DNA of 62,463 nt from a virus. The notes under the pieces are model-generated. The model did no database searches. It saw only the letters and a list, made by a program, of their open reading frames with translations, and was not told the DNA's origin. A program made the position numbers and the translations under genes. Of the stretch, positions 1-62,463 are shown piece after piece; within the stretch, counting starts at the first letter, position 1; every line of letters begins with the position of its first letter. The stretch is from positions 1 through 62,463 of IMG/VR virus record IMGVR_UViG_3300046780_000362. One strand, written 5' to 3'.

Positions 1-177
1 TCCATCTTACAGACTATAGCTAGCATACGAAACGTGATCGTCAACCCGCCCCGAAAGAAAAAGTCATCGGCATAGAGATCGGCGTGTGCTGGTCGTGATC
101 CTTCCGCGCCCACCTGAACTTGTTCGAGTCCGTGATGCGCGGCGTGGCGCGTTCGACCTTCGCGCGGAGCACCTTCT
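1..177. repeat. Left copy of terminal direct repeat (contig closure overlap)
   Basis: Bases 1-177 recur at 62287-62463. The first 127 bases are identical, then there are four differences, at 128, 139, 152 and 167. The repeat covers the 3' end of the helicase gene and the gap after it. It most simply means a circular or circularly permuted molecule whose assembly ran past the closing point. The differences mean the two ends come from slightly different molecules. Confidence 0.9.
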
Positions 178-1798
178 GCGTCATGCCGATCGTCTCACGC
201 GCGAAGTCGGCTTCGGCGATCACGGTCTCGAAAAGATCTAGCGTCGCCCCGGACCCGGCAAGCCAGTCCACGATCACGCCGTCGAGCTGTCCGGACCGAT
301 GCGACCGCCCGAAGATCTGCTCCACCCACTTCGCCGAAGGCGGTGGCATCACGAGCAATTGCCGCGTCCACGGCTGCAAGTTGAACCCTTTTTTATTGGA
401 GTGCCACGACACGATCATGCTTCGCGTCGGGTCGGCCACGTGCAGCCCGCGCCCCGCCGAGTCGCGGCCGTGGCGGCCGTAGTACGACAGCCGCGTAGCG
501 TGCGAGAGCGCGCCGGCGAACTCCACGCACCCGGTCCACACGATACCAGGGGCGGGCGATTCGGCGAGCCACTCCGCCACCGACTCGATCGTACTCGTGG
601 ACAACCACACGGCTTCGGTTTCGGGCTCGAACGTCCCCTTAACGTTCGTCCACGCCACCACGAGCGGGTGCTCCGCGTAGCGGCGCAACACTTGCGCTTC
701 CGTGTCGAGAGGCTTCCGCGTGTGCGTAGACGCCGCGATCCGCTCACGTACGAACGCGTTCTTAGCCTTGTACGCGAGCTTCCACGGCTCGGGCGGTGGG
801 TACTTCCACCGCAAGTACAGGCCGCACTCATACTGCCCGGATATGCGCCACCGCGACAACGGATCGGACACCGACACGCCGCACGGGGTCTCGAGCGCCT
901 GGCGGTCGTTCTCGAGGTCGCCCGCCAAGAACAGCCGGAACTCGCGATCGAGCACGGGGTCTTCGCGCGACAGGCGCACGCGCACCGTGAGCGGTGCGGC
1001 GCACGAGTCGCCGTCGACGATCACCACGCCGGGCGTTTCGGCGAGGCGCGTCCGGTACCACGCTCGAGCGTGCTCGGTGGTCGTGCCGAGCGGGCCGGGC
1101 CGAAAGCGCACGGGGTTTCGCCCGCGGGCCTCGTCCAGCGCAAGGGCCCATTCGTTCGCCTCGCCGCGCGTCAGAGGTACGGGGGCGCGCTCGCGAAGCG
1201 CCCAGCACAGCAAATGCCAGTAGTTCATGATGCTTTTGCGGCCCGGCGTGCCAGTGAGCAGAACGACCACCGTTTCCGGATGCGCCAAGATGTACCGATC
1301 GATCCGGCGGACCCACGACGCGTCTGCGTTCGCGGCCTCGTCGGCCTCATCGATCATGATGAGATCGGGTTGCATGCGCCTTTCGAGAAAGTCGTGGGCT
1401 CCTTCGGTCGTGAGCTCTTGCCACGTCACCACGCGGGGCATGGTGTGTGGCTCGCGCCAGTCCCGGCGAAGCGCGGCGAACTCGTGGTTCGTCTTATCGC
1501 GCAAGCCGGCCCCCGGCACGATGAGAAGAGGGCGGAGCGAACCGAGCACCGTGGCCAGAAGGTAGGTGATCAAAGTTTTCCCGGTGCCCACGGGAAGACC
1601 GAGAAACCCGCCCCCGTTCTCCGATACCTCCACGAGCGACGCACCTTGCGTCCACCGAAGCGGATCGTGCGTCGACCCGGGGAGCCGAAGCAATCGCGTG
1701 AGTTCGTCCGCGTACCCCGCCGCAAGCTCAACGTCGAGCGTGCGGCGGGGCAGCGCAACTACGCGCCGATACTCCTGGGTATCGCGGACCTCAGGCAC
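41..1798 (-). CDS. SNF2-type SF2 helicase
   Basis: A 585-residue DEAD-box superfamily 2 ATPase. Walker A GLPVGTGKT lies at residues 67-75, the DEAD box (IDEAD) at about 149-153, and a C-terminal motif VI-like FGRSHRSGQ near residue 525. The RSHRSGQ form is typical of SNF2-family translocases encoded in phage replication modules, which remodel or unwind DNA at forks. It starts with ATG 4 bases after the Cas4-like gene stop, so it belongs to the same minus-strand operon. The last 45 codons are duplicated at the right end of the contig because of the terminal overlap. Those copies differ by two silent and two amino-acid changes (Asp to Glu, Arg to Cys). Confidence 0.9.
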   Translation of the reverse strand: MPEVRDTQEYRRVVALPRRTLDVELAAGYADELTRLLRLPGSTHDPLRWTQGASLVEVSENGGGFLGLPVGTGKTLITYLLATVLGSLRPLLIVPGAGLRDKTNHEFAALRRDWREPHTMPRVVTWQELTTEGAHDFLERRMQPDLIMIDEADEAANADASWVRRIDRYILAHPETVVVLLTGTPGRKSIMNYWHLLCWALRERAPVPLTRGEANEWALALDEARGRNPVRFRPGPLGTTTEHARAWYRTRLAETPGVVIVDGDSCAAPLTVRVRLSREDPVLDREFRLFLAGDLENDRQALETPCGVSVSDPLSRWRISGQYECGLYLRWKYPPPEPWKLAYKAKNAFVRERIAASTHTRKPLDTEAQVLRRYAEHPLVVAWTNVKGTFEPETEAVWLSTSTIESVAEWLAESPAPGIVWTGCVEFAGALSHATRLSYYGRHGRDSAGRGLHVADPTRSMIVSWHSNKKGFNLQPWTRQLLVMPPPSAKWVEQIFGRSHRSGQLDGVIVDWLAGSGATLDLFETVIAEADFARETIGMTQKVLRAKVERATPRITDSNKFRWARKDHDQHTPISMPMTFSFGAG

Positions 1799-1801
1799 GT
1801 C

Positions 1802-3112
1802 TTACGGCGCCGCCTGCAAGAGCGTGTACGCGTCGATCACGTCCGCGGGGTGCCCGATGAGCGTGAGCGGTCCGTAGTTGCCGGCCATGGCCATGGTGCG
1901 AGTGAGTGGTGCGTCCGCGGCCGCGACGGCCACCGGAGCAGGTGCGGCCGCCGGCGCCGCCGCCTGGCGAGGCTTGCGCGCCTTCGGTGGCTCCTCGGCG
2001 GGCGGCGGCGGTGCCGCGACTGCTACGGGCGGCGGGGGCGGTGCCACGGGGGCCGGGGGCGGTCCTGCGTGCTGCCCGAACGTGGACACCGGGGCCACCG
2101 GAACCGCGCCGAACTGGACCCCGGCTGGCGCGCCGTTCGGGGGAGTGATGCGTTCTTGAATTGCTGCGGGGAGTACCATCTGTTGTTTCTCTTTCTTGAC
2201 GAGCGTTTGCACAATGGAGCCGAAGGACCGCCGCGCGTCACACGGCCCCCCGACAGAGTGATGGTGGGGGCAGCCCCCATAGTCGCCGCACGCGAGCGTG
2301 TTCGGCGTGGCATCGGATTCGAGGCGTAACGAGTCGAGATGGCGGGCGCGCTCGGACCCGGCCATCACCGCGTCCGTGGCAGCGGACCGCGTGATCACCG
2401 CGTCCACCGGCGCGGCGCGGCGTACGCGTTTCGTTTCGCAGTACGTCCACCGTGCCGGAAGCCGGTCATGGCCCGTCTCGGTCATCGTGGCCAGGGCGTA
2501 CAGGTTCGCGGCGAAGTCGTCGCGCAAGCCGGCGGACGTGAGCGCGTACCGCGCGATATCCGCGCTCGACTTGTAGTCGTCCAAAAGCCAACCGTCCGCC
2601 ACGTCAGTGATCCCGAGCCGCGCGAGCTCCGCCGGCGCTTGCACCACGAGATCACGGTACCCGGCCCACACTATCCCGGCGACGCGGAAACCGACGGGCG
2701 GTGCGTGGCTGTCCGTGGCCCCGACGATCGCGGCGTCCCCGATCGGGGCCTCCGTACGCACCACCGTGCACGCTTGCGGGTGTGGTACGAGCGCCGCACC
2801 CGAGAGTGCAATCTGCCCCGGCAAGTCAGTCCAGTTGACTGGCCGATGTTCGTGCCACGCCTGGAAACGGGAGTGCATCTCGGTGCCGAGAGCCGTGCTG
2901 CGTTGCCGCGACTTGACGGGCTCGCCGCGCCCCGCGGGGTCACGCCACCAATACACGCCGTGGGCGTCCGCACTCCGGTCCGCCACGTAATGCGCGATCG
3001 TGGCCCACTCCACGCGCGGTTCGCGTATGCCCGCGACGTACTGATACCACCACGCACGCTCGCACCGGTCACCGAGTGCGAGGGACGAGGCGCTGTGGTA
3101 GAGGCGGGTCAA
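1802..3112 (-). CDS. Cas4/RecB-like PD-(D/E)XK nuclease with Fe-S cysteines
   Basis: A 436-residue protein whose N-terminal 300 residues fit the RecB/Cas4 nuclease group. It has an early SxSSL motif with Cys17, a GTEMH motif with His80, Asp154, an Asp179-Tyr-Lys181 (DYK) catalytic pair, and a late cluster Cys275, Cys281, Cys291. One early and three late cysteines is the arrangement that holds a 4Fe-4S cluster in Cas4 and AddB. It probably resects DNA ends during replication or recombination. Residues 330-400 are a Pro/Ala-rich low-complexity tail, followed by a short conserved-looking C-terminus. The start overlaps the upstream wHTH gene by 4 bases, and the helicase follows it. Confidence 0.8.
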   Translation of the reverse strand: MTRLYHSASSLALGDRCERAWWYQYVAGIREPRVEWATIAHYVADRSADAHGVYWWRDPAGRGEPVKSRQRSTALGTEMHSRFQAWHEHRPVNWTDLPGQIALSGAALVPHPQACTVVRTEAPIGDAAIVGATDSHAPPVGFRVAGIVWAGYRDLVVQAPAELARLGITDVADGWLLDDYKSSADIARYALTSAGLRDDFAANLYALATMTETGHDRLPARWTYCETKRVRRAAPVDAVITRSAATDAVMAGSERARHLDSLRLESDATPNTLACGDYGGCPHHHSVGGPCDARRSFGSIVQTLVKKEKQQMVLPAAIQERITPPNGAPAGVQFGAVPVAPVSTFGQHAGPPPAPVAPPPPPVAVAAPPPPAEEPPKARKPRQAAAPAAAPAPVAVAAADAPLTRTMAMAGNYGPLTLIGHPADVIDAYTLLQAAP

Positions 3113-3402
3113 AGTGTCCCGTCTATGAAGGAGACACGGCGCAATTCGTCTACGAACACCGCGACGAACGAGCGTTCATTCGACTGATACAGCCATACCC
3201 CACCCATCTGCCGCTGTGGTGCCCGCACGCCGGGCCCACGGCGCCGCCGCACCTGCCCGCACGCGGCGAGCCTCGCGAGCGCGCTCGACACCGTGGCCGG
3301 CGATTCGTTGATCCACTTCGCGATCTCGGTCGCGGTACGTTCGTGCAACGTCGCGGCAAGTGCGGCTAGGCACCGCTCGCGTACGGTAGGTACGAGTCTC
3401 AT
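3109..3402 (-). CDS. Winged-helix DNA-binding protein
   Basis: A 97-residue protein. The stretch around residues 20-60 (TATEIAKWINESPATVSSAL followed by LARLAACGQVRR) is a typical winged helix-turn-helix: helix, recognition helix, then a basic wing. I chose ATG 3402 because it overlaps the stop of the upstream gene as ATGA; an in-frame ATG 21 bases upstream is less likely. Being second in the operon after the divergent intergenic region, it may regulate that region. A second small wHTH gene lies at 61077-61271. Confidence 0.75.
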   Translation of the reverse strand: MRLVPTVRERCLAALAATLHERTATEIAKWINESPATVSSALARLAACGQVRRRRGPGVRAPQRQMGGVWLYQSNERSFVAVFVDELRRVSFIDGTL

Positions 3403-3785
3403 GTGATCCCGTGCCTCGGGCAATCACGGTCGCGTCGCGAGAACTCACCTGAGTTGTCACACGTGCACACGGCCGCGACAACGGAAGCCGGATCGTCAAG
3501 GCCCCACGCGTCAGGGTGGGGGCATGGGTGCGAGAGAGGGTTCGCACAGTCCCCGCACCGCATGTTTGGCATTTCCTCCACCACGATCCGGATCGGCACG
3601 TTCCGGTGCATCATGTACCGCGTCGCACCCATGACCCCGATCCGCACCGCGTCATCGATCGTGATCCGTCCCTCATGTAACTCGTGTTCGATCATCGTAA
3701 CGAGTGCGTGCAGGCGTGGATCACGCCGTACGCGTGCTTCGAAGTCGTGCTCGTCGCCCGGTCGGAACCGTGTCGCGTCGTCCAT
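3399..3785 (-). CDS. Hypothetical protein with Cys/His zinc-binding motifs
   Basis: A 128-residue protein. The first half is charged and helical. The second half holds two CxxC-like pairs (MRCGDC, then CTCDNSG) with additional Cys-Pro-His residues, suggesting a bound metal. It is the first gene of the leftmost minus-strand transcription unit, next to the divergent intergenic region 3786-3952. I do not recognise the family. Confidence 0.7.
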   Translation of the reverse strand: MDDATRFRPGDEHDFEARVRRDPRLHALVTMIEHELHEGRITIDDAVRIGVMGATRYMMHRNVPIRIVVEEMPNMRCGDCANPLSHPCPHPDAWGLDDPASVVAAVCTCDNSGEFSRRDRDCPRHGIT

Positions 3786-3952
3786 CTGCCCCGAACCCTG
3801 GCACGCTTACGAAGCATACGCAAGCCCTCCACGAAAAAGAAAACCGGGTCACGGCGGCGACGAGATGGGGCGTCGAGTGGCACGTGACCCGGCAGAGTTG
3901 TGATCGTAGCCCGCTTGCGCGCCCGCGTCGAGGGGGCTAGGGTTCGAGCTAG
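3786..3952. promoter_or_regulatory. Divergent intergenic region with a small inverted repeat
   Basis: These 167 bases separate the minus-strand unit starting at 3785 from the plus-strand unit starting at 3953, so both promoters should lie here. An imperfect inverted repeat (gcttacg / cgcaagc, 6 of 7 matching) sits at 3805-3825, 20-40 bases from the minus-strand start, where an operator would be expected. I see no convincing -35/-10 pair and no copy of the TGGCAC-N7-GCA element found elsewhere. Confidence 0.4.
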
Positions 3953-4222
3953 ATGGACCGACCTCCGCACGTACGTGATCGCCCCGGTGACCGCCTACTT
4001 TTTTACGTGGAAGAGTGGCGCCACCCCGAAAGCGCCACACGTGGCGCGGGGCTAGGGTGGTGCGAGGTATACGCGTGCCCTGCCCACGTGTGCCCTCCGC
4101 ACGGCGGTTATCACTGGTACTGGCGATCGTACGATTGGGGGGTGTGGATCGCGTTCCGCGTACCTGGCGATGGCATGTCGCACGACGCTCGCGTAACGGC
4201 GTGGCGGGTCGAGTGCCAGTAA
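3953..4222 (+). CDS. Small Trp/Tyr-rich hypothetical protein
   Basis: An 89-residue open frame starting at ATG 3953. It is rich in Trp, Tyr and His (for example YHWYWRSYDWGVW) and Cys, which is unusual for a random GC-rich frame. It overlaps the GTG start of the prim-pol/helicase by 10 bases, suggesting coupling. There is no clear Shine-Dalgarno site. The function is unknown. Confidence 0.5.
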   Translation: MDRPPHVRDRPGDRLLFYVEEWRHPESATRGAGLGWCEVYACPAHVCPPHGGYHWYWRSYDWGVWIAFRVPGDGMSHDARVTAWRVECQ

Positions 4223-6402
4223 TCACCGTGTATCGCGGCGCACGCGCACCCATCCCCGTGGACGCGGTCGATCTGCCGTGGGACGAACTTGCCACGTGCC
4301 TCGAAGAGATTGCGAACGAACCGCCGGGCGCACCAGAAGACGCGGACGTCGAAGCCCAAAAACGCAGCATGCTCGCGTGGGCCCCGCACGCGCTCACGCC
4401 GGGGGCGACGCGCGGCACCGAAGGCGTGGACCACGTGTCGCTCTTAGTGGTGGACGTGGACAACGGCGCCACGCCGGAAGCGATCGTGTCGCAGTTGCAC
4501 GCGGCTGGGTACGCGAGCCTCGTATACGAAAGCGCGAAGTCCACGCCCGAAGCGCCACGCTTTCGCATCGTGTGCCCGGTCACGACACCGATCACCGTGG
4601 GCGAGTGTCGTGAGACGCGCACGCGCTTCGCGGAGGCGCTCGGACTCGCGCCAGACTGCGGCGTGCTCGGCGCGCAAGAGGCCGCGAAGCTCTTCTTTTC
4701 GGGGCGCGCACACGACACCCCACCGCGTCGCGTCTGGCGCACGAAAGGCGCGTCCATCGATCCGGCGACGCTTCCCGAGAACTCGGCCGAGTGGGTGGCG
4801 CGCGCGCCCGCGGCGCATGCCACCGCCTCGCCGCACCTCGCGGACCTCCCGCCGGTGGACGCTGGCCTTGTGACCGCGCTCGGGGACTGGCGCGCGCACG
4901 CCGGCAGAAAGCACGCGCTCGTCGGAGCGCTCGCTGGCGTCATGCGCAAGCTCGCATACACGCCATATCAGTGGGAATCCGCGGTGCGCGCGTGGCTCCC
5001 CACCGATGAACCGACGGTGAATGTGGACACCGCGATCGCATCGTGGGCGAAAACGTGGGACCTACCTTCCGAGAGCGTGTCCGGCTTCCAAGAATTAGAA
5101 CGCCTACTCGGCACGGGGCACGCCGAGATCGTTGAGAGCGCGGCGATCGCGGGGTCGTGGGGCGGGCGGGCGGCCGCCACGCGGCCCCCTTTACCCCCGA
5201 GCGCGGCGGTCTCTTCCGGCGGACAGCCGTGGGCTACCCCCGTCACGGGCGGTGACCCACTCGGCACGCGGCATCTTCACTCGGACCCGCCACACGTAAT
5301 CGAGTACTACTGCGAAGGGCTGAAGCTCGCCCCCTCGAAGGGCAAGATCTCGCTCATCGCGGGGCTACCAGGCGCGGGCAAGGGGCCGATCGCCGATCAC
5401 CTCGCGGTCGCGTTCGCCACCGGCCTCCCGGCGTTCGGCACGTTCCCACTTCGCCCGTGCTCGCGCGTGATGCTTCTCGACGCGGAAGGTATCTATCTGA
5501 CGATGGAGCAGACGCGACGATGCGCCGTCGCCATGGGGGTGGACCCGCGCGCGCTCGACACGACCCTCGAGATCCGCGACCTCTCGGGGTTCGGAACGAA
5601 CGTGCTGGACGATCGGTTCTATTACGCGCTCGCGGCGGCGGCGCCGGACGTGCTCGTCGTGGACTCGTACACGTCACTCATGCTGAACACCGGGCTCGAC
5701 CCAAACAAGATCGAATTCGGGCGACTCGCCGGCATGCTTGGCGCGCTGAACACTTTGGTGATCTGCGTCGCGCATGCCAACAAGGCGCCGCTCGCGGGTG
5801 AGCGCCCGACGCTGCAGCAAGTCGCGGGATCGTTCGCGCTTGCAGCCATGGCGCAAACCGGAATCGTGTGCTGGCATCCGAACCACGACGCACAGCCAAA
5901 CCTCGTGTCGGTCGCGTGCATGCGCGGCCCGCGCGGCGGGTTCAAGGGCTTTGACATTGACTTCCAGGACGTCGATAACGACGGGCTAGCGCTCCGAATG
6001 ATCAACGCGACGCAACGCGAGGCGCGCGCGGACGTGGCGGCGAACGCCGAGATCGAGCGGGCCATGAACGGGGTCCTCGCGTGGCTCACGGCGCACCCCG
6101 CCCCGTGGCCCCGAAAGATGATTCGCGAAGCCGTGATCGTGCATGGCGCAAGCGACACCGGCCTTTTACCGGAGGCGCACATTGCGGGGGCAATGGCGCG
6201 CCTCACCTCGGCGGGGCTCGTGACCATGCACCTGGGGGTGGGGGGCAAGCCCCCCACGTACGAAATACGCAGCGTGCAGAACGCACCGGGGGCTGTAGCC
6301 CTCAGTCACGCAGGGGACGTGGTGACGGCGCCGCCGGCGGGGCCGGGGAGCGTCGGGATGTTCAGGCGATCGCTAGCAAGTCGTCCAGCCATGCGCTCAT
6401 GA
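4213..6402 (+). CDS. Prim-pol / RecA-fold replicative helicase fusion
   Basis: A 729-residue protein from GTG 4213, chosen because it overlaps the upstream ORF end and fits the domain start. The N-terminal third resembles archaeo-eukaryotic-type phage primases: a VDVDN acidic pair at residues 81-83, then a YES/RFRIV strand and a downstream FF element. The C-terminal half is a RepA/AAA_25-like RecA fold with Walker A GLPGAGKG at 384-391, Walker B VLVVDS around 484, and a VAHANK sensor. It should prime and unwind DNA at the fork. It is the only plus-strand replication gene, and its 3' end overlaps the convergent gene at 6362-6448. Confidence 0.88.
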   Translation: MPVITVYRGARAPIPVDAVDLPWDELATCLEEIANEPPGAPEDADVEAQKRSMLAWAPHALTPGATRGTEGVDHVSLLVVDVDNGATPEAIVSQLHAAGYASLVYESAKSTPEAPRFRIVCPVTTPITVGECRETRTRFAEALGLAPDCGVLGAQEAAKLFFSGRAHDTPPRRVWRTKGASIDPATLPENSAEWVARAPAAHATASPHLADLPPVDAGLVTALGDWRAHAGRKHALVGALAGVMRKLAYTPYQWESAVRAWLPTDEPTVNVDTAIASWAKTWDLPSESVSGFQELERLLGTGHAEIVESAAIAGSWGGRAAATRPPLPPSAAVSSGGQPWATPVTGGDPLGTRHLHSDPPHVIEYYCEGLKLAPSKGKISLIAGLPGAGKGPIADHLAVAFATGLPAFGTFPLRPCSRVMLLDAEGIYLTMEQTRRCAVAMGVDPRALDTTLEIRDLSGFGTNVLDDRFYYALAAAAPDVLVVDSYTSLMLNTGLDPNKIEFGRLAGMLGALNTLVICVAHANKAPLAGERPTLQQVAGSFALAAMAQTGIVCWHPNHDAQPNLVSVACMRGPRGGFKGFDIDFQDVDNDGLALRMINATQREARADVAANAEIERAMNGVLAWLTAHPAPWPRKMIREAVIVHGASDTGLLPEAHIAGAMARLTSAGLVTMHLGVGGKPPTYEIRSVQNAPGAVALSHAGDVVTAPPAGPGSVGMFRRSLASRPAMRS

Positions 6403-6448
6403 ACACGAGAAAGAGCCCGGCGAGGCAACGCAACGTGAGCGCGATCAC
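6362..6448 (-). CDS. 28-residue membrane peptide
   Basis: A tiny frame with a GTG start overlapping the lipoprotein stop as GTGA. The peptide is one hydrophobic helix (LRCLAGLFLVFMSAWL) with an acidic end. It is the last gene of the lysis cluster and overlaps the 3' end of the convergent helicase gene by 41 bases. Its position suggests a lysis accessory role, but it could be spurious. Confidence 0.45.
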   Translation of the reverse strand: MIALTLRCLAGLFLVFMSAWLDDLLAIA

Positions 6449-6705
6449 TCGCCCGCCGCGTCCTTCACGCTTGCCGCTTGCGCCGCTGCCACCTGGCACG
6501 CCGCTTGCGCGAACGGCTCGAGCTGTGCACGCGCTGCGCAGAACTTTTCCGCGACCACGGCGATCCCGTCGTCCGGATTCTGCTTCGAGTGGTACGCGAT
6601 GCACAGTGCACGCGCGACGTCTTGGCCCGCGGCGCACTGCGCCGGCGTGAGTCCGGACGTGCAGCCCACGGCGAGCAACGCGAGCGCCACGAGCCGGGCG
6701 ATCAC
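6445..6705 (-). CDS. Small lipoprotein (outer-membrane spanin candidate)
   Basis: An 86-residue protein starting at GTG 6705 (GTGA overlap). Residues 1-15 form a lipoprotein signal peptide ending in the lipobox AVGC. The mature part is Ala/Gln-rich and helical with several cysteines. Lying directly downstream of the holin-like and endolysin genes, it is a reasonable o-spanin or lysis lipoprotein candidate. Confidence 0.7.
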   Translation of the reverse strand: MIARLVALALLAVGCTSGLTPAQCAAGQDVARALCIAYHSKQNPDDGIAVVAEKFCAARAQLEPFAQAACQVAAAQAASVKDAAGE

Positions 6706-6911
6706 GACCCCTCCGGAGGCGTCTCGGTGTGCAGGTACGACCCCGCCACCATGAACCCGAGGAACGACAGAGCGGTGTCGATCACTTTCGACACGTCGCC
6801 CTCCGCACCGGCCGGAAGCACGACACCGAAGCGCCGGCACGCCACGAGCGTAGCGCCCACGAGCGCCAGGAGGGCGGCGCGACCCGTCACGAGACGCTGA
6901 ATCAGTTTCAT
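6702..6911 (-). CDS. Holin-like membrane protein
   Basis: A 69-residue protein with two hydrophobic segments (about residues 12-26 and 46-60), short charged loops and no catalytic motifs. It overlaps the endolysin gene stop as ATGA. Size, topology and position fit a class II holin, which would release the endolysin to the periplasm. No family signature confirms this. Confidence 0.65.
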   Translation of the reverse strand: MKLIQRLVTGRAALLALVGATLVACRRFGVVLPAGAEGDVSKVIDTALSFLGFMVAGSYLHTETPPEGS

Positions 6912-7513
6912 GCCGACAAGTATGCCACGACCAGGGGCAAAGTCTCGACCGTGCTCCGGAGGCGCGCTTCCGCCGCGGCGTACGATCCCTCGGCCGCCGT
7001 AAAGTACCCACCCTCGTGCAACGCGTGCACGAACCCGGCGTAGTCGCGCACTGCGGCCCGCTCGAGCGCCCGCGGGTACTTCCGCGCCAGAAGCCCGATG
7101 TAGTCTCGAACGCCCCTGTTGCGCGCCGCGCGCAACACCTCCGGGTCCGTGACGTCGTCTTCCGGACCCACGTACGACCGGAAGCGGTTCATGGGGCCTG
7201 GCGGGAGCGTCACGGCGCTCGCGCCGTGTCCCTCGCCCGCGGTGAAGGAGGTCCATTGCCCGGCGTACTCGCCGCGTACGTTGCCACAGTTGCCATTCCA
7301 GTACCCGGGCGCCTGGTGCGCCTCGTCCGGACCCTGACGCGTCCCCGTCTCGAGAAGGATCTGCGCAAGGCACGCGATCAACTCACCGCCGAGCGCCTCC
7401 GTACCGACCACGGCGGGCCACGCGTCGGCGAGCTGTCGCGCGATCTCTTCGGGCGTGGCGGGTGTCGCCACGCGCGCCACGAACCCGGGCCATGTGCCCG
7501 TCTTCAGGGTCAC
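6908..7513 (-). CDS. Endolysin (lysozyme/glucosaminidase-like)
   Basis: A 201-residue protein. The segment AQILLETGTRQGP with Glu55, followed by WNGNCGNVRG at about 72-81, matches the E...N-x-N..N-[IV]-[KR]-G pattern of glucosaminidase/lysozyme-type peptidoglycan hydrolases. There is no signal peptide, so release would depend on a holin, consistent with the gene immediately downstream. GTG start with a GTGA overlap. Confidence 0.75.
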   Translation of the reverse strand: MTLKTGTWPGFVARVATPATPEEIARQLADAWPAVVGTEALGGELIACLAQILLETGTRQGPDEAHQAPGYWNGNCGNVRGEYAGQWTSFTAGEGHGASAVTLPPGPMNRFRSYVGPEDDVTDPEVLRAARNRGVRDYIGLLARKYPRALERAAVRDYAGFVHALHEGGYFTAAEGSYAAAEARLRSTVETLPLVVAYLSA

Positions 7514-7881
7514 GGTGACATCTCGAGCGGGTCAACGTCCTGATACTGCAGGTCGGGCCCCGAAGCCTCGCAATGGTACGGTTCCCCGTGTGCGACGTCG
7601 TACGCGTCCGGACCGCGCACATTGTGCATCTCGGGCGGACACCCGTCCGGATCGGATGAAGGTGCCTTTGCTTTATTCCACGAATCGAGCGGCCCGCACC
7701 CGGCGAGCGCGAGCATCACGAGCCACACGAGCGGGGCGCGCCGGCGGAGCGGTGCATCCGGGTCGCGGCCCGCAATCTTGCAGACGGTACGAGCTATGAC
7801 GCGCGAGGCGAAACGCTTCGCGCGCCACACCAGATAGGCCGGCGGAAAGAGCACGTAAAAGAGGGCGGATCGGGCGTCCAT
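7510..7881 (-). CDS. Membrane-associated hypothetical protein of the lysis cluster
   Basis: A 123-residue protein with a hydrophobic N-terminal segment (ALFYVLFPPAYLVW), a basic linker, a second hydrophobic segment ending LALAGC (lipobox-like, about residues 52-62), then a polar acidic tail. The internal lipobox may indicate a second translation start giving a lipoprotein. It lies just before the endolysin and overlaps it by 4 bases. A spanin-type role is possible. Confidence 0.6.
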   Translation of the reverse strand: MDARSALFYVLFPPAYLVWRAKRFASRVIARTVCKIAGRDPDAPLRRRAPLVWLVMLALAGCGPLDSWNKAKAPSSDPDGCPPEMHNVRGPDAYDVAHGEPYHCEASGPDLQYQDVDPLEMSP

Positions 7882-7893
7882 CGTGGGAGTATA

Positions 7894-8490
7894 TCACACC
7901 TCCGCGCGGCGGACCGTGTACGCCTCCGGGGACCACCCTTCACCCGGGCCGATATGGGCCCACGCGCCCAGCGCATGATCGACACGGGCGCACAGCACGC
8001 CCACACCCTCACAGGGATGGATCACGACGTCGAACCACTCCGGGCGCCATTCCGTGGTTTCGCTCGAGTGCGCCGCGAACGTGCTGTCGAGTGGACGCAC
8101 GGAGCCTTCCAACAAGATCGTCAGTGCCCCGAGCTTTCGGAACGTGGTGATCTCGTTTTCGAAGCGGGCATCTTGAAACACCCGGCGGCCATCGCCACGG
8201 CACGCGTACCGGATCCAGATCTCGGGGTGGAGCGCGCGGCCCCACTCCGTACCGAGCGTTTGCAGTGCGTGGCGTGCAGAGAAGCCCCACGCCGGATCGA
8301 CGGCGTTGCGGAGTTCGGACGGGCCCCATAGTCGGTCCCCATCCCACCCGAACACGTCCGCCGCGAAGCGCTTCATCGGGTCCGCGAGCGACGCGATCGC
8401 GTAGCCACGCGACGCCGCGAGGTGGTTCGCGACCGTACTCTTTCCAGAGCCGGCGCGGCCGGCCACGAGGATCGTGTTAGGGAGGTTCAC
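7894..8490 (-). CDS. Deoxynucleoside monophosphate kinase-like protein
   Basis: A 198-residue P-loop kinase with Walker A GRAGSGKS at residues 11-18, then ASLADPMKRF, GFSARHALQTLGTEWGR and a WIRYA segment. This pattern is that of phage dNMP kinases (T4 gene 1 type), which phosphorylate dNMPs, sometimes modified ones, to feed DNA synthesis. It starts with GTG overlapping the MazG-like gene, so two nucleotide-pool enzymes are coupled. Confidence 0.8.
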   Translation of the reverse strand: MNLPNTILVAGRAGSGKSTVANHLAASRGYAIASLADPMKRFAADVFGWDGDRLWGPSELRNAVDPAWGFSARHALQTLGTEWGRALHPEIWIRYACRGDGRRVFQDARFENEITTFRKLGALTILLEGSVRPLDSTFAAHSSETTEWRPEWFDVVIHPCEGVGVLCARVDHALGAWAHIGPGEGWSPEAYTVRRAEV

Positions 8491-8852
8491 AGCTCACCCC
8501 CGAACGCGGCGCGCTTCTCGATCTGCCGCCGGCGCACACGTTCGATTACGTCCGGTTGCTGTATACGAAGGATCTCGCGTGCAAGCTCGTCCTCGGCGTT
8601 CACGTCGACCGCGCATGCGGCCGCCAACATGGTCACGTACACGCCGGCGATCTCCTGACCGGGGTCGCCCTTGGGGCGAGAGTAGACGTACTCGCACACG
8701 CGGCGCAGATCGTCGGCGCCCACATCCACCGACTGCGCGAACTCCAGCGCCTCTTCCACGAGACGCAAGGCGCGCTCGCGCTTACTCCGGCGGGAGTCCT
8801 CGCCGCACGCCATGTCCGTCCAGATCTGTACCATCATCTGAGCTAGGGCCAT
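8487..8852 (-). CDS. MazG-like nucleotide pyrophosphohydrolase
   Basis: A 121-residue all-helical protein. ERALRLVEEALEFAQS is the EExxE-type motif of the all-alpha NTP pyrophosphatase superfamily, and KGDPGQEIAGVYVTMLA follows as the second metal-binding helix. Such phage enzymes hydrolyse NTPs/dNTPs or lower (p)ppGpp. The start overlaps the upstream gene by 10 bases, and it is followed by the dNMP kinase. Confidence 0.75.
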   Translation of the reverse strand: MALAQMMVQIWTDMACGEDSRRSKRERALRLVEEALEFAQSVDVGADDLRRVCEYVYSRPKGDPGQEIAGVYVTMLAAACAVDVNAEDELAREILRIQQPDVIERVRRRQIEKRAAFGGEL

Positions 8853-9040
8853 CTTCTTCCATCCTTCCCCGCGGCGCGTGCCGCGGCTTCGAGCACTTCA
8901 CTTAGCACAGCCGAGAGCGTGCGACAGGGGCCGGCGTCGCGAATCCGGACGAGGTTCGCCACGTCGTGCGCCGTGAGCGTGATCGCGGGTGGGGTGGCGC
9001 GGGCTTCGGCTAGGTGGCGGTTCAGGACGGCCGCGCTCAC
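8843..9040 (-). CDS. Small helical hypothetical protein
   Basis: A 65-residue protein starting at GTG 9040, overlapping the stop of the 21-codon leader ORF (GTGA). It includes a possible HTH/RHH-like stretch (LTAHDVANLVRIRDAG then LSAVLSEVLEAAARA). It may be a small DNA-binding protein, but I cannot assign a family. Confidence 0.6.
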   Translation of the reverse strand: MSAAVLNRHLAEARATPPAITLTAHDVANLVRIRDAGPCRTLSAVLSEVLEAAARAAGKDGRRWP

Positions 9041-9102
9041 CGCCGCACCGGGGGTGCGAGCCTACGGGGGTCGATGAACGGGCGGATTCGGCGAGTGGTC
9101 AT
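9037..9102 (-). CDS. 21-residue leader peptide gene
   Basis: ATG 9102 opens a 21-codon frame (MTTRRIRPFIDPRRLAPPVR...) that ends as GTGA with the next gene. Support comes from position: a sigma54-like element lies 14 bases upstream, exactly as for the other genes with this element. It would be the first frame of the unit reading down to 6362. The peptide is very basic (seven Arg). Confidence 0.5.
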   Translation of the reverse strand: MTTRRIRPFIDPRRLAPPVRR

Positions 9103-9108
9103 GCTCGA

Positions 9109-9474
9109 TCACCTTGCACGTTGCGTGCCACGCGTACGCCGACGGCGCGCGAAGTATGCGTCCACGAGATGCTCCACGATGTACGCGATCGCCTCGTCGT
9201 TCGCCTGCGTAACAGGTACGCCCGACCCGTGTAACACCGCAACGGCCACGTGCACGAACTCGTGCGCGATCGCCCCCATTGAAGCGTTCGGCTGGAACCA
9301 CACGTACAGGTCGGACTCGCCCGGTGGAATGTAGGTGGCCCCGTCCGTGTCCCCGACTCCGCCCTTGTCACCGTGCCGTCGGAACCACCGCTGTGCGACC
9401 TCCGGGGTGGCCACGAGCACGTGCACGTCGTACGAATACGGAGGGACGCGAATGTAGTACGGGCGCGGGGTCAC
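9109..9474 (-). CDS. Minimal zinc metalloprotease-like protein
   Basis: A 121-residue protein with a HEFVH (HExxH) motif at residues 71-75 and a downstream NDE at 92-94 (third ligand or helix-capping Glu) in a helix AIAYIVEHLVDAYF. This matches small phage zincin-like peptidases. GTG start with a GTGA overlap onto the cupin gene. Its last codons contain the sigma54-like element that serves the next gene down. Confidence 0.65.
   Translation of the reverse strand: MTPRPYYIRVPPYSYDVHVLVATPEVAQRWFRRHGDKGGVGDTDGATYIPPGESDLYVWFQPNASMGAIAHEFVHVAVAVLHGSGVPVTQANDEAIAYIVEHLVDAYFARRRRTRGTQRAR
9114..9130 (-). promoter_or_regulatory. Sigma54-like -24/-12 element
   Basis: Reading on the minus strand, TGGCACGCAACGTGCAA. 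GG and GC are separated by exactly 10 bases, as in sigma54 promoters. The C of the -12 GC is 14 bases from ATG 9102. It lies inside the 3' end of the metalloprotease gene. Confidence 0.6.
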
Positions 9475-9914
9475 TCTCGCACCACCGTGATGCACGGCCG
9501 ACCCCGGAGGTAGTCGCGGTGCGGCACGTGCACGCCATTCACAAGAAAGCCCCAATCCGCGATCTCTCGGCCCGCGATGAAGTGCGTACGCGTGCCCGGC
9601 TCGACCGCCGTGATGCGGTGATAGTCGCCAGGCCGAAGCACGTTCAGATCGCCCGCGCGATAGGTGCGCGTCCACGGAAGCCCGTTCTCCCCCGGGCGTG
9701 CCTCGCGGTAGCCACCCGATAGCACGACCGCGACCGCCCACGCCCATGGGTGATCGTGCATGTCAGGATCCGAGTCCGGAGAGTGGATCTCGTGGATGAA
9801 CTCGTGCACGAGGCACGCGGGGTCGTGCGTGTCCAGGCAATCAACGCCCGCGAGCACAGTCCGCGTCAAGTACGGCGTGCCGTCGGGGTGGCGAAGGGCC
9901 CATCTTCCGAGCAT
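9471..9914 (-). CDS. Cupin-fold protein (copy 1)
   Basis: A 147-residue protein with a cupin beta-barrel signature: MHDHPWAWAVAVVLSGGY (metal ligands HxH at about 53-55), TYRAGDLNVLRPGDYHRI and THFIAGR. A second, diverged cupin at 55866-56390 has the same spacing (HCHPW, GDSAVLWPNDYHCI), so the genome carries two paralogues. The substrate is unknown. The start at ATG 9914 overlaps the upstream zinc protein by 49 bases; a later start is possible. Confidence 0.65.
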   Translation of the reverse strand: MLGRWALRHPDGTPYLTRTVLAGVDCLDTHDPACLVHEFIHEIHSPDSDPDMHDHPWAWAVAVVLSGGYREARPGENGLPWTRTYRAGDLNVLRPGDYHRITAVEPGTRTHFIAGREIADWGFLVNGVHVPHRDYLRGRPCITVVRE

Positions 9915-10423
9915 CCGGGCAAGGTAGCGCGCGGGGTGCGCGGCGTCACGTGGGGCGCTTCTTTCGCGCCGTATGCCACCGGGAGCGGGCCCCGCCCCAC
10001 GGCTTGACCCGGGGGCGCACCGGCTTTCAGAGCTCGCCTTCGGCCGTTGCGGCACTCCCGGCACTCGGGGCGCCACCCGCCCTCTTTCCCGCGCGTATTC
10101 CAGAAGTCTCGCGTCAATGGCCAGGACTCCCCGCATGCGCGGCACTCTTTCTCTGGCACGTCGTCGGGGATCACGGGTTCGCGGTCGCACTTGTGCCGCA
10201 CCGAGAGTCGCACATAGGTCTGGCACTCGGCGCACCACCGCCACTTTTTTGGGGATCGTGGTACGTCGCACCCGTGTCGTTTGGTTTTCAGCGCGATCCA
10301 CTTGCCGCACTTCGGACAGAGCCGGGTGGTGAGCCGCGTGTGGTGCTGCTTCGACTCGCTGGTCGTGACCCACCACGGGACCTTAACACGGCGCCACCAC
10401 CCTTTGATCTTACTCTTCGGCAC
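9866..10423 (-). CDS. Multi-zinc-finger protein
   Basis: A 185-residue basic protein with three Cys-rich modules: CPKCGKW...HGC, CAECQTY...HKC and CRACGESWPLTRDFW...CREC. The last is the treble-clef module often attached to phage HNH or recombination endonuclease VII-like proteins, but no HNH catalytic His-Asn pair is visible. It probably binds nucleic acid. The C-terminal 60 residues are low-complexity. Confidence 0.65.
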   Translation of the reverse strand: MPKSKIKGWWRRVKVPWWVTTSESKQHHTRLTTRLCPKCGKWIALKTKRHGCDVPRSPKKWRWCAECQTYVRLSVRHKCDREPVIPDDVPEKECRACGESWPLTRDFWNTRGKEGGWRPECRECRNGRRRALKAGAPPGQAVGRGPLPVAYGAKEAPHVTPRTPRATLPGCSEDGPFATPTARRT

Positions 10424-10426
10424 GGA

Positions 10427-10627
10427 TCACGGCAGTACCGCGATCTGTTTCGTGACCTCGTCCGCGAGGCGGTCGAGCTCCGCGCGGAGGGCACGGAGTG
10501 CGGCGCCGGTGTTCTCGCACTCGATCGTGACGTCGTCCCCCGCGGTGATCACGTGGGCCGTGAGGGCAACGCAGATCTCCGAACCGACCGGGATCGTGAC
10601 CGCGAACGTGACTGTGGGCTTGCTCAC
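10427..10627 (-). CDS. Small hypothetical protein
   Basis: A 66-residue protein. The first half is a beta-rich stretch (VTFAVTIPVGSEICVAL), the second an amphipathic helix (LRALRAELDRLADEVTKQI). GTG start overlapping the upstream stop as GTGA. No family recognised. Confidence 0.65.
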   Translation of the reverse strand: MSKPTVTFAVTIPVGSEICVALTAHVITAGDDVTIECENTGAALRALRAELDRLADEVTKQIAVLP

Positions 10628-10965
10628 GTGAGCGCCCGCTTCGCAGCGTTGGTGATGTCACACAACGTGGCCTCGAGGTTACGCACCCGGTTACGCAGCT
10701 CTCGCATCTCGTCCACGTCCGGGGGTACGAGAAACGCGGAACGGAGTCGCGACTGCACGTCCGGGCTTTGGGCGGAGAAGAACTCCACGAAGTCCCGCTC
10801 CGTCATGGGGCGGATCGTGTGAACGCACCCGGTGGCCTGATTGTCGTCGTCCCGCGTGTGCACGTGTACGCGCGGGTAGCTCTTCGGGTTCGTGGGTACC
10901 GGCACGAGCACGGTGTTCGGCGGGTGGTACGGCGCGGTCCAGTGGCGGGCGTGTTCAGGTTTCAT
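10624..10965 (-). CDS. Hypothetical protein
   Basis: A 113-residue protein. The N-terminal half is Pro/His-rich and the C-terminal half is a heptad-like helix (ELRNRVRNLEATLCDI) that may form a short coiled coil. It overlaps its neighbours by 4 bases on both sides. Function unknown. Confidence 0.65.
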   Translation of the reverse strand: MKPEHARHWTAPYHPPNTVLVPVPTNPKSYPRVHVHTRDDDNQATGCVHTIRPMTERDFVEFFSAQSPDVQSRLRSAFLVPPDVDEMRELRNRVRNLEATLCDITNAAKRALT

Positions 10966-11414
10966 AGGATCTGTCCCTCATGCACGATGCATGCCGGGAC
11001 CGGCGTACCGTCGGGTAGCCGAGCGACACGCGACGCGGGTTCGCGGCACGCGAGGCACCGCGCCTGCAGCGCATCCACGATCTCCGACCACGTGGCGAGG
11101 TCGTACCCCGGCGGACACTTCAACCGTAAGCGGTAGGCGCGGTGGTAGTCGGGGTGGGCGGCGCGCCACGTGGCCGATCGCTGTGCGGCGCGCTCCTCGT
11201 ACGTTCGGGCGGCGGTCGGCGCATACCGCCGTAGAACGCGTACGAGCACGCCGAGCTGTGCAGCTTGATGCGAGAGCGCCCGGCGAGCGTCGTCCGCCAC
11301 CACGATCGCCACCGCGTCCGCGTACGGTATGCGGGGGAGTCTTTTGGTGGGGTCGTACTCGCCGGACCGTCGCCGGAGCCGCGCGGCGCGGGAGACCACG
11401 GTAGCGCGGTTCAT
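10962..11414 (-). CDS. Zinc-knuckle protein, paralogue A
   Basis: A 150-residue protein. It shares a pattern with the next gene upstream (11411-11797): an Arg-rich start, a YADAVAIV[VT]AD stretch, then a C-terminal RCxxC...C-x-VH cluster. The C-terminal CLAC...ACIVHEG resembles endonuclease VII-type zinc modules, without a clear active site. ATG start with an ATGA overlap. Confidence 0.65.
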   Translation of the reverse strand: MNRATVVSRAARLRRRSGEYDPTKRLPRIPYADAVAIVVADDARRALSHQAAQLGVLVRVLRRYAPTAARTYEERAAQRSATWRAAHPDYHRAYRLRLKCPPGYDLATWSEIVDALQARCLACREPASRVARLPDGTPVPACIVHEGQIL

Positions 11415-11797
11415 ACCCCGTGACCCCCGCAGATGGGCACGTAACGCGTACCATCGTCCGTGACGCAACCCGTTGCGGTGTTCTGGCAGAAGTAGCAGCG
11501 GCCACGGAGATCGTCCATGACCGCGTGCCACTGGGCGGGGTCGGCCGCCTTCGGCACTTCGGCTCGAAGGCGCGTGTACCACAGGCCACGCAGCACGGCC
11601 GGGTCCAATGGGGGCATGGACCGCTCGGCGTCCGCGGTCACGATAGCAACGGCGTCCGCGTACGTGCTGCGTTGACCACGAGGGAGCTTGATGCCCTGCC
11701 GTTTCCGGATGCGCGAGGCGCGGCGTAGCACAGCGTACCGGTTGGCGGGGTCGGCGATCTGCTCGATCGTGAGAGGGGGGCGTAAGGTGGTCGACAT
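11411..11797 (-). CDS. Zinc-knuckle protein, paralogue B
   Basis: A 128-residue protein, a tandem paralogue of 10962-11414: TYADAVAIVTADAERSM and a C-terminal RCYFCQNTATGC...PICGGH cluster. I chose ATG 11797; an upstream in-frame start exists but would lie in the GGTCA repeat region. First gene downstream of the noncoding region 11798-12037. Confidence 0.65.
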   Translation of the reverse strand: MSTTLRPPLTIEQIADPANRYAVLRRASRIRKRQGIKLPRGQRSTYADAVAIVTADAERSMPPLDPAVLRGLWYTRLRAEVPKAADPAQWHAVMDDLRGRCYFCQNTATGCVTDDGTRYVPICGGHGV

Positions 11798-11851
11798 GGG
11801 GGTAATGTAACATGCGGACGCGATCGGTGCAATTAGGTGCCCTTGACGTGT

Positions 11852-11980
11852 GGTCATGACTACTGGTCAACCCCTGACCACGTGCAATCCGCCACGTGGT
11901 CACCCCCGTGGTCAAGGAGGTGACCAGGTCAAGCCGGAGGGTAAAAGCGCCGGGAAAAGTGCCACACGGCCTGACCACGT
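11852..11980. repeat. Cluster of GGTCA/TGACC sites with a 9-bp inverted repeat
   Basis: This 240-base noncoding stretch (11798-12037) holds at least eight GGTCA or TGACC half-sites, at 11852, 11865, 11875, 11898, 11910, 11921, 11927 and 11972. TGACCACGT (11875-11883) and ACGTGGTCA (11894-11902) form a perfect inverted repeat with a 10-base spacer, and TGACCACGT recurs at 11972-11980. Clustered sites like these suit a multi-site operator or origin iterons. The ribbon-helix-helix gene just upstream (12216-12701) is a candidate binder. Confidence 0.6.
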
Positions 11981-12037
11981 CTCTCCCTTGACTACGGGCC
12001 TCCTTAATGGGGCCCTGTCAATCATTGCAACGCCGCG

Positions 12038-12229
12038 CTACATAGAAAGAAGGCGCCGTGCGTGTTCTACGCCGGCGACGAACGCCAGCGCGAGGGCGGT
12101 GTAGGTGTCGACTCGGCCTGCCTTCACGTCGCGCTCGATCTCGGCCAGCTCCGCCCCGGCCTGGCGCGTACTCGTCGCGATCGGGTCGGCCGTCGGTCGC
12201 AGGTTGCGCGGCTCGCTAGCGGGATTCAT
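12038..12229 (-). CDS. Small helical protein (paralogue of 12852-13058)
   Basis: A 63-residue protein. Its second half (LAEIERDVKAGRVDTYTALA then LAFVAGVEHA) resembles the first half of the divergently encoded 12852-13058 protein (ALARAFVCGLNAAMHA). It overlaps the regulator gene by 14 bases. Function unknown. Confidence 0.6.
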   Translation of the reverse strand: MNPASEPRNLRPTADPIATSTRQAGAELAEIERDVKAGRVDTYTALALAFVAGVEHARRLLSM

Positions 12230-12701
12230 TGGCGGTTCTCCGAAGCGTGTGCGTACCGGACTCGGACGCGTTGCCGTTTTCGGGGGCGGTGCGCGCCTCG
12301 AGCGTACGGCGCAACCCGTCCATCAGAATCGTGCGGGCGGAATCCGAGCGGTTCTCCCCGAGCAGGTCGAGCCCTTCGAGTACCTCCTTCGGCACGCGTA
12401 CGTTGAGATTGACCAGCACGGGCTTCGGCGGGGGCGGTGGCGCGCTCGGGGTGCGGCGGCCGTCCACGAGCACGGCGGGCGCCTCGAAGCCGCCGTCTGG
12501 CGTGCGGGTGATCATCCCCGCTTGGGCCAGAGCGCGGATTGCGTGTGGGTAGAGCGGGGCCATGTGGGGAAGGAGCTGGCCGGTGCGGATGAGTTCGTAC
12601 ACGGCGCGGCATTGCTCGCTAGGGAGCTTGGGGGCGTTTTTCATGTGACGCGCTATTGCAGTTTCGATGCCATGTAGCCGGAGTGCGTCATTGTGTCTCA
12701 T
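12216..12701 (-). CDS. Ribbon-helix-helix transcriptional regulator
   Basis: A 161-residue protein. Residues 96-135 (LVNLNVRVPKEVLEGLDLLG, then SARTILMDGLRR) form a beta strand and two helices typical of ribbon-helix-helix repressors. The N-terminal half has a helical stretch with an ALAQAGMITRTPDGGF wing, so a second DNA-binding domain is possible. A Pro linker joins the halves. It starts the minus-strand block and faces a divergent intergenic region, the usual position of an autoregulated repressor. Confidence 0.75.
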   Translation of the reverse strand: MRHNDALRLHGIETAIARHMKNAPKLPSEQCRAVYELIRTGQLLPHMAPLYPHAIRALAQAGMITRTPDGGFEAPAVLVDGRRTPSAPPPPPKPVLVNLNVRVPKEVLEGLDLLGENRSDSARTILMDGLRRTLEARTAPENGNASESGTHTLRRTANESR

Positions 12702-12851
12702 CTATGCGTATTCTCGCAACGATTCTGTTTCGGCCGTGTGTCAAACTACGATTCGGCCGCGTATTCGCGCGTCATTCTGCCCCGCGTGTGGCATTCGTGC
12801 TGTGGCAAATAGTCCTAGGCGGCCAGCGAGACGCGTGCGAGGCTCCGAAAC
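12702..12851. promoter_or_regulatory. Divergent intergenic region of the regulator
   Basis: These 150 bases lie between the ribbon-helix-helix regulator (minus) and the 12852 gene (plus). They are less GC-rich than their surroundings and contain short direct repeats: GCGTATTC twice and ATTC(t)G...CGGCCG twice. I see no confident -35/-10 pair and no sigma54-like element. Confidence 0.35.
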
Positions 12852-13058
12852 ATGACCGAAGCAGAAGCACTGCAGGCGCTTGCGAGCGAGGTCCGCGCGA
12901 AGAAGATGCCGCTGGACGAGGCGCTTGCGCGCGCCTTCGTGTGTGGACTCAACGCGGCGATGCACGCACAGCAGGATCGCGAGGCGCGTGAGTCCGGCGA
13001 ATGGCTCGCGTCCGTTGGTATCATTCGTGATGCGCTCGAGCGTGTTCCGGGATACTGA
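12852..13058 (+). CDS. Small helical protein (paralogue of 12038-12229)
   Basis: A 68-residue helical protein starting MTEAEALQALASEVRAKKMP. The shared pattern with the gene across the regulator suggests that the two flanking genes are an ancient duplicate pair. It is followed by 425 noncoding bases. Confidence 0.6.
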   Translation: MTEAEALQALASEVRAKKMPLDEALARAFVCGLNAAMHAQQDREARESGEWLASVGIIRDALERVPGY

Positions 13059-13194
13059 ACGATCCCGAATGTTGCTCGCGGCGGCAATGTCGCGCCGTGA
13101 TCTCCCCCGGCCGCGCAGCGGCCCCCTTCGCGCCCGCGCGCGTGTTACGGTGAGGGTAGCAGCCCCCGGGGTATCGCGCCCCCACGCAGCGCGT

Positions 13195-13281
13195 TGGCAT
13201 GGGGTGGCGCGGCCCCATGCCAGCGCTCGAGCGGGGGGCGCGGCCCCCAGTCGCCGAGTTGGCATGGGGGCGCCGGCCCCC
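13195..13281 (+). other. Three strong GC hairpins in a 425-base noncoding stretch
   Basis: The gap 13059-13483 holds no convincing gene. It contains a perfect 10-bp stem (TGGCATGGGG 13195-13204, complement 13213-13222), then two GGGGG...CCCCC hairpins (13234-13248 and 13266-13281). TTGGCATGGGG is present twice as a direct repeat. They may be terminators for the 12852 gene, protein-binding sites, or part of a structured RNA. Confidence 0.55.
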
Positions 13282-13287
13282 GGTCGA

Positions 13288-13303
13288 TGGCACGGTTCTT
13301 GCA
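13288..13303 (+). promoter_or_regulatory. Sigma54-like element with canonical TTGC
   Basis: TGGCACGGTTCTTGCA matches the sigma54 consensus at all conserved positions, with a 10-base GG-GC spacing. The predicted transcript start is about 13314. No gene begins near it. A hairpin plus T-tract follows at 13325-13351, so it could drive a very short RNA. Confidence 0.55.
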
Positions 13304-13324
13304 CGGGGCCGCGGTGCGCATCAA

Positions 13325-13351
13325 TTGCGTGATCGCGCAAACTCTTTTTTT
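13325..13351 (+). terminator. Intrinsic terminator-like hairpin with T-tract
   Basis: TTGCG at 13325-13329 pairs with CGCAA at 13336-13340. A run of seven T occurs at 13345-13351, exceptional in this GC-rich genome. It would end transcripts arriving from the 12852 gene or from the element at 13288. Confidence 0.55.
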
Positions 13352-13455
13352 AATAAGAACGCTAACTTAGCACACGCCCATGACACGCCGGTCATGGGTC
13401 GCGAAAACGGGCGTAATTGCACGTGCCGCGTGATCGCGTTTGCGCGGCCGGGAGT

Positions 13456-13472
13456 TGGCACGGCGCGTGCAA
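13456..13472 (+). promoter_or_regulatory. Sigma54-like -24/-12 element
   Basis: TGGCACGGCGCGTGCAA, with 10 bases between GG and GC. The -12 C is 14 bases before ATG 13484, so a sigma54 transcript would start about 2 bases before the start codon. There is no Shine-Dalgarno site between the element and the ATG. Confidence 0.6.
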
Positions 13473-13483
13473 CGTAATCGGTC

Positions 13484-13702
13484 ATGCACAACACGATGGC
13501 CAAGCACTTGATGGATTGGAGTTACCGCCGCAGGGGCGCAGTCGAGACGATGTCCGTCGCGACCATCCTACGTCAGGGGTATCGCCCTGACGAGGTGCGC
13601 GCCGCGATCACGGCCGACCCGACTTTCGAGGGCACCTTCGGTGGCGTGTACCACGGCTCGGACGGAAACGGCGGCATGTGGCGCGTGGAGATCACGCCGT
13701 GA
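13484..13702 (+). CDS. Small hypothetical protein
   Basis: A 72-residue protein beginning MHNTMAKHLMDWSYRRRGAV and ending in a Gly-rich stretch with a GMWRVEITP end. It is headed by a sigma54-like element and coupled to the next gene by a GTGA overlap. Function unknown. Confidence 0.65.
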   Translation: MHNTMAKHLMDWSYRRRGAVETMSVATILRQGYRPDEVRAAITADPTFEGTFGGVYHGSDGNGGMWRVEITP

Positions 13703-13917
13703 CCACACCCGAAAACGCCCAAGCGTACGCGGCCGGGTACCGCGCCGGCCGCTCGAGTCACCGCGCGGGGTGGCGGGCGGACCCCGCGGACATGGCGCAC
13801 GAGTGCGACCAGTGGCACGAGGCCGGAGGCGCGGGCGACGCCGCGCGCTTCGAGGCGGGCTACTACGACGCGTTCCGCGACGCGTCCGGTGGCAAGATCG
13901 CGAGGGACGCACCGTAA
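13699..13917 (+). CDS. Small hypothetical protein
   Basis: A 72-residue protein from GTG 13699 (GTGA overlap). It has two similar halves with an AxG(Y/Y)xx(G/F)R pattern (AYAAGYRAGR and FEAGYYDAFRD). The stop codon is embedded in the first of two hairpins at 13914-13948. Function unknown. Confidence 0.65.
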   Translation: MTTPENAQAYAAGYRAGRSSHRAGWRADPADMAHECDQWHEAGGAGDAARFEAGYYDAFRDASGGKIARDAP

Positions 13918-13948
13918 CCGCTGGTTACGTAACGTGACGCAACGTTAC
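13914..13948. promoter_or_regulatory. Paired GTAAC/GTTAC inverted repeats
   Basis: Two adjacent perfect inverted repeats: GTAACC-gct-GGTTAC (13914-13928) and GTAACGT-gacgca-ACGTTAC (13929-13948). They lie about 70-105 bases upstream of the start predicted from the element at 13993. This suits an upstream activator (enhancer) site or a terminator. A 13-codon GTG frame (13934-13975) inside is probably incidental. Confidence 0.5.
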
Positions 13949-13992
13949 GGCGCGTACGAGGGCCGCGCGCCGTGATCTCGGCCGTGTGGGCT

Positions 13993-14009
13993 TGGCACGG
14001 CGCGTGCAA
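13993..14009 (+). promoter_or_regulatory. Sigma54-like -24/-12 element
   Basis: TGGCACGGCGCGTGCAA; the -12 C is 15 bases before ATG 14022. The 40 bases from here into the coding sequence are nearly identical to those of the minus-strand element at 14943-14959 and its gene. Confidence 0.6.
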
Positions 14010-14021
14010 TGGTACACGAGC

Positions 14022-14207
14022 ATGAACCGCACCGAGCCTACGCTACTTCGCGCAAACGGGACCGTGATCGAGAAGCCAGCGAAAGAAGACTTCGCCACGC
14101 TCGTGGAGTACGTCCGCGCGGTGCACGAGTACCACGACGAGATCACGCGCGCCGCGAACGCGGGGTTCGACGCCGGATGGCGTGACGCGATGCGGTCCGC
14201 GCGCTAG
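14022..14207 (+). CDS. Small hypothetical protein
   Basis: A 61-residue protein beginning MNRTEPTLLRANGTVIEKPA, with a helical middle and an AGFDAGWRDAMRSAR end. The N-terminus resembles the minus-strand 14691-14930 product (MTRTDADILAANEFTT), so the promoter and 5' end were probably duplicated together. Function unknown. Confidence 0.65.
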   Translation: MNRTEPTLLRANGTVIEKPAKEDFATLVEYVRAVHEYHDEITRAANAGFDAGWRDAMRSAR

Positions 14208-14217
14208 GCTCGGGCGT

Positions 14218-14694
14218 ATGCCCGCCTTCCCCCGCTCCCCGCGCCCCACGCTCCCCGCCTCGGTGCTCGAAGCACTCACGCCCCCGGTCGTGGACCGCAC
14301 CGCAGTACGCGAGGCCGAGCGAGCACTACAGGCGGCCGCCGGCGCACCGGTACGCGGTGGCTCGAGCACGCCCACCGAGCTCAAGGGGGCGACCGCGGCG
14401 GAGCTCGCCGGCCCCCTGGCGTTGAAGGCGATGCGAGTACTCGAGCGGGGCATGGACGAACTCGATTACCGCGTGAGCTTCGAGGCGGCTCGCGTCGCCG
14501 CGACCATCGCGCCCAAGGTCCACGAGCTCACCGCCGGCGAAGTGAAGGACGACGACCCCGATGCGAAGCGCGCGGCGCTGCTCGCGGCCCTGGCGTCCGC
14601 CGACTTCTGCACGATGCTCGTGGACGTGGTGGCGTCGAGCGAAGCCCCGGCACGCTTGGCACTCGAGCGGGCGGGGTGGGTGGCGCCGGCCTAG
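14218..14694 (+). CDS. Hypothetical helical protein (small terminase candidate)
   Basis: A 158-residue Ala-rich, mostly helical protein. Residues about 70-130 form long helices (LKAMRVLERGMDELDYRVSF and TIAPKVHELTAGEV). It lies 1.8 kb upstream of the large terminase, and no other small-subunit candidate is visible, so a small terminase role is possible but unproven. Its stop overlaps the convergent gene by 4 bases. Confidence 0.65.
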   Translation: MPAFPRSPRPTLPASVLEALTPPVVDRTAVREAERALQAAAGAPVRGGSSTPTELKGATAAELAGPLALKAMRVLERGMDELDYRVSFEAARVAATIAPKVHELTAGEVKDDDPDAKRAALLAALASADFCTMLVDVVASSEAPARLALERAGWVAPA

Positions 14695-14930
14695 GCGGCC
14701 CGCTTGCGCCACGTGTTGCGCGCGGTGCGTTCGTAGATCGTAGCCTCGTCCGAGTACGGCGCTTGCGCGCGGCAGAAGGTGAGGGAGTGGGCCTTGGACT
14801 GGCCATTGCCCGCAGCGCTCGCGAGAAAGCGGGTGCGCTCCCCGCGGTACGTCGTCTCGGACGCAATGACGATCACGTCCCACGTGGTGAACTCGTTTGC
14901 GGCCAGGATGTCAGCGTCGGTGCGGGTCAT
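14691..14930 (-). CDS. Small hypothetical protein (antisense, own element)
   Basis: A 79-residue basic protein on the minus strand inside a plus-strand region. Start ATG 14930 is set by the sigma54-like element 15 bases upstream. It contains TTWDVIVIASETTYRGERTR. It converges with the 14218 gene. Function unknown. Confidence 0.6.
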   Translation of the reverse strand: MTRTDADILAANEFTTWDVIVIASETTYRGERTRFLASAAGNGQSKAHSLTFCRAQAPYSDEATIYERTARNTWRKRAA

Positions 14931-14942
14931 GCTCGTGTACCA

Positions 14943-14959
14943 TTGCACGCTCCGTGCCA
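14943..14959 (-). promoter_or_regulatory. Sigma54-like -24/-12 element (minus strand)
   Basis: Minus-strand reading TGGCACGGAGCGTGCAA; the -12 C is 15 bases from ATG 14930. Together with 15090-15106 it forms a divergent pair about 130 bases apart. Confidence 0.6.
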
Positions 14960-15001
14960 TGTCACGAACCGTCGAACACGGCGCACGCCGCACGACGGAA
15001 C

Positions 15002-15035
15002 GTAACATCGGGCGTAACGTGACGCGTACCGTTAC
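15002..15035. promoter_or_regulatory. GTAAC/GTTAC inverted repeat between divergent elements
   Basis: GTAACG (15014-15019) and CGTTAC (15030-15035) form an inverted repeat, with another GTAAC at 15002. It is midway between the divergent elements at 14943 and 15090. Like the 13914-13948 pair, it is placed where an activator for both could bind. Confidence 0.45.
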
Positions 15036-15089
15036 GCGGGGTGTGACGCCCGGTTGCCTGGATCGGGCGTGTTGCACGCCCCGCGCAAC

Positions 15090-15106
15090 TGGCACGGTCC
15101 ATGCAA
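15090..15106 (+). promoter_or_regulatory. Sigma54-like -24/-12 element
   Basis: TGGCACGGTCCATGCAA; the -12 C is 15 bases before ATG 15119. The CATGC right half breaks the palindrome seen in other copies but keeps the sigma54 -12 GC. Confidence 0.6.
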
Positions 15107-15118
15107 CGGTACCCGAAC

Positions 15119-15493
15119 ATGACGAACACGGAACTCGCCGCCCTCGCGACCACGATTGCCGCCGCGCACACGACCACGATCACGCGCCGCGGTGACACGT
15201 TCACCTACACCCCCGATGTCAAGGTGCGGAACGAGAACGACTTCTTGGGCCGACACATGTGTACGTACGTCATCGTCTCGGTTCCGGTGAACGCGGTCCT
15301 CAAGAAAGACGCGGCGCTCGCCATGATCAACGCCTTCCGCCGGGACCTCGTGAACGCCACGATCGGAACGCGCATCACGTGCAAGATGACGAAGGCTCGT
15401 AACGGCGGCCGGACCCCGGTGCACGCGCACACGTTCACGCACATGGGTCACACGAGCGTGGAAGGGTACTGGATCTCGTTCTCGGCCGAGTGA
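15119..15493 (+). CDS. Hypothetical protein
   Basis: A 124-residue protein with a Thr/Ala-rich helical N-terminus followed by a beta-rich body (MCTYVIVSVPVNAVLKKDAA) and a His-rich segment (HAHTFTHMGHTS). ATG 15119 is fixed by the element upstream; an earlier in-frame ATG would lie inside the element. Function unknown. Confidence 0.65.
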   Translation: MTNTELAALATTIAAAHTTTITRRGDTFTYTPDVKVRNENDFLGRHMCTYVIVSVPVNAVLKKDAALAMINAFRRDLVNATIGTRITCKMTKARNGGRTPVHAHTFTHMGHTSVEGYWISFSAE

Positions 15494-15510
15494 TGGCACG
15501 CAACGTGCAA
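15494..15510 (+). promoter_or_regulatory. Sigma54-like -24/-12 element
   Basis: TGGCACGCAACGTGCAA; the -12 C is 15 bases before ATG 15523. It starts 1 base after the preceding stop codon. A GGAAG Shine-Dalgarno-like run lies between the element and the ATG. Confidence 0.6.
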
Positions 15511-15522
15511 CGTAGGAAGACC

Positions 15523-15723
15523 ATGCGCCACAACATGATTCAAGCCGACTACCGCGCGTGCATCGCCCTCGCGGACGAGCGTAAGCGCGAGAACGCCGCG
15601 GCCCGCGCCCGGTGCCTCGCGAGTCCGGTACTCGGGGCCGTGCTGCTCGATGCGGCGCGCCGGCGGGGCCTGGCGTCGGTGGACTGGGCGGAGTACTTCG
15701 TATCGGTGGGGATCGCGTCGTGA
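15523..15723 (+). CDS. Small hypothetical protein
   Basis: A 66-residue protein with a central Ala/Arg-rich helix (ALADERKRENAAARARC) and a hydrophobic second half. Its start is set by the upstream element, and it is coupled to the next gene through a GTGA overlap. Confidence 0.6.
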   Translation: MRHNMIQADYRACIALADERKRENAAARARCLASPVLGAVLLDAARRRGLASVDWAEYFVSVGIAS

Positions 15724-16112
15724 TCAAGTTCGTGGGGTGGAAGTGCGCCCAGTTGTGCGGGTGGACCGCGGGTCCGCGCTACACGGGTAGCCGGTGCCCC
15801 GCATGCGCGGCCGACGTTGTGGAGGATCTTCGCAATGTGATCCCGCCCGAGCCGGCGTGGTCGCGGGAGCCCCCGTGGGTCGCGGCCTTCGAGCACGACT
15901 TGACCGAGCTGTGCCGAAAGCACGGCGTGCAGCTCGACCACGAGGACGGCCACGGGTCGGGGCTCATCGGACGAGTGTCCAAAGAGTTGGCCGGGTGCTC
16001 GTTCCCTTTCCTAACCACGTGTACGTGTACGTGGCGGTGGGACGTGAAAGCAAATGACCACGTGTGCACGGAACCGGATCCGGAGTGCATGCGGCACGGG
16101 GGTGCGCGGTGA
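15720..16112 (+). CDS. Cys-rich putative zinc protein
   Basis: A 130-residue protein from GTG 15720. The N-terminal CAQLCGW...SRCPAC forms a zinc-ribbon-like cluster. A second Cys group near the end (CTCTWRW, CTEPDPEC) gives more possible ligands. Function unknown. Confidence 0.6.
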   Translation: MIKFVGWKCAQLCGWTAGPRYTGSRCPACAADVVEDLRNVIPPEPAWSREPPWVAAFEHDLTELCRKHGVQLDHEDGHGSGLIGRVSKELAGCSFPFLTTCTCTWRWDVKANDHVCTEPDPECMRHGGAR

Positions 16113-16312
16113 GGGGGTTTCTCGGCCCCGTAGCGGTGCGGTGGATCGGACCCCCGATCACCCCCATGCCCACGTGGACGGTGGACGCGCGGTGCTCGGT
16201 GCGCCTGTGGCCCGCTCGCGCCCAGCACCGCAAGGCGTACGCGTCTCGCCCCGGATACCTCCGCTTGATCGGGGAGATCGTCCGGCCGCGCATTGGCACT
16301 TCCGTTGCATAG
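16109..16312 (+). CDS. Small hypothetical protein
   Basis: A 67-residue basic protein from GTG 16109 (GTGA overlap). Its last codons contain the sigma54-like element at 16294. There is no recognised domain. It is supported mainly by coupling and codon pattern. Confidence 0.5.
   Translation: MRGFLGPVAVRWIGPPITPMPTWTVDARCSVRLWPARAQHRKAYASRPGYLRLIGEIVRPRIGTSVA
16294..16309 (+). promoter_or_regulatory. Sigma54-like element with canonical TTGC, upstream of terminase
   Basis: TGGCACTTCCGTTGCA matches the sigma54 consensus including TTGC. The predicted start (about 16320) is 26 bases before ATG 16346, so the small gene and coupled large terminase would have a real leader. Confidence 0.6.
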
Positions 16313-16345
16313 CTAGTCTGTTCAGTGCTACACCAGATCCGAACC

Positions 16346-16477
16346 ATGTACACGAACCACAATCAGACCGACATGTGGCAGATCGGCTACCGGACTCGCG
16401 CTCGTCGGTGCACCCAAGCGCAATACGACTGGTACCGCGTACTCGCCGGCCGCATGCTCGCGGACGTGCGGCGGTGA
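16346..16477 (+). CDS. 43-residue protein upstream of terminase
   Basis: ATG 16346 opens a 43-codon frame (MYTNHNQTDMWQIGYRTRAR...) that ends in GTGA with the terminase. It is Tyr/Arg/Gln-rich. It is too short for standard gene calls but is supported by the upstream element and the 4-base overlap. Confidence 0.55.
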   Translation: MYTNHNQTDMWQIGYRTRARRCTQAQYDWYRVLAGRMLADVRR

Positions 16478-18042
16478 CCTCCACCCTCGACGCTCTTCTG
16501 CAGTTCGCACCGCCGGGGGCGTCGCTCGGCATGCCACCGAAGTTCGTGGCGTGGTGCGAGTGGGCCGGCGTACCGCTCACGCCGGGCCAAGCTCGCCTGG
16601 CGCGCGTCGCGTTCGACGGCGAACAGCCGGACCCCGAGAACGAAGTCGATCGGACGCTGTTCGGCGCCGAGTGCACGCACGTGCCGCCAGGCGCGCGCCG
16701 GCTCATTGCGCTCCGTCTCGGCCGCGGCTCGGGCAAGTCACACATTTGCGCCGCGTACGGCGTGTTCCGCATGCTCACGGGGGACACGTCGCTGTGCGGT
16801 CCGGGCGATTACCCGGCCGTAGGGGTGAGCTCCGTCGACAAGGACGAGGCGTCTGGCGTGCTCTCCAAGGCGCTCGCCATCGTCCGAGGCAAGCCGGCGA
16901 TCGCGTCCATGCTGCGCAACCCGAACGCCACGTCATTCCGCCTCGCGCGGCCCGACGGCGTGGTCGTGAGGTTCGTCACACGCGTGACGGCCGCGAAGGG
17001 CAAGGGCGCCCGCGGTCCGTCGTGGCTTCTCTTCGTGATCGATGAAGCCGAGTTCGTGGACCCCGGGAGCGCGGACGCCACGGCCCGCGTGGAAGATCTC
17101 GCCACGAGCGCGGCCCCCCGTGTCCTCCCCGGGGGCGCCGTGGTGCTGTGCTCCACGCCATGGCCCGCCGAGTCGTACGTGTCACGACTCTTTGACGGGC
17201 AGTACGGCAAGCCCGTGCACGCCCTCTGCGCGCTCGGCCCCACTCTCATGTTGCGCGACGAGCCCGCCATCCGTGCCGAGCGTGACAAGCTCATGGCCGC
17301 GGACCCCGCTCGAGCGCTCCGCGAGTACGATTGCATTGAATCCGACGTGTCGGGCGCCTTCTTCGAGGCGAGCACGGTGGACGCGGCGATCTCCGCCACG
17401 ACGCCGCGGCCCCGCGCCCATCGGGTGAGCGCCGCCATAGACCTTGCCTTCGTGTCCGACGGCGCCGCGGCGGTGCACGTCGAGCGCCAAGTGATGGGCG
17501 CCCGCGTGCTCGTCGTGGTCACTCACGTGGACTGGCTCGACCCCCGCATAGAAAAGAAGAAGGGGGCGGACGGACTCACGAAACCGTCGCAGGTGATCGG
17601 CAAGTTCGTGCACGAAGCGCGCGACGCCGGCGCCACGGCCGTCGTCGCAGATCAACACTACATTGCGAGCGTACGTGAGCACTGCTCCCACCCGGACGTG
17701 GCGATGCAAGTGGTTGGCGCCCCGCAAAGCCCGGCCGACCAGAGCGCGGCCGACATCTATCTTCGAGACCTATTCCGCGAAGGGCTCATTCTGCTACCGA
17801 ATGACCCGCGCCTCGTGGGGCAACTAAAGTCCGTGCTCGCGAAGGCCATGCCCGGGGGCCTGCTCCGGGCGGTGCTCCCGCGGCGCGCCGGCGCCGGACA
17901 CGCGGACCTTGCTCGAGTGCTCCGCGACGCCGCATGGTACGACCGCCGGCACGGTCCGCTGTTACGTGGGGCGGACGTGGCCGCGAACGCGAACACGGCC
18001 AGCGCCCCCCAGATGGTGACGAGTGGGTGGTCGGTGGAGTGA
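16474..18042 (+). CDS. terL: Terminase large subunit
   Basis: A 522-residue packaging motor from GTG 16474. ATPase domain: Walker A GRGSGKS at 83-89, Walker B LLFVIDE at 185-191, coupling motif VLCSTPW near 224-230. RNase H-like nuclease domain: Asp323 (AIDLAF) and Asp393 (VVADQHY). It cuts concatemers and drives DNA into proheads. Its position, separated from the portal by 7 kb of accessory genes, is unusual for Mu-like gene orders. Confidence 0.92.
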   Translation: MTSTLDALLQFAPPGASLGMPPKFVAWCEWAGVPLTPGQARLARVAFDGEQPDPENEVDRTLFGAECTHVPPGARRLIALRLGRGSGKSHICAAYGVFRMLTGDTSLCGPGDYPAVGVSSVDKDEASGVLSKALAIVRGKPAIASMLRNPNATSFRLARPDGVVVRFVTRVTAAKGKGARGPSWLLFVIDEAEFVDPGSADATARVEDLATSAAPRVLPGGAVVLCSTPWPAESYVSRLFDGQYGKPVHALCALGPTLMLRDEPAIRAERDKLMAADPARALREYDCIESDVSGAFFEASTVDAAISATTPRPRAHRVSAAIDLAFVSDGAAAVHVERQVMGARVLVVVTHVDWLDPRIEKKKGADGLTKPSQVIGKFVHEARDAGATAVVADQHYIASVREHCSHPDVAMQVVGAPQSPADQSAADIYLRDLFREGLILLPNDPRLVGQLKSVLAKAMPGGLLRAVLPRRAGAGHADLARVLRDAAWYDRRHGPLLRGADVAANANTASAPQMVTSGWSVE

Positions 18043-18047
18043 TCGAG

Positions 18048-18063
18048 AGGCACGGATTGTGCA
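18048..18063 (+). promoter_or_regulatory. Sigma54-like -24/-12 element (weaker match)
   Basis: AGGCACGGATTGTGCA: the T before GG is replaced by A, but the GG-GC spacing is 10 and the -12 C is 14 bases before ATG 18076, as for the others. Confidence 0.5.
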
Positions 18064-18075
18064 GGGTGCCAGATT

Positions 18076-18330
18076 ATGAAACCGTGCGTTTACTGTGGGC
18101 GCCCGCATACGTTCGACGATTGCTGCGAATCGTGCTGGCAGGTCAAGGGCAACTTCACAGACGAGCACCATCTTCGTTTTTCTCCGCTTGCGTGCGCGGT
18201 CGCGGACGAATGGATCACGGCCGTACGGGAATGGGCGTGGTCGTCCGGATGGTCAAAGGAAACGGTAGGTGCGTTCAATGCGCTCGAACTCGCCACCCGT
18301 GAAAGCCCGCTCCGGAAGGTGCGGCCGTGA
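18076..18330 (+). CDS. Small zinc-finger protein
   Basis: An 84-residue protein. CVYCGRPHTFDDCCESC at the N-terminus is a CxxC...CxxC zinc finger. The rest is helical with several Trp (ITAVREWAWSSGWS). It could be a small transcription or translation regulator; no family recognised. Confidence 0.65.
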   Translation: MKPCVYCGRPHTFDDCCESCWQVKGNFTDEHHLRFSPLACAVADEWITAVREWAWSSGWSKETVGAFNALELATRESPLRKVRP

Positions 18331-18560
18331 CGTACGACGTCTCAGTGCACGCGCCCGGCTCCCCACTCATCGGTGAGTACGAGGCCGCGGACGCGTTCAT
18401 CGGCGCGCTGCAGTTCGCCGCGTCCGTGGGCGCGAGCATGGTGTGGTTCGATCCCCCACGTGGTATCATCGTCCAATTACCCGGCGTCATCATGGGGCCG
18501 ATCGAGTGCACCGTGCGCTTTTCGGATCCGGACGGGGTGGAGATGGACGGGCCCACGTGA
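18327..18560 (+). CDS. Small hypothetical protein
   Basis: A 77-residue protein from GTG 18327 (GTGA overlap), mainly beta with an acidic C-terminus. It ends as TGATG with the next gene. Function unknown. Confidence 0.6.
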   Translation: MTYDVSVHAPGSPLIGEYEAADAFIGALQFAASVGASMVWFDPPRGIIVQLPGVIMGPIECTVRFSDPDGVEMDGPT

Positions 18561-18769
18561 TGCTCGCCTGGCGTCGCAGCGATTCCGCGGCGCGAGCGCT
18601 CGCTGCGATCGAGTCGGGGAACGCGGTGATCGTGGGCGCCACGGCGGCGCATGGCGTCAAGGTCGTGTGCGTGGGCCATGATGATCTCTTGACCGGTCGC
18701 GACACGCGCCGCGTCGTCTCCGCGGTCGCGGCCGTGCAGCGGTGGGCCCGCGTTTGGTGTAACACGTGA
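18560..18769 (+). CDS. Small hypothetical protein
   Basis: A 69-residue protein with a Rossmann-like alternation (AVIVGATAAHGVKVVCVGHD). ATG overlaps the upstream stop by one base; downstream it is coupled by GTGA. Function unknown. Confidence 0.6.
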   Translation: MLAWRRSDSAARALAAIESGNAVIVGATAAHGVKVVCVGHDDLLTGRDTRRVVSAVAAVQRWARVWCNT

Positions 18770-18939
18770 CGCAACGGTTACGTCACGCGTTCCGCACGTG
18801 GGTGCGCGACGATCCCGATCGGCGGTGGCTGAACACGCGGCCCGAGCGCGTCATGTTGTGGGCGTTTCGGTGGGGGTCGCCCTCGCACTGGGGTGACGTG
18901 CCCACGTTTCGTCAGGCGTGGACGGGTACGTGGTGGTGA
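18766..18939 (+). CDS. 57-residue Trp-rich protein
   Basis: GTG 18766 (GTGA overlap) opens a 57-codon frame with ten Trp, including FRWGSPSHWGDVP and a TGTWW end. The start lies inside a GTAAC...GTTAC repeat (18757-18780). It is short but well supported by coupling at its start and by a sigma54-like element 2 bases after its stop. Confidence 0.6.
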   Translation: MTQRLRHAFRTWVRDDPDRRWLNTRPERVMLWAFRWGSPSHWGDVPTFRQAWTGTWW

Positions 18940-18940
18940 G

Positions 18941-18957
18941 TGGCACGGAACGTGCAA
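18941..18957 (+). promoter_or_regulatory. Sigma54-like -24/-12 element
   Basis: TGGCACGGAACGTGCAA; the -12 C is 13 bases before ATG 18968. It begins 2 bases after the preceding stop and heads the 18968-20953 operon. Confidence 0.6.
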
Positions 18958-18967
18958 CACGGATGGC

Positions 18968-19225
18968 ATGCAATACGTGATCGAAGTCAGAACCCCGGGC
19001 GACGCGAAGGCTACGCGATACGTGTGCGACAAGCGCGGCCGCGCACCGAGCTACGCTACGTTCGACCTCGTGTCGTCCGACGTGTGCACAGTCGCGCCCG
19101 ACATGGCGTTCGCCAAAGAAGTACGGAACGCGTTCGTGGCGTTCTGTAAGGCGCACCCCGAGACTGGGTACTCGCTCGATGGGAAGAAGATCGTGCTGGT
19201 TCCGTGGGCACGGGTGCGGCCGTGA
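18968..19225 (+). CDS. Hypothetical protein
   Basis: An 85-residue alpha/beta protein (QYVIEVRTPG...AKEVRNAFVAFCKAHPE...KKIVLVPW). First gene of an operon of nine coupled or adjacent genes. No family recognised. Confidence 0.65.
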   Translation: MQYVIEVRTPGDAKATRYVCDKRGRAPSYATFDLVSSDVCTVAPDMAFAKEVRNAFVAFCKAHPETGYSLDGKKIVLVPWARVRP

Positions 19226-19596
19226 CCCGCCTCGTGATCGCGGGCGTGCCGAAGTCGGGGAAGACGACGCTCGCGAATTCGTTCGTGCGCCCGGTGTCGC
19301 GGCACTCTGACGACTTGATCGGTGCTCGTCCATGGTCATGGGTTTCCACCGAGGTCGCCACGTGGTTCGACGCCCCCGGCCCGTGGATCATAGAAGGCGT
19401 CGCGGCAGTGCGTGCACTTCGGAAATGGCTCGTCGCGCACCCCACAGGCAAGCCGTGCGACCGCGTGATCTGGCTAGACTTCCCGTGGTTCGCACTCACT
19501 CACGGCCAGGCTACCATGGCGAAAGGCTGTCGTACCATCTGGGATGGTGTGCGCCCGGCGCTCGTGGCACGCGGCGTGCACGTGGAGGAGTCATGA
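19222..19596 (+). CDS. P-loop NTPase / small kinase
   Basis: A 124-residue protein from GTG 19222. VIAGVPKSGKTTLANSF is a Walker A (residues 8-15). VIWLDFPWFA may be the kinase Walker B/lid region. It resembles small nucleotide or adenylate-kinase-like proteins, but it is shorter than most kinases and lacks an obvious lid. The 3' end contains a sigma54-like element for the next gene. Confidence 0.7.
   Translation: MTRLVIAGVPKSGKTTLANSFVRPVSRHSDDLIGARPWSWVSTEVATWFDAPGPWIIEGVAAVRALRKWLVAHPTGKPCDRVIWLDFPWFALTHGQATMAKGCRTIWDGVRPALVARGVHVEES
19565..19581 (+). promoter_or_regulatory. Sigma54-like -24/-12 element (intragenic)
   Basis: TGGCACGCGGCGTGCAC inside the P-loop gene; the -12 C is 14 bases before ATG 19593. 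A strong GGAGGAG Shine-Dalgarno lies between, and the same bases encode the end of the upstream protein. Confidence 0.5.
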
Positions 19597-19874
19597 ACCC
19601 CGCCCTAGTCCTCGCCATTCGCTCCCACGGATTCCACACCGCTGCGGTCATGCTAGAAGGCGCGAAGACGCCCGAGCACGAATTGCTAGCGCTCCGAATG
19701 GCGCTCGCCACAATCGAGGGGGCGTCACACGTGTTACGTACGCACGCCCGCGCGTTGCGAAATACGAGCGCCGCGCACGAGCGCGGACGACTCCGCGGCC
19801 TCGAAGCGGACATTACGATCCGGCTCGGGCAACTTTTGCGGGCGGCACGGAACGTGCAACGGGAGACGGCATGA
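19593..19874 (+). CDS. Helical hypothetical protein
   Basis: A 93-residue helical protein (LRMALATIEGASHVL...ADITIRLGQLLRAA). Coupled on both sides by ATGA overlaps and preceded by GGAGGAG. Function unknown. Confidence 0.65.
   Translation: MNPALVLAIRSHGFHTAAVMLEGAKTPEHELLALRMALATIEGASHVLRTHARALRNTSAAHERGRLRGLEADITIRLGQLLRAARNVQRETA
19843..19859 (+). promoter_or_regulatory. Sigma54-like -24/-12 element (intragenic)
   Basis: CGGCACGGAACGTGCAA at the end of the preceding gene; the -12 C is 14 bases before ATG 19871. GGGAG lies between. Confidence 0.55.
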
Positions 19875-20047
19875 ACAAGAAACGCCCGACGCTCACCGGC
19901 CTCGCCCCCGCTCGCGGTGCGTGCGCCCCTACCCGCCCGGGGCTCGTCGCCCCCAGCACGTACCGCGAGGGGCCTCGCCCCGCCGAACAGGTGATTGCCG
20001 CTTACACCGAACGCGTAGCGCTCCCGCGGCGTCGGGTGATCGCGTGA
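19871..20047 (+). CDS. 58-residue basic protein
   Basis: A short Pro/Arg/Ala-rich protein (KKRPTLTGLAPARGA...VALPRRR). ATGA overlap upstream, GTGA overlap downstream. Function unknown. Confidence 0.55.
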   Translation: MNKKRPTLTGLAPARGACAPTRPGLVAPSTYREGPRPAEQVIAAYTERVALPRRRVIA

Positions 20048-20253
20048 GTTGGTTCGAGCGGTACGATCTCGAGATCCTTGTTGCGCTCGTGATCGCCGCG
20101 GTGCTCGCGAGTGCTGTGTTCGGAGTGTGGGACCACGTGACGTGCGCGGAACGCGGACCCCCGCGCCAGGAAATGCAATACGTTTCGTGTGGCGATAACT
20201 GCCACATGTGGATGCCTGTAACCGTTTCGGATTGCGTCCGGAGAAAACCATGA
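20044..20253 (+). CDS. Small membrane protein
   Basis: A 69-residue protein from GTG 20044 with one transmembrane helix (LEILVALVIAAVLASAVFGV), then a Cys-containing polar domain (YVSCGDNCHMWMP). Coupled on both sides. Membrane location is clear, role unknown. Confidence 0.65.
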   Translation: MSWFERYDLEILVALVIAAVLASAVFGVWDHVTCAERGPPRQEMQYVSCGDNCHMWMPVTVSDCVRRKP

Positions 20254-20417
20254 ACCAGTCACACCGACCCGCACCCAAGTTCTCGAACCCCGGGCGTCGC
20301 GCCCGCTTCTCGTTCATCACGCGCGACAAGGAAGGCAACGCCGTACGCGAGTGGCACCGCGAGATCCCCGTGGACGCGGCGCAGAGCAAGTCCCTTCGGG
20401 GAATGGTGCGGCCGTAG
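20250..20417 (+). CDS. 55-residue basic protein
   Basis: Small basic protein (KFSNPGRRARFSFITRDKEG). ATGA overlap with the upstream gene; the next gene starts right after its stop. Function unknown. Confidence 0.55.
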   Translation: MNQSHRPAPKFSNPGRRARFSFITRDKEGNAVREWHREIPVDAAQSKSLRGMVRP

Positions 20418-20750
20418 ATGACCCACACCACCGACACCACGGACGCGGACGCGCTCGCGAACATCCGGAATCCGGACTCGCGACGCGCGTTCGTGGCGCT
20501 GTACAATGACATGCGCGCCGCACGCCGCGCCTCCGGGCGCGTCGCGCGTAGCGCGCTCGCCCTCGCCTTCGTCGCCCCGATCATTCTGCGCAAGGCCGAG
20601 ACGGACGGACACCCGCCCGACGGGTGGACCAAAGTCATGATCTTGAACCACCTCCTCGCACAAGCAAACGGAACGTGGTGGGCCCCGGACGAGGTCGTGA
20701 CCGCGCTCGCGGACGCGCGGTGTTACGTACGGCCGACGGTGTCCGCGTGA
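20418..20750 (+). CDS. Hypothetical helical protein
   Basis: A 110-residue protein with an acidic start (MTHTTDTTDADAL), basic middle helices and a WTKVMILNHLLAQANGTWWA segment. Coupled to the next gene by GTGA. Function unknown. Confidence 0.65.
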   Translation: MTHTTDTTDADALANIRNPDSRRAFVALYNDMRAARRASGRVARSALALAFVAPIILRKAETDGHPPDGWTKVMILNHLLAQANGTWWAPDEVVTALADARCYVRPTVSA

Positions 20751-20953
20751 GGCCCACCTCGGTCACGGTCGACATCAAGCGAGATCGTATGTACACCGGA
20801 TATTCAGAACCGCGTGGAGCATCCGTTACCATCGTTCTGGACTGTACCACTGAAGAGGCGGAGCTGTGTTACGACATGGTCTCACAGTGGCTATGCCGCG
20901 CGGAATCAGAAGACGAGCGGATGGCACGGACCATGCAACGTACCAAGGTATGA
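20747..20953 (+). CDS. Small hypothetical protein
   Basis: A 68-residue protein with a beta-rich first half (TSVTVDIKRDRMYTGYSEPR) and an acidic helix. Its last codons contain the sigma54-like element at 20922, and its stop overlaps the ATG of the lipoprotein gene. Confidence 0.55.
   Translation: MRPTSVTVDIKRDRMYTGYSEPRGASVTIVLDCTTEEAELCYDMVSQWLCRAESEDERMARTMQRTKV
20922..20938 (+). promoter_or_regulatory. Sigma54-like -24/-12 element
   Basis: TGGCACGGACCATGCAA; the -12 C is 14 bases before ATG 20950. AAGG lies just before the ATG. Confidence 0.6.
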
Positions 20954-21750
20954 AAAGCACCATGACCCGCACGAGACATTCCACCGCCACGAAGCTACGT
21001 GCCGTCGACCTCCCCGAGGCGTTCGCGCTCGCGACCGTCGCCACGGCAACGCGCAAGGCGCGCAACCCGCGCGACGACCGCCGCGCGCTCAACAAGGCGC
21101 TTCGCGTGGCGGCCGTGCTCGCGACGCTCGCCTTGGAGGCGTGCGGCGGGGCTGTGGCCACGAGTCCCGCACCAACCCCGTGCGACGACTACGCGGAGCG
21201 CCTCGTCGCCGCGGGGTGCGACCTACCCTCCGATCTCGCGGTCGGTATCGACTGCCCGGCGTACACCGCCAAGATCTCCGCGTGCGCCGCGGACGCGCAG
21301 TGCGCCGACGACATGTCGGTGCGAATGATAGAGGCATGTCACGGTGCGACCCCGCCCGAGTTCGTTCTGGCGGATCCATTCGTTCGGTACGCCGAAGACG
21401 CGTGCTCGTGCGCGGACCCCGGGCCGTGTAACGTCACCGAGATCGTGACGGCGTTGCGCAACGGTACGCCCGACGTCGCGTGCGTCGACGCGTACTCCAC
21501 GGCCATGGAAGAGCGCGTGTCGTGCAACGTCGTGCCTATGCCCACGTGCGAGATCTTCCCGGGCTCCGCGGCGGAGCGTTTCGCAAAGGCCGTGTGCGCG
21601 TGCCACGCCACGAGCGGTGACATGTGGTCCGGATGCTTTGACAACGCGCTAGGAGAGGTGCGCGGCGGTGACCCGCGGTGCCTGACCCAGCTTGCGATCG
21701 GGTACGAGTCGGATTGCTCGGGGCGTAGCGGAGGGGAGTGTGCGCCGTGA
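20950..21750 (+). CDS. Cys-rich lipoprotein-like secreted protein
   Basis: A 266-residue protein. After about 43 polar residues comes a hydrophobic segment ending in a lipobox (RVAAVLATLALEAC, Cys near residue 58). The mature part holds about 18 further cysteines, many in CxxxxxxC and CxC spacing (CSCADPGPC, CACHATSGDMWSGC), suggesting disulfide bonding outside the cytoplasm. The long segment before the signal is odd; translation may begin further in. Such Cys-rich lipoproteins are common in myxobacteria, so it may be a host-derived cargo gene acting at the envelope. Confidence 0.65.
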   Translation: MKSTMTRTRHSTATKLRAVDLPEAFALATVATATRKARNPRDDRRALNKALRVAAVLATLALEACGGAVATSPAPTPCDDYAERLVAAGCDLPSDLAVGIDCPAYTAKISACAADAQCADDMSVRMIEACHGATPPEFVLADPFVRYAEDACSCADPGPCNVTEIVTALRNGTPDVACVDAYSTAMEERVSCNVVPMPTCEIFPGSAAERFAKAVCACHATSGDMWSGCFDNALGEVRGGDPRCLTQLAIGYESDCSGRSGGECAP

Positions 21751-22040
21751 GAAGTATAGAAGATTGCGAGGTCTTGATCGGTGAGATCGTGGTCGCGCTT
21801 CGGGCCAGCCGTGTAAGCGTGGAGCAAGCCCGACAAGAGGCCGAACAAAAGTGCCCTAGCCCACTCCTTCCGGATAACGAGGAAACGTACAACGTGCAGG
21901 GCCGCGCGTATGAAGACGCACTAAGCCATGTGTCACTTGTTAAAGCCGCCAGCAAAGAGCTGCAAACGTGCCTCACGAACGCGCGCGCAGAGCTCGTGGC
22001 AGTGCGTGCATATTTGGCCGCGGGCGGTAGGTTCTCATGA
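21747..22040 (+). CDS. Helical hypothetical protein
   Basis: A 97-residue, mostly helical protein with three Cys (EDCEVLIGEIVVALRASRVS...KELQTCLTNARAEL). GTG start overlapping the lipoprotein stop; ATGA overlap with the next small frame. Function unknown. Confidence 0.6.
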   Translation: MRSIEDCEVLIGEIVVALRASRVSVEQARQEAEQKCPSPLLPDNEETYNVQGRAYEDALSHVSLVKAASKELQTCLTNARAELVAVRAYLAAGGRFS

Positions 22041-22105
22041 AACTCCGCGACTACGAAACCCGCGCCGTCCGCAACGTGCCCGCGCTCCACGGCACGGCGT
22101 GGTAA
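22037..22105 (+). CDS. 22-residue peptide at the edge of repeat array 1
   Basis: ATGA-coupled frame (MKLRDYETRAVRNVPALHG...) whose stop falls at the first unit of the pentamer array. It may be the remnant of a gene interrupted by the array. Confidence 0.35.
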   Translation: MKLRDYETRAVRNVPALHGTAW

Positions 22106-22285
22106 GGCATGTTTTGGTCCGGCCAGGCAAGGCACTCCAGGGTTCGGCATGGCGCGGTCAGGTCAGGCGAGGCACGGCAAGGCGCGGCAAGGCACTCCAT
22201 GGTCAGGCAAGGCACGGCCGGGTTGGGCGCGACGGGGCAAGGCACACCAGGGCATGGCCAGGCGCGATAAGGCCGGGCATGGCAC
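22101..22285. repeat. Pentanucleotide-period array 1 (GG every 5 bases)
   Basis: From 22101 to 22282 the dinucleotide GG recurs every 5 bases in unbroken register (about 37 units of the form GGYNN). It is interrupted only where a CACTCC or CACACC motif replaces one GG, at 22133, 22193 and 22243 (60 and 50 bases apart). GT or GA replaces GG at three other units. The plus strand is G-rich and could form two-tier G-quadruplexes. No gene is credible inside it. Confidence 0.9.
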
Positions 22286-22356
22286 CCCCAAAATACTTTC
22301 GTAACTTATTCACGTAATACAGCCGCGGTCAAAGTACCGCAGAAGAGACACGTCAA

Positions 22357-22917
22357 ATGCAAACGTTCAAAGCAACGCTCACGGGTACGGCACCGCTCAT
22401 CATGCACAACGAACGCCTCGCGAACCCGCGCGACCCGCATACGCGGGCGCTGAAAGAACTCACGTCCGTTCGAAGCAAGACGGACGAGGTACTTGCTGAC
22501 ATTCAAAAAACCGAGTGGCGCGGAGGGCTGTACGAGTTCAACAAGCGCGCCGTCGTCCCCGCGGCGAACGTGCTCGCGTGCATCAAAGAGGGCGCGCGTA
22601 AGTTGAAGCAGGGGAAGGCGATCGCGTCCAGCGTGTTCTCGCTCGATGCGTTTTACGTGCTCACGTACGACGGCCCGACGGACTTCGAGGCGTTGTACGA
22701 TGACGGTCGTTTCTCCGACTATCGTTCCGTTGGCGTGAACCAGTCGCGCGTGATGCGCTCGCGCCCGATCTTTCCGGAGTGGTCGATCAAGATCTCGCTC
22801 GAGTTCGACGCGGACGTGGTGACTCCCGAAGTGCTTTCGCAGTCGCTCGACATTGCCGGCCGGCAGATCGGCCTCTGCGATCACCGTCCGCAATACGGCC
22901 GGTTCGTGGTGTCGTGA
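22357..22917 (+). CDS. RAMP/Cas7-like phage protein of unknown function
   Basis: A 186-residue protein. The pattern TAPLIMHNERLANP...GGLYEFN...VVPAANVLACIKEGARKLK...YDGP...RSRPIFPEW...DHRPQYGRF matches a family common in phages. Its layout (N-terminal beta hairpin, a middle helix with a P...I/L.xxxxGARxxK element, and a C-terminal Gly/Arg RPxxGRF loop) resembles RAMP-fold RNA-binding proteins; that fold is my inference. It has AAGAGA as a possible Shine-Dalgarno. It lies between the two pentamer repeat arrays. Confidence 0.7.
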   Translation: MQTFKATLTGTAPLIMHNERLANPRDPHTRALKELTSVRSKTDEVLADIQKTEWRGGLYEFNKRAVVPAANVLACIKEGARKLKQGKAIASSVFSLDAFYVLTYDGPTDFEALYDDGRFSDYRSVGVNQSRVMRSRPIFPEWSIKISLEFDADVVTPEVLSQSLDIAGRQIGLCDHRPQYGRFVVS

Positions 22918-23354
22918 TGGACGGCGGTGACGCACCGGTGCGACCGTGCCGGATCGAACTGCTCGCGAAGGGGCAGTACCTCCCGCCCGGCTACCTCGAG
23001 CACCGCTGGCGCCTCGTGCGTCAGACGCAAGCGTACCAGCTGCAGATGCGCGCATTGATCGATCGCATCCGAAGTGAACGCCCAGATCTCGCCGCACACG
23101 TGCGACAGGATCGCGACGGGATCCGTATCATGGAAGATCTCGAAGCGGACACGTACGATCACGATCGGCGGAGAATTCTCGTGCGACAACTTCGACGGTC
23201 GGCGAAACGTCGCGCGTCGATCGACCGTGCAAAGTTCTCGGCCGAGAGCCGTCGCGCGGCGGAGAACGAGGATCAAGTTGCGTCGGCGATCGCGGGGTCG
23301 TGTTCCGCGGCTGTGCGAGCTGCACGCCGCAAGCGATTGTTCGACGGCGATTGA
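22917..23354 (+). CDS. Basic hypothetical protein between repeat arrays
   Basis: A 145-residue Arg-rich helical protein (LVRQLRRSAKRRASIDRAKF). Start ATG 22917 overlaps the RAMP-like stop (TGATG); GTG 22914 is an alternative. Its charge suggests nucleic-acid binding. It and the RAMP-like gene form a two-gene cassette between arrays. Confidence 0.65.
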   Translation: MDGGDAPVRPCRIELLAKGQYLPPGYLEHRWRLVRQTQAYQLQMRALIDRIRSERPDLAAHVRQDRDGIRIMEDLEADTYDHDRRRILVRQLRRSAKRRASIDRAKFSAESRRAAENEDQVASAIAGSCSAAVRAARRKRLFDGD

Positions 23355-23383
23355 GTTTCGCCCCGGGGCTGGGCTATTTCCCC

Positions 23384-23916
23384 GGTTGGGCCCGGTAGGG
23401 CATGTCGGGGCGCGGCATGGCAGGGTTTGGCACTCCAGGGCTTGGCGCGGCAGGGCAAGGTGAGGTCTGTCGCGGCTGTGGTCGGGCAAGGCACTCTTTG
23501 GTACGGCGAGGTTGGGCCCGGTAGGTCTGGGTCGGGCGCGGCGAGGTTGGGCAAGGCACTCCGGGGCTAGGCGAGGCATGGCGCGGCCGGATGAGGCATG
23601 GCCCGGCAAGGCACTCCATGGTGAGGCGAGTCTAGGTCAGGCGCGGCGAGGTCTGGTTTGGCGAGGTCAGGCAGGGCACTCCGCGGTACGGTCTGGCTGG
23701 GCCCGGTAAGGTTGGGTTTGGCGCGGCGTGGCGTGGCACTCCGTGGCCCGGTTCGGCCCGGCGGGGCGGGGCGAGGCCTGGCGAGGCAAGGCACTCCATG
23801 GTTGGGCGAGTTCAGGCTGGGCACGGCTGGGCGCGGCTAGGTGTGGCGGGGCGCGGCATGGCGCTCCTCGGCGAGGCAAGGTTTGGCCGGGCGAGATCGG
23901 GCGAGGCCAGGCAAGT
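23384..23916. repeat. Pentanucleotide-period array 2 (GG every 5 bases)
   Basis: About 105 units of GGYNN in one register, with a single +1 slip near 23479. CACTCC-type motifs punctuate it at 23431, 23492, 23557, 23612, 23677, 23737, 23792 and (CGCTCC) 23862. Spacings are 61, 65, 55, 65, 60, 55 and 70, all multiples of five apart from the slip. GGCAAGGCACTCC is the commonest extended motif. All frames stay open because 5 bases make a 5-codon repeat, so the ORFs here are artefacts. Confidence 0.9.
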
Positions 23917-23923
23917 TCTGAAA

Positions 23924-23939
23924 TGGCACGCGGTTTGCT
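23924..23939 (+). promoter_or_regulatory. Sigma54-like element with canonical TTGC, just after array 2
   Basis: TGGCACGCGGTTTGCT, an excellent consensus match 8 bases after the array ends. The predicted start (about 23950) is 20 bases before GTG 23970. Confidence 0.6.
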
Positions 23940-23969
23940 TCATTGCAGATCGCGTGCCATTGTTGCGTC

Positions 23970-24242
23970 GTGGCAAAAGACGCACTCGACGCACCCACCC
24001 CGCCCGTTGAACCGACCCGCCTCGAATCGCTCCGCGCGCGTCTGAAAGAAGTAGCGCCGGCCGTCAAGGTCGAGCGCCGGCCCGCCACCGCGGACACCGA
24101 GAAGGAGCCAGGCTCGAAGGCATGCGTGCTCGCCTCGTGGGGGCGCCATCGTGTCTCCGACGTTGCCGAGCAAGGTCGTGATCTCGATGCGTGCGAGTGC
24201 CGCGTGATCGCGGTCGTGATCGCGCATCACGAGGCATCGTGA
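23970..24242 (+). CDS. Hypothetical protein
   Basis: A 90-residue protein from GTG 23970 (an upstream TTG is possible). Pro-rich start, then a charged helix (LESLRARLKEVAPAVKVERR) and a CVLASWGRH/CECRV core. Coupled to the next gene by GTGA. Confidence 0.6.
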   Translation: MAKDALDAPTPPVEPTRLESLRARLKEVAPAVKVERRPATADTEKEPGSKACVLASWGRHRVSDVAEQGRDLDACECRVIAVVIAHHEAS

Positions 24243-24610
24243 GCTTGCCCGAGCACATTGCGCGGCGCGTACGACGCGACCCGTCTTTGATCCCGCTTCG
24301 GCTCGAACACTTCGCGCCGAACGAGATCCTTTTCCGCGCGGTGCCGAACGTCGAACACGGCACGCTGTGCGCCGCGTTCGGGCTCGACCCCGTCACGTTT
24401 TGGTTCGATGTTCCTGAATCCTTCCGGCGCGAGGGCTCGCAACGCGCGGGGCTCTCCGCGTCGCGTCGCGAGATCAGTGGCTTCGTGTTCCGTGGACCGA
24501 AGGGTAGCAACCCGGTCGCCAAGCTTTCGGTGTGTCGCGAGGGCGACAAGTTCCGTGATAGGGACCCCATGTCGCGCGCTGACTTCGAACGCCTCGGAGA
24601 GACGTTGTGA
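24239..24610 (+). CDS. Hypothetical protein
   Basis: A 123-residue protein from GTG 24239 (GTGA overlap). Basic alpha/beta composition; PVTFWFDVPESFRREGSQ is distinctive. No family recognised. Confidence 0.6.
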   Translation: MSLPEHIARRVRRDPSLIPLRLEHFAPNEILFRAVPNVEHGTLCAAFGLDPVTFWFDVPESFRREGSQRAGLSASRREISGFVFRGPKGSNPVAKLSVCREGDKFRDRDPMSRADFERLGETL

Positions 24611-24798
24611 CACCGCGCCACGTGCAAGGCATCAGGGTGGGCGACGCCGCGCCCCCGATCGCCGCGCTGGCGCGCGACAAGATTTTGGCCCCACCTCGGG
24701 GCCGCACCCAAAACACGGAGTCACCACAATGTCCGAACCCGCACGCAAGATCAGCAATCCCTTCGCGAACGAAAAACCGGAGCGCGCCCCCCAGGTAG
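24607..24798 (+). CDS. Doubtful small frame before the late operon
   Basis: A 63-codon GTG frame coupled by GTGA to the gene before, but its last 70 bases overlap the much better supported gene at 24729. It may be real only as a coupling leader. Otherwise 24611-24728 is an untranslated leader of the late operon. Confidence 0.25.
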   Translation: MTPRHVQGIRVGDAAPPIAALARDKILAPPRGRTQNTESPQCPNPHARSAIPSRTKNRSAPPR

Positions 24799-25331
24799 TC
24801 GCTCGAGTTACGAACATGCACGTGCGGCGCACGGGCATCGTTCCACTGTACATCGGAGCGAGCCGGATCATTCCGCTCCCCGACGGAAGCAAGCGCCAGT
24901 ACGAAGCCCGCGAGCTCCGAATCGAGGCGGCGCGCGCACAGCAGGACGGGCGCACGCTCAACGTCTCGGTCATGTGCTTCGAGCTCCGCCGCGTCTTCGC
25001 TACGTACGAGGACTTCGCCGGCGAACTGCCCCCGCTCGCGGACATGGTGAACGAAGGACTCGCGTTCACATGGGCGTACTGGTGTGAAGACAAGTACGAC
25101 CCGAAGAGCGTCGAGACCGCCGCGGCGCTCGGTGCCGAGATCAAGGCGTTGACCGCAGCGCACCGAAACCTCGTGGAGTCGATTGCCAAGATGAGCGACG
25201 TGGAAGAGATCATGAAGGCCCGCAAACGGGGCGACGAGATCAAGGCCATGATCGAGGAGTCGAAGAAGAAGAAGAAGATCGAAGAAGAGTCGATCATTGG
25301 CCTCATGAGCGATACGCCGTTCGAGGTGTGA
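24729..25331 (+). CDS. First gene of late operon, helical C-terminus
   Basis: A 200-residue protein. The N-terminal 110 residues are mixed alpha/beta. The C-terminal 60 are a long charged helix ending in a Lys/Glu run (EESKKKKKIEEESI), a likely coiled coil. It sits immediately upstream of the portal, so a head-assembly role is possible. No family recognised. Confidence 0.7.
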   Translation: MSEPARKISNPFANEKPERAPQVVARVTNMHVRRTGIVPLYIGASRIIPLPDGSKRQYEARELRIEAARAQQDGRTLNVSVMCFELRRVFATYEDFAGELPPLADMVNEGLAFTWAYWCEDKYDPKSVETAAALGAEIKALTAAHRNLVESIAKMSDVEEIMKARKRGDEIKAMIEESKKKKKIEEESIIGLMSDTPFEV

Positions 25332-25341
25332 TCGGCGATCA

Positions 25342-26832
25342 ATGTCGGAAGGCAACTACGACGCGTTCCGTGGACACCCGCTCACCGGGCCCGGCGTAGT
25401 TGCGTCCAATCCGCTCGATCCGCAAACGCAGATCGGCGGAATGATCACGCCGGTGACAGACGATCCGGCGTGGCAAGCCCCGACAGACCCGCTCGCCGCC
25501 GGCGCGGACGTGCCCGGTGCCGCGAAACTGATCTTCCGCGAGATCCCGAACGTCAACGTTCAGCACGGGTGGTCCATCGCGCAGATCCGGATCGCGCTCA
25601 TTGCATTGAGCGCGGGGAACTTCGACCTTCCGGCACAGCTCGTGGACGCGCTCTTTTCCGATTCGCGAATTCAAGCGAGCCTCGCGTCGATCAACGGCGG
25701 ACTCTTCTCGCGGCCCATCACGTGGGAGATACCGCCCGGACTCGAGAACGACGAACAGGCGATCGCGTGCCTCGCGGCGTGGCAAGACGCGTGGCCCGGG
25801 ATCGGCACCGAAGCCGCCCTGTCGGACGCCATGGCGTGGGACGTGCTGCTTGGTTTCTGGTGCGCGCAGATCCTGTGGGACACGTCGGGCGACGTGTGGA
25901 TCCCGCAGATCTCCCCGTGGCACGCGCGTTATACGTACTACCATTGGACGCTCCGCCGGCTCATTGCGAGCACGATGGACGGCCAGGTGGTGATCGAACC
26001 GGGCGACGGAAAGTGGATCTTCCACGCACCACACGGCGAATACCGGGGGTGGATGCGCGGCGCGATTCGCTCCGTCTCCCCGTGGTGGCTCGCGAGAAAC
26101 TACGCGCTCCGCGACGCGGCCCGCTACTCCGAACGTCACGGCTTTCCGATCACGAAGGCATGGACCCCGTTCGGTGCGGACCCGATCGCGATCAACGATT
26201 TCCGCAACACGCTCCGCCGGCTCGGCCAAGAGACGGTCGCACAGCTACCGCGCTCGGCAGATCCAAAAGTCGGTGAGTACGATATCGAATACCTCGAGGC
26301 GAAAGACCAGTCGTGGGAGGTGTTCTTCAAGTTGATCGAGCAGTGCAACATGGAGATCACGCTCGCCATTCAGGCGCAGAACCTCACGTCAGAGGTGAAA
26401 GAGGGGTCCCTCGCGGCGGCGCGCGAACACGGCGACGTGAAGCAGACGCTCCTGCAGTCGAAGGCGCGCGGTTTCTGTCGGACGCTGTACACGCAACTCG
26501 CGCGACCGTTCGCCGCGCTGAACTACGGGCGACCCGAGATCGCGCCGCGGCCGAAGTGGGACATCAAGCCGGTAGACGATAAGAAGACGCTGGCGCTCGC
26601 ACTCCTGAACTTGGCACAGTCGCTCAACTACCTCCGCGTCGCGGGCAAGCAAGTGAAGGACGTACGCGCGCTTGCTGCGCAATTCGGGCTCGACCTCGGC
26701 GAACTCGAGGACGTGGTACCGCTACAAGTGGACGTAGCGACGGCGCGGGTCGATGGCACGACACCGCCGGTCAAGTCAGACTCAACTAGCGACGACGAGT
26801 CCGACGACAAGAAAAACGAGAATGAAAACTAA
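25342..26832 (+). CDS. Portal protein, DUF935 / Mu gp29-like
   Basis: A 496-residue portal. Middle-region motifs RYSERHGFPITKAWTPFG and WKVDFF-like SWEVFFKLIEQCN, followed by EVKEGSLAAAREH, match the DUF935 portals of Mu-like phages. The C-terminal 30 residues are Asp/Ser/Asn-rich. It forms the dodecameric DNA entry ring. The stop overlaps the protease gene by 11 bases. Confidence 0.88.
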   Translation: MSEGNYDAFRGHPLTGPGVVASNPLDPQTQIGGMITPVTDDPAWQAPTDPLAAGADVPGAAKLIFREIPNVNVQHGWSIAQIRIALIALSAGNFDLPAQLVDALFSDSRIQASLASINGGLFSRPITWEIPPGLENDEQAIACLAAWQDAWPGIGTEAALSDAMAWDVLLGFWCAQILWDTSGDVWIPQISPWHARYTYYHWTLRRLIASTMDGQVVIEPGDGKWIFHAPHGEYRGWMRGAIRSVSPWWLARNYALRDAARYSERHGFPITKAWTPFGADPIAINDFRNTLRRLGQETVAQLPRSADPKVGEYDIEYLEAKDQSWEVFFKLIEQCNMEITLAIQAQNLTSEVKEGSLAAAREHGDVKQTLLQSKARGFCRTLYTQLARPFAALNYGRPEIAPRPKWDIKPVDDKKTLALALLNLAQSLNYLRVAGKQVKDVRALAAQFGLDLGELEDVVPLQVDVATARVDGTTPPVKSDSTSDDESDDKKNENEN

Positions 26833-28462
26833 AAGCGTGATCGGCGAGCCGCGACAGCTCGACATGAAGCAATGGCGCTCGTGTGCCATTGACCCGCGCG
26901 CCTTCGGTGCGTGGTACTCGGGAGGCTATGCGCCCACCGAGATCTCGCTCGGGATCGCTTTCGTGTCCGTGTGCGGACCGCTCGATCATCATCAAGGGTG
27001 GTGGCTCGATTCGTACGATTCGATCGTGTGCCGCGTAGACGATGCGCTCGCGGACCCGGACGTGCGCGCCGTCGTGATGGTGTTCGACACGCCGGGCGGT
27101 GACGCCTCGGGGGTGGAAGAAGCCGCACGCAAGATCAAGGCGATGCGACTCGCGGCGGACAAGCCGATCTACGGGTACTCGAACGAGGCGTGCTACAGCG
27201 CCGGGTACTGGCTCGCGTCCGCGTGTGACGAGATATGGCTTCCGCCCACGGGCGGGGTCGGCTCCGTTGGCGTGATCGCCGAAGCGTACGACTTCACAGC
27301 ACACAACGCGGAGCACGGTATACGCGTCGAGCTCATTACGACCGGCAAGCAAAAAGCCGACGGCCATCCGGACCGACCGCTTACGGACGAAATCGTCGCC
27401 CGGATTCAGGACCGCGTCAACAAGATCGGCGCGATCTTCTTCGCTTCGGTGGCCGAAGGCCGGGGCATGAAACCCGAGGCGGTCGAAGCACTTCAGGCCG
27501 GTACGTTCCTCGGAGTGGACGCGGTGTCCGCGGGCCTCGCGGACGGCGTGCAGGGCTTCGATCAGTTTCTCGAAAACGTTCGTTCCGAGGTCGGAATTGA
27601 CACCGGCAAGAATCGTGCCACAACTAAGGACAGCACAATGGCGCTCAAAGACATCGCGAAGATCAATGCAGCCGTGACCGCGGCGAAGACCGCGCTCGAC
27701 GCGGCGAAGACCGACGACGAGATCGCCACCGCTGCAGCGGCGTATGCGTCCGCTGTCGACGCGAAGGTGAAGTACTCGAAGCGCACGCGCACCGACGAAC
27801 TCACCGAAGACGACGGCAAGGATGACGGCGACGACGGGGACGACGACGCGCCCCCTTCGAGCAAGCCCGGCAAAAAGGACGACGAAGAGAAGAGCGAGTC
27901 CGACGACGAGGGGGAGGACGCGAAGGCGGCCGCTCGCGCCGCGGCCTTGAAGGCTCTCGGCGCCGCAGACGGTAGCCAGGCTGCGAACCTGTACGACCGC
28001 GTGGTCGCGCTCACGGGCAAGTCCGATCTCGGTGAGGCGCTCGGCGCCATTGACGGGATCTCGGTTCGGCTCGGTGCGGTGTCCGCGCTCGAATCGCGCG
28101 TCGCAAAGATCGAGTCCACGTCGCGAGAGACCAGCGTCGGCGCCATGCTGAAGGCGGCCGCGAAGGACGGGCGGATCGAACCCGGCCAGGTCGAACACCT
28201 CCGCGCCCAGGGCATGAAGGATCCAAAGTGGCTGAAAGGCTACCTCGCGAGCATCACGGGCAGGGTCGTGCGCACCATCGACGAAGAAGCCGCGAAGCCA
28301 AAGGCCGTGCAAGGCGACCTGTCGATCGAAACCATGAGCGTCGAAGAGCGCAAGATGTACGAGGCTTCGGCCGCGAGCGTCGGCCTCACGCTCGACCAAT
28401 TCCTGACGCACGCGAAAGATTTCGCCGCGAAGAACCTCGGAGCGGCTCGGCCGACTCACTGA
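26822..28462 (+). CDS. Prohead protease (S49/SppA-like) fused to scaffold
   Basis: A 546-residue protein. Residues 45-270 are an S49 signal-peptide-peptidase-like fold: FDTPGGD (88-94), catalytic Ser126 in CYSAGYWLA, and a Lys in TTGKQKADG (176 or 178) as general base. After residue 273 comes an Ala/Lys- then Asp/Glu-rich scaffold-like region. This is the Mu gene I/Z arrangement, in which the protease carries the scaffold and an internal start yields the scaffold alone. Confidence 0.85.
   Translation: MKTKSVIGEPRQLDMKQWRSCAIDPRAFGAWYSGGYAPTEISLGIAFVSVCGPLDHHQGWWLDSYDSIVCRVDDALADPDVRAVVMVFDTPGGDASGVEEAARKIKAMRLAADKPIYGYSNEACYSAGYWLASACDEIWLPPTGGVGSVGVIAEAYDFTAHNAEHGIRVELITTGKQKADGHPDRPLTDEIVARIQDRVNKIGAIFFASVAEGRGMKPEAVEALQAGTFLGVDAVSAGLADGVQGFDQFLENVRSEVGIDTGKNRATTKDSTMALKDIAKINAAVTAAKTALDAAKTDDEIATAAAAYASAVDAKVKYSKRTRTDELTEDDGKDDGDDGDDDAPPSSKPGKKDDEEKSESDDEGEDAKAAARAAALKALGAADGSQAANLYDRVVALTGKSDLGEALGAIDGISVRLGAVSALESRVAKIESTSRETSVGAMLKAAAKDGRIEPGQVEHLRAQGMKDPKWLKGYLASITGRVVRTIDEEAAKPKAVQGDLSIETMSVEERKMYEASAASVGLTLDQFLTHAKDFAAKNLGAARPTH
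27638..28462 (+). CDS. Internal-start scaffold protein (in frame)
   Basis: ATG 27638 lies in frame within the protease gene and follows TAAGGACA, the same Shine-Dalgarno-type sequence seen before the next two capsid genes (28492 and 29613). It would give a 274-residue acidic helical scaffold, as Mu Z and lambda Nu3 arise from internal starts. Confidence 0.6.
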   Translation: MALKDIAKINAAVTAAKTALDAAKTDDEIATAAAAYASAVDAKVKYSKRTRTDELTEDDGKDDGDDGDDDAPPSSKPGKKDDEEKSESDDEGEDAKAAARAAALKALGAADGSQAANLYDRVVALTGKSDLGEALGAIDGISVRLGAVSALESRVAKIESTSRETSVGAMLKAAAKDGRIEPGQVEHLRAQGMKDPKWLKGYLASITGRVVRTIDEEAAKPKAVQGDLSIETMSVEERKMYEASAASVGLTLDQFLTHAKDFAAKNLGAARPTH

Positions 28463-28491
28463 TCAGAACCCGAAGGACATAGAGAACTACC

Positions 28492-29577
28492 ATGACCGCC
28501 GCAAATTCCGATCAGATCCACCCGCAGTACGGTACGCCGGACGACGTCGTGCCCAAGCTCATCTCGCTCCCCGTCGCTGCGACGACCACGATCTACGCCG
28601 GAACCATGGTCGCGACTGACGCGGCCGGTAACGCCGTGCCAGCGACCGCGTCCACCGCACTCAAGCTGTGGGGCCGCGCTGAACTTCAGGTCGTGAACAA
28701 CCCCGGCGCCGCCGGTGACAAGCGCGTCAACGTTCGTGCAGGCGTGTTCGCCATGACGAACTCGGGCGCGGGCGTCGACCTCATCGCGGCCGCCAACGTC
28801 GGCTCCGCGTGTTACGCGGTCGACGACAACGTGGTGGCGCTCACGGACGGCAACGGCTCGCGGCCGTTCGCCGGCATCATCTTCCCGTTCGACCCGAACG
28901 CACCCACGAAGGTGCAGGTCGGAATGAGCGTTGCCTTCCCGGCCTCGTCGTCCACGGCAGGGGGCGCGAGCGCGTTCAAGGCGCGCGGCGCGGCGTTCAC
29001 GAACCACTCGCTCACGGCGTTCACCGTCGCGACGAACACGGACGGTATCACGTACGTCGCCGGCGACGTCGTGCTCCTCACGGCGCAGACCGCGCCGGCC
29101 GAGAACGGCCCGTACGTGGTCGGCACTGTCGCGACCACGGCACCGCTCTCGCGGCCGTCGTGGTGGGCCACGGGCGCGCAGATCACGCAAGGCCAGACGA
29201 TCCAGGTCGGTGGCGAAGGCACGATCTTCGGCGGCTCGGAGTGGAAGGCGCTTTGCGCGAAGGCGAAGATCGTCGGAACCGACGACCCGGTGTTCTACCC
29301 GCGCGTGAGCAAGGGGACCGTTACCCTGGCCTCCGGTACGATCACGCTCGGCGCAACGCAAGGGCTCTTCCTGAAGAGCGTTACGGCGTCGTCGATCCTG
29401 ATCACCCGCAACACGAAGGGCGCAGGTACCGTCGCCGTCGAGTACTACGCCCCGTCCGCGAGCCGTACCGCCGGTGTGTCCGGCACTGCGGCCGCAGTGA
29501 TCAACGCGGCCGTCGCCGCGGGTACGCTCGACAACACGGATACGAGCACCGTCGATTTCGTCGTAACGAACTGGTGA
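28492..29577 (+). CDS. Head decoration-like protein
   Basis: A 361-residue protein between scaffold and capsid. The N-terminal 130 residues (TIYAGTMVATDAAGNAVPAT...FAGI) resemble DUF2190/Mu-like head decoration proteins. The C-terminal half is beta-rich with Gly/Thr repeats, so the protein is longer than usual for this class. Preceded by AAGGACA. Confidence 0.7.
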   Translation: MTAANSDQIHPQYGTPDDVVPKLISLPVAATTTIYAGTMVATDAAGNAVPATASTALKLWGRAELQVVNNPGAAGDKRVNVRAGVFAMTNSGAGVDLIAAANVGSACYAVDDNVVALTDGNGSRPFAGIIFPFDPNAPTKVQVGMSVAFPASSSTAGGASAFKARGAAFTNHSLTAFTVATNTDGITYVAGDVVLLTAQTAPAENGPYVVGTVATTAPLSRPSWWATGAQITQGQTIQVGGEGTIFGGSEWKALCAKAKIVGTDDPVFYPRVSKGTVTLASGTITLGATQGLFLKSVTASSILITRNTKGAGTVAVEYYAPSASRTAGVSGTAAAVINAAVAAGTLDNTDTSTVDFVVTNW

Positions 29578-29612
29578 TCGCGAGACCCTGAAGGACACAA
29601 CAGAGAACCCAA

Positions 29613-30593
29613 ATGGACATCACCGCACCGAATCAGCTACTCGCGTTTTTCACCAGCGTGAACACCACGTTGACGCTCGCGTACACGACCACCGAGACGT
29701 GGAACCAGAAGGTCGCGACGCTCATTCCGACGGGCACCGAACAGCACCTCGAAGGGTGGACGGGCATGGGTCGCACCATGCGCGAGTGGGTCGGCTCCCG
29801 CGTGACGGAAGCGCCCGCGCCGCAAACGTACCTCGTCCCCGTGCAGAACTGGGAGCTCACCGAGAGCTTCGACATGTTCAAAATGCAGGACGATCACCTC
29901 GGCCTGCTCTCGCATCGCCCCGCACAGCTCGGCATGAACATCAAGAAAAACTCTGACTTCATTCTCAGAGACTTGCTCGAGAACGCGAAGAGCCAAACGG
30001 GCTTCCGCCAGAAGGGTCTCGACGGCCTGAATCACTGGTCGGCCTCGCATCCGGTCGACTTCTACGATTCGAGCAAGGGCACCTACTGCAACGACTTCGG
30101 TGCGGGCGGTGTGTCGATCGGTGGCATCACGACCGGTGGTATCCTGGCGCTGAACGCCTACGCGACCGTCTGGCAGGAGATGGCCTCGCGCAAGTCGGAG
30201 TCCGGAGAGAAGCTCGGCCTTGCGCCGGACACCCTCATGGTTCCGAACCAGCTGAAAGCGACGGCCACCACGTTGCTGCAAGCCCAGTTCATCGGCTTCC
30301 CCACGCTCGGCAACCTCACCGGCATGGTCGGGGCGACCGAGAACACGCAGCGCGGCACCGCCGATCTGCTCGTGAACCCGGACCTCTCGAGCGTGGCCGC
30401 GTGGTACCTCCTCGTTACCAAGATGGCGCGCAAGCCGTTCTCGGTGATCATGCGCCAGGCCGCACAGTTTCTCATGCGGAACTCGCCCACGGACCCGATC
30501 GTGTTCGACCAGCACGCGTTCCTCTACGGCGCGCACGAACGCTCCACGGTCGCGTGGTCGTTCGCCTGGCTCTCTTCGCGCTCGGGCGTCTGA
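29613..30593 (+). CDS. Major capsid protein (Mu gpT-like)
   Basis: A 326-residue protein. Its length, position after protease-scaffold, and segments TWNQKVATLIPTGTEQHLEG, GDNGLNHW-like GLDGLNHWSASHPVDFY and LVNPDLSSVAAWYLL match Mu-like gpT major head subunits (HK97 fold). Preceded by GAAGGACA. This should be the most abundant virion protein. Confidence 0.88.
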   Translation: MDITAPNQLLAFFTSVNTTLTLAYTTTETWNQKVATLIPTGTEQHLEGWTGMGRTMREWVGSRVTEAPAPQTYLVPVQNWELTESFDMFKMQDDHLGLLSHRPAQLGMNIKKNSDFILRDLLENAKSQTGFRQKGLDGLNHWSASHPVDFYDSSKGTYCNDFGAGGVSIGGITTGGILALNAYATVWQEMASRKSESGEKLGLAPDTLMVPNQLKATATTLLQAQFIGFPTLGNLTGMVGATENTQRGTADLLVNPDLSSVAAWYLLVTKMARKPFSVIMRQAAQFLMRNSPTDPIVFDQHAFLYGAHERSTVAWSFAWLSSRSGV

Positions 30594-30605
30594 TGCGGGG
30601 CTCGT

Positions 30606-31043
30606 ATGAGCTCGTACGCGTCTCTCGCTGACCTGTACAAGTACGGGGCCCCGGCAACTGCGTTCGGGGTCCTGTCCGGTGCGGACCAGCAAGCGGGGCT
30701 CGACGAGGCGTCCGCCAAGATCGACGAGTTCTTGGCGGCGCGGTACCCGCTCCCCCTCATCTCGTGGCCGGTCTCGATCACCGAGTACGCCGCTCGCATC
30801 GCCGCGTACAACCTCCTCTCGGTCCGCGGGTACAACCCGGCGATCGGAAACGAGGGGGACACGAGTCTCAAGAGCCGGTACGACGATGCGATCCGACAGC
30901 TCACCCTGATTCAGAAACAGCAAATGCACCCCGCCGTCGTAGCCCAGCCGAACCAGGCGCCCACGTACGAACAGCCGGCGGTGTACACGTCGAGCGTCGT
31001 GAGCCTCGGCACCGGTGGCACCGACACAACGCGGGGGTGGTGA
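30606..31043 (+). CDS. Head-tail adaptor, DUF1320 / Mu gp36-like
   Basis: A 145-residue protein. YASLADLYKYGAP, then DEASAKIDEFLAARYPLPL and AARIAAYNLL, is the DUF1320 pattern (gp36 of Mu), a connector-ring component. It follows the capsid gene as in Mu. Confidence 0.88.
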   Translation: MSSYASLADLYKYGAPATAFGVLSGADQQAGLDEASAKIDEFLAARYPLPLISWPVSITEYAARIAAYNLLSVRGYNPAIGNEGDTSLKSRYDDAIRQLTLIQKQQMHPAVVAQPNQAPTYEQPAVYTSSVVSLGTGGTDTTRGW

Positions 31044-31047
31044 CGTC

Positions 31048-31323
31048 ATGATGCAAGGCAAGTACACGTATGCAGCCGGGGCCTCGGGAACGGTCACGCT
31101 CGCCACGGGCGCCACGCTAAAACAGATCGTTGCGCACTCGACTGCGGGCGGCACGATCACGATCTTCGGCGGGGCCTCGATCCCGATCATTGCTGGCACC
31201 GCGATCGCGCTCCGGTTCATCCACGACAACGCCGTGGCGGGGGAGACTTCGACCGCGAGCGCCGCGATCGTGTTCACCGGGACGGATTCGTACTACGTCG
31301 AAACGATCGGCTCGGGGTACTGA
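31048..31323 (+). CDS. Small beta-rich structural protein
   Basis: A 91-residue protein from ATG 31048: Gly/Thr/Ala-rich beta repeats (SGTVTLATGATLKQI...GGASIPIIAGTAI). It lies between two head-completion genes, so it is probably a minor virion protein. Confidence 0.65.
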   Translation: MMQGKYTYAAGASGTVTLATGATLKQIVAHSTAGGTITIFGGASIPIIAGTAIALRFIHDNAVAGETSTASAAIVFTGTDSYYVETIGSGY

Positions 31324-31761
31324 ATGGCGATCACGGGCGACTTCGTGGGACTGTCGCAACTTGGCCGGAACATCGCCGGCCTTGCACGCGTTCCATCGAA
31401 GGTCGCCCCGCTCGCCTCGGCCTCCATCAAGTGGGAGGTCGAGCTAGAGTTCTCGCGCGGCCGCGACCCGTACGGTCGCCCGTGGGCGCCGCTCCGCCCG
31501 AGCACGATTGCCCGCGGCCGCCGTCCGCCACCGCTCACCGATACGTGGAAGATGCGAGGCGGGATCGACGTCAAGCCACTCCCCGGAGCGGGCCTCGCGA
31601 TCACGTTCGCCGACGCAGTCCCAGCCGTGTACCACCAAAACGGCACGCGCTACATGGCGCGCCGTCCGATCCTCCCTACCGGCGCCTTTCCAAAACGCTG
31701 GTCGGACGCGCTCGAGCGCGCCACGCAGGCCACGATCGACAACGCAATGCGGGGGAAGTGA
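31324..31761 (+). CDS. Virion morphogenesis protein (Mu gpG-like)
   Basis: A 145-residue protein. RDPYGRPWAPLRPSTIARG...VYHQNGTRYMARRPILP matches the phage virion morphogenesis (gpG/Phage_tail_S) family, which completes the tail-head junction. Its stop overlaps the next ATG (TGATG). Confidence 0.85.
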   Translation: MAITGDFVGLSQLGRNIAGLARVPSKVAPLASASIKWEVELEFSRGRDPYGRPWAPLRPSTIARGRRPPPLTDTWKMRGGIDVKPLPGAGLAITFADAVPAVYHQNGTRYMARRPILPTGAFPKRWSDALERATQATIDNAMRGK

Positions 31762-32372
31762 TGGCCGTTGTTACGGGCGTCACGTCGCTACTCGGTGCGA
31801 TCTCGGCCGCGGTCGTGACCCGGCTGTCGGACGCGGGATACCCGCCCCTCGTCGCCGGCGGGATCTTGCTCGGTGAACAGCACCTTGCAGAGAACGACGC
31901 ACCGCCGAAGATCGTGATGATTCCGCACTCGTCGCGGTACTCTTCAAAGGACGTGAGCGGGGCGCGGCCGCTCACGATCTCCACGCCATACGCGGCCGAA
32001 CAGCTCACGCAGATCTCGAACCGTTCTGTTCTCACCGACGAGCTCACCTTCGAGGTTCATTGTTGGGGGACCACGGCCGTTCGAACGAACCCGGCCACGA
32101 TCCCGAACGACGATTACGACTACACGCGACAGCTTGCGCATTGCCTCATTGCCGCGGTGGATGACTGCGCCCGTGGCGTGTTCACGATTGAACCGGGGCT
32201 ATGGACGCGGCAAGGCGTGGTCACGCTCGGCCGAGAGTTCGTGTTCGGGATCACGCTCAACACCCCGGTTCTTACGCAACTTCTCCCGTTCGTGCCCCCC
32301 GGTACGGTCGGACAAGCAACAGTCGTGCCAAACGGGTCGACAGGTGATTCTGTCGTGATACCCTTAGGATGA
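31761..32372 (+). CDS. Tail completion/terminator protein (Mu gp37-like position)
   Basis: A 203-residue alpha/beta protein (DAPPKIVMIPHSSRYSS...SNRSVLTDELTFEVHCWG). Its position between gpG and the sheath matches the tail-terminator gene of Mu-like phages. The assignment rests mainly on synteny. Confidence 0.7.
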   Translation: MAVVTGVTSLLGAISAAVVTRLSDAGYPPLVAGGILLGEQHLAENDAPPKIVMIPHSSRYSSKDVSGARPLTISTPYAAEQLTQISNRSVLTDELTFEVHCWGTTAVRTNPATIPNDDYDYTRQLAHCLIAAVDDCARGVFTIEPGLWTRQGVVTLGREFVFGITLNTPVLTQLLPFVPPGTVGQATVVPNGSTGDSVVIPLG

Positions 32373-32376
32373 AACC

Positions 32377-33885
32377 ATGGCCACCGGTGAAGCAAATATT
32401 ACAGTTCTAGACGGCGGCGGATCGATCGTCGTTCCGGGGTCGCAGGTTCAGCTCGTGATCGGGTGCTGCTCCGCCGGCGTGGCGAACCAGATCACCGCGG
32501 TTTCGCAGATCAACGCGCTTACGACGGCCGTGGGCGTTGGCCCTGGCCCCGAGGCGGCGGCCCTGTCCATCGCCTCCGGCGGTGTCGTGGTCTACATCAA
32601 GCCGACGCAGAACGCCGCGGGCACGGCAACGGCCGTCGTGTTCACGGGCACTGGCTCGAGCGTCATCACGATCACGCTCGACGGCACCGTCGGCGCGTTC
32701 GACGATTACAACCTCGTGTACAAGTGCGTCAACGGCGGCACGCGTGGCACCACGGGCGTCACCTTCCAGATCTCGCTAGACGCCGGCCGCTCGTACGGCC
32801 CGGTGATCGCGCTCCTCACCGCGACGACGTACGCGATCCCGTCCACGGGTATCACGCTCAACTTCGGTGTCGGCACCATGGTTGCGGGCGACCTCGCGAA
32901 GGCGTCGACGGCGGGTCCGTCGTGGGCCGTCGCGAACATTCAAAGCGCACTCAACGTGTTCGCCGCGAGCGCGTACGCAAACACGGGCGTCGGTTCAATC
33001 CACGTTGTGGGTGCGAGCACGGGCGCCGGCGGGCAGAGTGCTGGCGCCACGGGCGCGAACGCCACGTCGATCCAGGGCTACTTGGATACGCTCGTGGTCG
33101 GGTTCTCCTACAACCGGTTGATCGTGTCGGCGCGCGACGCGCTGACTCCCACCGCCTTCGGTGGTTCGGGTGAAACCGAAGCGACGTGGCTCACCGCCGT
33201 ATCGCTCGACTACTCGACGGTTTCAACGAAGCGCGTGGGCGCGGGTCTCGGCTACTACAACATGCAGAGCCAGATCCCGAACACCGCCGCGGGAGCGCCG
33301 CGCTACCGCCGGCCGCTCGCGTGGGCGTGGGCCGCTCGCCTCGTGACGATTCCCCCGCAGCGCCACGCCGGCCGCGTCCGGGACGGGTCCCTCTCGTTCA
33401 TCATCGTGGACCCGACGAACGACTCCAAAGACGGGTTCATCTATCACGACGAGGCGGTCACGCAGGTCGGCGAACAGCGGTTCACCACGGCGCGTTCGCG
33501 CCGCGGCCTCCAGGGTTACTACCTGTCTACCGACAACCTCATGGCTCCGACCGGGTCCGACTTCGCACTCCGCCCCCGCGGTAGCGTGATGGACGTGGCG
33601 TGCCAGATCACGCATCAGGTCGGCTCGCTGCAGATCAACAGCGATCTTCGCACGACCCCCGCGGGCACGCTGTACCCGCCAGACGCGGCGGCCATCGCGG
33701 CCGAGATCAATACGGCGCTGAACTCGAGCATGGTTGCCGTCGGAATGGTCACCGCGGCGCGCGCGGTCGTGGACCTCACGAATAACGTGCAGCTCACGAG
33801 CACGGTGCTCATCAACGTGACGATCCAGGGTCGCGCGTACGTGCTCACCGAAACCATCTCGATCGGCTTCGGCCAGGTCTCCTGA
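32377..33885 (+). CDS. Tail sheath protein (DUF2586-like)
   Basis: A 502-residue Gly/Ala/Thr-rich protein. The C-terminal part (RLVTIPPQRHAGRVRDG, SRRGLQGYYLSTDNLMAPTGSD, VTIQGRAYVLTETI) matches DUF2586-type sheath proteins. Its size and position directly before the tube gene mark the phage as contractile-tailed. Confidence 0.82.
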   Translation: MATGEANITVLDGGGSIVVPGSQVQLVIGCCSAGVANQITAVSQINALTTAVGVGPGPEAAALSIASGGVVVYIKPTQNAAGTATAVVFTGTGSSVITITLDGTVGAFDDYNLVYKCVNGGTRGTTGVTFQISLDAGRSYGPVIALLTATTYAIPSTGITLNFGVGTMVAGDLAKASTAGPSWAVANIQSALNVFAASAYANTGVGSIHVVGASTGAGGQSAGATGANATSIQGYLDTLVVGFSYNRLIVSARDALTPTAFGGSGETEATWLTAVSLDYSTVSTKRVGAGLGYYNMQSQIPNTAAGAPRYRRPLAWAWAARLVTIPPQRHAGRVRDGSLSFIIVDPTNDSKDGFIYHDEAVTQVGEQRFTTARSRRGLQGYYLSTDNLMAPTGSDFALRPRGSVMDVACQITHQVGSLQINSDLRTTPAGTLYPPDAAAIAAEINTALNSSMVAVGMVTAARAVVDLTNNVQLTSTVLINVTIQGRAYVLTETISIGFGQVS

Positions 33886-33895
33886 GGAAAGTAGC

Positions 33896-34381
33896 ATGGC
33901 AAGCCCCACCCCCATTCAGTACCCGTACATCAACGGCGTTCGCCACTCTTTCGCGAGCGTTGAGTTCAAGTTCAACGGGATTATCTTCATCGGGATCGCG
34001 AACATGAACTATTCGCGCACCCGCACGCGCACCATGGTGCGCGGCAACCACCCGGACCCGCTCGGCAAGACGATCGGCGAGAACGAGTACAGCGCCGATT
34101 GCGAGCTGTATCTGGCGGAGTGGAACCAGTTCCAAGCGTCTCTCGGCACGAATGGCGCGGGCTACGGCGACGATTCGTTCACGGCCACGTGCGTGTACAC
34201 GGCGAACGGCTTCGACATGATTACCGACACGATCCTTGGTTGCACGCTGGACGTGACGGAAGCCGCGCTCGCGAAGGGAACGGACCCCGTATCGCGGAAG
34301 ATCCAACTATCGCCTCTTAAGATCCTGTTTAACGGGCTCGACGATCTGGCCGTTCCGCTGGTCGCCCCAGCACAGACGTGA
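33896..34381 (+). CDS. Tail tube protein
   Basis: A 161-residue protein following the sheath. VEFKFNGIIFIGIANMNYS and the conserved G(E)NEYSADCELYLAEWNQF region fit Mu gpM-like tail tube subunits. Its 3' end overlaps the antisense HNH gene by 53 bases. Confidence 0.82.
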   Translation: MASPTPIQYPYINGVRHSFASVEFKFNGIIFIGIANMNYSRTRTRTMVRGNHPDPLGKTIGENEYSADCELYLAEWNQFQASLGTNGAGYGDDSFTATCVYTANGFDMITDTILGCTLDVTEAALAKGTDPVSRKIQLSPLKILFNGLDDLAVPLVAPAQT

Positions 34382-34802
34382 GCGGGTACCACGTGATCGC
34401 CTCTCGCCGGCAGTAGGTTCTGTGCCGGTGGCACTGCACGCATACGAGATCGCACTTCGCCATTTCTCGACGCATGCGCGTGAACGAGAGGTGGTAGTTC
34501 ACGCACACGCCACCTCGGTCTTTCGTGGTTCCTTCGCGGTGATCGAAGTCCATGAGCCAGTGAGGGAACGTCCGCGCGCAATCGAGGCACGGCGTGGACC
34601 CCTTGTGAAAGCGTAACCAGTCGGCGCGTTTCTGCGCACTTTCATTGCACAGTCGCCGTTCGTTTACTCGGTACGCCTTGCGCCCGCTAGCGCGGCACGC
34701 GCGGCACATGTGGAGGTACCCATCTTTGCTGTTTGGCGCTCGGTGAAACTCCGTGATCGGTTTTTCCGCGTCGCACCACTGGCACATTTTACGATCGACC
34801 AT
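34329..34802 (-). CDS. HNH endonuclease inserted antisense in the late operon
   Basis: A 157-residue protein on the minus strand. An N-terminal zinc module (CQWCDAEK...CRACRASG) precedes an HNH-type core: TPCLDC...LMDFDHREG...CDLVCVQCHRHRTY. The fold is the treble-clef HNH of free-standing phage endonucleases. It is the only minus-strand gene within the 25 kb late operon, splitting tube from tail chaperone, so it is likely a mobile (homing) insertion. ATG 34802 was chosen; 34787 and 34811 are possible. Confidence 0.8.
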   Translation of the reverse strand: MVDRKMCQWCDAEKPITEFHRAPNSKDGYLHMCRACRASGRKAYRVNERRLCNESAQKRADWLRFHKGSTPCLDCARTFPHWLMDFDHREGTTKDRGGVCVNYHLSFTRMRREMAKCDLVCVQCHRHRTYCRREAITWYPLTSVLGRPAERPDRRAR

Positions 34803-34954
34803 GCGGAGCAATATGCGCGATCACGCGCGCCCATTCAAGGGGTTTCACCGCTGGACATTCGTGCGCACAGGTGCCACATTTGAGTGACATTATTCTCTTG
34901 CGTGCGCGGGTACGCCGCGCACCGGACACCGCCGTCATTGGTACACAAGAGGGC

Positions 34955-34982
34955 GGTTTCCTTTTCAACTCGAAAGGAAACC
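34955..34982 (+). promoter_or_regulatory. Hairpin sequestering the tail-chaperone ribosome site
   Basis: GGTTTCCTTT (34955-34964) and AAAGGAAACC (34973-34982) form a perfect 10-bp stem with an 8-base loop. The AAAGG that should act as Shine-Dalgarno for ATG 34987 lies within the right arm, so the folded RNA would block initiation. It may tune chaperone level or be a processing site. Confidence 0.6.
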
Positions 34983-34986
34983 ACAC

Positions 34987-35313
34987 ATGCTCTCGACCCA
35001 AGAATTGGACAAGCTCCGCGAGGAAAACCCCGCGGGCATCGTGCATCTCATCGGTACCGGCAACAAGTGGGAGTGCGTCTTCCGCGCCCCGCGCCGCGCC
35101 GAGTACAAGATGTTCCGCGCGAATTGCCACAACGATGCGCGTAAGGCGGACGCCAACGAAGTGCTGGCGAAACAGTGCTGCGTGTACCCGCCGTCGCGTG
35201 ACGCGTTCGACGCGTTGCTGGACGTGTTCCCCGCAATCCCCGAAGCGCTCGCTACAGACGACGACTTCAAAGCCATGACGGGGGTCACCGTCGAGGAGGG
35301 TTCAAAACAGTAG
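34987..35313 (+). CDS. Tail assembly chaperone (G product)
   Basis: A 108-residue protein directly upstream of the tape measure. Length, acidic helical C-terminus and position match the G-type tail chaperone that coats the tape measure during tail assembly. A -1 frameshift signal at its end extends a fraction of product into the next frame. Confidence 0.8.
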   Translation: MLSTQELDKLREENPAGIVHLIGTGNKWECVFRAPRRAEYKMFRANCHNDARKADANEVLAKQCCVYPPSRDAFDALLDVFPAIPEALATDDDFKAMTGVTVEEGSKQ

Positions 35314-35468
35314 CCACCTTGCGCACGAGTCAGCGCAAGGATTTTGGAGAACTCGCCGCGGGGCTCACCGCCTGGATCCGCGGCGACGACTCGGAAGTAA
35401 GTGAGGCGGCATCGGAGATCGTCGCGGAAGCATTGCTCGTCTATCTGAAACAGAACACGAAAGATTGA
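34987..35468 (+). CDS. Frameshifted tail chaperone (GT product)
   Basis: If ribosomes slip -1 at the AAAA at 35304-35307, reading continues through 53 codons (TVATLRTSQRKDFGELAAGL...) to a stop at 35466-35468. The extension has no usable start of its own, reads as good coding sequence, and fills the gap to the tape measure. This is the standard arrangement in long-tailed phages (lambda G/GT, Mu gp41). Confidence 0.75.
35304..35340 (+). other. Programmed -1 frameshift signal
   Basis: The slip site TCAAAAC lies just before CAG TAG. Nine bases later a perfect 8-bp stem (CCTTGCGC 35317-35324, GCGCAAGG 35333-35340, 8-base loop) forms the stimulatory hairpin. Lys-tRNA on AAA re-pairs perfectly after slipping. 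Confidence 0.75.
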
Positions 35469-35477
35469 GAGAAACAC

Positions 35478-37415
35478 GTGGCCGGCCTAACGTTCAACAT
35501 CTCGCTCGCGGACCTCATCACGGGGCCGGCGAAGAAGATGCAAGCCGGCTTACTCGGTACGTCGAAGTCTCTGCTGGACGCAAACAAGAACGTCGTACTT
35601 CTCGAGAAGCAATTGAAGACGCTCGAGAACCAGATGGTGAAGAGTCAGGCGCTCGGCAACGCCGCGGCGTTCGATAAGCAGAGCAGGGCAGCGGCCACGC
35701 TCCGCGGCCACCTCGCGGGGCTCGACACGTCGCAGGTTCGGCTCGGTGAATCGATGAAGGAGCAGGCGGCCGCCACGGGGGTCGGTGCGGAAGCCATGGC
35801 CGGGTGGATCGGTATTGCGATCGCCGTGGTCGAAGTGATCGGCAAACTCGTGAAGGGGTTCGCCGATCTCGTTCTCGCTGGCGCGGCGTTCACCATTCAA
35901 TCCGTGCAGTCGAAGCAAGCGGCGCAGCAAATGTTTCGCGCCATGGCCGGCGGGAAGGCGGCGGGCGATCAGCTGTTTGGCATGATGGAAGACCTAGCCA
36001 CGCAACTCCCCCAGACGAAGGACGAACTCACGGCGTGGTCGAAAGAGTTCACGGCCATGGGGATCTTGAAACAGGACGCGCTCCGTACGGAGCTCCGCGC
36101 CACCGCGAGCGCCGCGGCGCTCATGGGCGACGAAGGCGCCGAAGCGTTCACGCTCCTGACGCGCAAGATCACAGAGAGCATCTCTACGACGGGTAAACTC
36201 AAGCTATCCGAAAAACAGCTAGCGTCACTGGCGAAGACCGGCGCGAACGTGGACGACGTGGCGAAGGCCATGGGCGTATCCACGAAGACCCTCGCCGCGC
36301 ACTTGAAAGCCGGGACGGTGAACGCCACCGCGTTTGGCGACGCGCTCAACAAGGCATTGATCGAGAAGGGCGGGTCCGCGCTCGATCGCATGCTCGGCGA
36401 CGTCGGAGTACTTCGAAAGAAGTTCGACGAGATGATCGGTGACATGTTCGAGGACGTGAACATTCAGCCCTTCATCGACTCGATGAAAGACCTCCTTTCC
36501 GTGTTCTCTCAGGCGCAGCCGAGTGGACAGGCCATGAGGGCCGGGATCATGGGGTTCTTCAATTCGTTTTTCGAGTGGTCGGCGAAGGCGGTGCTCATCG
36601 CCAAGCACATGTTCTTGGATCTCGAGATCTTCGCCTTGCGAGCGTACATCGCGATCAAGCCATACGCTGGCGTTCTGAAGGACATCGCGATCGGCGCCCT
36701 CGTCGTGGCGGGTGTCTTCGCGGCCGTGCTAGTTGGCGCGGTGCTCGGGGTTGTAGGGGCGCTTGCGATGCTAGTCGCGCCTTCGGTCGCGGCGGTCGCG
36801 GCCTTCGTGTGGCTGTATGACACGATCGTCAATTCGTGGGGGCAGATCACGGGGTTCGTTTCGGGCGTAGTTGCGGGCGTGCTCAATACGATCTCCGGGT
36901 GGCTGTCGTCGCTGTACGACCTCGGGGCTGAGATCTCGGAGTGGGCGATCGGCGCGGCCGCCGGGCTCGTGGAGGGTCTCGTCAATGGCATAGCGAACGG
37001 CACCGGCATGATCGTGGACGCGGTGAAAGGTCTCGCGCACAGCGCGATCAAGTCCTTCAAAGAGACGCTCGGGATCGCCTCGCCGTCCAAAGAGTTCATG
37101 AAGCTCGGTGACTTCACCGCGCGCGGCTTCAACATGGGGATCTCGGCGCAGAACGACAACGCGGCCGCGGCAACGGCGGGGCTCGCGCAAGCGGCCACCG
37201 ACGGCGCGACGCGCGGCGCGTCCGCTGCTCCCGCGGCGGGGCAAGCCGCGGCCGCTGGCGCGCCTGCGAAGGCCGGTGCGGGCGGCGTGACCATCGTTGT
37301 CGAGGCCGGAGCGATCGTGATCTCCGGCGCGGCGGGGGACGTGAACGCGCTCACCGAGCACGGCGTGTCCCTCTTGTTCGAGAAGATTGCTTTGATGCAA
37401 GGGGTGGCCGCGTGA
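35478..37415 (+). CDS. Tape measure protein
   Basis: A 645-residue protein from GTG 35478: Ala-rich, coiled-coil N-terminus, hydrophobic segments near residues 110-145 and 405-450, and the typical C-terminal SIKSFKETLGIASPSKEF-MKLGDFTARGFNMGI motif. It sets tail length: 645 residues correspond to roughly 95-100 nm by the usual 1.5 angstrom per residue rule. Overlaps the next gene by 4 bases. Confidence 0.88.
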   Translation: MAGLTFNISLADLITGPAKKMQAGLLGTSKSLLDANKNVVLLEKQLKTLENQMVKSQALGNAAAFDKQSRAAATLRGHLAGLDTSQVRLGESMKEQAAATGVGAEAMAGWIGIAIAVVEVIGKLVKGFADLVLAGAAFTIQSVQSKQAAQQMFRAMAGGKAAGDQLFGMMEDLATQLPQTKDELTAWSKEFTAMGILKQDALRTELRATASAAALMGDEGAEAFTLLTRKITESISTTGKLKLSEKQLASLAKTGANVDDVAKAMGVSTKTLAAHLKAGTVNATAFGDALNKALIEKGGSALDRMLGDVGVLRKKFDEMIGDMFEDVNIQPFIDSMKDLLSVFSQAQPSGQAMRAGIMGFFNSFFEWSAKAVLIAKHMFLDLEIFALRAYIAIKPYAGVLKDIAIGALVVAGVFAAVLVGAVLGVVGALAMLVAPSVAAVAAFVWLYDTIVNSWGQITGFVSGVVAGVLNTISGWLSSLYDLGAEISEWAIGAAAGLVEGLVNGIANGTGMIVDAVKGLAHSAIKSFKETLGIASPSKEFMKLGDFTARGFNMGISAQNDNAAAATAGLAQAATDGATRGASAAPAAGQAAAAGAPAKAGAGGVTIVVEAGAIVISGAAGDVNALTEHGVSLLFEKIALMQGVAA

Positions 37416-37972
37416 GCTCCGGGGCACTCGACCCGATCGCGAACCCACAGGCGTGGGACGTCGTGCGCGTGGGACAAGCCACGAGCCCCGGTTGCGCCGT
37501 GATCGGGGAGATCAAGCGCAAGAATCAGTGGGACGTGAAGAAGGGAAAGGGCACGCTCGGGTCCACGGTCACGTTCGTGGGGCGTCCGCCCGGTACGGTG
37601 TCCGTCGAATTCTTGCTGTGGCTCCCGTCGCACTTCCGCGCGTGGGACACATTCCGCCCGTTGCTAAAGTACGACCCGACGAAAAAGTCCGTGCAGGCGG
37701 TGGACGTGTATCACCCCTCGTGGGCGGACGTTGACTTCAAGTCCGTGGTCACCGAGTCGATCGGGAGCATCGTCCACAAGGGCAAGGGGCTGTACTCGAT
37801 CACGATCGAATGGCTCGAGTACTTCCCCGCCTCCAAGGTGAGCTCCGTCTCGACCCCCTCGGGGAGCGTGGGAACGCAGGCCGGCACCACGCCGGGCGCC
37901 CCGCCGGACCCGATCGGTGACGCCCAGCAACGGCAGATCGCCGCGCTCGCGAAGCAAGCGGGGCTCACGTGA
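37412..37972 (+). CDS. Baseplate/tail hub-associated protein
   Basis: A 186-residue protein just after the tape measure. The N-terminal 140 residues are beta-rich (GCAVIGEIKRKNQWDVKKGK...VSVEFLLWLPSHFRAWD); the tail is Ser/Thr/Gly/Pro then a helix. This position usually encodes a hub or tape-measure-linked protein. Assignment by synteny. Confidence 0.65.
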   Translation: MSSGALDPIANPQAWDVVRVGQATSPGCAVIGEIKRKNQWDVKKGKGTLGSTVTFVGRPPGTVSVEFLLWLPSHFRAWDTFRPLLKYDPTKKSVQAVDVYHPSWADVDFKSVVTESIGSIVHKGKGLYSITIEWLEYFPASKVSSVSTPSGSVGTQAGTTPGAPPDPIGDAQQRQIAALAKQAGLT

Positions 37973-38625
37973 CCGAGTTCGCCGCGCTCGCCGGCGCCCG
38001 CGTCACGACCATGTCCGTCGGGATCCCGATGTACGGGCTTTGGGCGGGGGACGTCACGGTGGCCACGGCTACGCCGCTCCCCGCCACAGCCTCGCCCTTG
38101 ACCATTGGCGACCTGTCGCTACTCGGTACGGCGTTTCGCCTGGCCACGTTCTCCGGGGCGTCCAGCGCTCGCCTCGTGGGCGGTTACGGAGGCTGGCGAA
38201 AGACCGCGCCGCGGCAAGCCTACGTAGGCGGGTCGGTGCGCCTGTCCATCGTTCTGAAAGACGCGGCCACCGTCGTGGGCGAGCGGCTCACGCTCGACGT
38301 ACCGGACGCGAACATCGCGCGCTACACGCGGGCCGAGGGCCCCGCGTCGCGGTCGCTCTCCCTCGCCGCGGGGCCGCTGTGGTACGTGGCGCCGGATGGT
38401 GTGACGCACGTCGGGCCGCGCCCGGGCGGTCTCATCACGTCCGACTTTGACGTGATCATGTGGACCGGGGCGACCGGCAAATTCACGATCGCTACAGAGA
38501 CGTTGGCGGACTGGATGCCCGGGCGCACATTCACCGCGCCCACAGTCCCGGGCGTGCGAACCGTTTCGTATACCGAGATCGGCATGGACAACGATGGCCG
38601 GCTCCGCTTGGAGGTGCTCGCGTGA
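37969..38625 (+). CDS. Baseplate hub-like protein
   Basis: A 218-residue beta-rich protein from GTG 37969, coupled on both sides. Its position between the hub-associated gene and the spike suits a gp44-like hub, but it is shorter than typical hubs. Function inferred from order. Confidence 0.6.
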   Translation: MTEFAALAGARVTTMSVGIPMYGLWAGDVTVATATPLPATASPLTIGDLSLLGTAFRLATFSGASSARLVGGYGGWRKTAPRQAYVGGSVRLSIVLKDAATVVGERLTLDVPDANIARYTRAEGPASRSLSLAAGPLWYVAPDGVTHVGPRPGGLITSDFDVIMWTGATGKFTIATETLADWMPGRTFTAPTVPGVRTVSYTEIGMDNDGRLRLEVLA

Positions 38626-39164
38626 TTCCCGTACCCGCCTCCCCGCTCGACCGCCTATGGTCCGCGTTCCGCGCGCTCATCGGCGTGGAGATCGCCCCGC
38701 TCGCTTACCTCGGCGTGTACGAGTACTCGGTCACGGCAACGGATGGCACGGCTGCGCAAGCGGCCACGACGGTGGATGTCGAGCCCACCGACCCCGCACT
38801 GAAGATGCCCGCGCTTCCGAAGGTGCCGATTCGGCTCCCGTTCGGAGTGACACCCCCGCACGGCGCGCTGTGCTCCGTGCAGTTCATGAACGGTGACCCG
38901 TCGCGCCCCATGGTCACGAACTTCACGGACCCCATGACGCTCATGGTGTTCAACGGTGGCACGCTTCCGAACGCGCGTCAGGGTGACATGTGCGCGGTCA
39001 CGCTGTTTGACTTCTCGAGTGCCGCGTCAACGGCGGTACTATCCACGCTCGCCCCGTTTTTCATTTCCGCGACGGGCGGGCCGTGCACATTCACACCCAC
39101 GCCGATCCCGCCCCTCGTCATATATGGGATCGTGTCCACCGGGATCCCCACGGTGAAGTCGTGA
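38622..39164 (+). CDS. Baseplate spike/assembly protein (gpV/gp45-like)
   Basis: A 180-residue protein from GTG 38622. The OB-like segment RLPFGVTPPHGALCSVQFMN then GDPSRPMVTNF is characteristic of Mu gp45 / P2 gpV spike proteins, whose tip pierces the outer membrane. It is followed by a Pro/Thr-rich beta end. Confidence 0.75.
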   Translation: MIPVPASPLDRLWSAFRALIGVEIAPLAYLGVYEYSVTATDGTAAQAATTVDVEPTDPALKMPALPKVPIRLPFGVTPPHGALCSVQFMNGDPSRPMVTNFTDPMTLMVFNGGTLPNARQGDMCAVTLFDFSSAASTAVLSTLAPFFISATGGPCTFTPTPIPPLVIYGIVSTGIPTVKS

Positions 39165-39931
39165 CAGTCACCTACCTCGGAAGCGTCACGGTGCGCGGCG
39201 CGATCCCGGGCTTGGCGGTGGCGCTCGACACTGTGAGCCTTGCCCTGGCCGGACTGAAGTCGACGGCCGAAGCACAGTTCGCGGCGCTGCTCGATGCGTC
39301 GGCCTCGATCGACGCGCAAGTCTCCGCGGTGCTCGCGGCGCGCGTGGCCATTCGGATCCCCGCGACGTTCGACATTCAAGCGCAACTCGACGCGTCGCTT
39401 GCGATCGGCGCCCAGCTCACCGCGCAAGTGTCCGACCCCTCGGTGTACTTCGCCGGCTTGCTGGAAGGGCTCGCGCAAGTCGAGGCGACAATCAACGCCG
39501 GGCTGGTCCTTCCGACGGTCGCTTTCGGAGCACAGCTCGAAGCAGTCGCCACCACGTCGGCTAGCATGTCCGCGAAGCTCGCCGCAATTGACCTGCAGCT
39601 CGACGCGTTGATCACGATCTCCGCCGCGCTCTCGGTGGCGGCCGGCGCACTCGCCGCGATCCGCGGGGCGCTGCAGGTGGCGATCTCCGCGGTGGTCGCG
39701 GCCATCGCACTTTACGCTCAGTTCAACGCCGTACTGGCGAACGCCGGCGTGCATGCGTTCTTGTACACCGGTACCGTGGCGAACATCGGCACGGAGCTCG
39801 ACGCCGCGATCTCGGCTGACACCGGATTCGCCGGAGCGTTGAATGTGCACCTTCCGTTCTTCTGTTACGACGCGGCCAACGCGGGGGCGGTGCAAGGGAT
39901 GCGCCTCGCGATTAGTCAGGCGGGTGCGTGA
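39161..39931 (+). CDS. Ala-rich helical tail protein
   Basis: A 256-residue protein dominated by heptad-like Ala/Leu helices (AQFAALLDASASIDAQVSAV and similar units), so it forms an elongated coiled coil, with a short folded C-terminus. Located inside the baseplate cluster, GTGA-coupled on both sides. Not in the usual Mu gene set. Confidence 0.65.
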   Translation: MTVTYLGSVTVRGAIPGLAVALDTVSLALAGLKSTAEAQFAALLDASASIDAQVSAVLAARVAIRIPATFDIQAQLDASLAIGAQLTAQVSDPSVYFAGLLEGLAQVEATINAGLVLPTVAFGAQLEAVATTSASMSAKLAAIDLQLDALITISAALSVAAGALAAIRGALQVAISAVVAAIALYAQFNAVLANAGVHAFLYTGTVANIGTELDAAISADTGFAGALNVHLPFFCYDAANAGAVQGMRLAISQAGA

Positions 39932-40314
39932 TGGCGGATCTCGGAACAGACCTCGGGTGCGTGTCGGATCTCACGTCGACCATGTCCCTCGTGTCCGGCC
40001 GGCGTGCGCTCGGTGAGGCGTGCGCGCGACGACTTCAGACCCCGCGCGGTCGGTTGATCAAACACCCGAACTACGGGTACGATCTCACGGGCGAATTGAA
40101 CGGCGATCTCGCGGTGGCGGACATCGCGAGGATTCAGTCCAACGTGGAAGCCGAGTGCTTGAAGGAGTCGCGAGTACTCGCGGCCGCGGCGGTGGTCACG
40201 TATGCGGCGAACACGCTCACCGTCGTGATCACGATCACGGATGCGGCTGGGCCTTTCGCCTTGATCCTGGCCGTTTCCGGTGTGAGTGTTACACTCCTGG
40301 CGGTGTCATCGTGA
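39928..40314 (+). CDS. Baseplate wedge protein (gp46/gp25-like)
   Basis: A 128-residue protein (GTG 39928; ATG 39931 alternative). GEACARRLQTPRGRLIKHPN-YGYDL and ADIARIQSNVEAECLKESRV match the Mu gp46/T4 gp25 lysozyme-like wedge family that nucleates sheath assembly. Confidence 0.82.
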   Translation: MMADLGTDLGCVSDLTSTMSLVSGRRALGEACARRLQTPRGRLIKHPNYGYDLTGELNGDLAVADIARIQSNVEAECLKESRVLAAAAVVTYAANTLTVVITITDAAGPFALILAVSGVSVTLLAVSS

Positions 40315-42056
40315 CCGAACTTTCGATCGACGAACTGTTCACTCCCGCCCTCGCGGACGAGTGGGAAGCGACCATGTTGGCCAACGCCAACACGCTCGAG
40401 CTGAAGACCACGTCGTGGGTCGAAGGCTCCCCGTCGCTCACGATTCTCGAGATCGTTTCCGCCGTGATGAGCCAAGAGGACGGCCTCGTGTCGCTCATCT
40501 CGCAAGGCGGGTTCCTCGACTTCGCGGCCACGGGGCAAGTCACGTTCACCGCGTCGGACGGAACCGAAGTAACGGTACCGGTGACGCCCGACCCGAGCGA
40601 CCCGACGGCGAACCCGGGCGGCACCCTTGGGTGGCTCGACCTCCTCGGCTCATCCCGATACGATGTCACGCGCATTCAACCGTCCTTCGCGACTGGTACG
40701 CTCGCGATTGGCAACACGTCCGCCGGCACGCTCAATTACGCCGCGGGGACGTACCACGTGGAGAACCCCTCCACGGGCGCCACGTACAAGAACGCGGACG
40801 TGATCTCGGTGCCGCAAGGCACGCTCGTGGGCACGAACATCACGGGGGTGTCGAACGGAAACCCGGTGGTCGTGATCACCGCCACGGCGCACGGTCTTAC
40901 GAACGGCACGTCGGTAGTGGTGTCGGGCGTCGTAGGCGCGCGCGTGTCCGGCGTATTCGTGATCACGGTCGTGACCCCTACTTCATTTCAATTGAACGGG
41001 TTCGACGGCACGAATATCGGCACGTACGTTTCCGGCGGCACGGTGCGCGCCACGTCGCTAGTCACGATCTCGGCCGACCTGGCGGGGACCGATGGCACGT
41101 CGAACGGTGGCACGATCACGCAGACGGTGACGTCCAACAATGGCGTCTTCGTGGCGAACCCGACGGCCATCGTCGGCCGCGGGTGGGAGACGAATGTGCA
41201 GCTCGCGACGCGGTGTCGCGCGCGCCTCGCGTCGATCTCTCCAAACGGCCCCAAGGGAGCGTACTTCTACTTCGCCACGAGCGCCGCGGACATTCTAAGC
41301 AACCCGAGCAACCCGCTTTTCGTTGCGCCGGCCGTGACGATTCCGGCGATCACTCGCGCGTCCGTGAGCCGTGACCCGGCGACGGGAACGGTTACCGTCG
41401 TGGTTGCGAGTGCCTCCGGCGCGGTCGGCGGGGTAACGAACCTCCCGATCACGAACGCTACCGCGGCGACTCCGATCGCGATCACGACCGCCGCGCCCCA
41501 CACGCTCTCGACGGGGGACACCGTCACCGTGGCCGGCGTGCTCGGTATTGCGCAAGCGAACGGCACTCGAGCGATCACGGTGACCGGCGCGTCGTCGTTC
41601 ACGCTCAACGGTTCTGTCGGCACCGGCACGTACCTAGGTGGAGGGACGGTCGAAGGCGGCGTACTCGGCCAGGTAGACCGCGTGATCCGCGCGAACGCCG
41701 TGCCGGACACCGTGACCGAAAGCACGGTCTCGGCGGTAGACTTCCCCGTGAACATCGAAGCGACCGTGGAGGTCCCCTTCGCGAACGTCGACACGTACAC
41801 CGCGGCCGTACAACAGGCGCTTGCGCTGTACAACGCCGCGCTTCCAATGGGTGGGATAGACGGCGTGTACCCGATTCAAGGCGGGGTAGACGGTGTGCTC
41901 TACGCGGCGGGCATCGTTGGCGGCTCGCGCACGAGCTACGTGCGCCGAGTGACCTCGATCCTGCTGAACGGCACGGCCGGCGATCTGTCCTTCCCTGGGG
42001 CAACGTCCGTGGCGTCGCTCACGCCGGCGCCGTCGATCAACGTGGTGGGTGTGTGA
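40311..42056 (+). CDS. Baseplate J-like protein with two inserted repeat domains
   Basis: A 581-residue protein from GTG 40311. The N-terminus (FTPALADEWEATMLANAN), middle GRGWETNVQLATRCRARL and C-terminus (AVDFPVNIEATVEVPF...) match Mu gp47/P2 gpJ baseplate proteins. Inserted are two FCCH-like beta repeats (HGLTNGTSVVVSGVVGARVS...FQLNG and HTLSTGDTVTVAGVLGIAQA...FTLNG). These repeats are common in tail fibres but unusual inside J. Confidence 0.8.
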   Translation: MTELSIDELFTPALADEWEATMLANANTLELKTTSWVEGSPSLTILEIVSAVMSQEDGLVSLISQGGFLDFAATGQVTFTASDGTEVTVPVTPDPSDPTANPGGTLGWLDLLGSSRYDVTRIQPSFATGTLAIGNTSAGTLNYAAGTYHVENPSTGATYKNADVISVPQGTLVGTNITGVSNGNPVVVITATAHGLTNGTSVVVSGVVGARVSGVFVITVVTPTSFQLNGFDGTNIGTYVSGGTVRATSLVTISADLAGTDGTSNGGTITQTVTSNNGVFVANPTAIVGRGWETNVQLATRCRARLASISPNGPKGAYFYFATSAADILSNPSNPLFVAPAVTIPAITRASVSRDPATGTVTVVVASASGAVGGVTNLPITNATAATPIAITTAAPHTLSTGDTVTVAGVLGIAQANGTRAITVTGASSFTLNGSVGTGTYLGGGTVEGGVLGQVDRVIRANAVPDTVTESTVSAVDFPVNIEATVEVPFANVDTYTAAVQQALALYNAALPMGGIDGVYPIQGGVDGVLYAAGIVGGSRTSYVRRVTSILLNGTAGDLSFPGATSVASLTPAPSINVVGV

Positions 42057-43189
42057 TGGCGCAGCAACGTGATGTAGTGAAAGATCTCAGTCCGCCCTGG
42101 CTCTCGTCCGGGACTGCCGAGCGGTACCTGTACAACTTTGGACTCGCGGGTGACGCAATCCTCGAGAAGTTGAACCAGGGCATTCGCGCAGCCATGCCAG
42201 GGGTCGGCACGCAAACGGCGCTCGTGTACATCGGAAACGACATGGTGATCCCGCGTGGCCCATTCGAAGACGCGGACGCCTACGCGAGCCGACTCCAGAA
42301 AGCCTACGAAGCGTGGCAGCGCGCCGGCGCCCGCCGCGCCATTCTGTCGCAGGTGCTTTCGTACTTGAGTGACCCCGCGCTCGTGAACAATGGGCAGCCG
42401 GTTGGAGCGATCGTCAGTGGGGCAGATCCGATCATCGCGAATTGGAGCCTGTACTACAGCGGTGACGATCTCAGTCAACCACCGTTCTACATTGTGCCGA
42501 ACCCCCTTGGCGAGTTCGACTGGGATGGTGCGGCGAAGTGGTGGCGCGCGTGGCTGGTGCTCTACTTCACGCCGCGCGATCTCGGCCGCACCGGCAACGC
42601 CGCATTCTTCAATTCGAACCTCGGTTTCGGCGAGCTGCAAAACTTGTCCGCTATGACCCCGGCCGACGTTGGCCGGTTCCTCGTGGTGACGGGCGCCGCG
42701 TCCGCCGCGCACAACGGGGCGTTTCGGATCGAGGAGTATGTGAGCTCTACGCACGTGCGCGTTGGGTGCGGCGTATCGCTCGGCCCGGATGCGAACGATG
42801 GCACGATCTCGTGGTCGGTGAAAGAGTACCCGACCGTCTCGCCCGGCCCCTCGTGGGGCTCCCCTGGAATGGTGTGGGGCGATCCAACGCGGTCGTGGGG
42901 CCTCGCAAACCCGCCCGGAGTGATGGCAGGCGTGCGTGAGATCTTGCGTGAGTGGCAGAGCGCCCACTCGCTCTATGTCGATATCGTGCTCGTGTTCAGC
43001 GGCGGCACCGGCGCCGCGGGCGAGGATTTCTCCCCTTATTCCACGTCAGGCGCGGGCAACCCAGACGGGACGTGGGAGCACTTCTCGAAGATCGACGGAA
43101 GCGGTAACAGCGTGCCCGCGCGTATCTTCACGGGCACGAGTACCCCCTATCAAAAGTTCAACTGTTTTGCCGGAGGAAACCCAGAATGA
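42053..43189 (+). CDS. Baseplate/tail protein I-like (gp48 position)
   Basis: A 378-residue protein (GTG 42053, ATG 42056 alternative). It begins DVVKDLSPPWLSSGTAERYL; the middle is Trp-rich and beta. It sits between gpJ and the fibres, where Mu gp48/P2 gpI lies, but is longer. Overlaps the next gene by ATGA. Confidence 0.65.
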   Translation: MMAQQRDVVKDLSPPWLSSGTAERYLYNFGLAGDAILEKLNQGIRAAMPGVGTQTALVYIGNDMVIPRGPFEDADAYASRLQKAYEAWQRAGARRAILSQVLSYLSDPALVNNGQPVGAIVSGADPIIANWSLYYSGDDLSQPPFYIVPNPLGEFDWDGAAKWWRAWLVLYFTPRDLGRTGNAAFFNSNLGFGELQNLSAMTPADVGRFLVVTGAASAAHNGAFRIEEYVSSTHVRVGCGVSLGPDANDGTISWSVKEYPTVSPGPSWGSPGMVWGDPTRSWGLANPPGVMAGVREILREWQSAHSLYVDIVLVFSGGTGAAGEDFSPYSTSGAGNPDGTWEHFSKIDGSGNSVPARIFTGTSTPYQKFNCFAGGNPE

Positions 43190-44409
43190 GCGGCGTTCCA
43201 TACGTAGGCTCGCCGGTGTACCCGGCGTCCATCACCGAACCGAAAGACGGCGAACCGTGCACGGTCGCGAGCATCAATGTTGCTGTCGAAGGAAACCGCG
43301 ATGCGGTCGTGTACCTCAAAGCACAGCGGGATGTGATCGACGGCACCGCGCTTCGCAATTGGCACGTCCCATTCATCAAAGCAGACGGAACGGGGACGGC
43401 GCTCGACTTCTCACACGCCCGGGGAGACGGGACGAACACGGCCTTTTGGTCGACCACGTATAACCTATGGATCAAGTGCGGGTCGAATACGGCGGGGAAG
43501 TTCTACATCGGGGATGCGGGGTGGTTCTCCCTCTTTGATACGGCCGCCGCGGCACCGCCCAAGGTGTCGTTCGGATGCGACTCGGCGATCGGAATCAACC
43601 CCGGCCGCGTGTGCGTGTTCAACGGAGACACGAAAACGTCCGGCGGTGGCGTCGATCCGAAGTACATACTCGGGCCCGCGGCTGGTGACTACGCGGTCGG
43701 CACATGGACCACGAAGAGCCTCGACGCGATCGGGAGCTTCACCTCGTACGTAAAGGCGTACGATTGCGTCGTCACACCCACGCAACGGATCATCGTGGTG
43801 GGTGGCGGGGACAACGGCGGGGTGAATCATTACCTCGCGTGGAAGTCGGACGACCACGGAAACTCTTTCACCCGGGTGACTGTGGGCACCGCGTCCGCCG
43901 TGTTCGACGCGCTCACGCGTGTGATCGTTGGAAAGAATGGGCGCCTCGTGGCATGGATCAAGGCAGCCACCGCTCTGCAGGGTAACAAGCTGTGGTACTC
44001 AGATGACAACGGGAATACGTGGTCGTCGCGATCCGGGATCGGGTTCGACAACATCGTTGACGGCGTGTACCTCCCGGATCTGGACGTGTGGGCGTTCTCC
44101 GCTGCAGGACCGGCGATCTACACTGTCGCAGATCCGGCGGTGTCCGCGTTCACCGCGAACGCGATCTCATTCGTGCCCACGGCAATGACAGGGTTCGGCC
44201 ATTCGTTGATCTACGCACAGCAGACGTCTGCTTTTCAGTTCGAAATGTTCTTGTCTCGAGACGCCATGGCCACTGACTTGACGCTCGTCGGCCGCGACCC
44301 GTTGCAGTACAATTGCGTCAACCTCGCTGTATCCCCTTACCACCAAGTGTTCCGATCCGCGTGGGACGGCGCGTCCGCGGCGAGCATCACGCTTTCAGGG
44401 AGGGAATGA
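43186..44409 (+). CDS. Tail protein with BNR/Asp-box beta-propeller motifs
   Basis: A 407-residue protein. At least two Asp-box repeats, AWKSDDHGNSFTRV and LWYSDDNGNTWSS, mark a sialidase-type beta-propeller. Likely a receptor-binding or depolymerase fibre. No sialidase active-site Arg triad could be checked. Confidence 0.7.
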   Translation: MSGVPYVGSPVYPASITEPKDGEPCTVASINVAVEGNRDAVVYLKAQRDVIDGTALRNWHVPFIKADGTGTALDFSHARGDGTNTAFWSTTYNLWIKCGSNTAGKFYIGDAGWFSLFDTAAAAPPKVSFGCDSAIGINPGRVCVFNGDTKTSGGGVDPKYILGPAAGDYAVGTWTTKSLDAIGSFTSYVKAYDCVVTPTQRIIVVGGGDNGGVNHYLAWKSDDHGNSFTRVTVGTASAVFDALTRVIVGKNGRLVAWIKAATALQGNKLWYSDDNGNTWSSRSGIGFDNIVDGVYLPDLDVWAFSAAGPAIYTVADPAVSAFTANAISFVPTAMTGFGHSLIYAQQTSAFQFEMFLSRDAMATDLTLVGRDPLQYNCVNLAVSPYHQVFRSAWDGASAASITLSGRE

Positions 44410-44413
44410 CCCA

Positions 44414-45121
44414 ATGTCGTGGATGGACAGATTCTTCGGCGGTGGCTACTCGCGAATCCAGATCGCGGGCTCCGACTTGCCCGGTGAAGTCGCCTTGAAC
44501 TTCGTGTCGGGCGCGAGCGCGGTGGACGACCCCGGAAACGACCGCACGAACGTGACCGTTCTTGGGGGCGGTGCGGCCTTGCCGAACGGGGATTACGTGG
44601 GGCAATTGCTGCAGTGGACCGGGTCAATCTGGGATGGCACGATGGCCACCCCGAACACCGGGGACTCCCCCGTGTGGAACGGGTCCGACTGGATCCCGAC
44701 CCAAGGCGGACAGCCGATCGTGCCCCCGTCCACCGTCACGTTCTCACTCTCGGCCGCGAGCGTGGACGTCACGGCGTTCACCGTACCAGCGTCGCCCACG
44801 GGTAACTCGAGGTTCGTGCTCATGGGCGTTGACGTGCGGCTGAACTCGGCGATCACGAACACGGGCAACGTGGTGGTGAAGGCGGGGCTCACCGCCGGCG
44901 GTACGGACTTTCTCGTGGCGTCCGCCGCGTGGACCAGCGCCACCGCAGTGGGCACTTTGATCGGCGAGTCCGTGGCGGACCTCGGGGCGTCGTTCATCGC
45001 TCTGCAAGGGTACCGCGCGATCTTGAACGCCGGCCAGGCCGTGATCGTGCGCGCCACCACGTCGGGCACGTTGTCTGCAGGCGCCGCTCGCGTATATGTA
45101 TACGGGTACTACCTGCCGTGA
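44414..45121 (+). CDS. Tail fibre-like protein
   Basis: A 235-residue protein with phage-fibre N-terminal segments (YVGQLLQWTGSIWDGTMATP...PVWNGSDWIP), followed by a beta-rich C-terminal domain. Probably part of the adsorption apparatus. Confidence 0.65.
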   Translation: MSWMDRFFGGGYSRIQIAGSDLPGEVALNFVSGASAVDDPGNDRTNVTVLGGGAALPNGDYVGQLLQWTGSIWDGTMATPNTGDSPVWNGSDWIPTQGGQPIVPPSTVTFSLSAASVDVTAFTVPASPTGNSRFVLMGVDVRLNSAITNTGNVVVKAGLTAGGTDFLVASAAWTSATAVGTLIGESVADLGASFIALQGYRAILNAGQAVIVRATTSGTLSAGAARVYVYGYYLP

Positions 45122-45924
45122 CTTTCGACCACCGCCGCTATCCACAACTGACCGACCCGGACTCCGGAGGCGGAATGTCGATCTGGCTCGACGCCAGCGA
45201 CACGAGCACCGCGTCTCTCAAGGATACAACCGGAACATCAATCTCCAATGGAGAGACAGTCGGCCAGTTCATTTCGAAGGCCGGGAGCGCCCGCATCTTC
45301 CAACAACTAGGGGCGTCGACACGGCCAACTTTCGTCGCGAGCGGGATCAACGGAATGGGCTCCATATCGTTCGACGGAACAATGGTTCTCGCCGCTGACA
45401 CTGTTACAGGGATGACGAGTCTCGCGGGGCTTTCAGTTCTCGCCGTAGAGCAGAACGTAGACGGGACCGGCATCGTTTTTGGCGTCACCGTATCGCATGA
45501 TTCCGGGAACGCCGTCACCTCGCTAATCAACATCCCACCAGGTCGCGTATCGCCGTTATCCGCGATCGGCGGGCGTCGACTACAGGCGGACAGCTTCGTG
45601 TCGAGCCTAGATGGGCTCGCGGTGCAGCCGAACACGCGGAACATGCAGGGCGGGATCTTCGACTTCGCGAACGCGAAGCTCACGTACACGCAAAACGGCG
45701 TGGTCATGGGCCGACAATCCGCGTTTCAGACCGCGGGAAACACGAGCGCGAACGCTCCATTTGCCATGTGCCTCGGGAGTTTTGCGCAAGAGGGCGGAAC
45801 GTTCGCCACTCCCGGGTTCAAGGGAATGGTCGGCGAAGTCCGCGCGTGGTTCTCCGCGCGCACGATCGATCAAATGGCCGCGTCCGCGGCGTACCTGCGT
45901 TTGAAGTGGAGGCTACCATGGTGA
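45118..45924 (+). CDS. LamG/concanavalin A-like lectin tail protein
   Basis: A 268-residue protein from GTG 45118. SIWLDASDTSTASLKD, SISFDGTM and a C-terminal GMVGEVRAWFSARTIDQMAA-SAAYLRLKW fit laminin G-like jelly-roll lectins found on phage fibres. Likely binds surface polysaccharide. Confidence 0.7.
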   Translation: MTFDHRRYPQLTDPDSGGGMSIWLDASDTSTASLKDTTGTSISNGETVGQFISKAGSARIFQQLGASTRPTFVASGINGMGSISFDGTMVLAADTVTGMTSLAGLSVLAVEQNVDGTGIVFGVTVSHDSGNAVTSLINIPPGRVSPLSAIGGRRLQADSFVSSLDGLAVQPNTRNMQGGIFDFANAKLTYTQNGVVMGRQSAFQTAGNTSANAPFAMCLGSFAQEGGTFATPGFKGMVGEVRAWFSARTIDQMAASAAYLRLKWRLPW

Positions 45925-46046
45925 ATGAAGACGAGAACGACTTCGAGTGCGAAGTCTTTCTAGATGACGGTGGCGCACCGCCACCGCCGACCGTAAAAGA
46001 CCAGCCCGTAATTTTCCCTCTCGCATTTATGCTAGGAGCACAGTGA
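45918..46046 (+). CDS. 42-residue acidic peptide
   Basis: Starts at ATG 45918 within the end of the lectin gene (7-base overlap). Very acidic start (MVNEDENDFECEVFLDDGG), poly-Pro, hydrophobic end. Supported by overlap with the gene before and only one base to the gene after. Confidence 0.45.
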   Translation: MVNEDENDFECEVFLDDGGAPPPPTVKDQPVIFPLAFMLGAQ

Positions 46047-46047
46047 T

Positions 46048-46710
46048 ATGGCCGACAATGTAACCGCAAACGGGGTGAGCGTCGGAGGCGGCGCTGTGTT
46101 CGCCACCGATGATATCGGCGGGGTGCAATACCCGCGAACCAAGATCGCGATCGGAGCTGACGGATCCGCTACTGACTGTTCGACGGCGAACCCGATGCCG
46201 GTGGCCGGCAACGTCGCCCACGACGGTGTCGACTCAGGAAATCCCGTCAAGGTTGGCGGCAAGGCCGCGAACGCGCTCCCCGCGGCCGTGTCGAACGCTG
46301 ACCGAGCGGACGCACTCACGGACCTATGGGGGCGACAACTGCAAGCCCACATAGACCCCGCAATGCAGCTCCGGAAGTCGTTCAACTCGACGACAACGCA
46401 GACCGGAGCCGCAGTGTGGACTCCGGCGAGCGGGAAGAAGATCGCGATCACGAGCGTCCAGATCGGCGCGTACGGTACGACCGCGGCTCGCCTGATCCTC
46501 TGGTTCGGCGCATCCGGAGATACGACGTACACCGAAGGAACCGACGACGCGGTGGTCAAGCAGAGCTTTGCACCATCGGCGAACGGGTTCCCGGGACTAG
46601 TGTTCACTCCTGCAGTCCCGTACTACCACCCCGTAGCCGACGACATTCTTCGCGTGACGACCGACGCGGGGCTTAGCGTGGACATCGTCGTCACCGGATA
46701 CGAGTTCTAA
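46048..46710 (+). CDS. Tail fibre/receptor-binding-associated protein
   Basis: A 220-residue protein. FATDDIGGVQYPRTKIAIGADG then ANPMPVAGN is a recurring phage tail pattern; the C-terminal 110 residues are a beta domain. Function inferred from pattern and position. Confidence 0.65.
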   Translation: MADNVTANGVSVGGGAVFATDDIGGVQYPRTKIAIGADGSATDCSTANPMPVAGNVAHDGVDSGNPVKVGGKAANALPAAVSNADRADALTDLWGRQLQAHIDPAMQLRKSFNSTTTQTGAAVWTPASGKKIAITSVQIGAYGTTAARLILWFGASGDTTYTEGTDDAVVKQSFAPSANGFPGLVFTPAVPYYHPVADDILRVTTDAGLSVDIVVTGYEF

Positions 46711-46712
46711 CC

Positions 46713-47708
46713 GTGTCTATCCACGTTCTAGGCGGCGGCCTAGTAGGTCTAGACGGCGCTCCGCAGCTCTACAAGCTTACGGCCGCGGCGTGCTTGCGTT
46801 CTTGGCAGAGCGATTTCGGCGTCGCCACGGGCGGCACGCCACTGGCGAGCGGTACGGTTCCGCCAGTCGTTACGCTAACGGGGGCGATCCCAACGTGCAT
46901 CGCCTTCCGCCTCGAGGTCCAGAGCACTGGTGCGCTCAATGTTGGGACGTTCCGATATGGTATACAGAACACTGGATCCACGTCTACTACATGGATCGAA
47001 CAGAACGTAACCATTCCGCTATCCGGGACCTACGCGGCGATCGCAGCGCTCGTCGGTGTAACTATAAACTTCCCGGCCGGGACGTATACTAATGACGACG
47101 TGTATCAAGGCACGTGCTCTAGCTGGACCGACTGCGCCTCTGGCGTAGCGGCGACTCAGGGTACTGCAGCGAACCAGCCGTTGATTCTCTGGAACGCTAC
47201 AATAAATCGCCTCTTTCTGCGCGGCGACGGCTCGAACGACTTCTTGCGAGATGCGACGCTCAATCTTCCCTTGCCGGGGACAACCCCAACGTTTTTCTGG
47301 CTTGAATTTTCGCAGGTATCCTGGACGGCTAATGACGCTCTTTTTTGCACCGGGACGACCGGCGGCCAAATGCAGTGCTTTCAGCATACGTCTTCTCCAA
47401 CCATGGCGGCCTACAATAACGTAATTGCGGCGGACAATAACGGCGCGTCACTGGGCACCGCGACTCGTGGAGAAGTCTACTACTCTAATAGCACGAGCGA
47501 TTATACCAAGCTGGCTAGCACCACGGTCACCGGTGTAAGCTTCGGGAACCAAGATCCGCCTGCCGGTATTAACCTATTAGCGACCAGTACTGGTGCTTCC
47601 GCGATGAACGCAGATTTATATACGCTGAACATACACTCGGCGTTGCCAAGCGTTGCCGAGCGCGCCGCACTCACGGCGGCGTCGGCCGCGCGGGGGTTTG
47701 CTGCCTAA
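46713..47708 (+). CDS. Tail fibre protein with lower GC
   Basis: A 331-residue protein from GTG 46713, rich in Thr, Asn and Ser with beta character (FFWLEFSQVSWTANDALFCT). Base use is clearly less GC-rich than in neighbouring genes, suggesting exchange with another phage. Its stop forms the left arm of a terminator hairpin. Confidence 0.65.
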   Translation: MSIHVLGGGLVGLDGAPQLYKLTAAACLRSWQSDFGVATGGTPLASGTVPPVVTLTGAIPTCIAFRLEVQSTGALNVGTFRYGIQNTGSTSTTWIEQNVTIPLSGTYAAIAALVGVTINFPAGTYTNDDVYQGTCSSWTDCASGVAATQGTAANQPLILWNATINRLFLRGDGSNDFLRDATLNLPLPGTTPTFFWLEFSQVSWTANDALFCTGTTGGQMQCFQHTSSPTMAAYNNVIAADNNGASLGTATRGEVYYSNSTSDYTKLASTTVTGVSFGNQDPPAGINLLATSTGASAMNADLYTLNIHSALPSVAERAALTAASAARGFAA

Positions 47709-47742
47709 GCCCCGATACCGCGTGGTGGCGCATCGGGGCTTA
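47706..47742 (+). terminator. Long terminator-like hairpin after the fibre gene
   Basis: TAAGCCCCGAT (47706-47716) and ATCGGGGCTTA (47732-47742) form an 11-bp perfect stem with a 15-base loop. There is no T-tract, only GGTTAAATA after it. It may end or attenuate the late transcript before the glycosidase gene. Confidence 0.6.
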
Positions 47743-47748
47743 GGTTAA

Positions 47749-48591
47749 ATAGCTGTACAGAACCCACTTCAGCCAGCAAAGCGCGGCGCGGTCGCGATAC
47801 CGAATCGACCAGCGTTTCCGAACAACTGGAGCACTGCGCAGAAGATCGCGACGCTCAACGACCAAAATCCAAGATGGTGGCACAATTTCACCGCAGACCC
47901 GGAAGGGGTTCCTACGACGCTCACGGGCGGCGGGAAGTTCATTCCCATGCTTGCGTGGCCCGCCGACGCAGGCGACAACGGGCCGAGCAGCATCCTTCCA
48001 GCGAACATCGCGTTGGCGGTTACCAACGCCGCAGATAGCGGATGGATCGCTACCTTCGGCGAATTCGACCAAAACGGCTTCACCGTTCAACAGGCGATCG
48101 ATGGGTGGGTGGCCATCGTTACGGACCCGAACGTAGGCGCACATCCAGAAATCAAGCTCATCTCTCCCTATGCGGTCACGCTCGCCAATCTCCAGTCGTT
48201 CATGACCGGGATCACGTCCCTCGGTGTTCGACTCCCGGACGCCATAGCGCTCGACGGGTACTCCGGCAACCTGACGGACCCCATGCAGAGCGTTGGTATT
48301 GTGCAGAACCGGGTGCGGTCATGGCACGCCGCGTTCCCGACTTACCCGCTTTGGTATATGGAGTATGCGATTAACGCTGTCGGGACGCCGTCCGACACGG
48401 TGGTCACCACGTTCATGCACGACATTGCCGAATGGTTCAACTTGCAGGCTTACGTCCTCGGTCACTTCTGGTGGTTCATGGGGCCGCCCAGTTTCGCGCA
48501 CGGGCAATTTTCTGCGCGCAATCAGGTTCTCTATGACGAAAGTGCGGTGGTTACCGGTATCGGGAATTACTGGAAATCTCTTCCGTACTAG
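47749..48591 (+). CDS. Glycosyl hydrolase-like gene without a normal start codon
   Basis: Good coding sequence in one frame runs from 47749 (just after a stop) to 48591. It begins ATA GCT GTA and has no ATG, GTG or TTG until 47947. The N-terminal part is needed for the fold: PRWWHNF (first strand), KFIPMLAWPAD, ATFGEFDQ, KLISPYAV, AIALDGYSG and LWYMEYAIN match the GH128/glycosyl hydrolase catalytic-core pattern. Either AUA is used, a point mutation removed an ATG, or a 214-residue truncated form is made from 47947. Confidence 0.6.
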   Translation: MAVQNPLQPAKRGAVAIPNRPAFPNNWSTAQKIATLNDQNPRWWHNFTADPEGVPTTLTGGGKFIPMLAWPADAGDNGPSSILPANIALAVTNAADSGWIATFGEFDQNGFTVQQAIDGWVAIVTDPNVGAHPEIKLISPYAVTLANLQSFMTGITSLGVRLPDAIALDGYSGNLTDPMQSVGIVQNRVRSWHAAFPTYPLWYMEYAINAVGTPSDTVVTTFMHDIAEWFNLQAYVLGHFWWFMGPPSFAHGQFSARNQVLYDESAVVTGIGNYWKSLPY

Positions 48592-48643
48592 CCAAGAGGG
48601 CTTCTAGTGCCACAAGAAGGCAGATTGTGCCATAATAACTACC

Positions 48644-48931
48644 GTGACGCCCCCCGGACCCCGCGAACAGATTGACGCCGCGATCGACCACTTGTCGGTG
48701 GCGATCGCCGCGATCGATCGTGCGACCGCGGCGATCGTGTCGAAACGCGACGCGTCGAAGGCGTGGCGCTCGGAGCTCGCGGTCGCGCGTACGGATCTCG
48801 AGATCACGTCGCGGCGTATGCGCGACGCGCGAGACGAGCTCACGCCGTCTGTGCGCTCGACAGACCCGCCCGATGCGGCGTTCGCCACTTCGTCCACGTA
48901 CCCGAGCATGAGGCGTCCCTATGACCGATGA
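48644..48931 (+). CDS. Small coiled-coil protein
   Basis: A 95-residue protein from GTG 48644, a long Ala-rich helix (AIDHLSVAIAAIDRATAAIV). An inverted repeat GGCA/TGCC lies just upstream. It starts a short three-gene set ending the plus-strand region. Confidence 0.6.
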   Translation: MTPPGPREQIDAAIDHLSVAIAAIDRATAAIVSKRDASKAWRSELAVARTDLEITSRRMRDARDELTPSVRSTDPPDAAFATSSTYPSMRRPYDR

Positions 48932-49166
48932 AGTTCCGAGTCTCGAAACGCTCTTGAATGCCGTGGAAGCCGTGCGCGTGGAAGTCGCGGCGAATCACGA
49001 AGTGCTCGGTAAGGCACTCACGTCGCTCCGCACGCTCGTGATCCAGTACTACACGGCGGTGCAAACGCGCGCGGACGATCACGCGCGGCGTCTCTCGCGC
49101 ATTGAAGGCGCGCTCTCGCTCCCCCCACTTCCGCCCGAGGACCCGCCGCGGGCGCTTGCCGGATGA
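48921..49166 (+). CDS. Small coiled-coil protein
   Basis: An 81-residue helical protein (LETLLNAVEAVRVEVAANHE...). ATG 48921 overlaps the previous gene by 11 bases and the next by 4. No family recognised; a lysis or tail-accessory role is possible from position. Confidence 0.6.
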   Translation: MTDEVPSLETLLNAVEAVRVEVAANHEVLGKALTSLRTLVIQYYTAVQTRADDHARRLSRIEGALSLPPLPPEDPPRALAG

Positions 49167-49585
49167 GCTCTGACGCGGCCGAGACGGGCGGAGTGATCGC
49201 GGCCGCCACCACCGTCGTCGCGGCCCTGTGGCTCGCGCTACGGGCCGCGACGAGCGAAAGCCGGGCGGACCTGAAGACCCGGGCCGAAAAGGCCGAGGGA
49301 CGCGCGGAGCAGGCCGAGACCCGTGCTTTATACTGGGAACGGAAGTCGTGGGAGCTCGCGGCCGAGATCAAAGCCGCGGCCGCCCGCCGGCACTCACTAC
49401 CGCCCGGGAGAGACGAGATGCCCACGCTCGACGCAATCCTCGACCTTCGGAGCGGCGACGTCGTGGCGGCGCGCCAGCGCGCCTTGGACGATGACTTGCA
49501 GCGGTTCGTAGCCGGCAACCCCTCCGCGCCACCGCTCGCGGGCGTGGCTCCGTCTACGCCGAACCGAGGCAAGCCGCCGAGGTAA
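49163..49585 (+). CDS. Membrane-anchored coiled coil (i-spanin-like)
   Basis: A 140-residue protein: an N-terminal transmembrane helix (GVIAAATTVVAALWLAL) followed by a charged heptad region (SRADLKTRAEKAEGRAEQAE). This is Rz/i-spanin topology. A 33-residue lipoprotein lies close by on the opposite strand (49739-49840). Could also be a holin-associated protein. Confidence 0.55.
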   Translation: MSSDAAETGGVIAAATTVVAALWLALRAATSESRADLKTRAEKAEGRAEQAETRALYWERKSWELAAEIKAAAARRHSLPPGRDEMPTLDAILDLRSGDVVAARQRALDDDLQRFVAGNPSAPPLAGVAPSTPNRGKPPR

Positions 49586-49742
49586 GCCGCCAGCACGTCC
49601 GCCCGCCAAGGTCGTACCGGGTTTCCATTGTGAGTATAACGTGCAGCGCGTCACGCGCGACCACGAACCCGGCGTACTCGAGGAACGATTCGCAGAGCTC
49701 GCAATGGCGGGTCGAGCCGGGGTCCGTCCAGATCGTGATCAT
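49554..49742 (-). CDS. Small Cys-containing protein
   Basis: A 62-residue protein with HCELCESF and a beta segment (VVARDALHVILTMETRYDLG). Start ATG 49742 overlaps the lipoprotein stop (ATGA). Last gene of the long minus-strand operon, converging with the plus-strand gene. Function unknown. Confidence 0.55.
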   Translation of the reverse strand: MITIWTDPGSTRHCELCESFLEYAGFVVARDALHVILTMETRYDLGGRTCWRLTSAACLGSA

Positions 49743-49840
49743 CGGACCGCCGGCGGCGCCGCGTCCGGAAGCACGGCGCACCCCGCGGCCTGTCCGAGCA
49801 GCCACCCGACCACGAGCGCGAGACAGAGGTCACGGATCAT
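49739..49840 (-). CDS. 33-residue lipoprotein (possible o-spanin)
   Basis: ATG 49840 follows a good GAGG Shine-Dalgarno and overlaps the methyltransferase stop (ATGA). The peptide is a signal sequence with lipobox (LVVGWLLGQAAGC) plus 12 residues. It is too short for most o-spanins but correct in type. Confidence 0.55.
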   Translation of the reverse strand: MIRDLCLALVVGWLLGQAAGCAVLPDAAPPAVR

Positions 49841-50718
49841 AGGTACCTCGCGACGCGGTCCGCATCGTCCAGCCGACACTGAGCGCGCCGTCGCGTGTTT
49901 TCGTCCTCGCCATTCTTCGCCGGCTTCTTTGCGAGGTGTTCGCCCGCGTCCGCGGTAGTCGTGGCGCACCACTCCGCGGCTCGAGCGCGATCGCGATCGT
50001 TCCACTGCAGCGCAAGGCGACGCGCCGCAACGTCCGCCCACTTCGGATCTTGCTCGATCGCGAAGCACGACCGATCGAGTAGCTTGCACGCGAGCGCCGT
50101 CGTCCCCGACCCCGCCATTGGGTCCACCACGTTCTCGCCCGGGTCGCTCCACCACGACACAAGATCGAGCATCAGATCCAACGGCTTTTCAGTTGGGTGC
50201 TTGTCGGCGCCACGGAGGCACCGACGCGAGTACGCGATCAAATTGCCCGGGCAGTTCGTCCGTTTCGCCCCGACGCGGTGAAAGTGAAGGACGGCCTCCG
50301 AACCTTGCGGCGGCCGATCTCCGGAGAGTTGGGGCTGCGACCACCGAACCCACGGGAGGATCCCTTCGTACTCCGCCCCCTCTGGCGTGTGAGCCACGAG
50401 GCGCACATATTCCGAGTTCCCCATTTGCACGGCTCCGCGCCACAGGTGCGTGCTCTCGTGGTCGGTGAACACGATGGACCACCGAGACATCTTACGGGCG
50501 ATCGCCGCAAGGTGATCCATACAGGCTCCCGAGAGTGAAGCGAACCCGGGATCACGCTCGCGCGATCCGCGGCCACCCGTTCCGTGCGACGCCATGTGCT
50601 TGTGCACGTACTCCGAGTACGGCGGATCGACGATCATTGAATGGAACCCCTCGAAGGTTTCGGCGGGTATCGTCATCACGTCCGCCGTCACGAACTGGAC
50701 TTCGGTTGCTTCGGTCAT
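49837..50718 (-). CDS. DNA methyltransferase (N6-adenine/N4-cytosine type)
   Basis: A 293-residue protein from ATG 50718. Motif IV DPPY is at 31-34, HPTEKP at 174-179 and motif I DPMAGSGTT at 199-207. This order (IV before I) is the beta class of amino methyltransferases. No partner restriction enzyme is visible, so it probably protects phage DNA or regulates its use. Confidence 0.85.
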   Translation of the reverse strand: MTEATEVQFVTADVMTIPAETFEGFHSMIVDPPYSEYVHKHMASHGTGGRGSRERDPGFASLSGACMDHLAAIARKMSRWSIVFTDHESTHLWRGAVQMGNSEYVRLVAHTPEGAEYEGILPWVRWSQPQLSGDRPPQGSEAVLHFHRVGAKRTNCPGNLIAYSRRCLRGADKHPTEKPLDLMLDLVSWWSDPGENVVDPMAGSGTTALACKLLDRSCFAIEQDPKWADVAARRLALQWNDRDRARAAEWCATTTADAGEHLAKKPAKNGEDENTRRRAQCRLDDADRVARYL

Positions 50719-50897
50719 TGGCCAAACGCTTTCAGTGCGAGGGATCCGCCGCGCAGTAGTGCGGTGTCCGCGGTTTCGATCAGCTCGGCGCACTTCCGGC
50801 GGTCGCCCGCCGTCGCGCACCGGTGCACCACGCAGTAGATTAAGGCGGTGAGCGCGGCCGAATCAGAAAGACCGTGCACGAGGGTTTCGATCTCCAT
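50715..50897 (-). CDS. Small helical protein
   Basis: A 60-residue protein from ATG 50897, which has an AAGGAGAGG Shine-Dalgarno. GTG 50924, overlapping the upstream stop as GTGA, would give 69 residues. Three Cys and a C-terminal helix. Coupled to the methyltransferase (ATGA). Function unknown. Confidence 0.6.
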   Translation of the reverse strand: MEIETLVHGLSDSAALTALIYCVVHRCATAGDRRKCAELIETADTALLRGGSLALKAFGQ

Positions 50898-50920
50898 CAC
50901 CACGAGCCTCTCCTTTTTGG

Positions 50921-52183
50921 TCACGCGGCCCGCCTTTCTTCGATCGCGGCGCGTACGCGCTCGATCCCTACGGTTACGTCACCGTCTCGGCCCCACTGCT
51001 TGTGGTACGTGATCGCGGACAGTGACCGCCCCGATCGGTACCCCGAGTGATGGTGCCACGCGTCGCGGCCGGCGAGAGTGCGGTGCGTGTTCACGACGCA
51101 TCCGCGTAGCTCTTTCGTGATCAAGTGGTGCACGTGCCCGGTATTCCAGTACCGGAACTTCGTCGCGCCCCACTGCTCCGGCCAGTCCGTCGCCATGATC
51201 TCCCCCAGCGCGTCGAGCTTCGCACCATCACCGTGCGCCCACCCGAGGAGGTTCACGCCGAACACGTCGTGCTGATAGGGGTTGAACCCGTCTTCGACGA
51301 TCACGCGCGGGTCGCGCGCATACGTCGCACGCATGATCTCCGGGAGCCAAAAGGACGAGTGCGGATCATGGTTGCCGGGGATGCTCCGGAAGCGCACGCG
51401 CGCGTGTTTCGTAAGCGCCGCGTCGATCAACCGGCGCAAAATGGCGAGCCCGATACGGCCCACCTTCCCCGCGCGGCCGTCAACGTCGAGCTTGTGCCCG
51501 GACTTCGGCGTCGCCTGGCGGTCGTCTTCGGCGTGCCAGAAGTCGCCTAAGTTACACACGATGGCTTCGGACGAGACTGGGGCTCGGGCCACGAGTTGCG
51601 CCATGCACTCACAGAGTTCTCGCTCCGCGATACGCACGTCGAAGTGTTCGCCGACCTCGGCCGCCCACGCGAGCATGCCAATGTGCGGATCGCCAAGCGG
51701 GTACACGGTGAGAAGGTCGGGGTTCGTGCCTACGAACTGTTCGTAGGCGCTCGACGTCAACCCCTCCCCCGAGATCGAATTCAGGGGCTCGACGGGGCGA
51801 ACGTACTCAGCCACGTGCGCCACGACCGCGGCCTTTATGTCGTCCCACTGCCCCACCTTCGCGGCGTCGTACGAGGACCACTGTATTTTCGTGGCCCCCT
51901 GCCCATCCTGCATGAGGGACGTCGACCGCAGCAAGAACGACGGCGGGATCGCGGTGGGTGATTCGTCCGCTCCGGCAACGCGCGTCTTCGCCCACTCGGC
52001 GCGCACCTCCCCGTCGGCCCCCGTGAGCGTCGACAGCCCGCCGAGTTCGTGGCCTTCGGGGATCGGGGGCTTCTTACTCGGTCCGCGCCGCGGGTGCGGC
52101 ACGTACGCGGCCCGCTTACGCTCGAGCTCTTTCGCCACGTTCTCGGGGTTCTTGCGCCACTCGGCTTTGGATCGTTGGCTCAT
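50921..52183 (-). CDS. Calcineurin-like metallophosphoesterase
   Basis: A 420-residue protein. Metal-binding motifs in order: GDPHIG, GDFWHAEDD, GNHD, GWAHGD and GHVHH, the full metallophosphoesterase set. Domain starts near residue 160 after a basic, disordered N-terminus. Phage members often act as DNA exonuclease/phosphatase near recombination genes. Confidence 0.85.
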   Translation of the reverse strand: MSQRSKAEWRKNPENVAKELERKRAAYVPHPRRGPSKKPPIPEGHELGGLSTLTGADGEVRAEWAKTRVAGADESPTAIPPSFLLRSTSLMQDGQGATKIQWSSYDAAKVGQWDDIKAAVVAHVAEYVRPVEPLNSISGEGLTSSAYEQFVGTNPDLLTVYPLGDPHIGMLAWAAEVGEHFDVRIAERELCECMAQLVARAPVSSEAIVCNLGDFWHAEDDRQATPKSGHKLDVDGRAGKVGRIGLAILRRLIDAALTKHARVRFRSIPGNHDPHSSFWLPEIMRATYARDPRVIVEDGFNPYQHDVFGVNLLGWAHGDGAKLDALGEIMATDWPEQWGATKFRYWNTGHVHHLITKELRGCVVNTHRTLAGRDAWHHHSGYRSGRSLSAITYHKQWGRDGDVTVGIERVRAAIEERRAA

Positions 52184-52190
52184 GTGGCGA

Positions 52191-53078
52191 TCACTTTACC
52201 ATGCACTTGTTGCACGGGCCGCAACGCGCGCTCTCTGACTGTCCGAAAAAGTCGGCGGGGCACGTCATCACGCGAAGCTTGTGCGGCGCGTTCTGCCAGT
52301 ACGGCGCGATCGTCGGATCGGGAAGGTCGCGACCGCGGAGCGGGTAGTCAGGGAACACGACCGAGCCGGTGGGGAGATCATCGGGGACACACGGCATGTT
52401 CGTGATCCCGACCCCGGGCCCATCCGTCTGACCACACCCGGGGCAATACGCGGATGCCTCGTCCAGCGCGTGCCACTCGTGTGGGCCCACCGTCATGTAC
52501 GCGAGGCGAGCGCCCGTCCGCGAGGCGACCGCCCGAGCCTCGTTGTAGTTCTCCCGGTCCGCGCTTACGTTCACCGCCAGATTCGGCGCGACCGTGAGAA
52601 TGTCCACCACGTCGAGCGTCCGCGTGTAGATCCAGTGCGGCACGTCGCGCGAGGCGCGGCACACGTTCTTGATCCAAAGAGCGTGCTCCCAGTTCCACAC
52701 GTCCCCGGAGACGTGCCACCGGAACCCGAAGCGCGCGTGCTTCTCGATCCACGCACCGAGCGAGTCCGCCGTGTCGTACGCAATCTCGGAGGAGGAGTCG
52801 AAGATCCGAATCAACGCGGTGGCGTTCTCGTGGTACGCGGCGTATACGTCCGGCGCGTGCTTCGCGAGTCCCCGCACGTAGCACGAAGCGCGGCACGTTG
52901 CTGTGGAGCCAGGGCACGCCCCGGAGTCCGCACCGCCTACGCTCGAAGCCGGGAGAGAGAACGCGTTCGGCACTGGATTCGCGTACGTGCCGTTCGACCC
53001 CGTGATCTTCGAGTTGCCGTCGATCACGACAGTGATCCCGTGACCGAGGTCGATCCGGTCGTGCATGAAGGCAGTCAC
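52191..53078 (-). CDS. Gp88-like Cys-rich protein
   Basis: A 295-residue protein from GTG 53078 (GTGA overlap; ATG 53066 alternative). CPGSTATCRASCYV near the N-terminus, RWHVSGDVWN and WIYTRT in the middle, plus CPGCGQ and a C-terminal CGPCNKC match the mycobacteriophage L5 gp88-type family. The Cys pattern suggests a metal or Fe-S centre. Activity is not established. Confidence 0.65.
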   Translation of the reverse strand: MTAFMHDRIDLGHGITVVIDGNSKITGSNGTYANPVPNAFSLPASSVGGADSGACPGSTATCRASCYVRGLAKHAPDVYAAYHENATALIRIFDSSSEIAYDTADSLGAWIEKHARFGFRWHVSGDVWNWEHALWIKNVCRASRDVPHWIYTRTLDVVDILTVAPNLAVNVSADRENYNEARAVASRTGARLAYMTVGPHEWHALDEASAYCPGCGQTDGPGVGITNMPCVPDDLPTGSVVFPDYPLRGRDLPDPTIAPYWQNAPHKLRVMTCPADFFGQSESARCGPCNKCMVK

Positions 53079-53770
53079 GGCTTGCACCACGCCGCGCACG
53101 AGCGCGCATGCCCGATCGACTCGAACACGTCGTCACGTGAGCGGTGCGCTTCCGCCTTCGGGAGCGCGGGCATGCCGAGCGAATTGCAGAACAACGCCAC
53201 CGACCGCACGTCGTAGAGTCGGTGCGACAAGCGCGCCGCGAACCGCGGCATATGCACTCGTATGAACCCGAGATCGAAGTGGATGGACGACCCCGCCAGA
53301 ATCGGGCGAGCCGAGTAGTCGTCCGTCTCGGGCGTCATGTCCGCGAGCATGCCGTCGACCTGCTCGACAGTGAGCGCGGACGTTGCACACTCCGCGAGCA
53401 ACCCGTTCTTGGTGTGCATCTTCTGAATGAAGGGCGACAGGCCCGCACCGTCGTGCGCGATCACGGCGTGGAACTCGGGTCCGATCGGCGTGAACGGATC
53501 CGAGATGTCCGCGGCGGTGACGAACACTTCCAAGATCGTATCCGTGGCGGGGTCAAGTCCAGTCGTTTCGAGGTCGAGCCATAGGAGGATCATGGTCGTG
53601 TTCTTTCTTGGTACAGCGGGCGTTCGAGTCCGGCCTGAATGGCCGCTTGCATCTTCGGTGATGCGGGGGTATGGGCGTGACCAGTAGTCTGGCCGCTCGA
53701 TCATCTTTCCCCGCTCCGGGTCGTAATAGTTTTCCATCTTCGGAACCCACGGCTTGAGTGTGTCGATCAT
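53075..53770 (-). CDS. DEDD 3'-5' exonuclease (oligoribonuclease-like) with N-terminal extension
   Basis: A 231-residue frame starting with ATGA overlap at 53770. Residues 60-231 form a DnaQ/Orn-like exonuclease beginning LLWLDLETTGLDPATDTILE (DxE motif), with IHFDLGFIR and a C-terminal HRSRDDVFESI acidic site. Orn proteins normally begin at this point, and ATG 53593 fits an internal start giving 172 residues, so two products are possible. Confidence 0.8.
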   Translation of the reverse strand: MIDTLKPWVPKMENYYDPERGKMIERPDYWSRPYPRITEDASGHSGRTRTPAVPRKNTTMILLWLDLETTGLDPATDTILEVFVTAADISDPFTPIGPEFHAVIAHDGAGLSPFIQKMHTKNGLLAECATSALTVEQVDGMLADMTPETDDYSARPILAGSSIHFDLGFIRVHMPRFAARLSHRLYDVRSVALFCNSLGMPALPKAEAHRSRDDVFESIGHARSCAAWCKP

Positions 53771-54432
53771 CGGCGGGCCCCAATTCTGGCGTCGCGCCTG
53801 AACGTGACCCCGGGCACCACCGGCGGGTCGTCACCCTTGTGAGTACGCGCGATCTCGGCGATCCGTTTCTCGTCCGTGATCTTATATTCGGCGGGTACCA
53901 TGTCGTGCGCGATGCGTTCCACGACCCACACGAACGTCGTGGTTGCGCGACCCGCCGGCGCCGTGGCCGCGTCATTGGCGGTGGCGAGCGCCGCGAGTAG
54001 CGCGGGCGAGTCGCCTTCGGTGATATGCACCGCCGCGAGCTCCCGCGCCTTGCGCTCGGTCTCGTGTTGCTTGATCCGGTACTCGGACATCGTGCCCTTG
54101 AGACGGGTCTCAGTGCGCTCATACGCCGCGAGCACGGGGGCGAACCACCCTTCCACGACCTTGATCCCGGCCTTCACCGGGGCGACGGCGCTTTGCCGCA
54201 TCTTCGTTACCGCGTCCTTTTTCCGGACGACGTCCGTAAGCATGGCGTCCACCGCCGTGTACTCCTCGGCCGTGTCGATCGTGAAGTCCTCGAAGGCGCC
54301 GGCGGTTTCGGCTTCGAGTTGCATGGCCGCGACTTCATGCGCGGCATGCGGCACGGGGATCGTGATATCGTACGCCACCGTGCCAGTCGTCCGGGTGATC
54401 GCGGTCACGACGGTGCGCCTTTCTTCAGCCAC
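53767..54432 (-). CDS. Helical phage protein of replication module
   Basis: A 221-residue protein with a long coiled coil (residues 85-135, including TETRLKGTMSEYRIKQHETE), then a compact C-terminus with MVPAEYKITDEKRIAE and PGVTFRRD. This C-terminal pattern recurs in phage proteins near recombination genes. Function not established. Confidence 0.65.
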   Translation of the reverse strand: MAEERRTVVTAITRTTGTVAYDITIPVPHAAHEVAAMQLEAETAGAFEDFTIDTAEEYTAVDAMLTDVVRKKDAVTKMRQSAVAPVKAGIKVVEGWFAPVLAAYERTETRLKGTMSEYRIKQHETERKARELAAVHITEGDSPALLAALATANDAATAPAGRATTTFVWVVERIAHDMVPAEYKITDEKRIAEIARTHKGDDPPVVPGVTFRRDARIGARR

Positions 54433-54626
54433 AGGTACGCGCCTTCAAGCACGCGGTGCTCGGTATCTATGTTCGGCGTGTCGACGTACGACAGCTCGTA
54501 CCGTTTCCCGCCGCGCATGCACGTAGCGGCCCACACGTACGTATTCGACAGGGTGGACCACTCGCGTACGCAACGGAAGTCCGGCGCCATCTCGAGGCAC
54601 GCGGCGCGTAACTGTGCGCGGGTCAT
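54405..54626 (-). CDS. Small hypothetical protein
   Basis: A 73-residue protein (FRCVREWSTLSNTYVWAATC). ATGA overlap upstream; its 3' end overlaps the next gene by 28 bases. Function unknown. Confidence 0.6.
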   Translation of the reverse strand: MTRAQLRAACLEMAPDFRCVREWSTLSNTYVWAATCMRGGKRYELSYVDTPNIDTEHRVLEGAYLWLKKGAPS

Positions 54627-54832
54627 TCGCCACCTCGCGCGGTGCGGCTTGGCGCCGCCCCGTACTGACTCGGGTCGGGCCCCGCGTGCTTGACCATGGC
54701 GTCGGCAAACTCGAATGAGCCTGTCACGATGTCCGTGACGTACGCGCCCCGGTCTTTGACCGGCTTGTTGAGCGAAGCGCGGAGTAGCTCGCGCATGGCC
54801 GCGACGGCGCAGTATTGTCGGAACGTGATCAT
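54623..54832 (-). CDS. Small helical protein
   Basis: A 69-residue protein (YCAVAAMRELLRASLNKPVK). ATGA overlap on both sides. Function unknown. Confidence 0.6.
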   Translation of the reverse strand: MITFRQYCAVAAMRELLRASLNKPVKDRGAYVTDIVTGSFEFADAMVKHAGPDPSQYGAAPSRTARGGE

Positions 54833-55008
54833 CGCCGCCCCCTCACGAGCAAGGCTTCTAGATGCTCCTCGAGTGCGTCGACAACCGCCTGATGCTCGAA
54901 CAGGGGCACGCCCCCGATCACCTCCACACGGGTTCGCGCGATCAATGCCATGCGATACGCTCTCAACGCACGGAGCGGGGTAAGCCGCCGTCTTCTTTCT
55001 TTCGTCAT
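54829..55008 (-). CDS. 59-residue basic protein
   Basis: Starts at ATG 55008 with GGAG upstream and ATGA overlap onto the resolvase stop. Very basic N-terminus (MTKERRRRLTPLRALRAYRM), acidic helix at the end. May bind nucleic acid. Confidence 0.55.
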   Translation of the reverse strand: MTKERRRRLTPLRALRAYRMALIARTRVEVIGGVPLFEHQAVVDALEEHLEALLVRGRR

Positions 55009-55517
55009 CGTTTCTCCATCCTTTTCAGTTTCACGAGACCCATGCACGTTGCGTCCAGCAAGTTGTGCGTCACGGACTTCGCCGCGTAGCAGTCCGCACC
55101 CGAGATCGCCCACCGGCGGAGCGCGCCTTTTTCGACGGCGGCCGTGATCTCCGCGCGCGTCGCGTCTCCGCCAAGCACGACACGTTCCGCCGGCGTGAAC
55201 ACGGCCCACGCACGCGAGTGCATCACGGGTTTTGGCTCCTGCCCCTTCCACTGCTCCGGGGTCCACAGCGTCACGGGGGCGCCACCATGCCCCGCGGCGT
55301 GGCCGGCGGCGAGTAGCCCACCCGTCATCATCTTGATCAACTTCGGCACGCGGGGCACGTCGACCGCGCCGCGAAACTGCCACTGCTCCACGACAATCCA
55401 GTCCAGGCCGGCGCCAGTGGGCCACTGCCAGAAACAAGCGTGCACGAGTTCGCCGCGGGCGAAGTACGCGCACGCGGGGTTCACGCCCGAGTCGATCGCG
55501 AGGCCCGACGTGCTCAC
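55005..55517 (-). CDS. RuvC-like Holliday junction resolvase
   Basis: A 170-residue protein from GTG 55517. RNase H-fold signature: LAIDSGVNPACAYF (first Asp), WIVVEQWQF (Glu), and a C-terminal SVTHNLLDATCMGLV (final Asp). It would cut branched DNA before packaging. Overlaps both neighbours by 4 bases. Confidence 0.75.
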   Translation of the reverse strand: MSTSGLAIDSGVNPACAYFARGELVHACFWQWPTGAGLDWIVVEQWQFRGAVDVPRVPKLIKMMTGGLLAAGHAAGHGGAPVTLWTPEQWKGQEPKPVMHSRAWAVFTPAERVVLGGDATRAEITAAVEKGALRRWAISGADCYAAKSVTHNLLDATCMGLVKLKRMEKR

Positions 55518-55732
55518 GCGTACGTCCAGTCTGTCGCGATCAAGTCCGTGGTGGTGAGCACGCACGGGACGCGCCGGCCCTGCCCGGACAACTCGAGGAT
55601 CGGAGGCGGGGCGATGCCCGTAGGGGTCGCGGCGCGCGGCCGAACGAGCGCGATCGAAGTGTTCACCGCCCACGCTTTGCGGCGGACCGCTCGGCCGTTG
55701 CGTGTGGCTTGCACAGCCCACCCGATGTTCAT
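55514..55732 (-). CDS. DUF2829 / Tad2-like protein (candidate anti-Thoeris)
   Basis: A 72-residue protein from ATG 55732. MNIGWAVQATRNGRAVRRKAW at the start and TTTDLIATDWTYA at the end match the two conserved blocks of DUF2829 (MNFGEAL..G..V.R.GW and ..DLLA.DW). This family includes Tad2, which sequesters the gcADPR signal of the Thoeris defence. Match made by eye; the binding pocket was not checked. Confidence 0.7.
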   Translation of the reverse strand: MNIGWAVQATRNGRAVRRKAWAVNTSIALVRPRAATPTGIAPPPILELSGQGRRVPCVLTTTDLIATDWTYA

Positions 55733-55869
55733 GGGTGTGCCACCCGGAAACAGTGACCGACGGTGTACGCCCCAAACGCACCGAGTAGCGGGTGCCCGTG
55801 CGTGGCAAAGTACAGTGACCACGAAAGCAGCACGATCTCGATCGTATACACGACAACCTTGCTTGTCAC
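55729..55869 (-). CDS. 46-residue membrane protein
   Basis: GTG 55869 (GTGA overlap). One or two hydrophobic helices (VVVYTIEIVLLSWSLYFATH, then LLGAFGAYTVGHCF). Coupled directly to the Tad2-like gene. Confidence 0.6.
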   Translation of the reverse strand: MTSKVVVYTIEIVLLSWSLYFATHGHPLLGAFGAYTVGHCFRVAHP

Positions 55870-56390
55870 TGATACCCCCTCGTGCACACGCACTGCAAGC
55901 ACGCGCGCGAATTCGAGTCGTCCGTGATCTCTTTCTCGCAGAACATGCACGCCCGGCGCACTGGGCGGCCGTGCTCTTCGTTCGCCTGGCGAGTTCGGAA
56001 CCCCCACCCCGCCCCGTGTTTCTCGCCCGCGTGAAAGAGCGTCCACGTGTTCGGGGACACGTCTACGATGCAGTGATAGTCGTTCGGCCACAGCACGGCC
56101 GAGTCGCCGGCGCGGCGCACGTAATGCTCACCGTCGCGCGTCTCTATGTACTGCCCGCGTAGCACGAGAAGCGTTCCGTACGTCCACGGGTGGCAGTGCT
56201 CCGACCGCACCGCGTCCGGTCGGTTGATCCGGTGGAGGTACCACCCGGGCGTGCCCGTCTCGGTGCCCTTGGGGCGCGAGGTGAGAAACCACCGCGTGAT
56301 GAGTGGCGGTGTGACGTGTTGCCCGACCTCGCGGCGCGGTCGGAGGAACGCGTAGATGCGAAGGGCGAACCAAAGGAGATAGTACTTCAT
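55866..56390 (-). CDS. Cupin-fold protein with C-terminal zinc finger (copy 2)
   Basis: A 174-residue protein from ATG 56390. Cupin motifs SEHCHPWTYGTLLVLRGQY and GDSAVLWPNDYHCIVDV are spaced as in the copy at 9471-9914. After the barrel comes CMFCEKE...CLQC, a zinc finger absent from copy 1. N-terminal hydrophobic helix (YYLLWFALRIYAFL). Substrate unknown. Confidence 0.65.
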   Translation of the reverse strand: MKYYLLWFALRIYAFLRPRREVGQHVTPPLITRWFLTSRPKGTETGTPGWYLHRINRPDAVRSEHCHPWTYGTLLVLRGQYIETRDGEHYVRRAGDSAVLWPNDYHCIVDVSPNTWTLFHAGEKHGAGWGFRTRQANEEHGRPVRRACMFCEKEITDDSNSRACLQCVCTRGYQ

Positions 56391-56758
56391 AGTGCGTCGT
56401 TCCTTTCCCACTCCCGGATCACGATCGACCGTTGCCCCGCGATCGGTTTCAGATCCGGGAAGTACTCCGTCATCTTCGGCGTGTAGCACGTCCATTGCAC
56501 GGGCCAGCGGCGCAAGATCCAGGCGAGCCACCCACGGCGAAAGAACGTCCACTTCGTGTAATCCCACCACGTTCGCGGGTATTGCACGATCACGCCGGAG
56601 GCTTTTCGCCCGGCGATGAAGGCGTGCAATTCTAGAACCATGCCGCGCGCCGTCTGTTCGATCCGCAACTCGGCGGACCCGGGGGCGTCCGCGAGCACGT
56701 ATTGCGAAATCTCTTTACGACACGCGAAGGAGTACACGTCGAGCTTGGTAGTGATCAC
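56387..56758 (-). CDS. Hypothetical protein with Trp-rich amphipathic segment
   Basis: A 123-residue protein from GTG 56758. The N-terminal half is alpha/beta. The middle (TWWDYTKWTFFRRGWLAWIL) is a Trp/Arg-rich segment likely to sit at a membrane surface. Coupled both sides. Confidence 0.6.
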   Translation of the reverse strand: MITTKLDVYSFACRKEISQYVLADAPGSAELRIEQTARGMVLELHAFIAGRKASGVIVQYPRTWWDYTKWTFFRRGWLAWILRRWPVQWTCYTPKMTEYFPDLKPIAGQRSIVIREWERNDAL

Positions 56759-56856
56759 CGGCACACCAAAACCGTGAACAGGATCACGGACCCGAAGAAG
56801 GCCACGACCGCGCACGCGATCGAGAACCAGTAACAGAACACGGCGAAACCTTTCAC
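56755..56856 (-). CDS. 33-residue membrane peptide
   Basis: GTG 56856 overlaps the polymerase stop (GTGA). Almost entirely one hydrophobic helix (FAVFCYWFSIACAVVAFFGS). Its coupling argues that it is translated. Confidence 0.55.
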   Translation of the reverse strand: MKGFAVFCYWFSIACAVVAFFGSVILFTVLVCR

Positions 56857-58856
56857 TTTCGGTACCTCTTTCCCCAGTGGCCCGCAGCGCCCACCGGAAA
56901 ACCTTCTGCCCACTCGGGCAACGTTGTCATGATCCTTTTCAGTTCGGCGTACGTCTCTTCCCCGCGCGGCGCGTCGCACACCACCTCATCGTGCACATGA
57001 AGCACGGGGCACAGCCCCGCGGCTTCGGCCGCGACGAGCGCTTCCGCCATGAGGTCGCGGCACCCGGCCTGCGTAAGGTTCTCAGCAATCTTCCCGCCGT
57101 ACAAGTGCTCTCGCCCGGACTTCGTGCCGATGTAGTACGGTGACATTCTCTCGCGACCATTGAACCCGATCTCTCGCGAGAAGCCGACCGCGTTGTACAC
57201 CACGGGGCGCCCCGACGGGAGGAACACCGCGACGTCCCGGCCGTCGGTGGACGGAACGAAGTCGTACGGCCATACCCTCGTGGCCTGGCCACGGATGGCG
57301 GCCACGAATGCATCTTCGAGCGCGCGCCAGTACTGGACGATCGGCGCGTGCAGCTCGCGCCACCCTCGCACGACGTCGGCCGCGTCGACCCCCACGCGCG
57401 ACGGCTGATAGTTGAGCTCGAACTTTTTCGGGCCCATGCCGTACCCACACCCGAGTTCGGCCTTTTTTCCTATGTCGTACTGGTCCGACCCCTTCACGAT
57501 GTCCTCGTACCGCACGCCGAAGATCGTGGCGGCCGCGACGAAGTACGGGTTACGCCCCGAACGAAAGACCTCGAGAGCCTTCGAGTCACCGGCGGTCCAC
57601 GCGAGCCACCGCGCCTCGACACCGGAGAAGTCGCACACCGCGAGCTCATTGCCTGGCGACGCGGTGAGGCACGCGCGGAGCGCGACCATGATCGCGTCAA
57701 CGTCGCCCCACTCGGTCGGCTTGCCCGACTTGTCGGGCACCCGCTCCCCGGCGAGGTACCGACAGATCTCGTCGTCGCCCCACTTCTCGAAACGACCGCT
57801 CGGGCGGGGGAAGTTTTGCAGCTGCATACCGCGGCCTGACCACCGCCCCGTATGCGCGCCGTAGTATCGGTGCGAGTCTCGGAGGCGACCGTCGGGCGAC
57901 ACGCGAGCGAGCCCGGCTTCGAGCTTGCCCCGGGCGATCGTCGCGAGCGCGCGGCGCGCTTCCGCGAGCGCCACGATCGCGGGGTCTTCAAAGCCGGCGC
58001 CAGCAATGATCGAGTCCACCGTCTCGGCGGTGGCGTCGGCGCGGCCCGTCGCGCGCGTGAATTGCTGCGGGGATCCGACGGTGCGCCGGACCTCCTCCGT
58101 GCTCCACCCACACACCGAGGCCGCGGCCTCGATCGCCCGCTCTCGGTTCGCCTCGTCCGCCGCGAGGAGCCGGCGCGCCAGGTCGGAGTCGAAGCACACG
58201 CCCCGGTCATTCACGATCCCGTCGACCGCTAGCACGTCCTTTTCCCACCCGCCGAAAACGCCGTCACGCAAGTACGGTTCAAGCCGCGGCCACCCATGTA
58301 CCATCACGTTGACGTCGGACCCGCAATAGTCCGTGACGATCCGCATCACCGCCTGGCGACGCTCGGCCGCGGGGCGCTTCCGCCACTCTTTCAACTGAGC
58401 GGTCCGCGCTCGAGCGCGTTCGTTCTTTTCGAGTAGCGCGAGCTCCGGCGCCGCGGGGGGCGGGGCGTCCGCAATGTCGTCGTACTTCGACAGGGAGACG
58501 GTGAACTTGCTCGCGACCTTGTCCTTCGCGGTGCCAAGCCACCGCGTCGCGAGCGCGTCCAATGACCCGGGCAAGCCGGCGCGGCGCGCGGCCACCGAGC
58601 TATCGGCCCACGGCGGAGACTGCCACCCCGCCCGCGCCGCAATGTGCCTGTCGAAGTCCTGCGCGTTGTGGGCCACCGGCACGTCGTCCGTGGTCACGGC
58701 TGGGCCCTCGGGGAACCACACGCCGGCGGCGCCCGACTCCACGTCGTGGACGACGGCGCACAGCACTTGCGTGGACGGATGCGCGGCGTAGTTGCGGCCG
58801 CCAACGGCGCGGAGGTCGGCCTTTGAAACAGTCTCAAAGTCGGCGAGGAGTGTCAC
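56853..58856 (-). CDS. Family A DNA polymerase with 3'-5' exonuclease
   Basis: A 667-residue replicative polymerase from GTG 58856. Exonuclease: ADFET (Asp6, Glu8) and VAHNAQDFD. Polymerase: motif A VCDFSGVEARW (Asp409), motif B around Lys465 (KKAELGCGYG), motif C LHVHDE (Asp623). No 5'-3' exonuclease domain. GTGA overlaps on both sides; it anchors the replication operon. Confidence 0.93.
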   Translation of the reverse strand: MTLLADFETVSKADLRAVGGRNYAAHPSTQVLCAVVHDVESGAAGVWFPEGPAVTTDDVPVAHNAQDFDRHIAARAGWQSPPWADSSVAARRAGLPGSLDALATRWLGTAKDKVASKFTVSLSKYDDIADAPPPAAPELALLEKNERARARTAQLKEWRKRPAAERRQAVMRIVTDYCGSDVNVMVHGWPRLEPYLRDGVFGGWEKDVLAVDGIVNDRGVCFDSDLARRLLAADEANRERAIEAAASVCGWSTEEVRRTVGSPQQFTRATGRADATAETVDSIIAGAGFEDPAIVALAEARRALATIARGKLEAGLARVSPDGRLRDSHRYYGAHTGRWSGRGMQLQNFPRPSGRFEKWGDDEICRYLAGERVPDKSGKPTEWGDVDAIMVALRACLTASPGNELAVCDFSGVEARWLAWTAGDSKALEVFRSGRNPYFVAAATIFGVRYEDIVKGSDQYDIGKKAELGCGYGMGPKKFELNYQPSRVGVDAADVVRGWRELHAPIVQYWRALEDAFVAAIRGQATRVWPYDFVPSTDGRDVAVFLPSGRPVVYNAVGFSREIGFNGRERMSPYYIGTKSGREHLYGGKIAENLTQAGCRDLMAEALVAAEAAGLCPVLHVHDEVVCDAPRGEETYAELKRIMTTLPEWAEGFPVGAAGHWGKRYRK

Positions 58857-59377
58857 GGGGCTAGCCTCTCTCGCACCTGCATAGCAAGCACGCTCACGGG
58901 AAGCCCCGCGTGCAACGCAAGCGTCGTACACCCGGCGGCGAAACGCTCCGCCTTCGTCGCGCGACCGCGCATCCAGATCGGATTTTGATTCGATCCACGT
59001 GCAGTACGACGCGCGTCAAGGATCTCGTCGTCGGCGTTCAGGTACACGCACAGCACCCGAGCGATCGCGGCGATCCGATCTCGCGCGGCGGTGTAGCTGA
59101 ATCGGTCGCCGTCGAAGATCGTGATTTGCGTGTACGGAGCGAGGTTCACTTCCCAAAAGCCGAGCCACTTCGCGACCTGATTGTACCCAATGCGATCCGC
59201 GCCGTCGAACGTGCCCCCGTCATAGTGCCCCGCGGCTACGATCTCCCCGCACGCAGAAAGACTCCACTTCGGATCGGGGCACGTGCGCACGTCCGGAAAA
59301 CCGAGTAGCTCCCGCGCGAGCGCGGTCTTTCCTACGCCGGGCGGGCCAACGATGAAAAGGGCCGTGTGTGTCGTCAC
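58853..59377 (-). CDS. P-loop kinase-like protein
   Basis: A 174-residue protein from GTG 59377. Walker A GPPGVGKT at 11-18, TIFDGDRFSY as a likely Walker B, then RVLCVYLNADDEILDARRTA. Resembles small nucleotide kinases or AAA proteins. Directly upstream of the polymerase, so a nucleotide-supply role is plausible. Confidence 0.75.
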   Translation of the reverse strand: MTTHTALFIVGPPGVGKTALARELLGFPDVRTCPDPKWSLSACGEIVAAGHYDGGTFDGADRIGYNQVAKWLGFWEVNLAPYTQITIFDGDRFSYTAARDRIAAIARVLCVYLNADDEILDARRTARGSNQNPIWMRGRATKAERFAAGCTTLALHAGLPVSVLAMQVRERLAP

Positions 59378-59520
59378 GCGGGCCCCTTCCGCGAGTAGTA
59401 CCCCACGCAAAGCCCGACCACGTACGCAACGGACACCGCGGCCGCGGCGTGCAACGGCGCGACACCGCCACCGGTGCACGCGACCACGAGCAGGGTGAGC
59501 ACTACGGCGGCGTAGATCAC
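59374..59520 (-). CDS. 48-residue membrane protein
   Basis: GTG 59520 (GTGA overlap). Two hydrophobic helices (VIYAAVVLTLLVVACTGG and AAAAVSVAYVVGLCVGYY). Role unknown. Confidence 0.6.
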   Translation of the reverse strand: MIYAAVVLTLLVVACTGGGVAPLHAAAAVSVAYVVGLCVGYYSRKGPA

Positions 59521-59900
59521 AGTTTGCACCGCTCCACCCGCACCACGAGGTGCGCGGCTTCGGCCTGACCTGTACAGTCCCACGTGCCGCGCGACGACGG
59601 CATGGGGAACGCCTCGACTATGACGGTGTACCCGTGCTTCCGGTACACCACGCCGAGGTCCACGAGCAACGCGTTCCGAGCCGGCCCCCCGTAGTGGCCG
59701 AGGTGCGAAAAGTATGGTTCCTCCAAAAGACCGAAGCCGAGTTCGCGCGCCACGTCCGCGGCGATCGTGTCGGCCCCTGGCGCGCACCCATGGATCACGA
59801 GCGTGCCCGGCGGGTACTTCTCGAGTCGCGCACGGATCGGACGCGCGTCCACCCACTCACGCGAACCGGTGACGATCACGACGTAACGGGGCGGGGTCAT
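59517..59900 (-). CDS. SLOG-fold protein (DUF2493/YspA-like)
   Basis: A 127-residue Rossmann-like protein from ATG 59900: YVVIVTGSREWVDARPIRAR, then LVIHGCAPGADTIAADVARE and GLLEEPYFSHLG. This is the DUF2493 SLOG family, nucleotide or nucleotide-derivative binders found in phages and near defence loci. Might bind a signalling nucleotide. Confidence 0.8.
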   Translation of the reverse strand: MTPPRYVVIVTGSREWVDARPIRARLEKYPPGTLVIHGCAPGADTIAADVARELGFGLLEEPYFSHLGHYGGPARNALLVDLGVVYRKHGYTVIVEAFPMPSSRGTWDCTGQAEAAHLVVRVERCKL

Positions 59901-60136
59901 GCTCGCGCCTTTCGCTCGGGAGATGGACCGATCTTCGCCCGCCGCGAAAATGCTGCGTTTGCCGCGCGCGTGCACCGGTCGCACAAGGCCCGCAAACGAC
60001 CACTAGGGAGCGTCATCCCACCGAGGCACACGAACCCTGTGACCGTGCCGTCCTCCGCGAGGGACGAGCGGACGTACACCGTGCCGACACGGTTGCAGTA
60101 CGCGCACTCACACATTTGCTGGCCGTCGGTGGTCAT
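59897..60136 (-). CDS. Small zinc-ribbon protein
   Basis: A 79-residue protein. CECAYCNR and CDRCTRAAN form a zinc ribbon around a beta segment (VGTVYVRSSLAEDGTVTGFV). Overlaps the SLOG gene by 4 bases. Confidence 0.65.
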   Translation of the reverse strand: MTTDGQQMCECAYCNRVGTVYVRSSLAEDGTVTGFVCLGGMTLPSGRLRALCDRCTRAANAAFSRRAKIGPSPERKARA

Positions 60137-60180
60137 GGGTTGATTTCGCCGACCCGCGCGAGGCGAGCCGGCGATCCGTT

Positions 60181-60483
60181 TCAGGGCGCCGGGGTGTTCG
60201 CGGCCACCGCGGCCGCGAGCGCGTCCGCGCTCGTCTTCAACTTGTCCGAGAGCGCGGTGAGCGCCGCCGGGTCCGAACCCGCAGCAATGAGCGCCGCGAG
60301 CTGTGCCGAGATGCCCTGAATCAGGGTGACGGCCGAAGCCTCCACGCCAATGGACGCTGTGACCTGAGCCGTGAGATCGTCGAGTGCTTGTGACATGTGA
60401 TGGACCTTTCTTGATAGTGTGTGGAGAAGAACCACGATCAAAACGAGCGTGATCCAGAGAAGTAGAAGGAGGAAAAAGATCAC
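60181..60483 (-). CDS. Membrane-anchored helical protein
   Basis: A 100-residue protein from GTG 60483 (GTGA overlap): one very hydrophobic helix (MIFFLLLLLWITLVLIVVLL) then a Ser/Ala/Thr-rich helical domain. An internal ATG 60396 with AAAGG upstream would give a soluble 71-residue form, so two products are possible. Confidence 0.6.
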   Translation of the reverse strand: MIFFLLLLLWITLVLIVVLLHTLSRKVHHMSQALDDLTAQVTASIGVEASAVTLIQGISAQLAALIAAGSDPAALTALSDKLKTSADALAAAVAANTPAP

Positions 60484-60659
60484 GGGCTCACCTTGAGGCT
60501 ACGCCCTTGCGCGATCGTCCGTTGCATCGCGTGCCGCGCCTTGCGCCGCGACCCTACGCCGCGCGACTTGATCGGGGGCGAGTACACGGCCGGCGCCGTC
60601 GCCCACCCGCCGCGCGTCGACACGATTGCCCGCTGGCGCAGAGCCCACTCACTCGCCAC
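60480..60659 (-). CDS. 59-residue basic protein
   Basis: GTG 60659 lies in the end of the upstream gene (11-base overlap), and its stop overlaps the next GTG (GTGA). Basic C-terminal half (KSRGVGSRRKARHAMQRTIA). Short, supported by coupling. Confidence 0.5.
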   Translation of the reverse strand: MASEWALRQRAIVSTRGGWATAPAVYSPPIKSRGVGSRRKARHAMQRTIAQGRSLKVSP

Positions 60660-61011
60660 GGTAAAGCCCCCGAATCACGGCAATGGCGCCGCCACACAGC
60701 CCAGCGGCCACGATCACAGAAAGGAGCCACGCGACGCCCGCGTACCCGCCTAGCTGCCAGTGGTGTTCGAGCTCGAACCCGAGGTAGAGCGCCGAGAGGC
60801 ATGCGGCCGCGACGTACAACACGAGCGCGATCTCATACCGCGCTTGAGGCACCGTGTATGGCGCCACGTCGCTCGGCATGCGCGGTGGGAGAAGCGACGA
60901 GTCAAGGCGGGGGATCGACGGGAGCGTGTCCGGCTCGCGGTCCGCGATCGTGTCCGCGTACTCTTCCATACTCATGTTCGCGATGATGCTTTTCGGCACG
61001 TGGTCCTCCAT
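60649..61011 (-). CDS. Two-helix membrane protein
   Basis: A 120-residue protein from ATG 61011. Cytoplasmic acidic N-terminus (MSMEEYADTIADREPDTLPS), then two transmembrane helices (YEIALVLYVAAACLSALYLG and YAGVAWLLSVIVAAGLCGGA). Role unknown. Confidence 0.6.
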   Translation of the reverse strand: MEDHVPKSIIANMSMEEYADTIADREPDTLPSIPRLDSSLLPPRMPSDVAPYTVPQARYEIALVLYVAAACLSALYLGFELEHHWQLGGYAGVAWLLSVIVAAGLCGGAIAVIRGLYRGE

Positions 61012-61076
61012 CCGGAAAAAGTGGGGCTGTTTGGAACCCGAGGCTCGCCCCGCTCCTCTCCTTATTAGGGAGTCTG

Positions 61077-61271
61077 TTACGCGATCGCGTACGCCGTGGC
61101 GCGCGTGCGGCCCCGCGACTTCAACGCGTTCGCGCTCTTCAGCCGGCGAAGAGACGCGCTCACCGAGGCCACGTCCCACGCAAGCACGCGGGCCACTTCG
61201 TCGGCGCGTATCCACGGGGCTTTCTGGATCACGTGACGCACACGGCGATCCTGCTCCGCCTGCGTGATCAC
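61077..61271 (-). CDS. Small winged-helix protein
   Basis: A 64-residue protein from GTG 61271. VIQKAPWIRADEVARVLAWD then VASVSASLRRLKSANALKSR is a winged helix-turn-helix. GTGA overlap with the SSB-like gene. A second wHTH lies at 3109-3402 in the same operon. Confidence 0.7.
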   Translation of the reverse strand: MITQAEQDRRVRHVIQKAPWIRADEVARVLAWDVASVSASLRRLKSANALKSRGRTRATAYAIA

Positions 61272-61984
61272 GGCGCGGCCCACGCGGGTTTCGGCGGGGC
61301 GCCCGACTCTTGCTCGTTTTCCGGCACGACCGCCCACGCGTACTCCCGCCAGTAGTCGCCCGTTGGTTGCGGCGCTGTGCCGTCCTTCGGTACCGTCATG
61401 ATGTCATTGCCACGAGTTACGCGCACGTCCACGAGGCGGCCGACGAGTGAGAAGTGCGGCGCGTACGTCTGGCTGTTCGCGGTGACGATCCCGGTGACCG
61501 AGTCAATGAACCCACCCTCGGGGTCGAAGGCGTTGTACTCGGCCCAATTGTCGTACCCCGCGGTGGCCACGAGCATCGCCTTCGCGCGCTCCGAGTTCCG
61601 CATCGCGGCCTTACCCGCGAGCTTGTGAATGACCGCCCGCTTCTCGCCCACGCGACAGAGAGGGTTCGACGCGGGGTCCGCGAGCACGATCTCGACATAC
61701 CCCTTGTATGTCTCTTCGAACGTGTTCGGGTTGCGGCCCATCACCGCACCCATGAACCGAACGCGGTAGTAGCCGAGGTCGAGCTTCGGCTCGCGATCCT
61801 GGGGTTGCTGCACGCCGGCCCACCGTGACGTGCCGGCGGGGACCGGAGGGCGAGCGGCGGGCGGCGGACCCGCAGCCGGCGCGGCGGAGCGTTGAAAGTT
61901 CGACACCGCGGGCGGTGCGGCAACGGGTGGGGGAGCCGCGGCGGGTGCGGCGGTGGCGGGGCGGGCGGGTGATCCAAACGGCAT
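61268..61984 (-). CDS. SSB-like DNA-binding protein
   Basis: A 238-residue protein from ATG 61984 (AAAAGGAAAA upstream). The first 55 residues are Pro/Ala-rich. The rest is a beta-rich domain (YYRVRFMGAVMGRNPNTFEE, YVEIVLADPASNP, LVGRLVDVRVTR) resembling phage single-strand DNA-binding or DUF669-type replication proteins. Position beside helicase and nuclease supports this. Confidence 0.6.
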   Translation of the reverse strand: MPFGSPARPATAAPAAAPPPVAAPPAVSNFQRSAAPAAGPPPAARPPVPAGTSRWAGVQQPQDREPKLDLGYYRVRFMGAVMGRNPNTFEETYKGYVEIVLADPASNPLCRVGEKRAVIHKLAGKAAMRNSERAKAMLVATAGYDNWAEYNAFDPEGGFIDSVTGIVTANSQTYAPHFSLVGRLVDVRVTRGNDIMTVPKDGTAPQPTGDYWREYAWAVVPENEQESGAPPKPAWAAP

Positions 61985-61997
61985 GTGTGTTTTCCTT

Positions 61998-62312
61998 TTA
62001 CGTTGCGGGTAGAGATACGCGAAACGCGTATGCGTGGGAGACGTCGACAACGGGAGTGCATGGCTGCACGTACGCGCCGTCACCGAGACGGCCACGGACC
62101 TCGGCCGCTTTCATCACAGCGGCGGCGTACGCGATACTCTTCGTGCTCGCGAAGAAGGGGTAGATCCATTGCGTGATCTGACGCACGCCCCGCTCACGCG
62201 GCGGACCGTCGAACGTGTCGAAGTCCACGACGTGTGCCACGGACTCGACAGTAAACACCTTGAAGTAACCCACGGCGGTTTCTTGTTCCATCTTACAGAC
62301 TATAGCTAGCAT
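61998..62312 (-). CDS. Hypothetical protein downstream of the helicase
   Basis: A 104-residue protein (ATG 62312; ATG 62291 gives 97 residues). Alpha/beta: YFKVFTVESVAHVVDFDTFD and WIYPFFASTKSIAYAAAVMK. It begins 15 bases after the helicase stop once the contig is closed, joining the two minus-strand blocks into one operon. Confidence 0.65.
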   Translation of the reverse strand: MLAIVCKMEQETAVGYFKVFTVESVAHVVDFDTFDGPPRERGVRQITQWIYPFFASTKSIAYAAAVMKAAEVRGRLGDGAYVQPCTPVVDVSHAYAFRVSLPAT

Positions 62313-62463
62313 ACGAAACGTGATCGTCAACCCGCCCCGAAAGAAAAAGTCATCGGCATAGAGATCGGCGTGTGCTGGTCGTGATCCTTCCGCGCCCACC
62401 TGAACTTGTTCGATTCCGTGATGCACGGCGTGGCGCGCTCGACCTTCGCGCGAAGCACCTTCT
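62287..62463. repeat. Right copy of terminal direct repeat
   Basis: Matches 1-177 with four substitutions (at 62414, 62425, 62438 and 62453). Closing here gives a 62286-base circular unit. Confidence 0.9.
62327..62463 (-). CDS. 3' end of SNF2-type helicase (second copy, partial)
   Basis: Carries the last 45 codons of the helicase encoded at 41-1798, running off the contig end. Compared with the left copy there are two silent and two amino-acid changes, so it comes from a slightly different phage variant rather than being a separate gene. Confidence 0.85.
   Translation of the reverse strand, partial: KVLRAKVERATPCITESNKFRWARKDHDQHTPISMPMTFSFGAG

Follow-up and report, generated by a model that had tools for sequence, protein, structure and literature searches.

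Two GGYNN arrays flanking a vipr gene in a phage genome probably form a compactly built VIPR guide-RNA locus

Two arrays of degenerate 5-base units in a viral genome very probably represent the guide-RNA (vrRNA) arrays of a phage VIPR system, judging from sequence comparison and a predicted protein fold. The window, i.e. the whole 62,463-base stretch analysed, comes from IMG/VR as a virus record and encodes terminase, portal, protease, capsid and tail proteins. VIPR, a phage relative of CRISPR described in a preprint made public in April 2026 and claimed there as a phage ancestor of CRISPR effectors, relies on an ancestral RAMP protein whose bound RNAs alternate GGY with NN, and double-stranded DNA is read via the NN letters with a one-base skip (PMC13142463). 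As described, its minimal locus consists of vipr and one vap flanked by guide RNAs, and a vrRNA comprises 9–16 tandem YNNGG (GGY/NN) repeats with hypervariable NN; the characterised type II vrRNAs each carry an invariable structured 3' tail, and other array architectures exist that are staggered with overlapping vrRNAs or interspersed with ribozymes (PMC13142463). VIPR is a known system, of which the window locus is a further, compactly built member with these features:

22091..22288, + strand: array 1, GGYNN array of about 4 candidate guide RNAs (vrRNAs), ending in GGCACCCC
22131..22138, + strand: GGCACTCC punctuation, first of 12 marks, the putative 3' border of each guide
22357..22917, + strand: vipr, 186 aa, RAMP-family, predicted guide-RNA-binding (phmmer, PHROG, fold)
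22917..23354, + strand: vap1-like gene, 145 aa, overlapping the vipr stop codon (iterated profile search)
23384..23914, + strand: array 2, GGYNN array of about 9 candidate guide RNAs, with one 1-base slip near 23475
23922..23962, + strand: long hairpin directly 3' of array 2 (-29.2 kcal/mol, z = -6.2 vs shuffles)

An earlier note on this DNA had described two arrays that keep GG in 5-base register, and these are real. GG falls in one 5-base phase in 31 of ~38 units of array 1, compared with 10.1 +/- 1.9 (maximum 16) in 1000 first-order Markov shuffles, and in 75 of 106 units of array 2 despite the slip, compared with 28.9 +/- 3.3 (maximum 40). Identity within the arrays is 0.50–0.56 at lags 5, 10, 15 and further multiples of 5 and 0.15–0.34 at other lags; nothing else in the 62,463 bases resembles them when both strands are scanned in 100-bp windows (best window 9/20 outside versus 19/20 inside). 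Their location was given correctly, although they start a few bases earlier than stated and end near 22288 and 23914. The note's remark that the three remaining positions vary freely is apt for positions 4 and 5, where all 16 NN dinucleotides occur near-randomly, but not for position 3, where 80 of the 107 GG units have C, 27 have T and none has a purine. Information per unit position is 2.0, 2.0, 1.19, 0.08 and 0.08 bits. Given an invariable C or T at position 3 and ~0.08 bits at each of positions 4 and 5, the true repeat unit is GGYNN, not GGNNN. Roughly a quarter of the array units lack an in-phase GG, many of these being the regular marks. Between marks lie 7–11 units in the guides of array 1, where A1, A3 and A4 are short and irregular, and mostly 9–13 in those of array 2. 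The arrays are, as the note had it, neither a microsatellite nor a CRISPR: repeat tools found no CRISPR repeat/spacer array, only degenerate 5-base units in place of identical repeats with contiguous spacers. Rfam, Pfam and PADLOC contain no model for these parts of the cassette.

The decisive clue is the vipr gene between the arrays, where the earlier note had overlooked both genes. Its product matches PDB 36pp_D, 'SUSP1 Vipr protein', over residues 4–185 (phmmer E=8.3e-27), this chain D being one solved structure matched, as well as PHROG 4652, function not assigned (E=7.7e-47); no Pfam or PADLOC match was obtained for it. The AlphaFold2 model (pLDDT 94.9) folds like a Csm3/Cas7 RAMP protein, in that the top 12 PDB matches in Foldseek are all CRISPR Csm/Cas7 chains (E 4.9e-5 to Csm). 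The window Vipr also keeps the family's invariant residues, ten among 22 Viprs including that of SUSP1. For the protein in the vap position, single-sequence BLASTP against SUSP1 vap1 gave nothing. An iterated profile search from the same 145-aa protein converges on the ORFs that immediately follow vipr genes and reaches SUSP1 vap1 (E=1.6e-33 after iteration). By profile similarity the gene at 22917..23354 belongs to the SUSP1 vap1 family, and its product is probably an accessory protein that binds DNA.

The same array pattern recurs in other viruses, with at least 120 IMG/VR loci recovered by a DNA search for nothing but nine GGY units in succession. Among the matches listed, an iterated HMM built from the window Vipr finds Vipr encoded in 90 of 120 GGYNN loci, on the strand of the array in 88 of these 90 and at a median distance of 78 bp, compared with 0 of 60 control contigs fetched with unrelated patterns. 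Because this blind DNA search recovers Vipr, the array–Vipr link does not stem from the method by which the preprint's loci were found; running from array to protein, the reverse direction, it lends the link independent support. Such frequent company of an RNA-binding RAMP protein gene counts against the packaging or origin site, the G-quadruplex and the RNA decoy that the note had entertained. Its further idea of a protein-coating scaffold comes close to a Vipr-coated guide RNA, with the coat on RNA. The available sequence of 30 of the 120 contigs among the matches listed (e.g. L012, L013, L118 and L119) holds no Vipr; some of these stretches are truncated, those of L013, L026 and L034 are long, and in L119 the period is 10 bases. 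These loci could have distant Viprs, could be arrays acting in trans, or could be other repeats.

Membership in VIPR is supported by the protein, the accessory gene, the repeat unit, the order and the strand, as the window combines a Vipr protein, GGY/NN repeats and the minimal locus order with carriage by a phage or provirus. Expression, binding and targeting at this locus would follow the characterised relative, the type II system of Escherichia phage SUSP1 (PMC13142463, KT454805). SUSP1 shares the GGY/NN repeats, a Vipr 34% identical to that of the window over its whole length, a vap1-family gene directly 3' of vipr, and guide RNAs that flank the pair on one strand, so that its order guide RNA–vipr–vap1–guide RNAs is the array–vipr–vap–array of the window. 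However, each of the four ~100-nt SUSP1 vrRNAs has a structured tail of its own, whereas the window has ~13 guides head to tail, and a GGCACTCC-type mark every 40–70 bases where SUSP1 has a tail. VIPR-like loci found in the present analysis in Pseudomonas phage LESphi2, Gordonia phage MakoManhole and Mycobacterium phage LittleE encode Viprs 39–41% identical to the window's, and have GGYNN tracts and a vap1-family gene adjoining vipr, but structured tails of roughly 40–60 nt stand between their tracts. CRISPR-Cas class 1, with its Csm3/Cas7 backbone, resembles the window in the RAMP fold and in having many guides per array; in contrast, the window has no repeats with contiguous spacers, and its guide letters are discontinuous, two in five. 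Since the structured 3' tail carried by every characterised type II vrRNA is not found between the window guides, the locus is classed as VIPR, its proteins type-II-like and its array compact, rather than as textbook type II.

Twelve marks of the GGCACTCC type start at 22131, 22191, 22241, 22281, 23429, 23490, 23555, 23610, 23675, 23735, 23790 and 23860, with the variants GGCACTCT, GGCACACC, GGCACCCC and GGCGCTCC. They are spaced by 60, 50 and 40 bases in array 1 and by 61, 65, 55, 65, 60, 55 and 70 in array 2, all multiples of 5 except one, so the 5-base register is usually kept. The note had counted 11 such CACTCC-type motifs at 50–70 bases; the multiples of five stand with that one exception, but the count is 12 and the spacing 40–70. 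We read each mark as the border of a guide. GGCAA, GGCAT and GGCAG are enriched in the last units before tract ends across Vipr loci (the GGCAG count deriving partly from 4-base GGCA units), and for this reason GGCAA-GGCAC-TCC in the window looks like the usual 3' border minus its tail; a GGCAA-GGCA(C/G/A) border is likewise over-represented at tract ends in other Vipr loci. As a structured tail of the SUSP1 type is absent between the guides of both arrays, the exact guide ends and guide processing here are guesses. The hairpin at 23922..23962 is probably the transcript end or the sole structured tail; it has no T-run and is therefore omitted by a terminator scan.

Compact arrays are not peculiar to the window. 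Of the Vipr loci among the matches listed, 59 had at least two measured gaps between tracts, and the median gap is 15 bases or less in 28 of them; in the pooled gaps of these matches, 81 of 154 are 4 modulo 5, the commonest short-gap class and one that shifts the register. Lineage-specific marks of 4–9 nt are common in other loci and stand in for structured tails. For example, most guides in L008, L025, L060, L108, L112 and L114 resemble those of the window in lacking long tails and being separated by a short constant mark, namely GGACTTTAG in L008, GGCGTTCAG in L025, GGCACCGCA in L060, GGCTAATG in L112 (a GGTNN-rich version) and the 4-base unit GGCA in L108 and L114. Most of these marks shift the register, whereas that of the window keeps it. 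The compact variant of the window was possibly undescribed before; because the preprint mentions staggered, overlapping vrRNAs (PMC13142463), we do not claim the array architecture as new. Tentatively, and with less than even confidence, we suggest that tail-less VIPR arrays are a distinct guide architecture, in which a lineage mark (here an in-register change of GGYNN to TCCNN) replaces the tail and allows continuous coating, the guides being released or read overlapping, and in which some guides target terminase genes of rivals. As a separate observation, tails that follow GGYNN tracts in loci of Gordonia and Mycobacterium phages (L138:2980-3140, L139:4200-4400, L039) resemble minihelices of tRNA acceptor and T-arm and carry the T-loop consensus UUCRANY, a hint that tRNA-maturing enzymes may process them; under a strict acceptor criterion, only 2 minihelix sites lie near tracts versus 1 elsewhere in 0.9 Mb.

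We postulate that the arrays are transcribed from the + strand, probably with or beside vipr and vap, and that the RNA would be cut or read into guides of ~7–12 GGYNN units, each ending at a GGCAA-GGCAC-TCC-type mark. By homology and fold, Vipr subunits, perhaps one per 5-nt unit, would coat this RNA, keeping GGY unpaired and exposing the two N bases; NN-based recognition was shown for SUSP1 (PMC13142463). The row of NN dinucleotides would pair with double-stranded DNA as NNxNNxNN, one base being skipped, which in genes would tend to be the codon wobble base. Binding may then repress genes of competing phages or prophages, strengthened by Vap1, as both repression and strengthening were shown for SUSP1 (PMC13142463). 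The window VIPR, found from sequence alone and probably in a myxobacterial-type phage, suggests that closely packed guides can do without structured tails, a point relevant to guide production and to the minimum size of a system for programmable DNA binding.

Guides were scored at skips 0–3 against the window, two sister phages and Myxococcus phage Mx4, and none rose above shuffled guides; there is no self-target at skip 1 in the window, the sole perfect match (skip 3) being the array itself. Matches in IMG/VR to 16-base gapped seeds of B6, B8, B5, B3 and A2 do not extend like true targets, and in 379 genomes from the phylum of a Myxococcales MAG, B8, B6, B5 and B3 gave 2-mismatch matches only, in a number compatible with chance. 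The best partial matches of B8 and B3 are to genes for the terminase large subunit or its close homologs (L156-L158, L162, L163, L165, L262). Read antisense with the skip at the wobble base, B8 (23795-23860) decodes to [IM]APTYA[QH]V[QH][CW]S[QH], a terminase-like motif; its seed has 10 distinct IMG/VR sites, 7 of which are antisense and in codon phase, the skipped base falling on the wobble position; 6 of these 7 contain the terminase motif APTYA[QH]V. Three of these six proteins when checked are terminase large subunits belonging to more than one PHROG profile, the other three having near-identical motifs. B3 (23495-23555), read in sense with the skip at wobble, decodes to [FL]T[DE]CP[SR]CRA, and its best site, in another terminase, matches the first ten NN exactly. 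Since the B8 matches end at the seed and the B3 match ends before the end of the guide, these sites are at best relatives of targets, and terminase targeting by B8 and B3 is a lead that is suggestive only.

A decayed, defunct VIPR locus, with units lost from array 1 and from parts of array 2, would accommodate this lack of a target together with the quarter of units without in-phase GG, the slip in array 2 and the short, irregular guides A1, A3 and A4. However, vipr and vap are intact, many of the non-GG units are the regular marks, and other guides have 10–12 clean units; we therefore consider decay unlikely.

The phage itself combines a Mu-like head module (DUF935-type portal and head maturation protease) with a contractile tail, and it encodes a DNA polymerase and an exonuclease of its own. 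Its closest named phage is Mx4 (35%). The portal protein as a single query found no genome relative, and with an alignment as query its best genome match is the Myxococcales MAG (38%). At these levels of similarity the host is no more than probable, and would be a myxobacterium. Vipr is encoded in 3 of the 379 sampled genomes from the phylum of that MAG. The cassette lies in a region of ~5 kb (19277-24271) between the terminase and head genes, the matching stretch being ~0.7 kb in L203, one of two IMG/VR sister phages (L203, L204) whose portals are 68–69% identical to that of the window. Because vipr is absent from both sisters and the L203 region is shorter, the VIPR cassette is regarded as accessory. 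This placement of the arrays, and the fact that two 5-bp units make about one helical turn, could suit a DNA element for packaging, replication origin or segregation, bound cooperatively by protein in helical register and with RNA irrelevant. Such an element is very improbable, as the arrays track the strand and position of vipr across 90 loci among the matches listed, the sisters share the head module but have no arrays in the stretches compared, and the NN positions are nearly unconstrained.

In principle, GG tracts 3 nt apart are able to form two-tier quadruplexes. As an account of the arrays, however, stacked quadruplexes in RNA or DNA acting as a decoy or regulator would leave unexplained why position 3 is invariably a pyrimidine and NN hypervariable, as well as the strict association with vipr and the punctuation, and we give this reading hardly any weight compared with guide-RNA arrays. 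Coding DNA for a repeat protein, whose 15-bp, 5-codon repeat would follow from the codon periodicity that 5-base units yield, can be dismissed almost entirely, as no reading frame runs through array 2 and lag 5 is as strong as lag 15, and an assembly artefact equally so, with the same pattern in more than 100 other contigs. Frame scan, repeat tools and lag analysis together rule out repeat-protein, microsatellite and CRISPR readings.

Upstream of the cassette, positions 19204-19596 encode a small P-loop protein (GVPKSGKTTLA) that is also present in L203 and has weak AAA or kinase-like profile matches.
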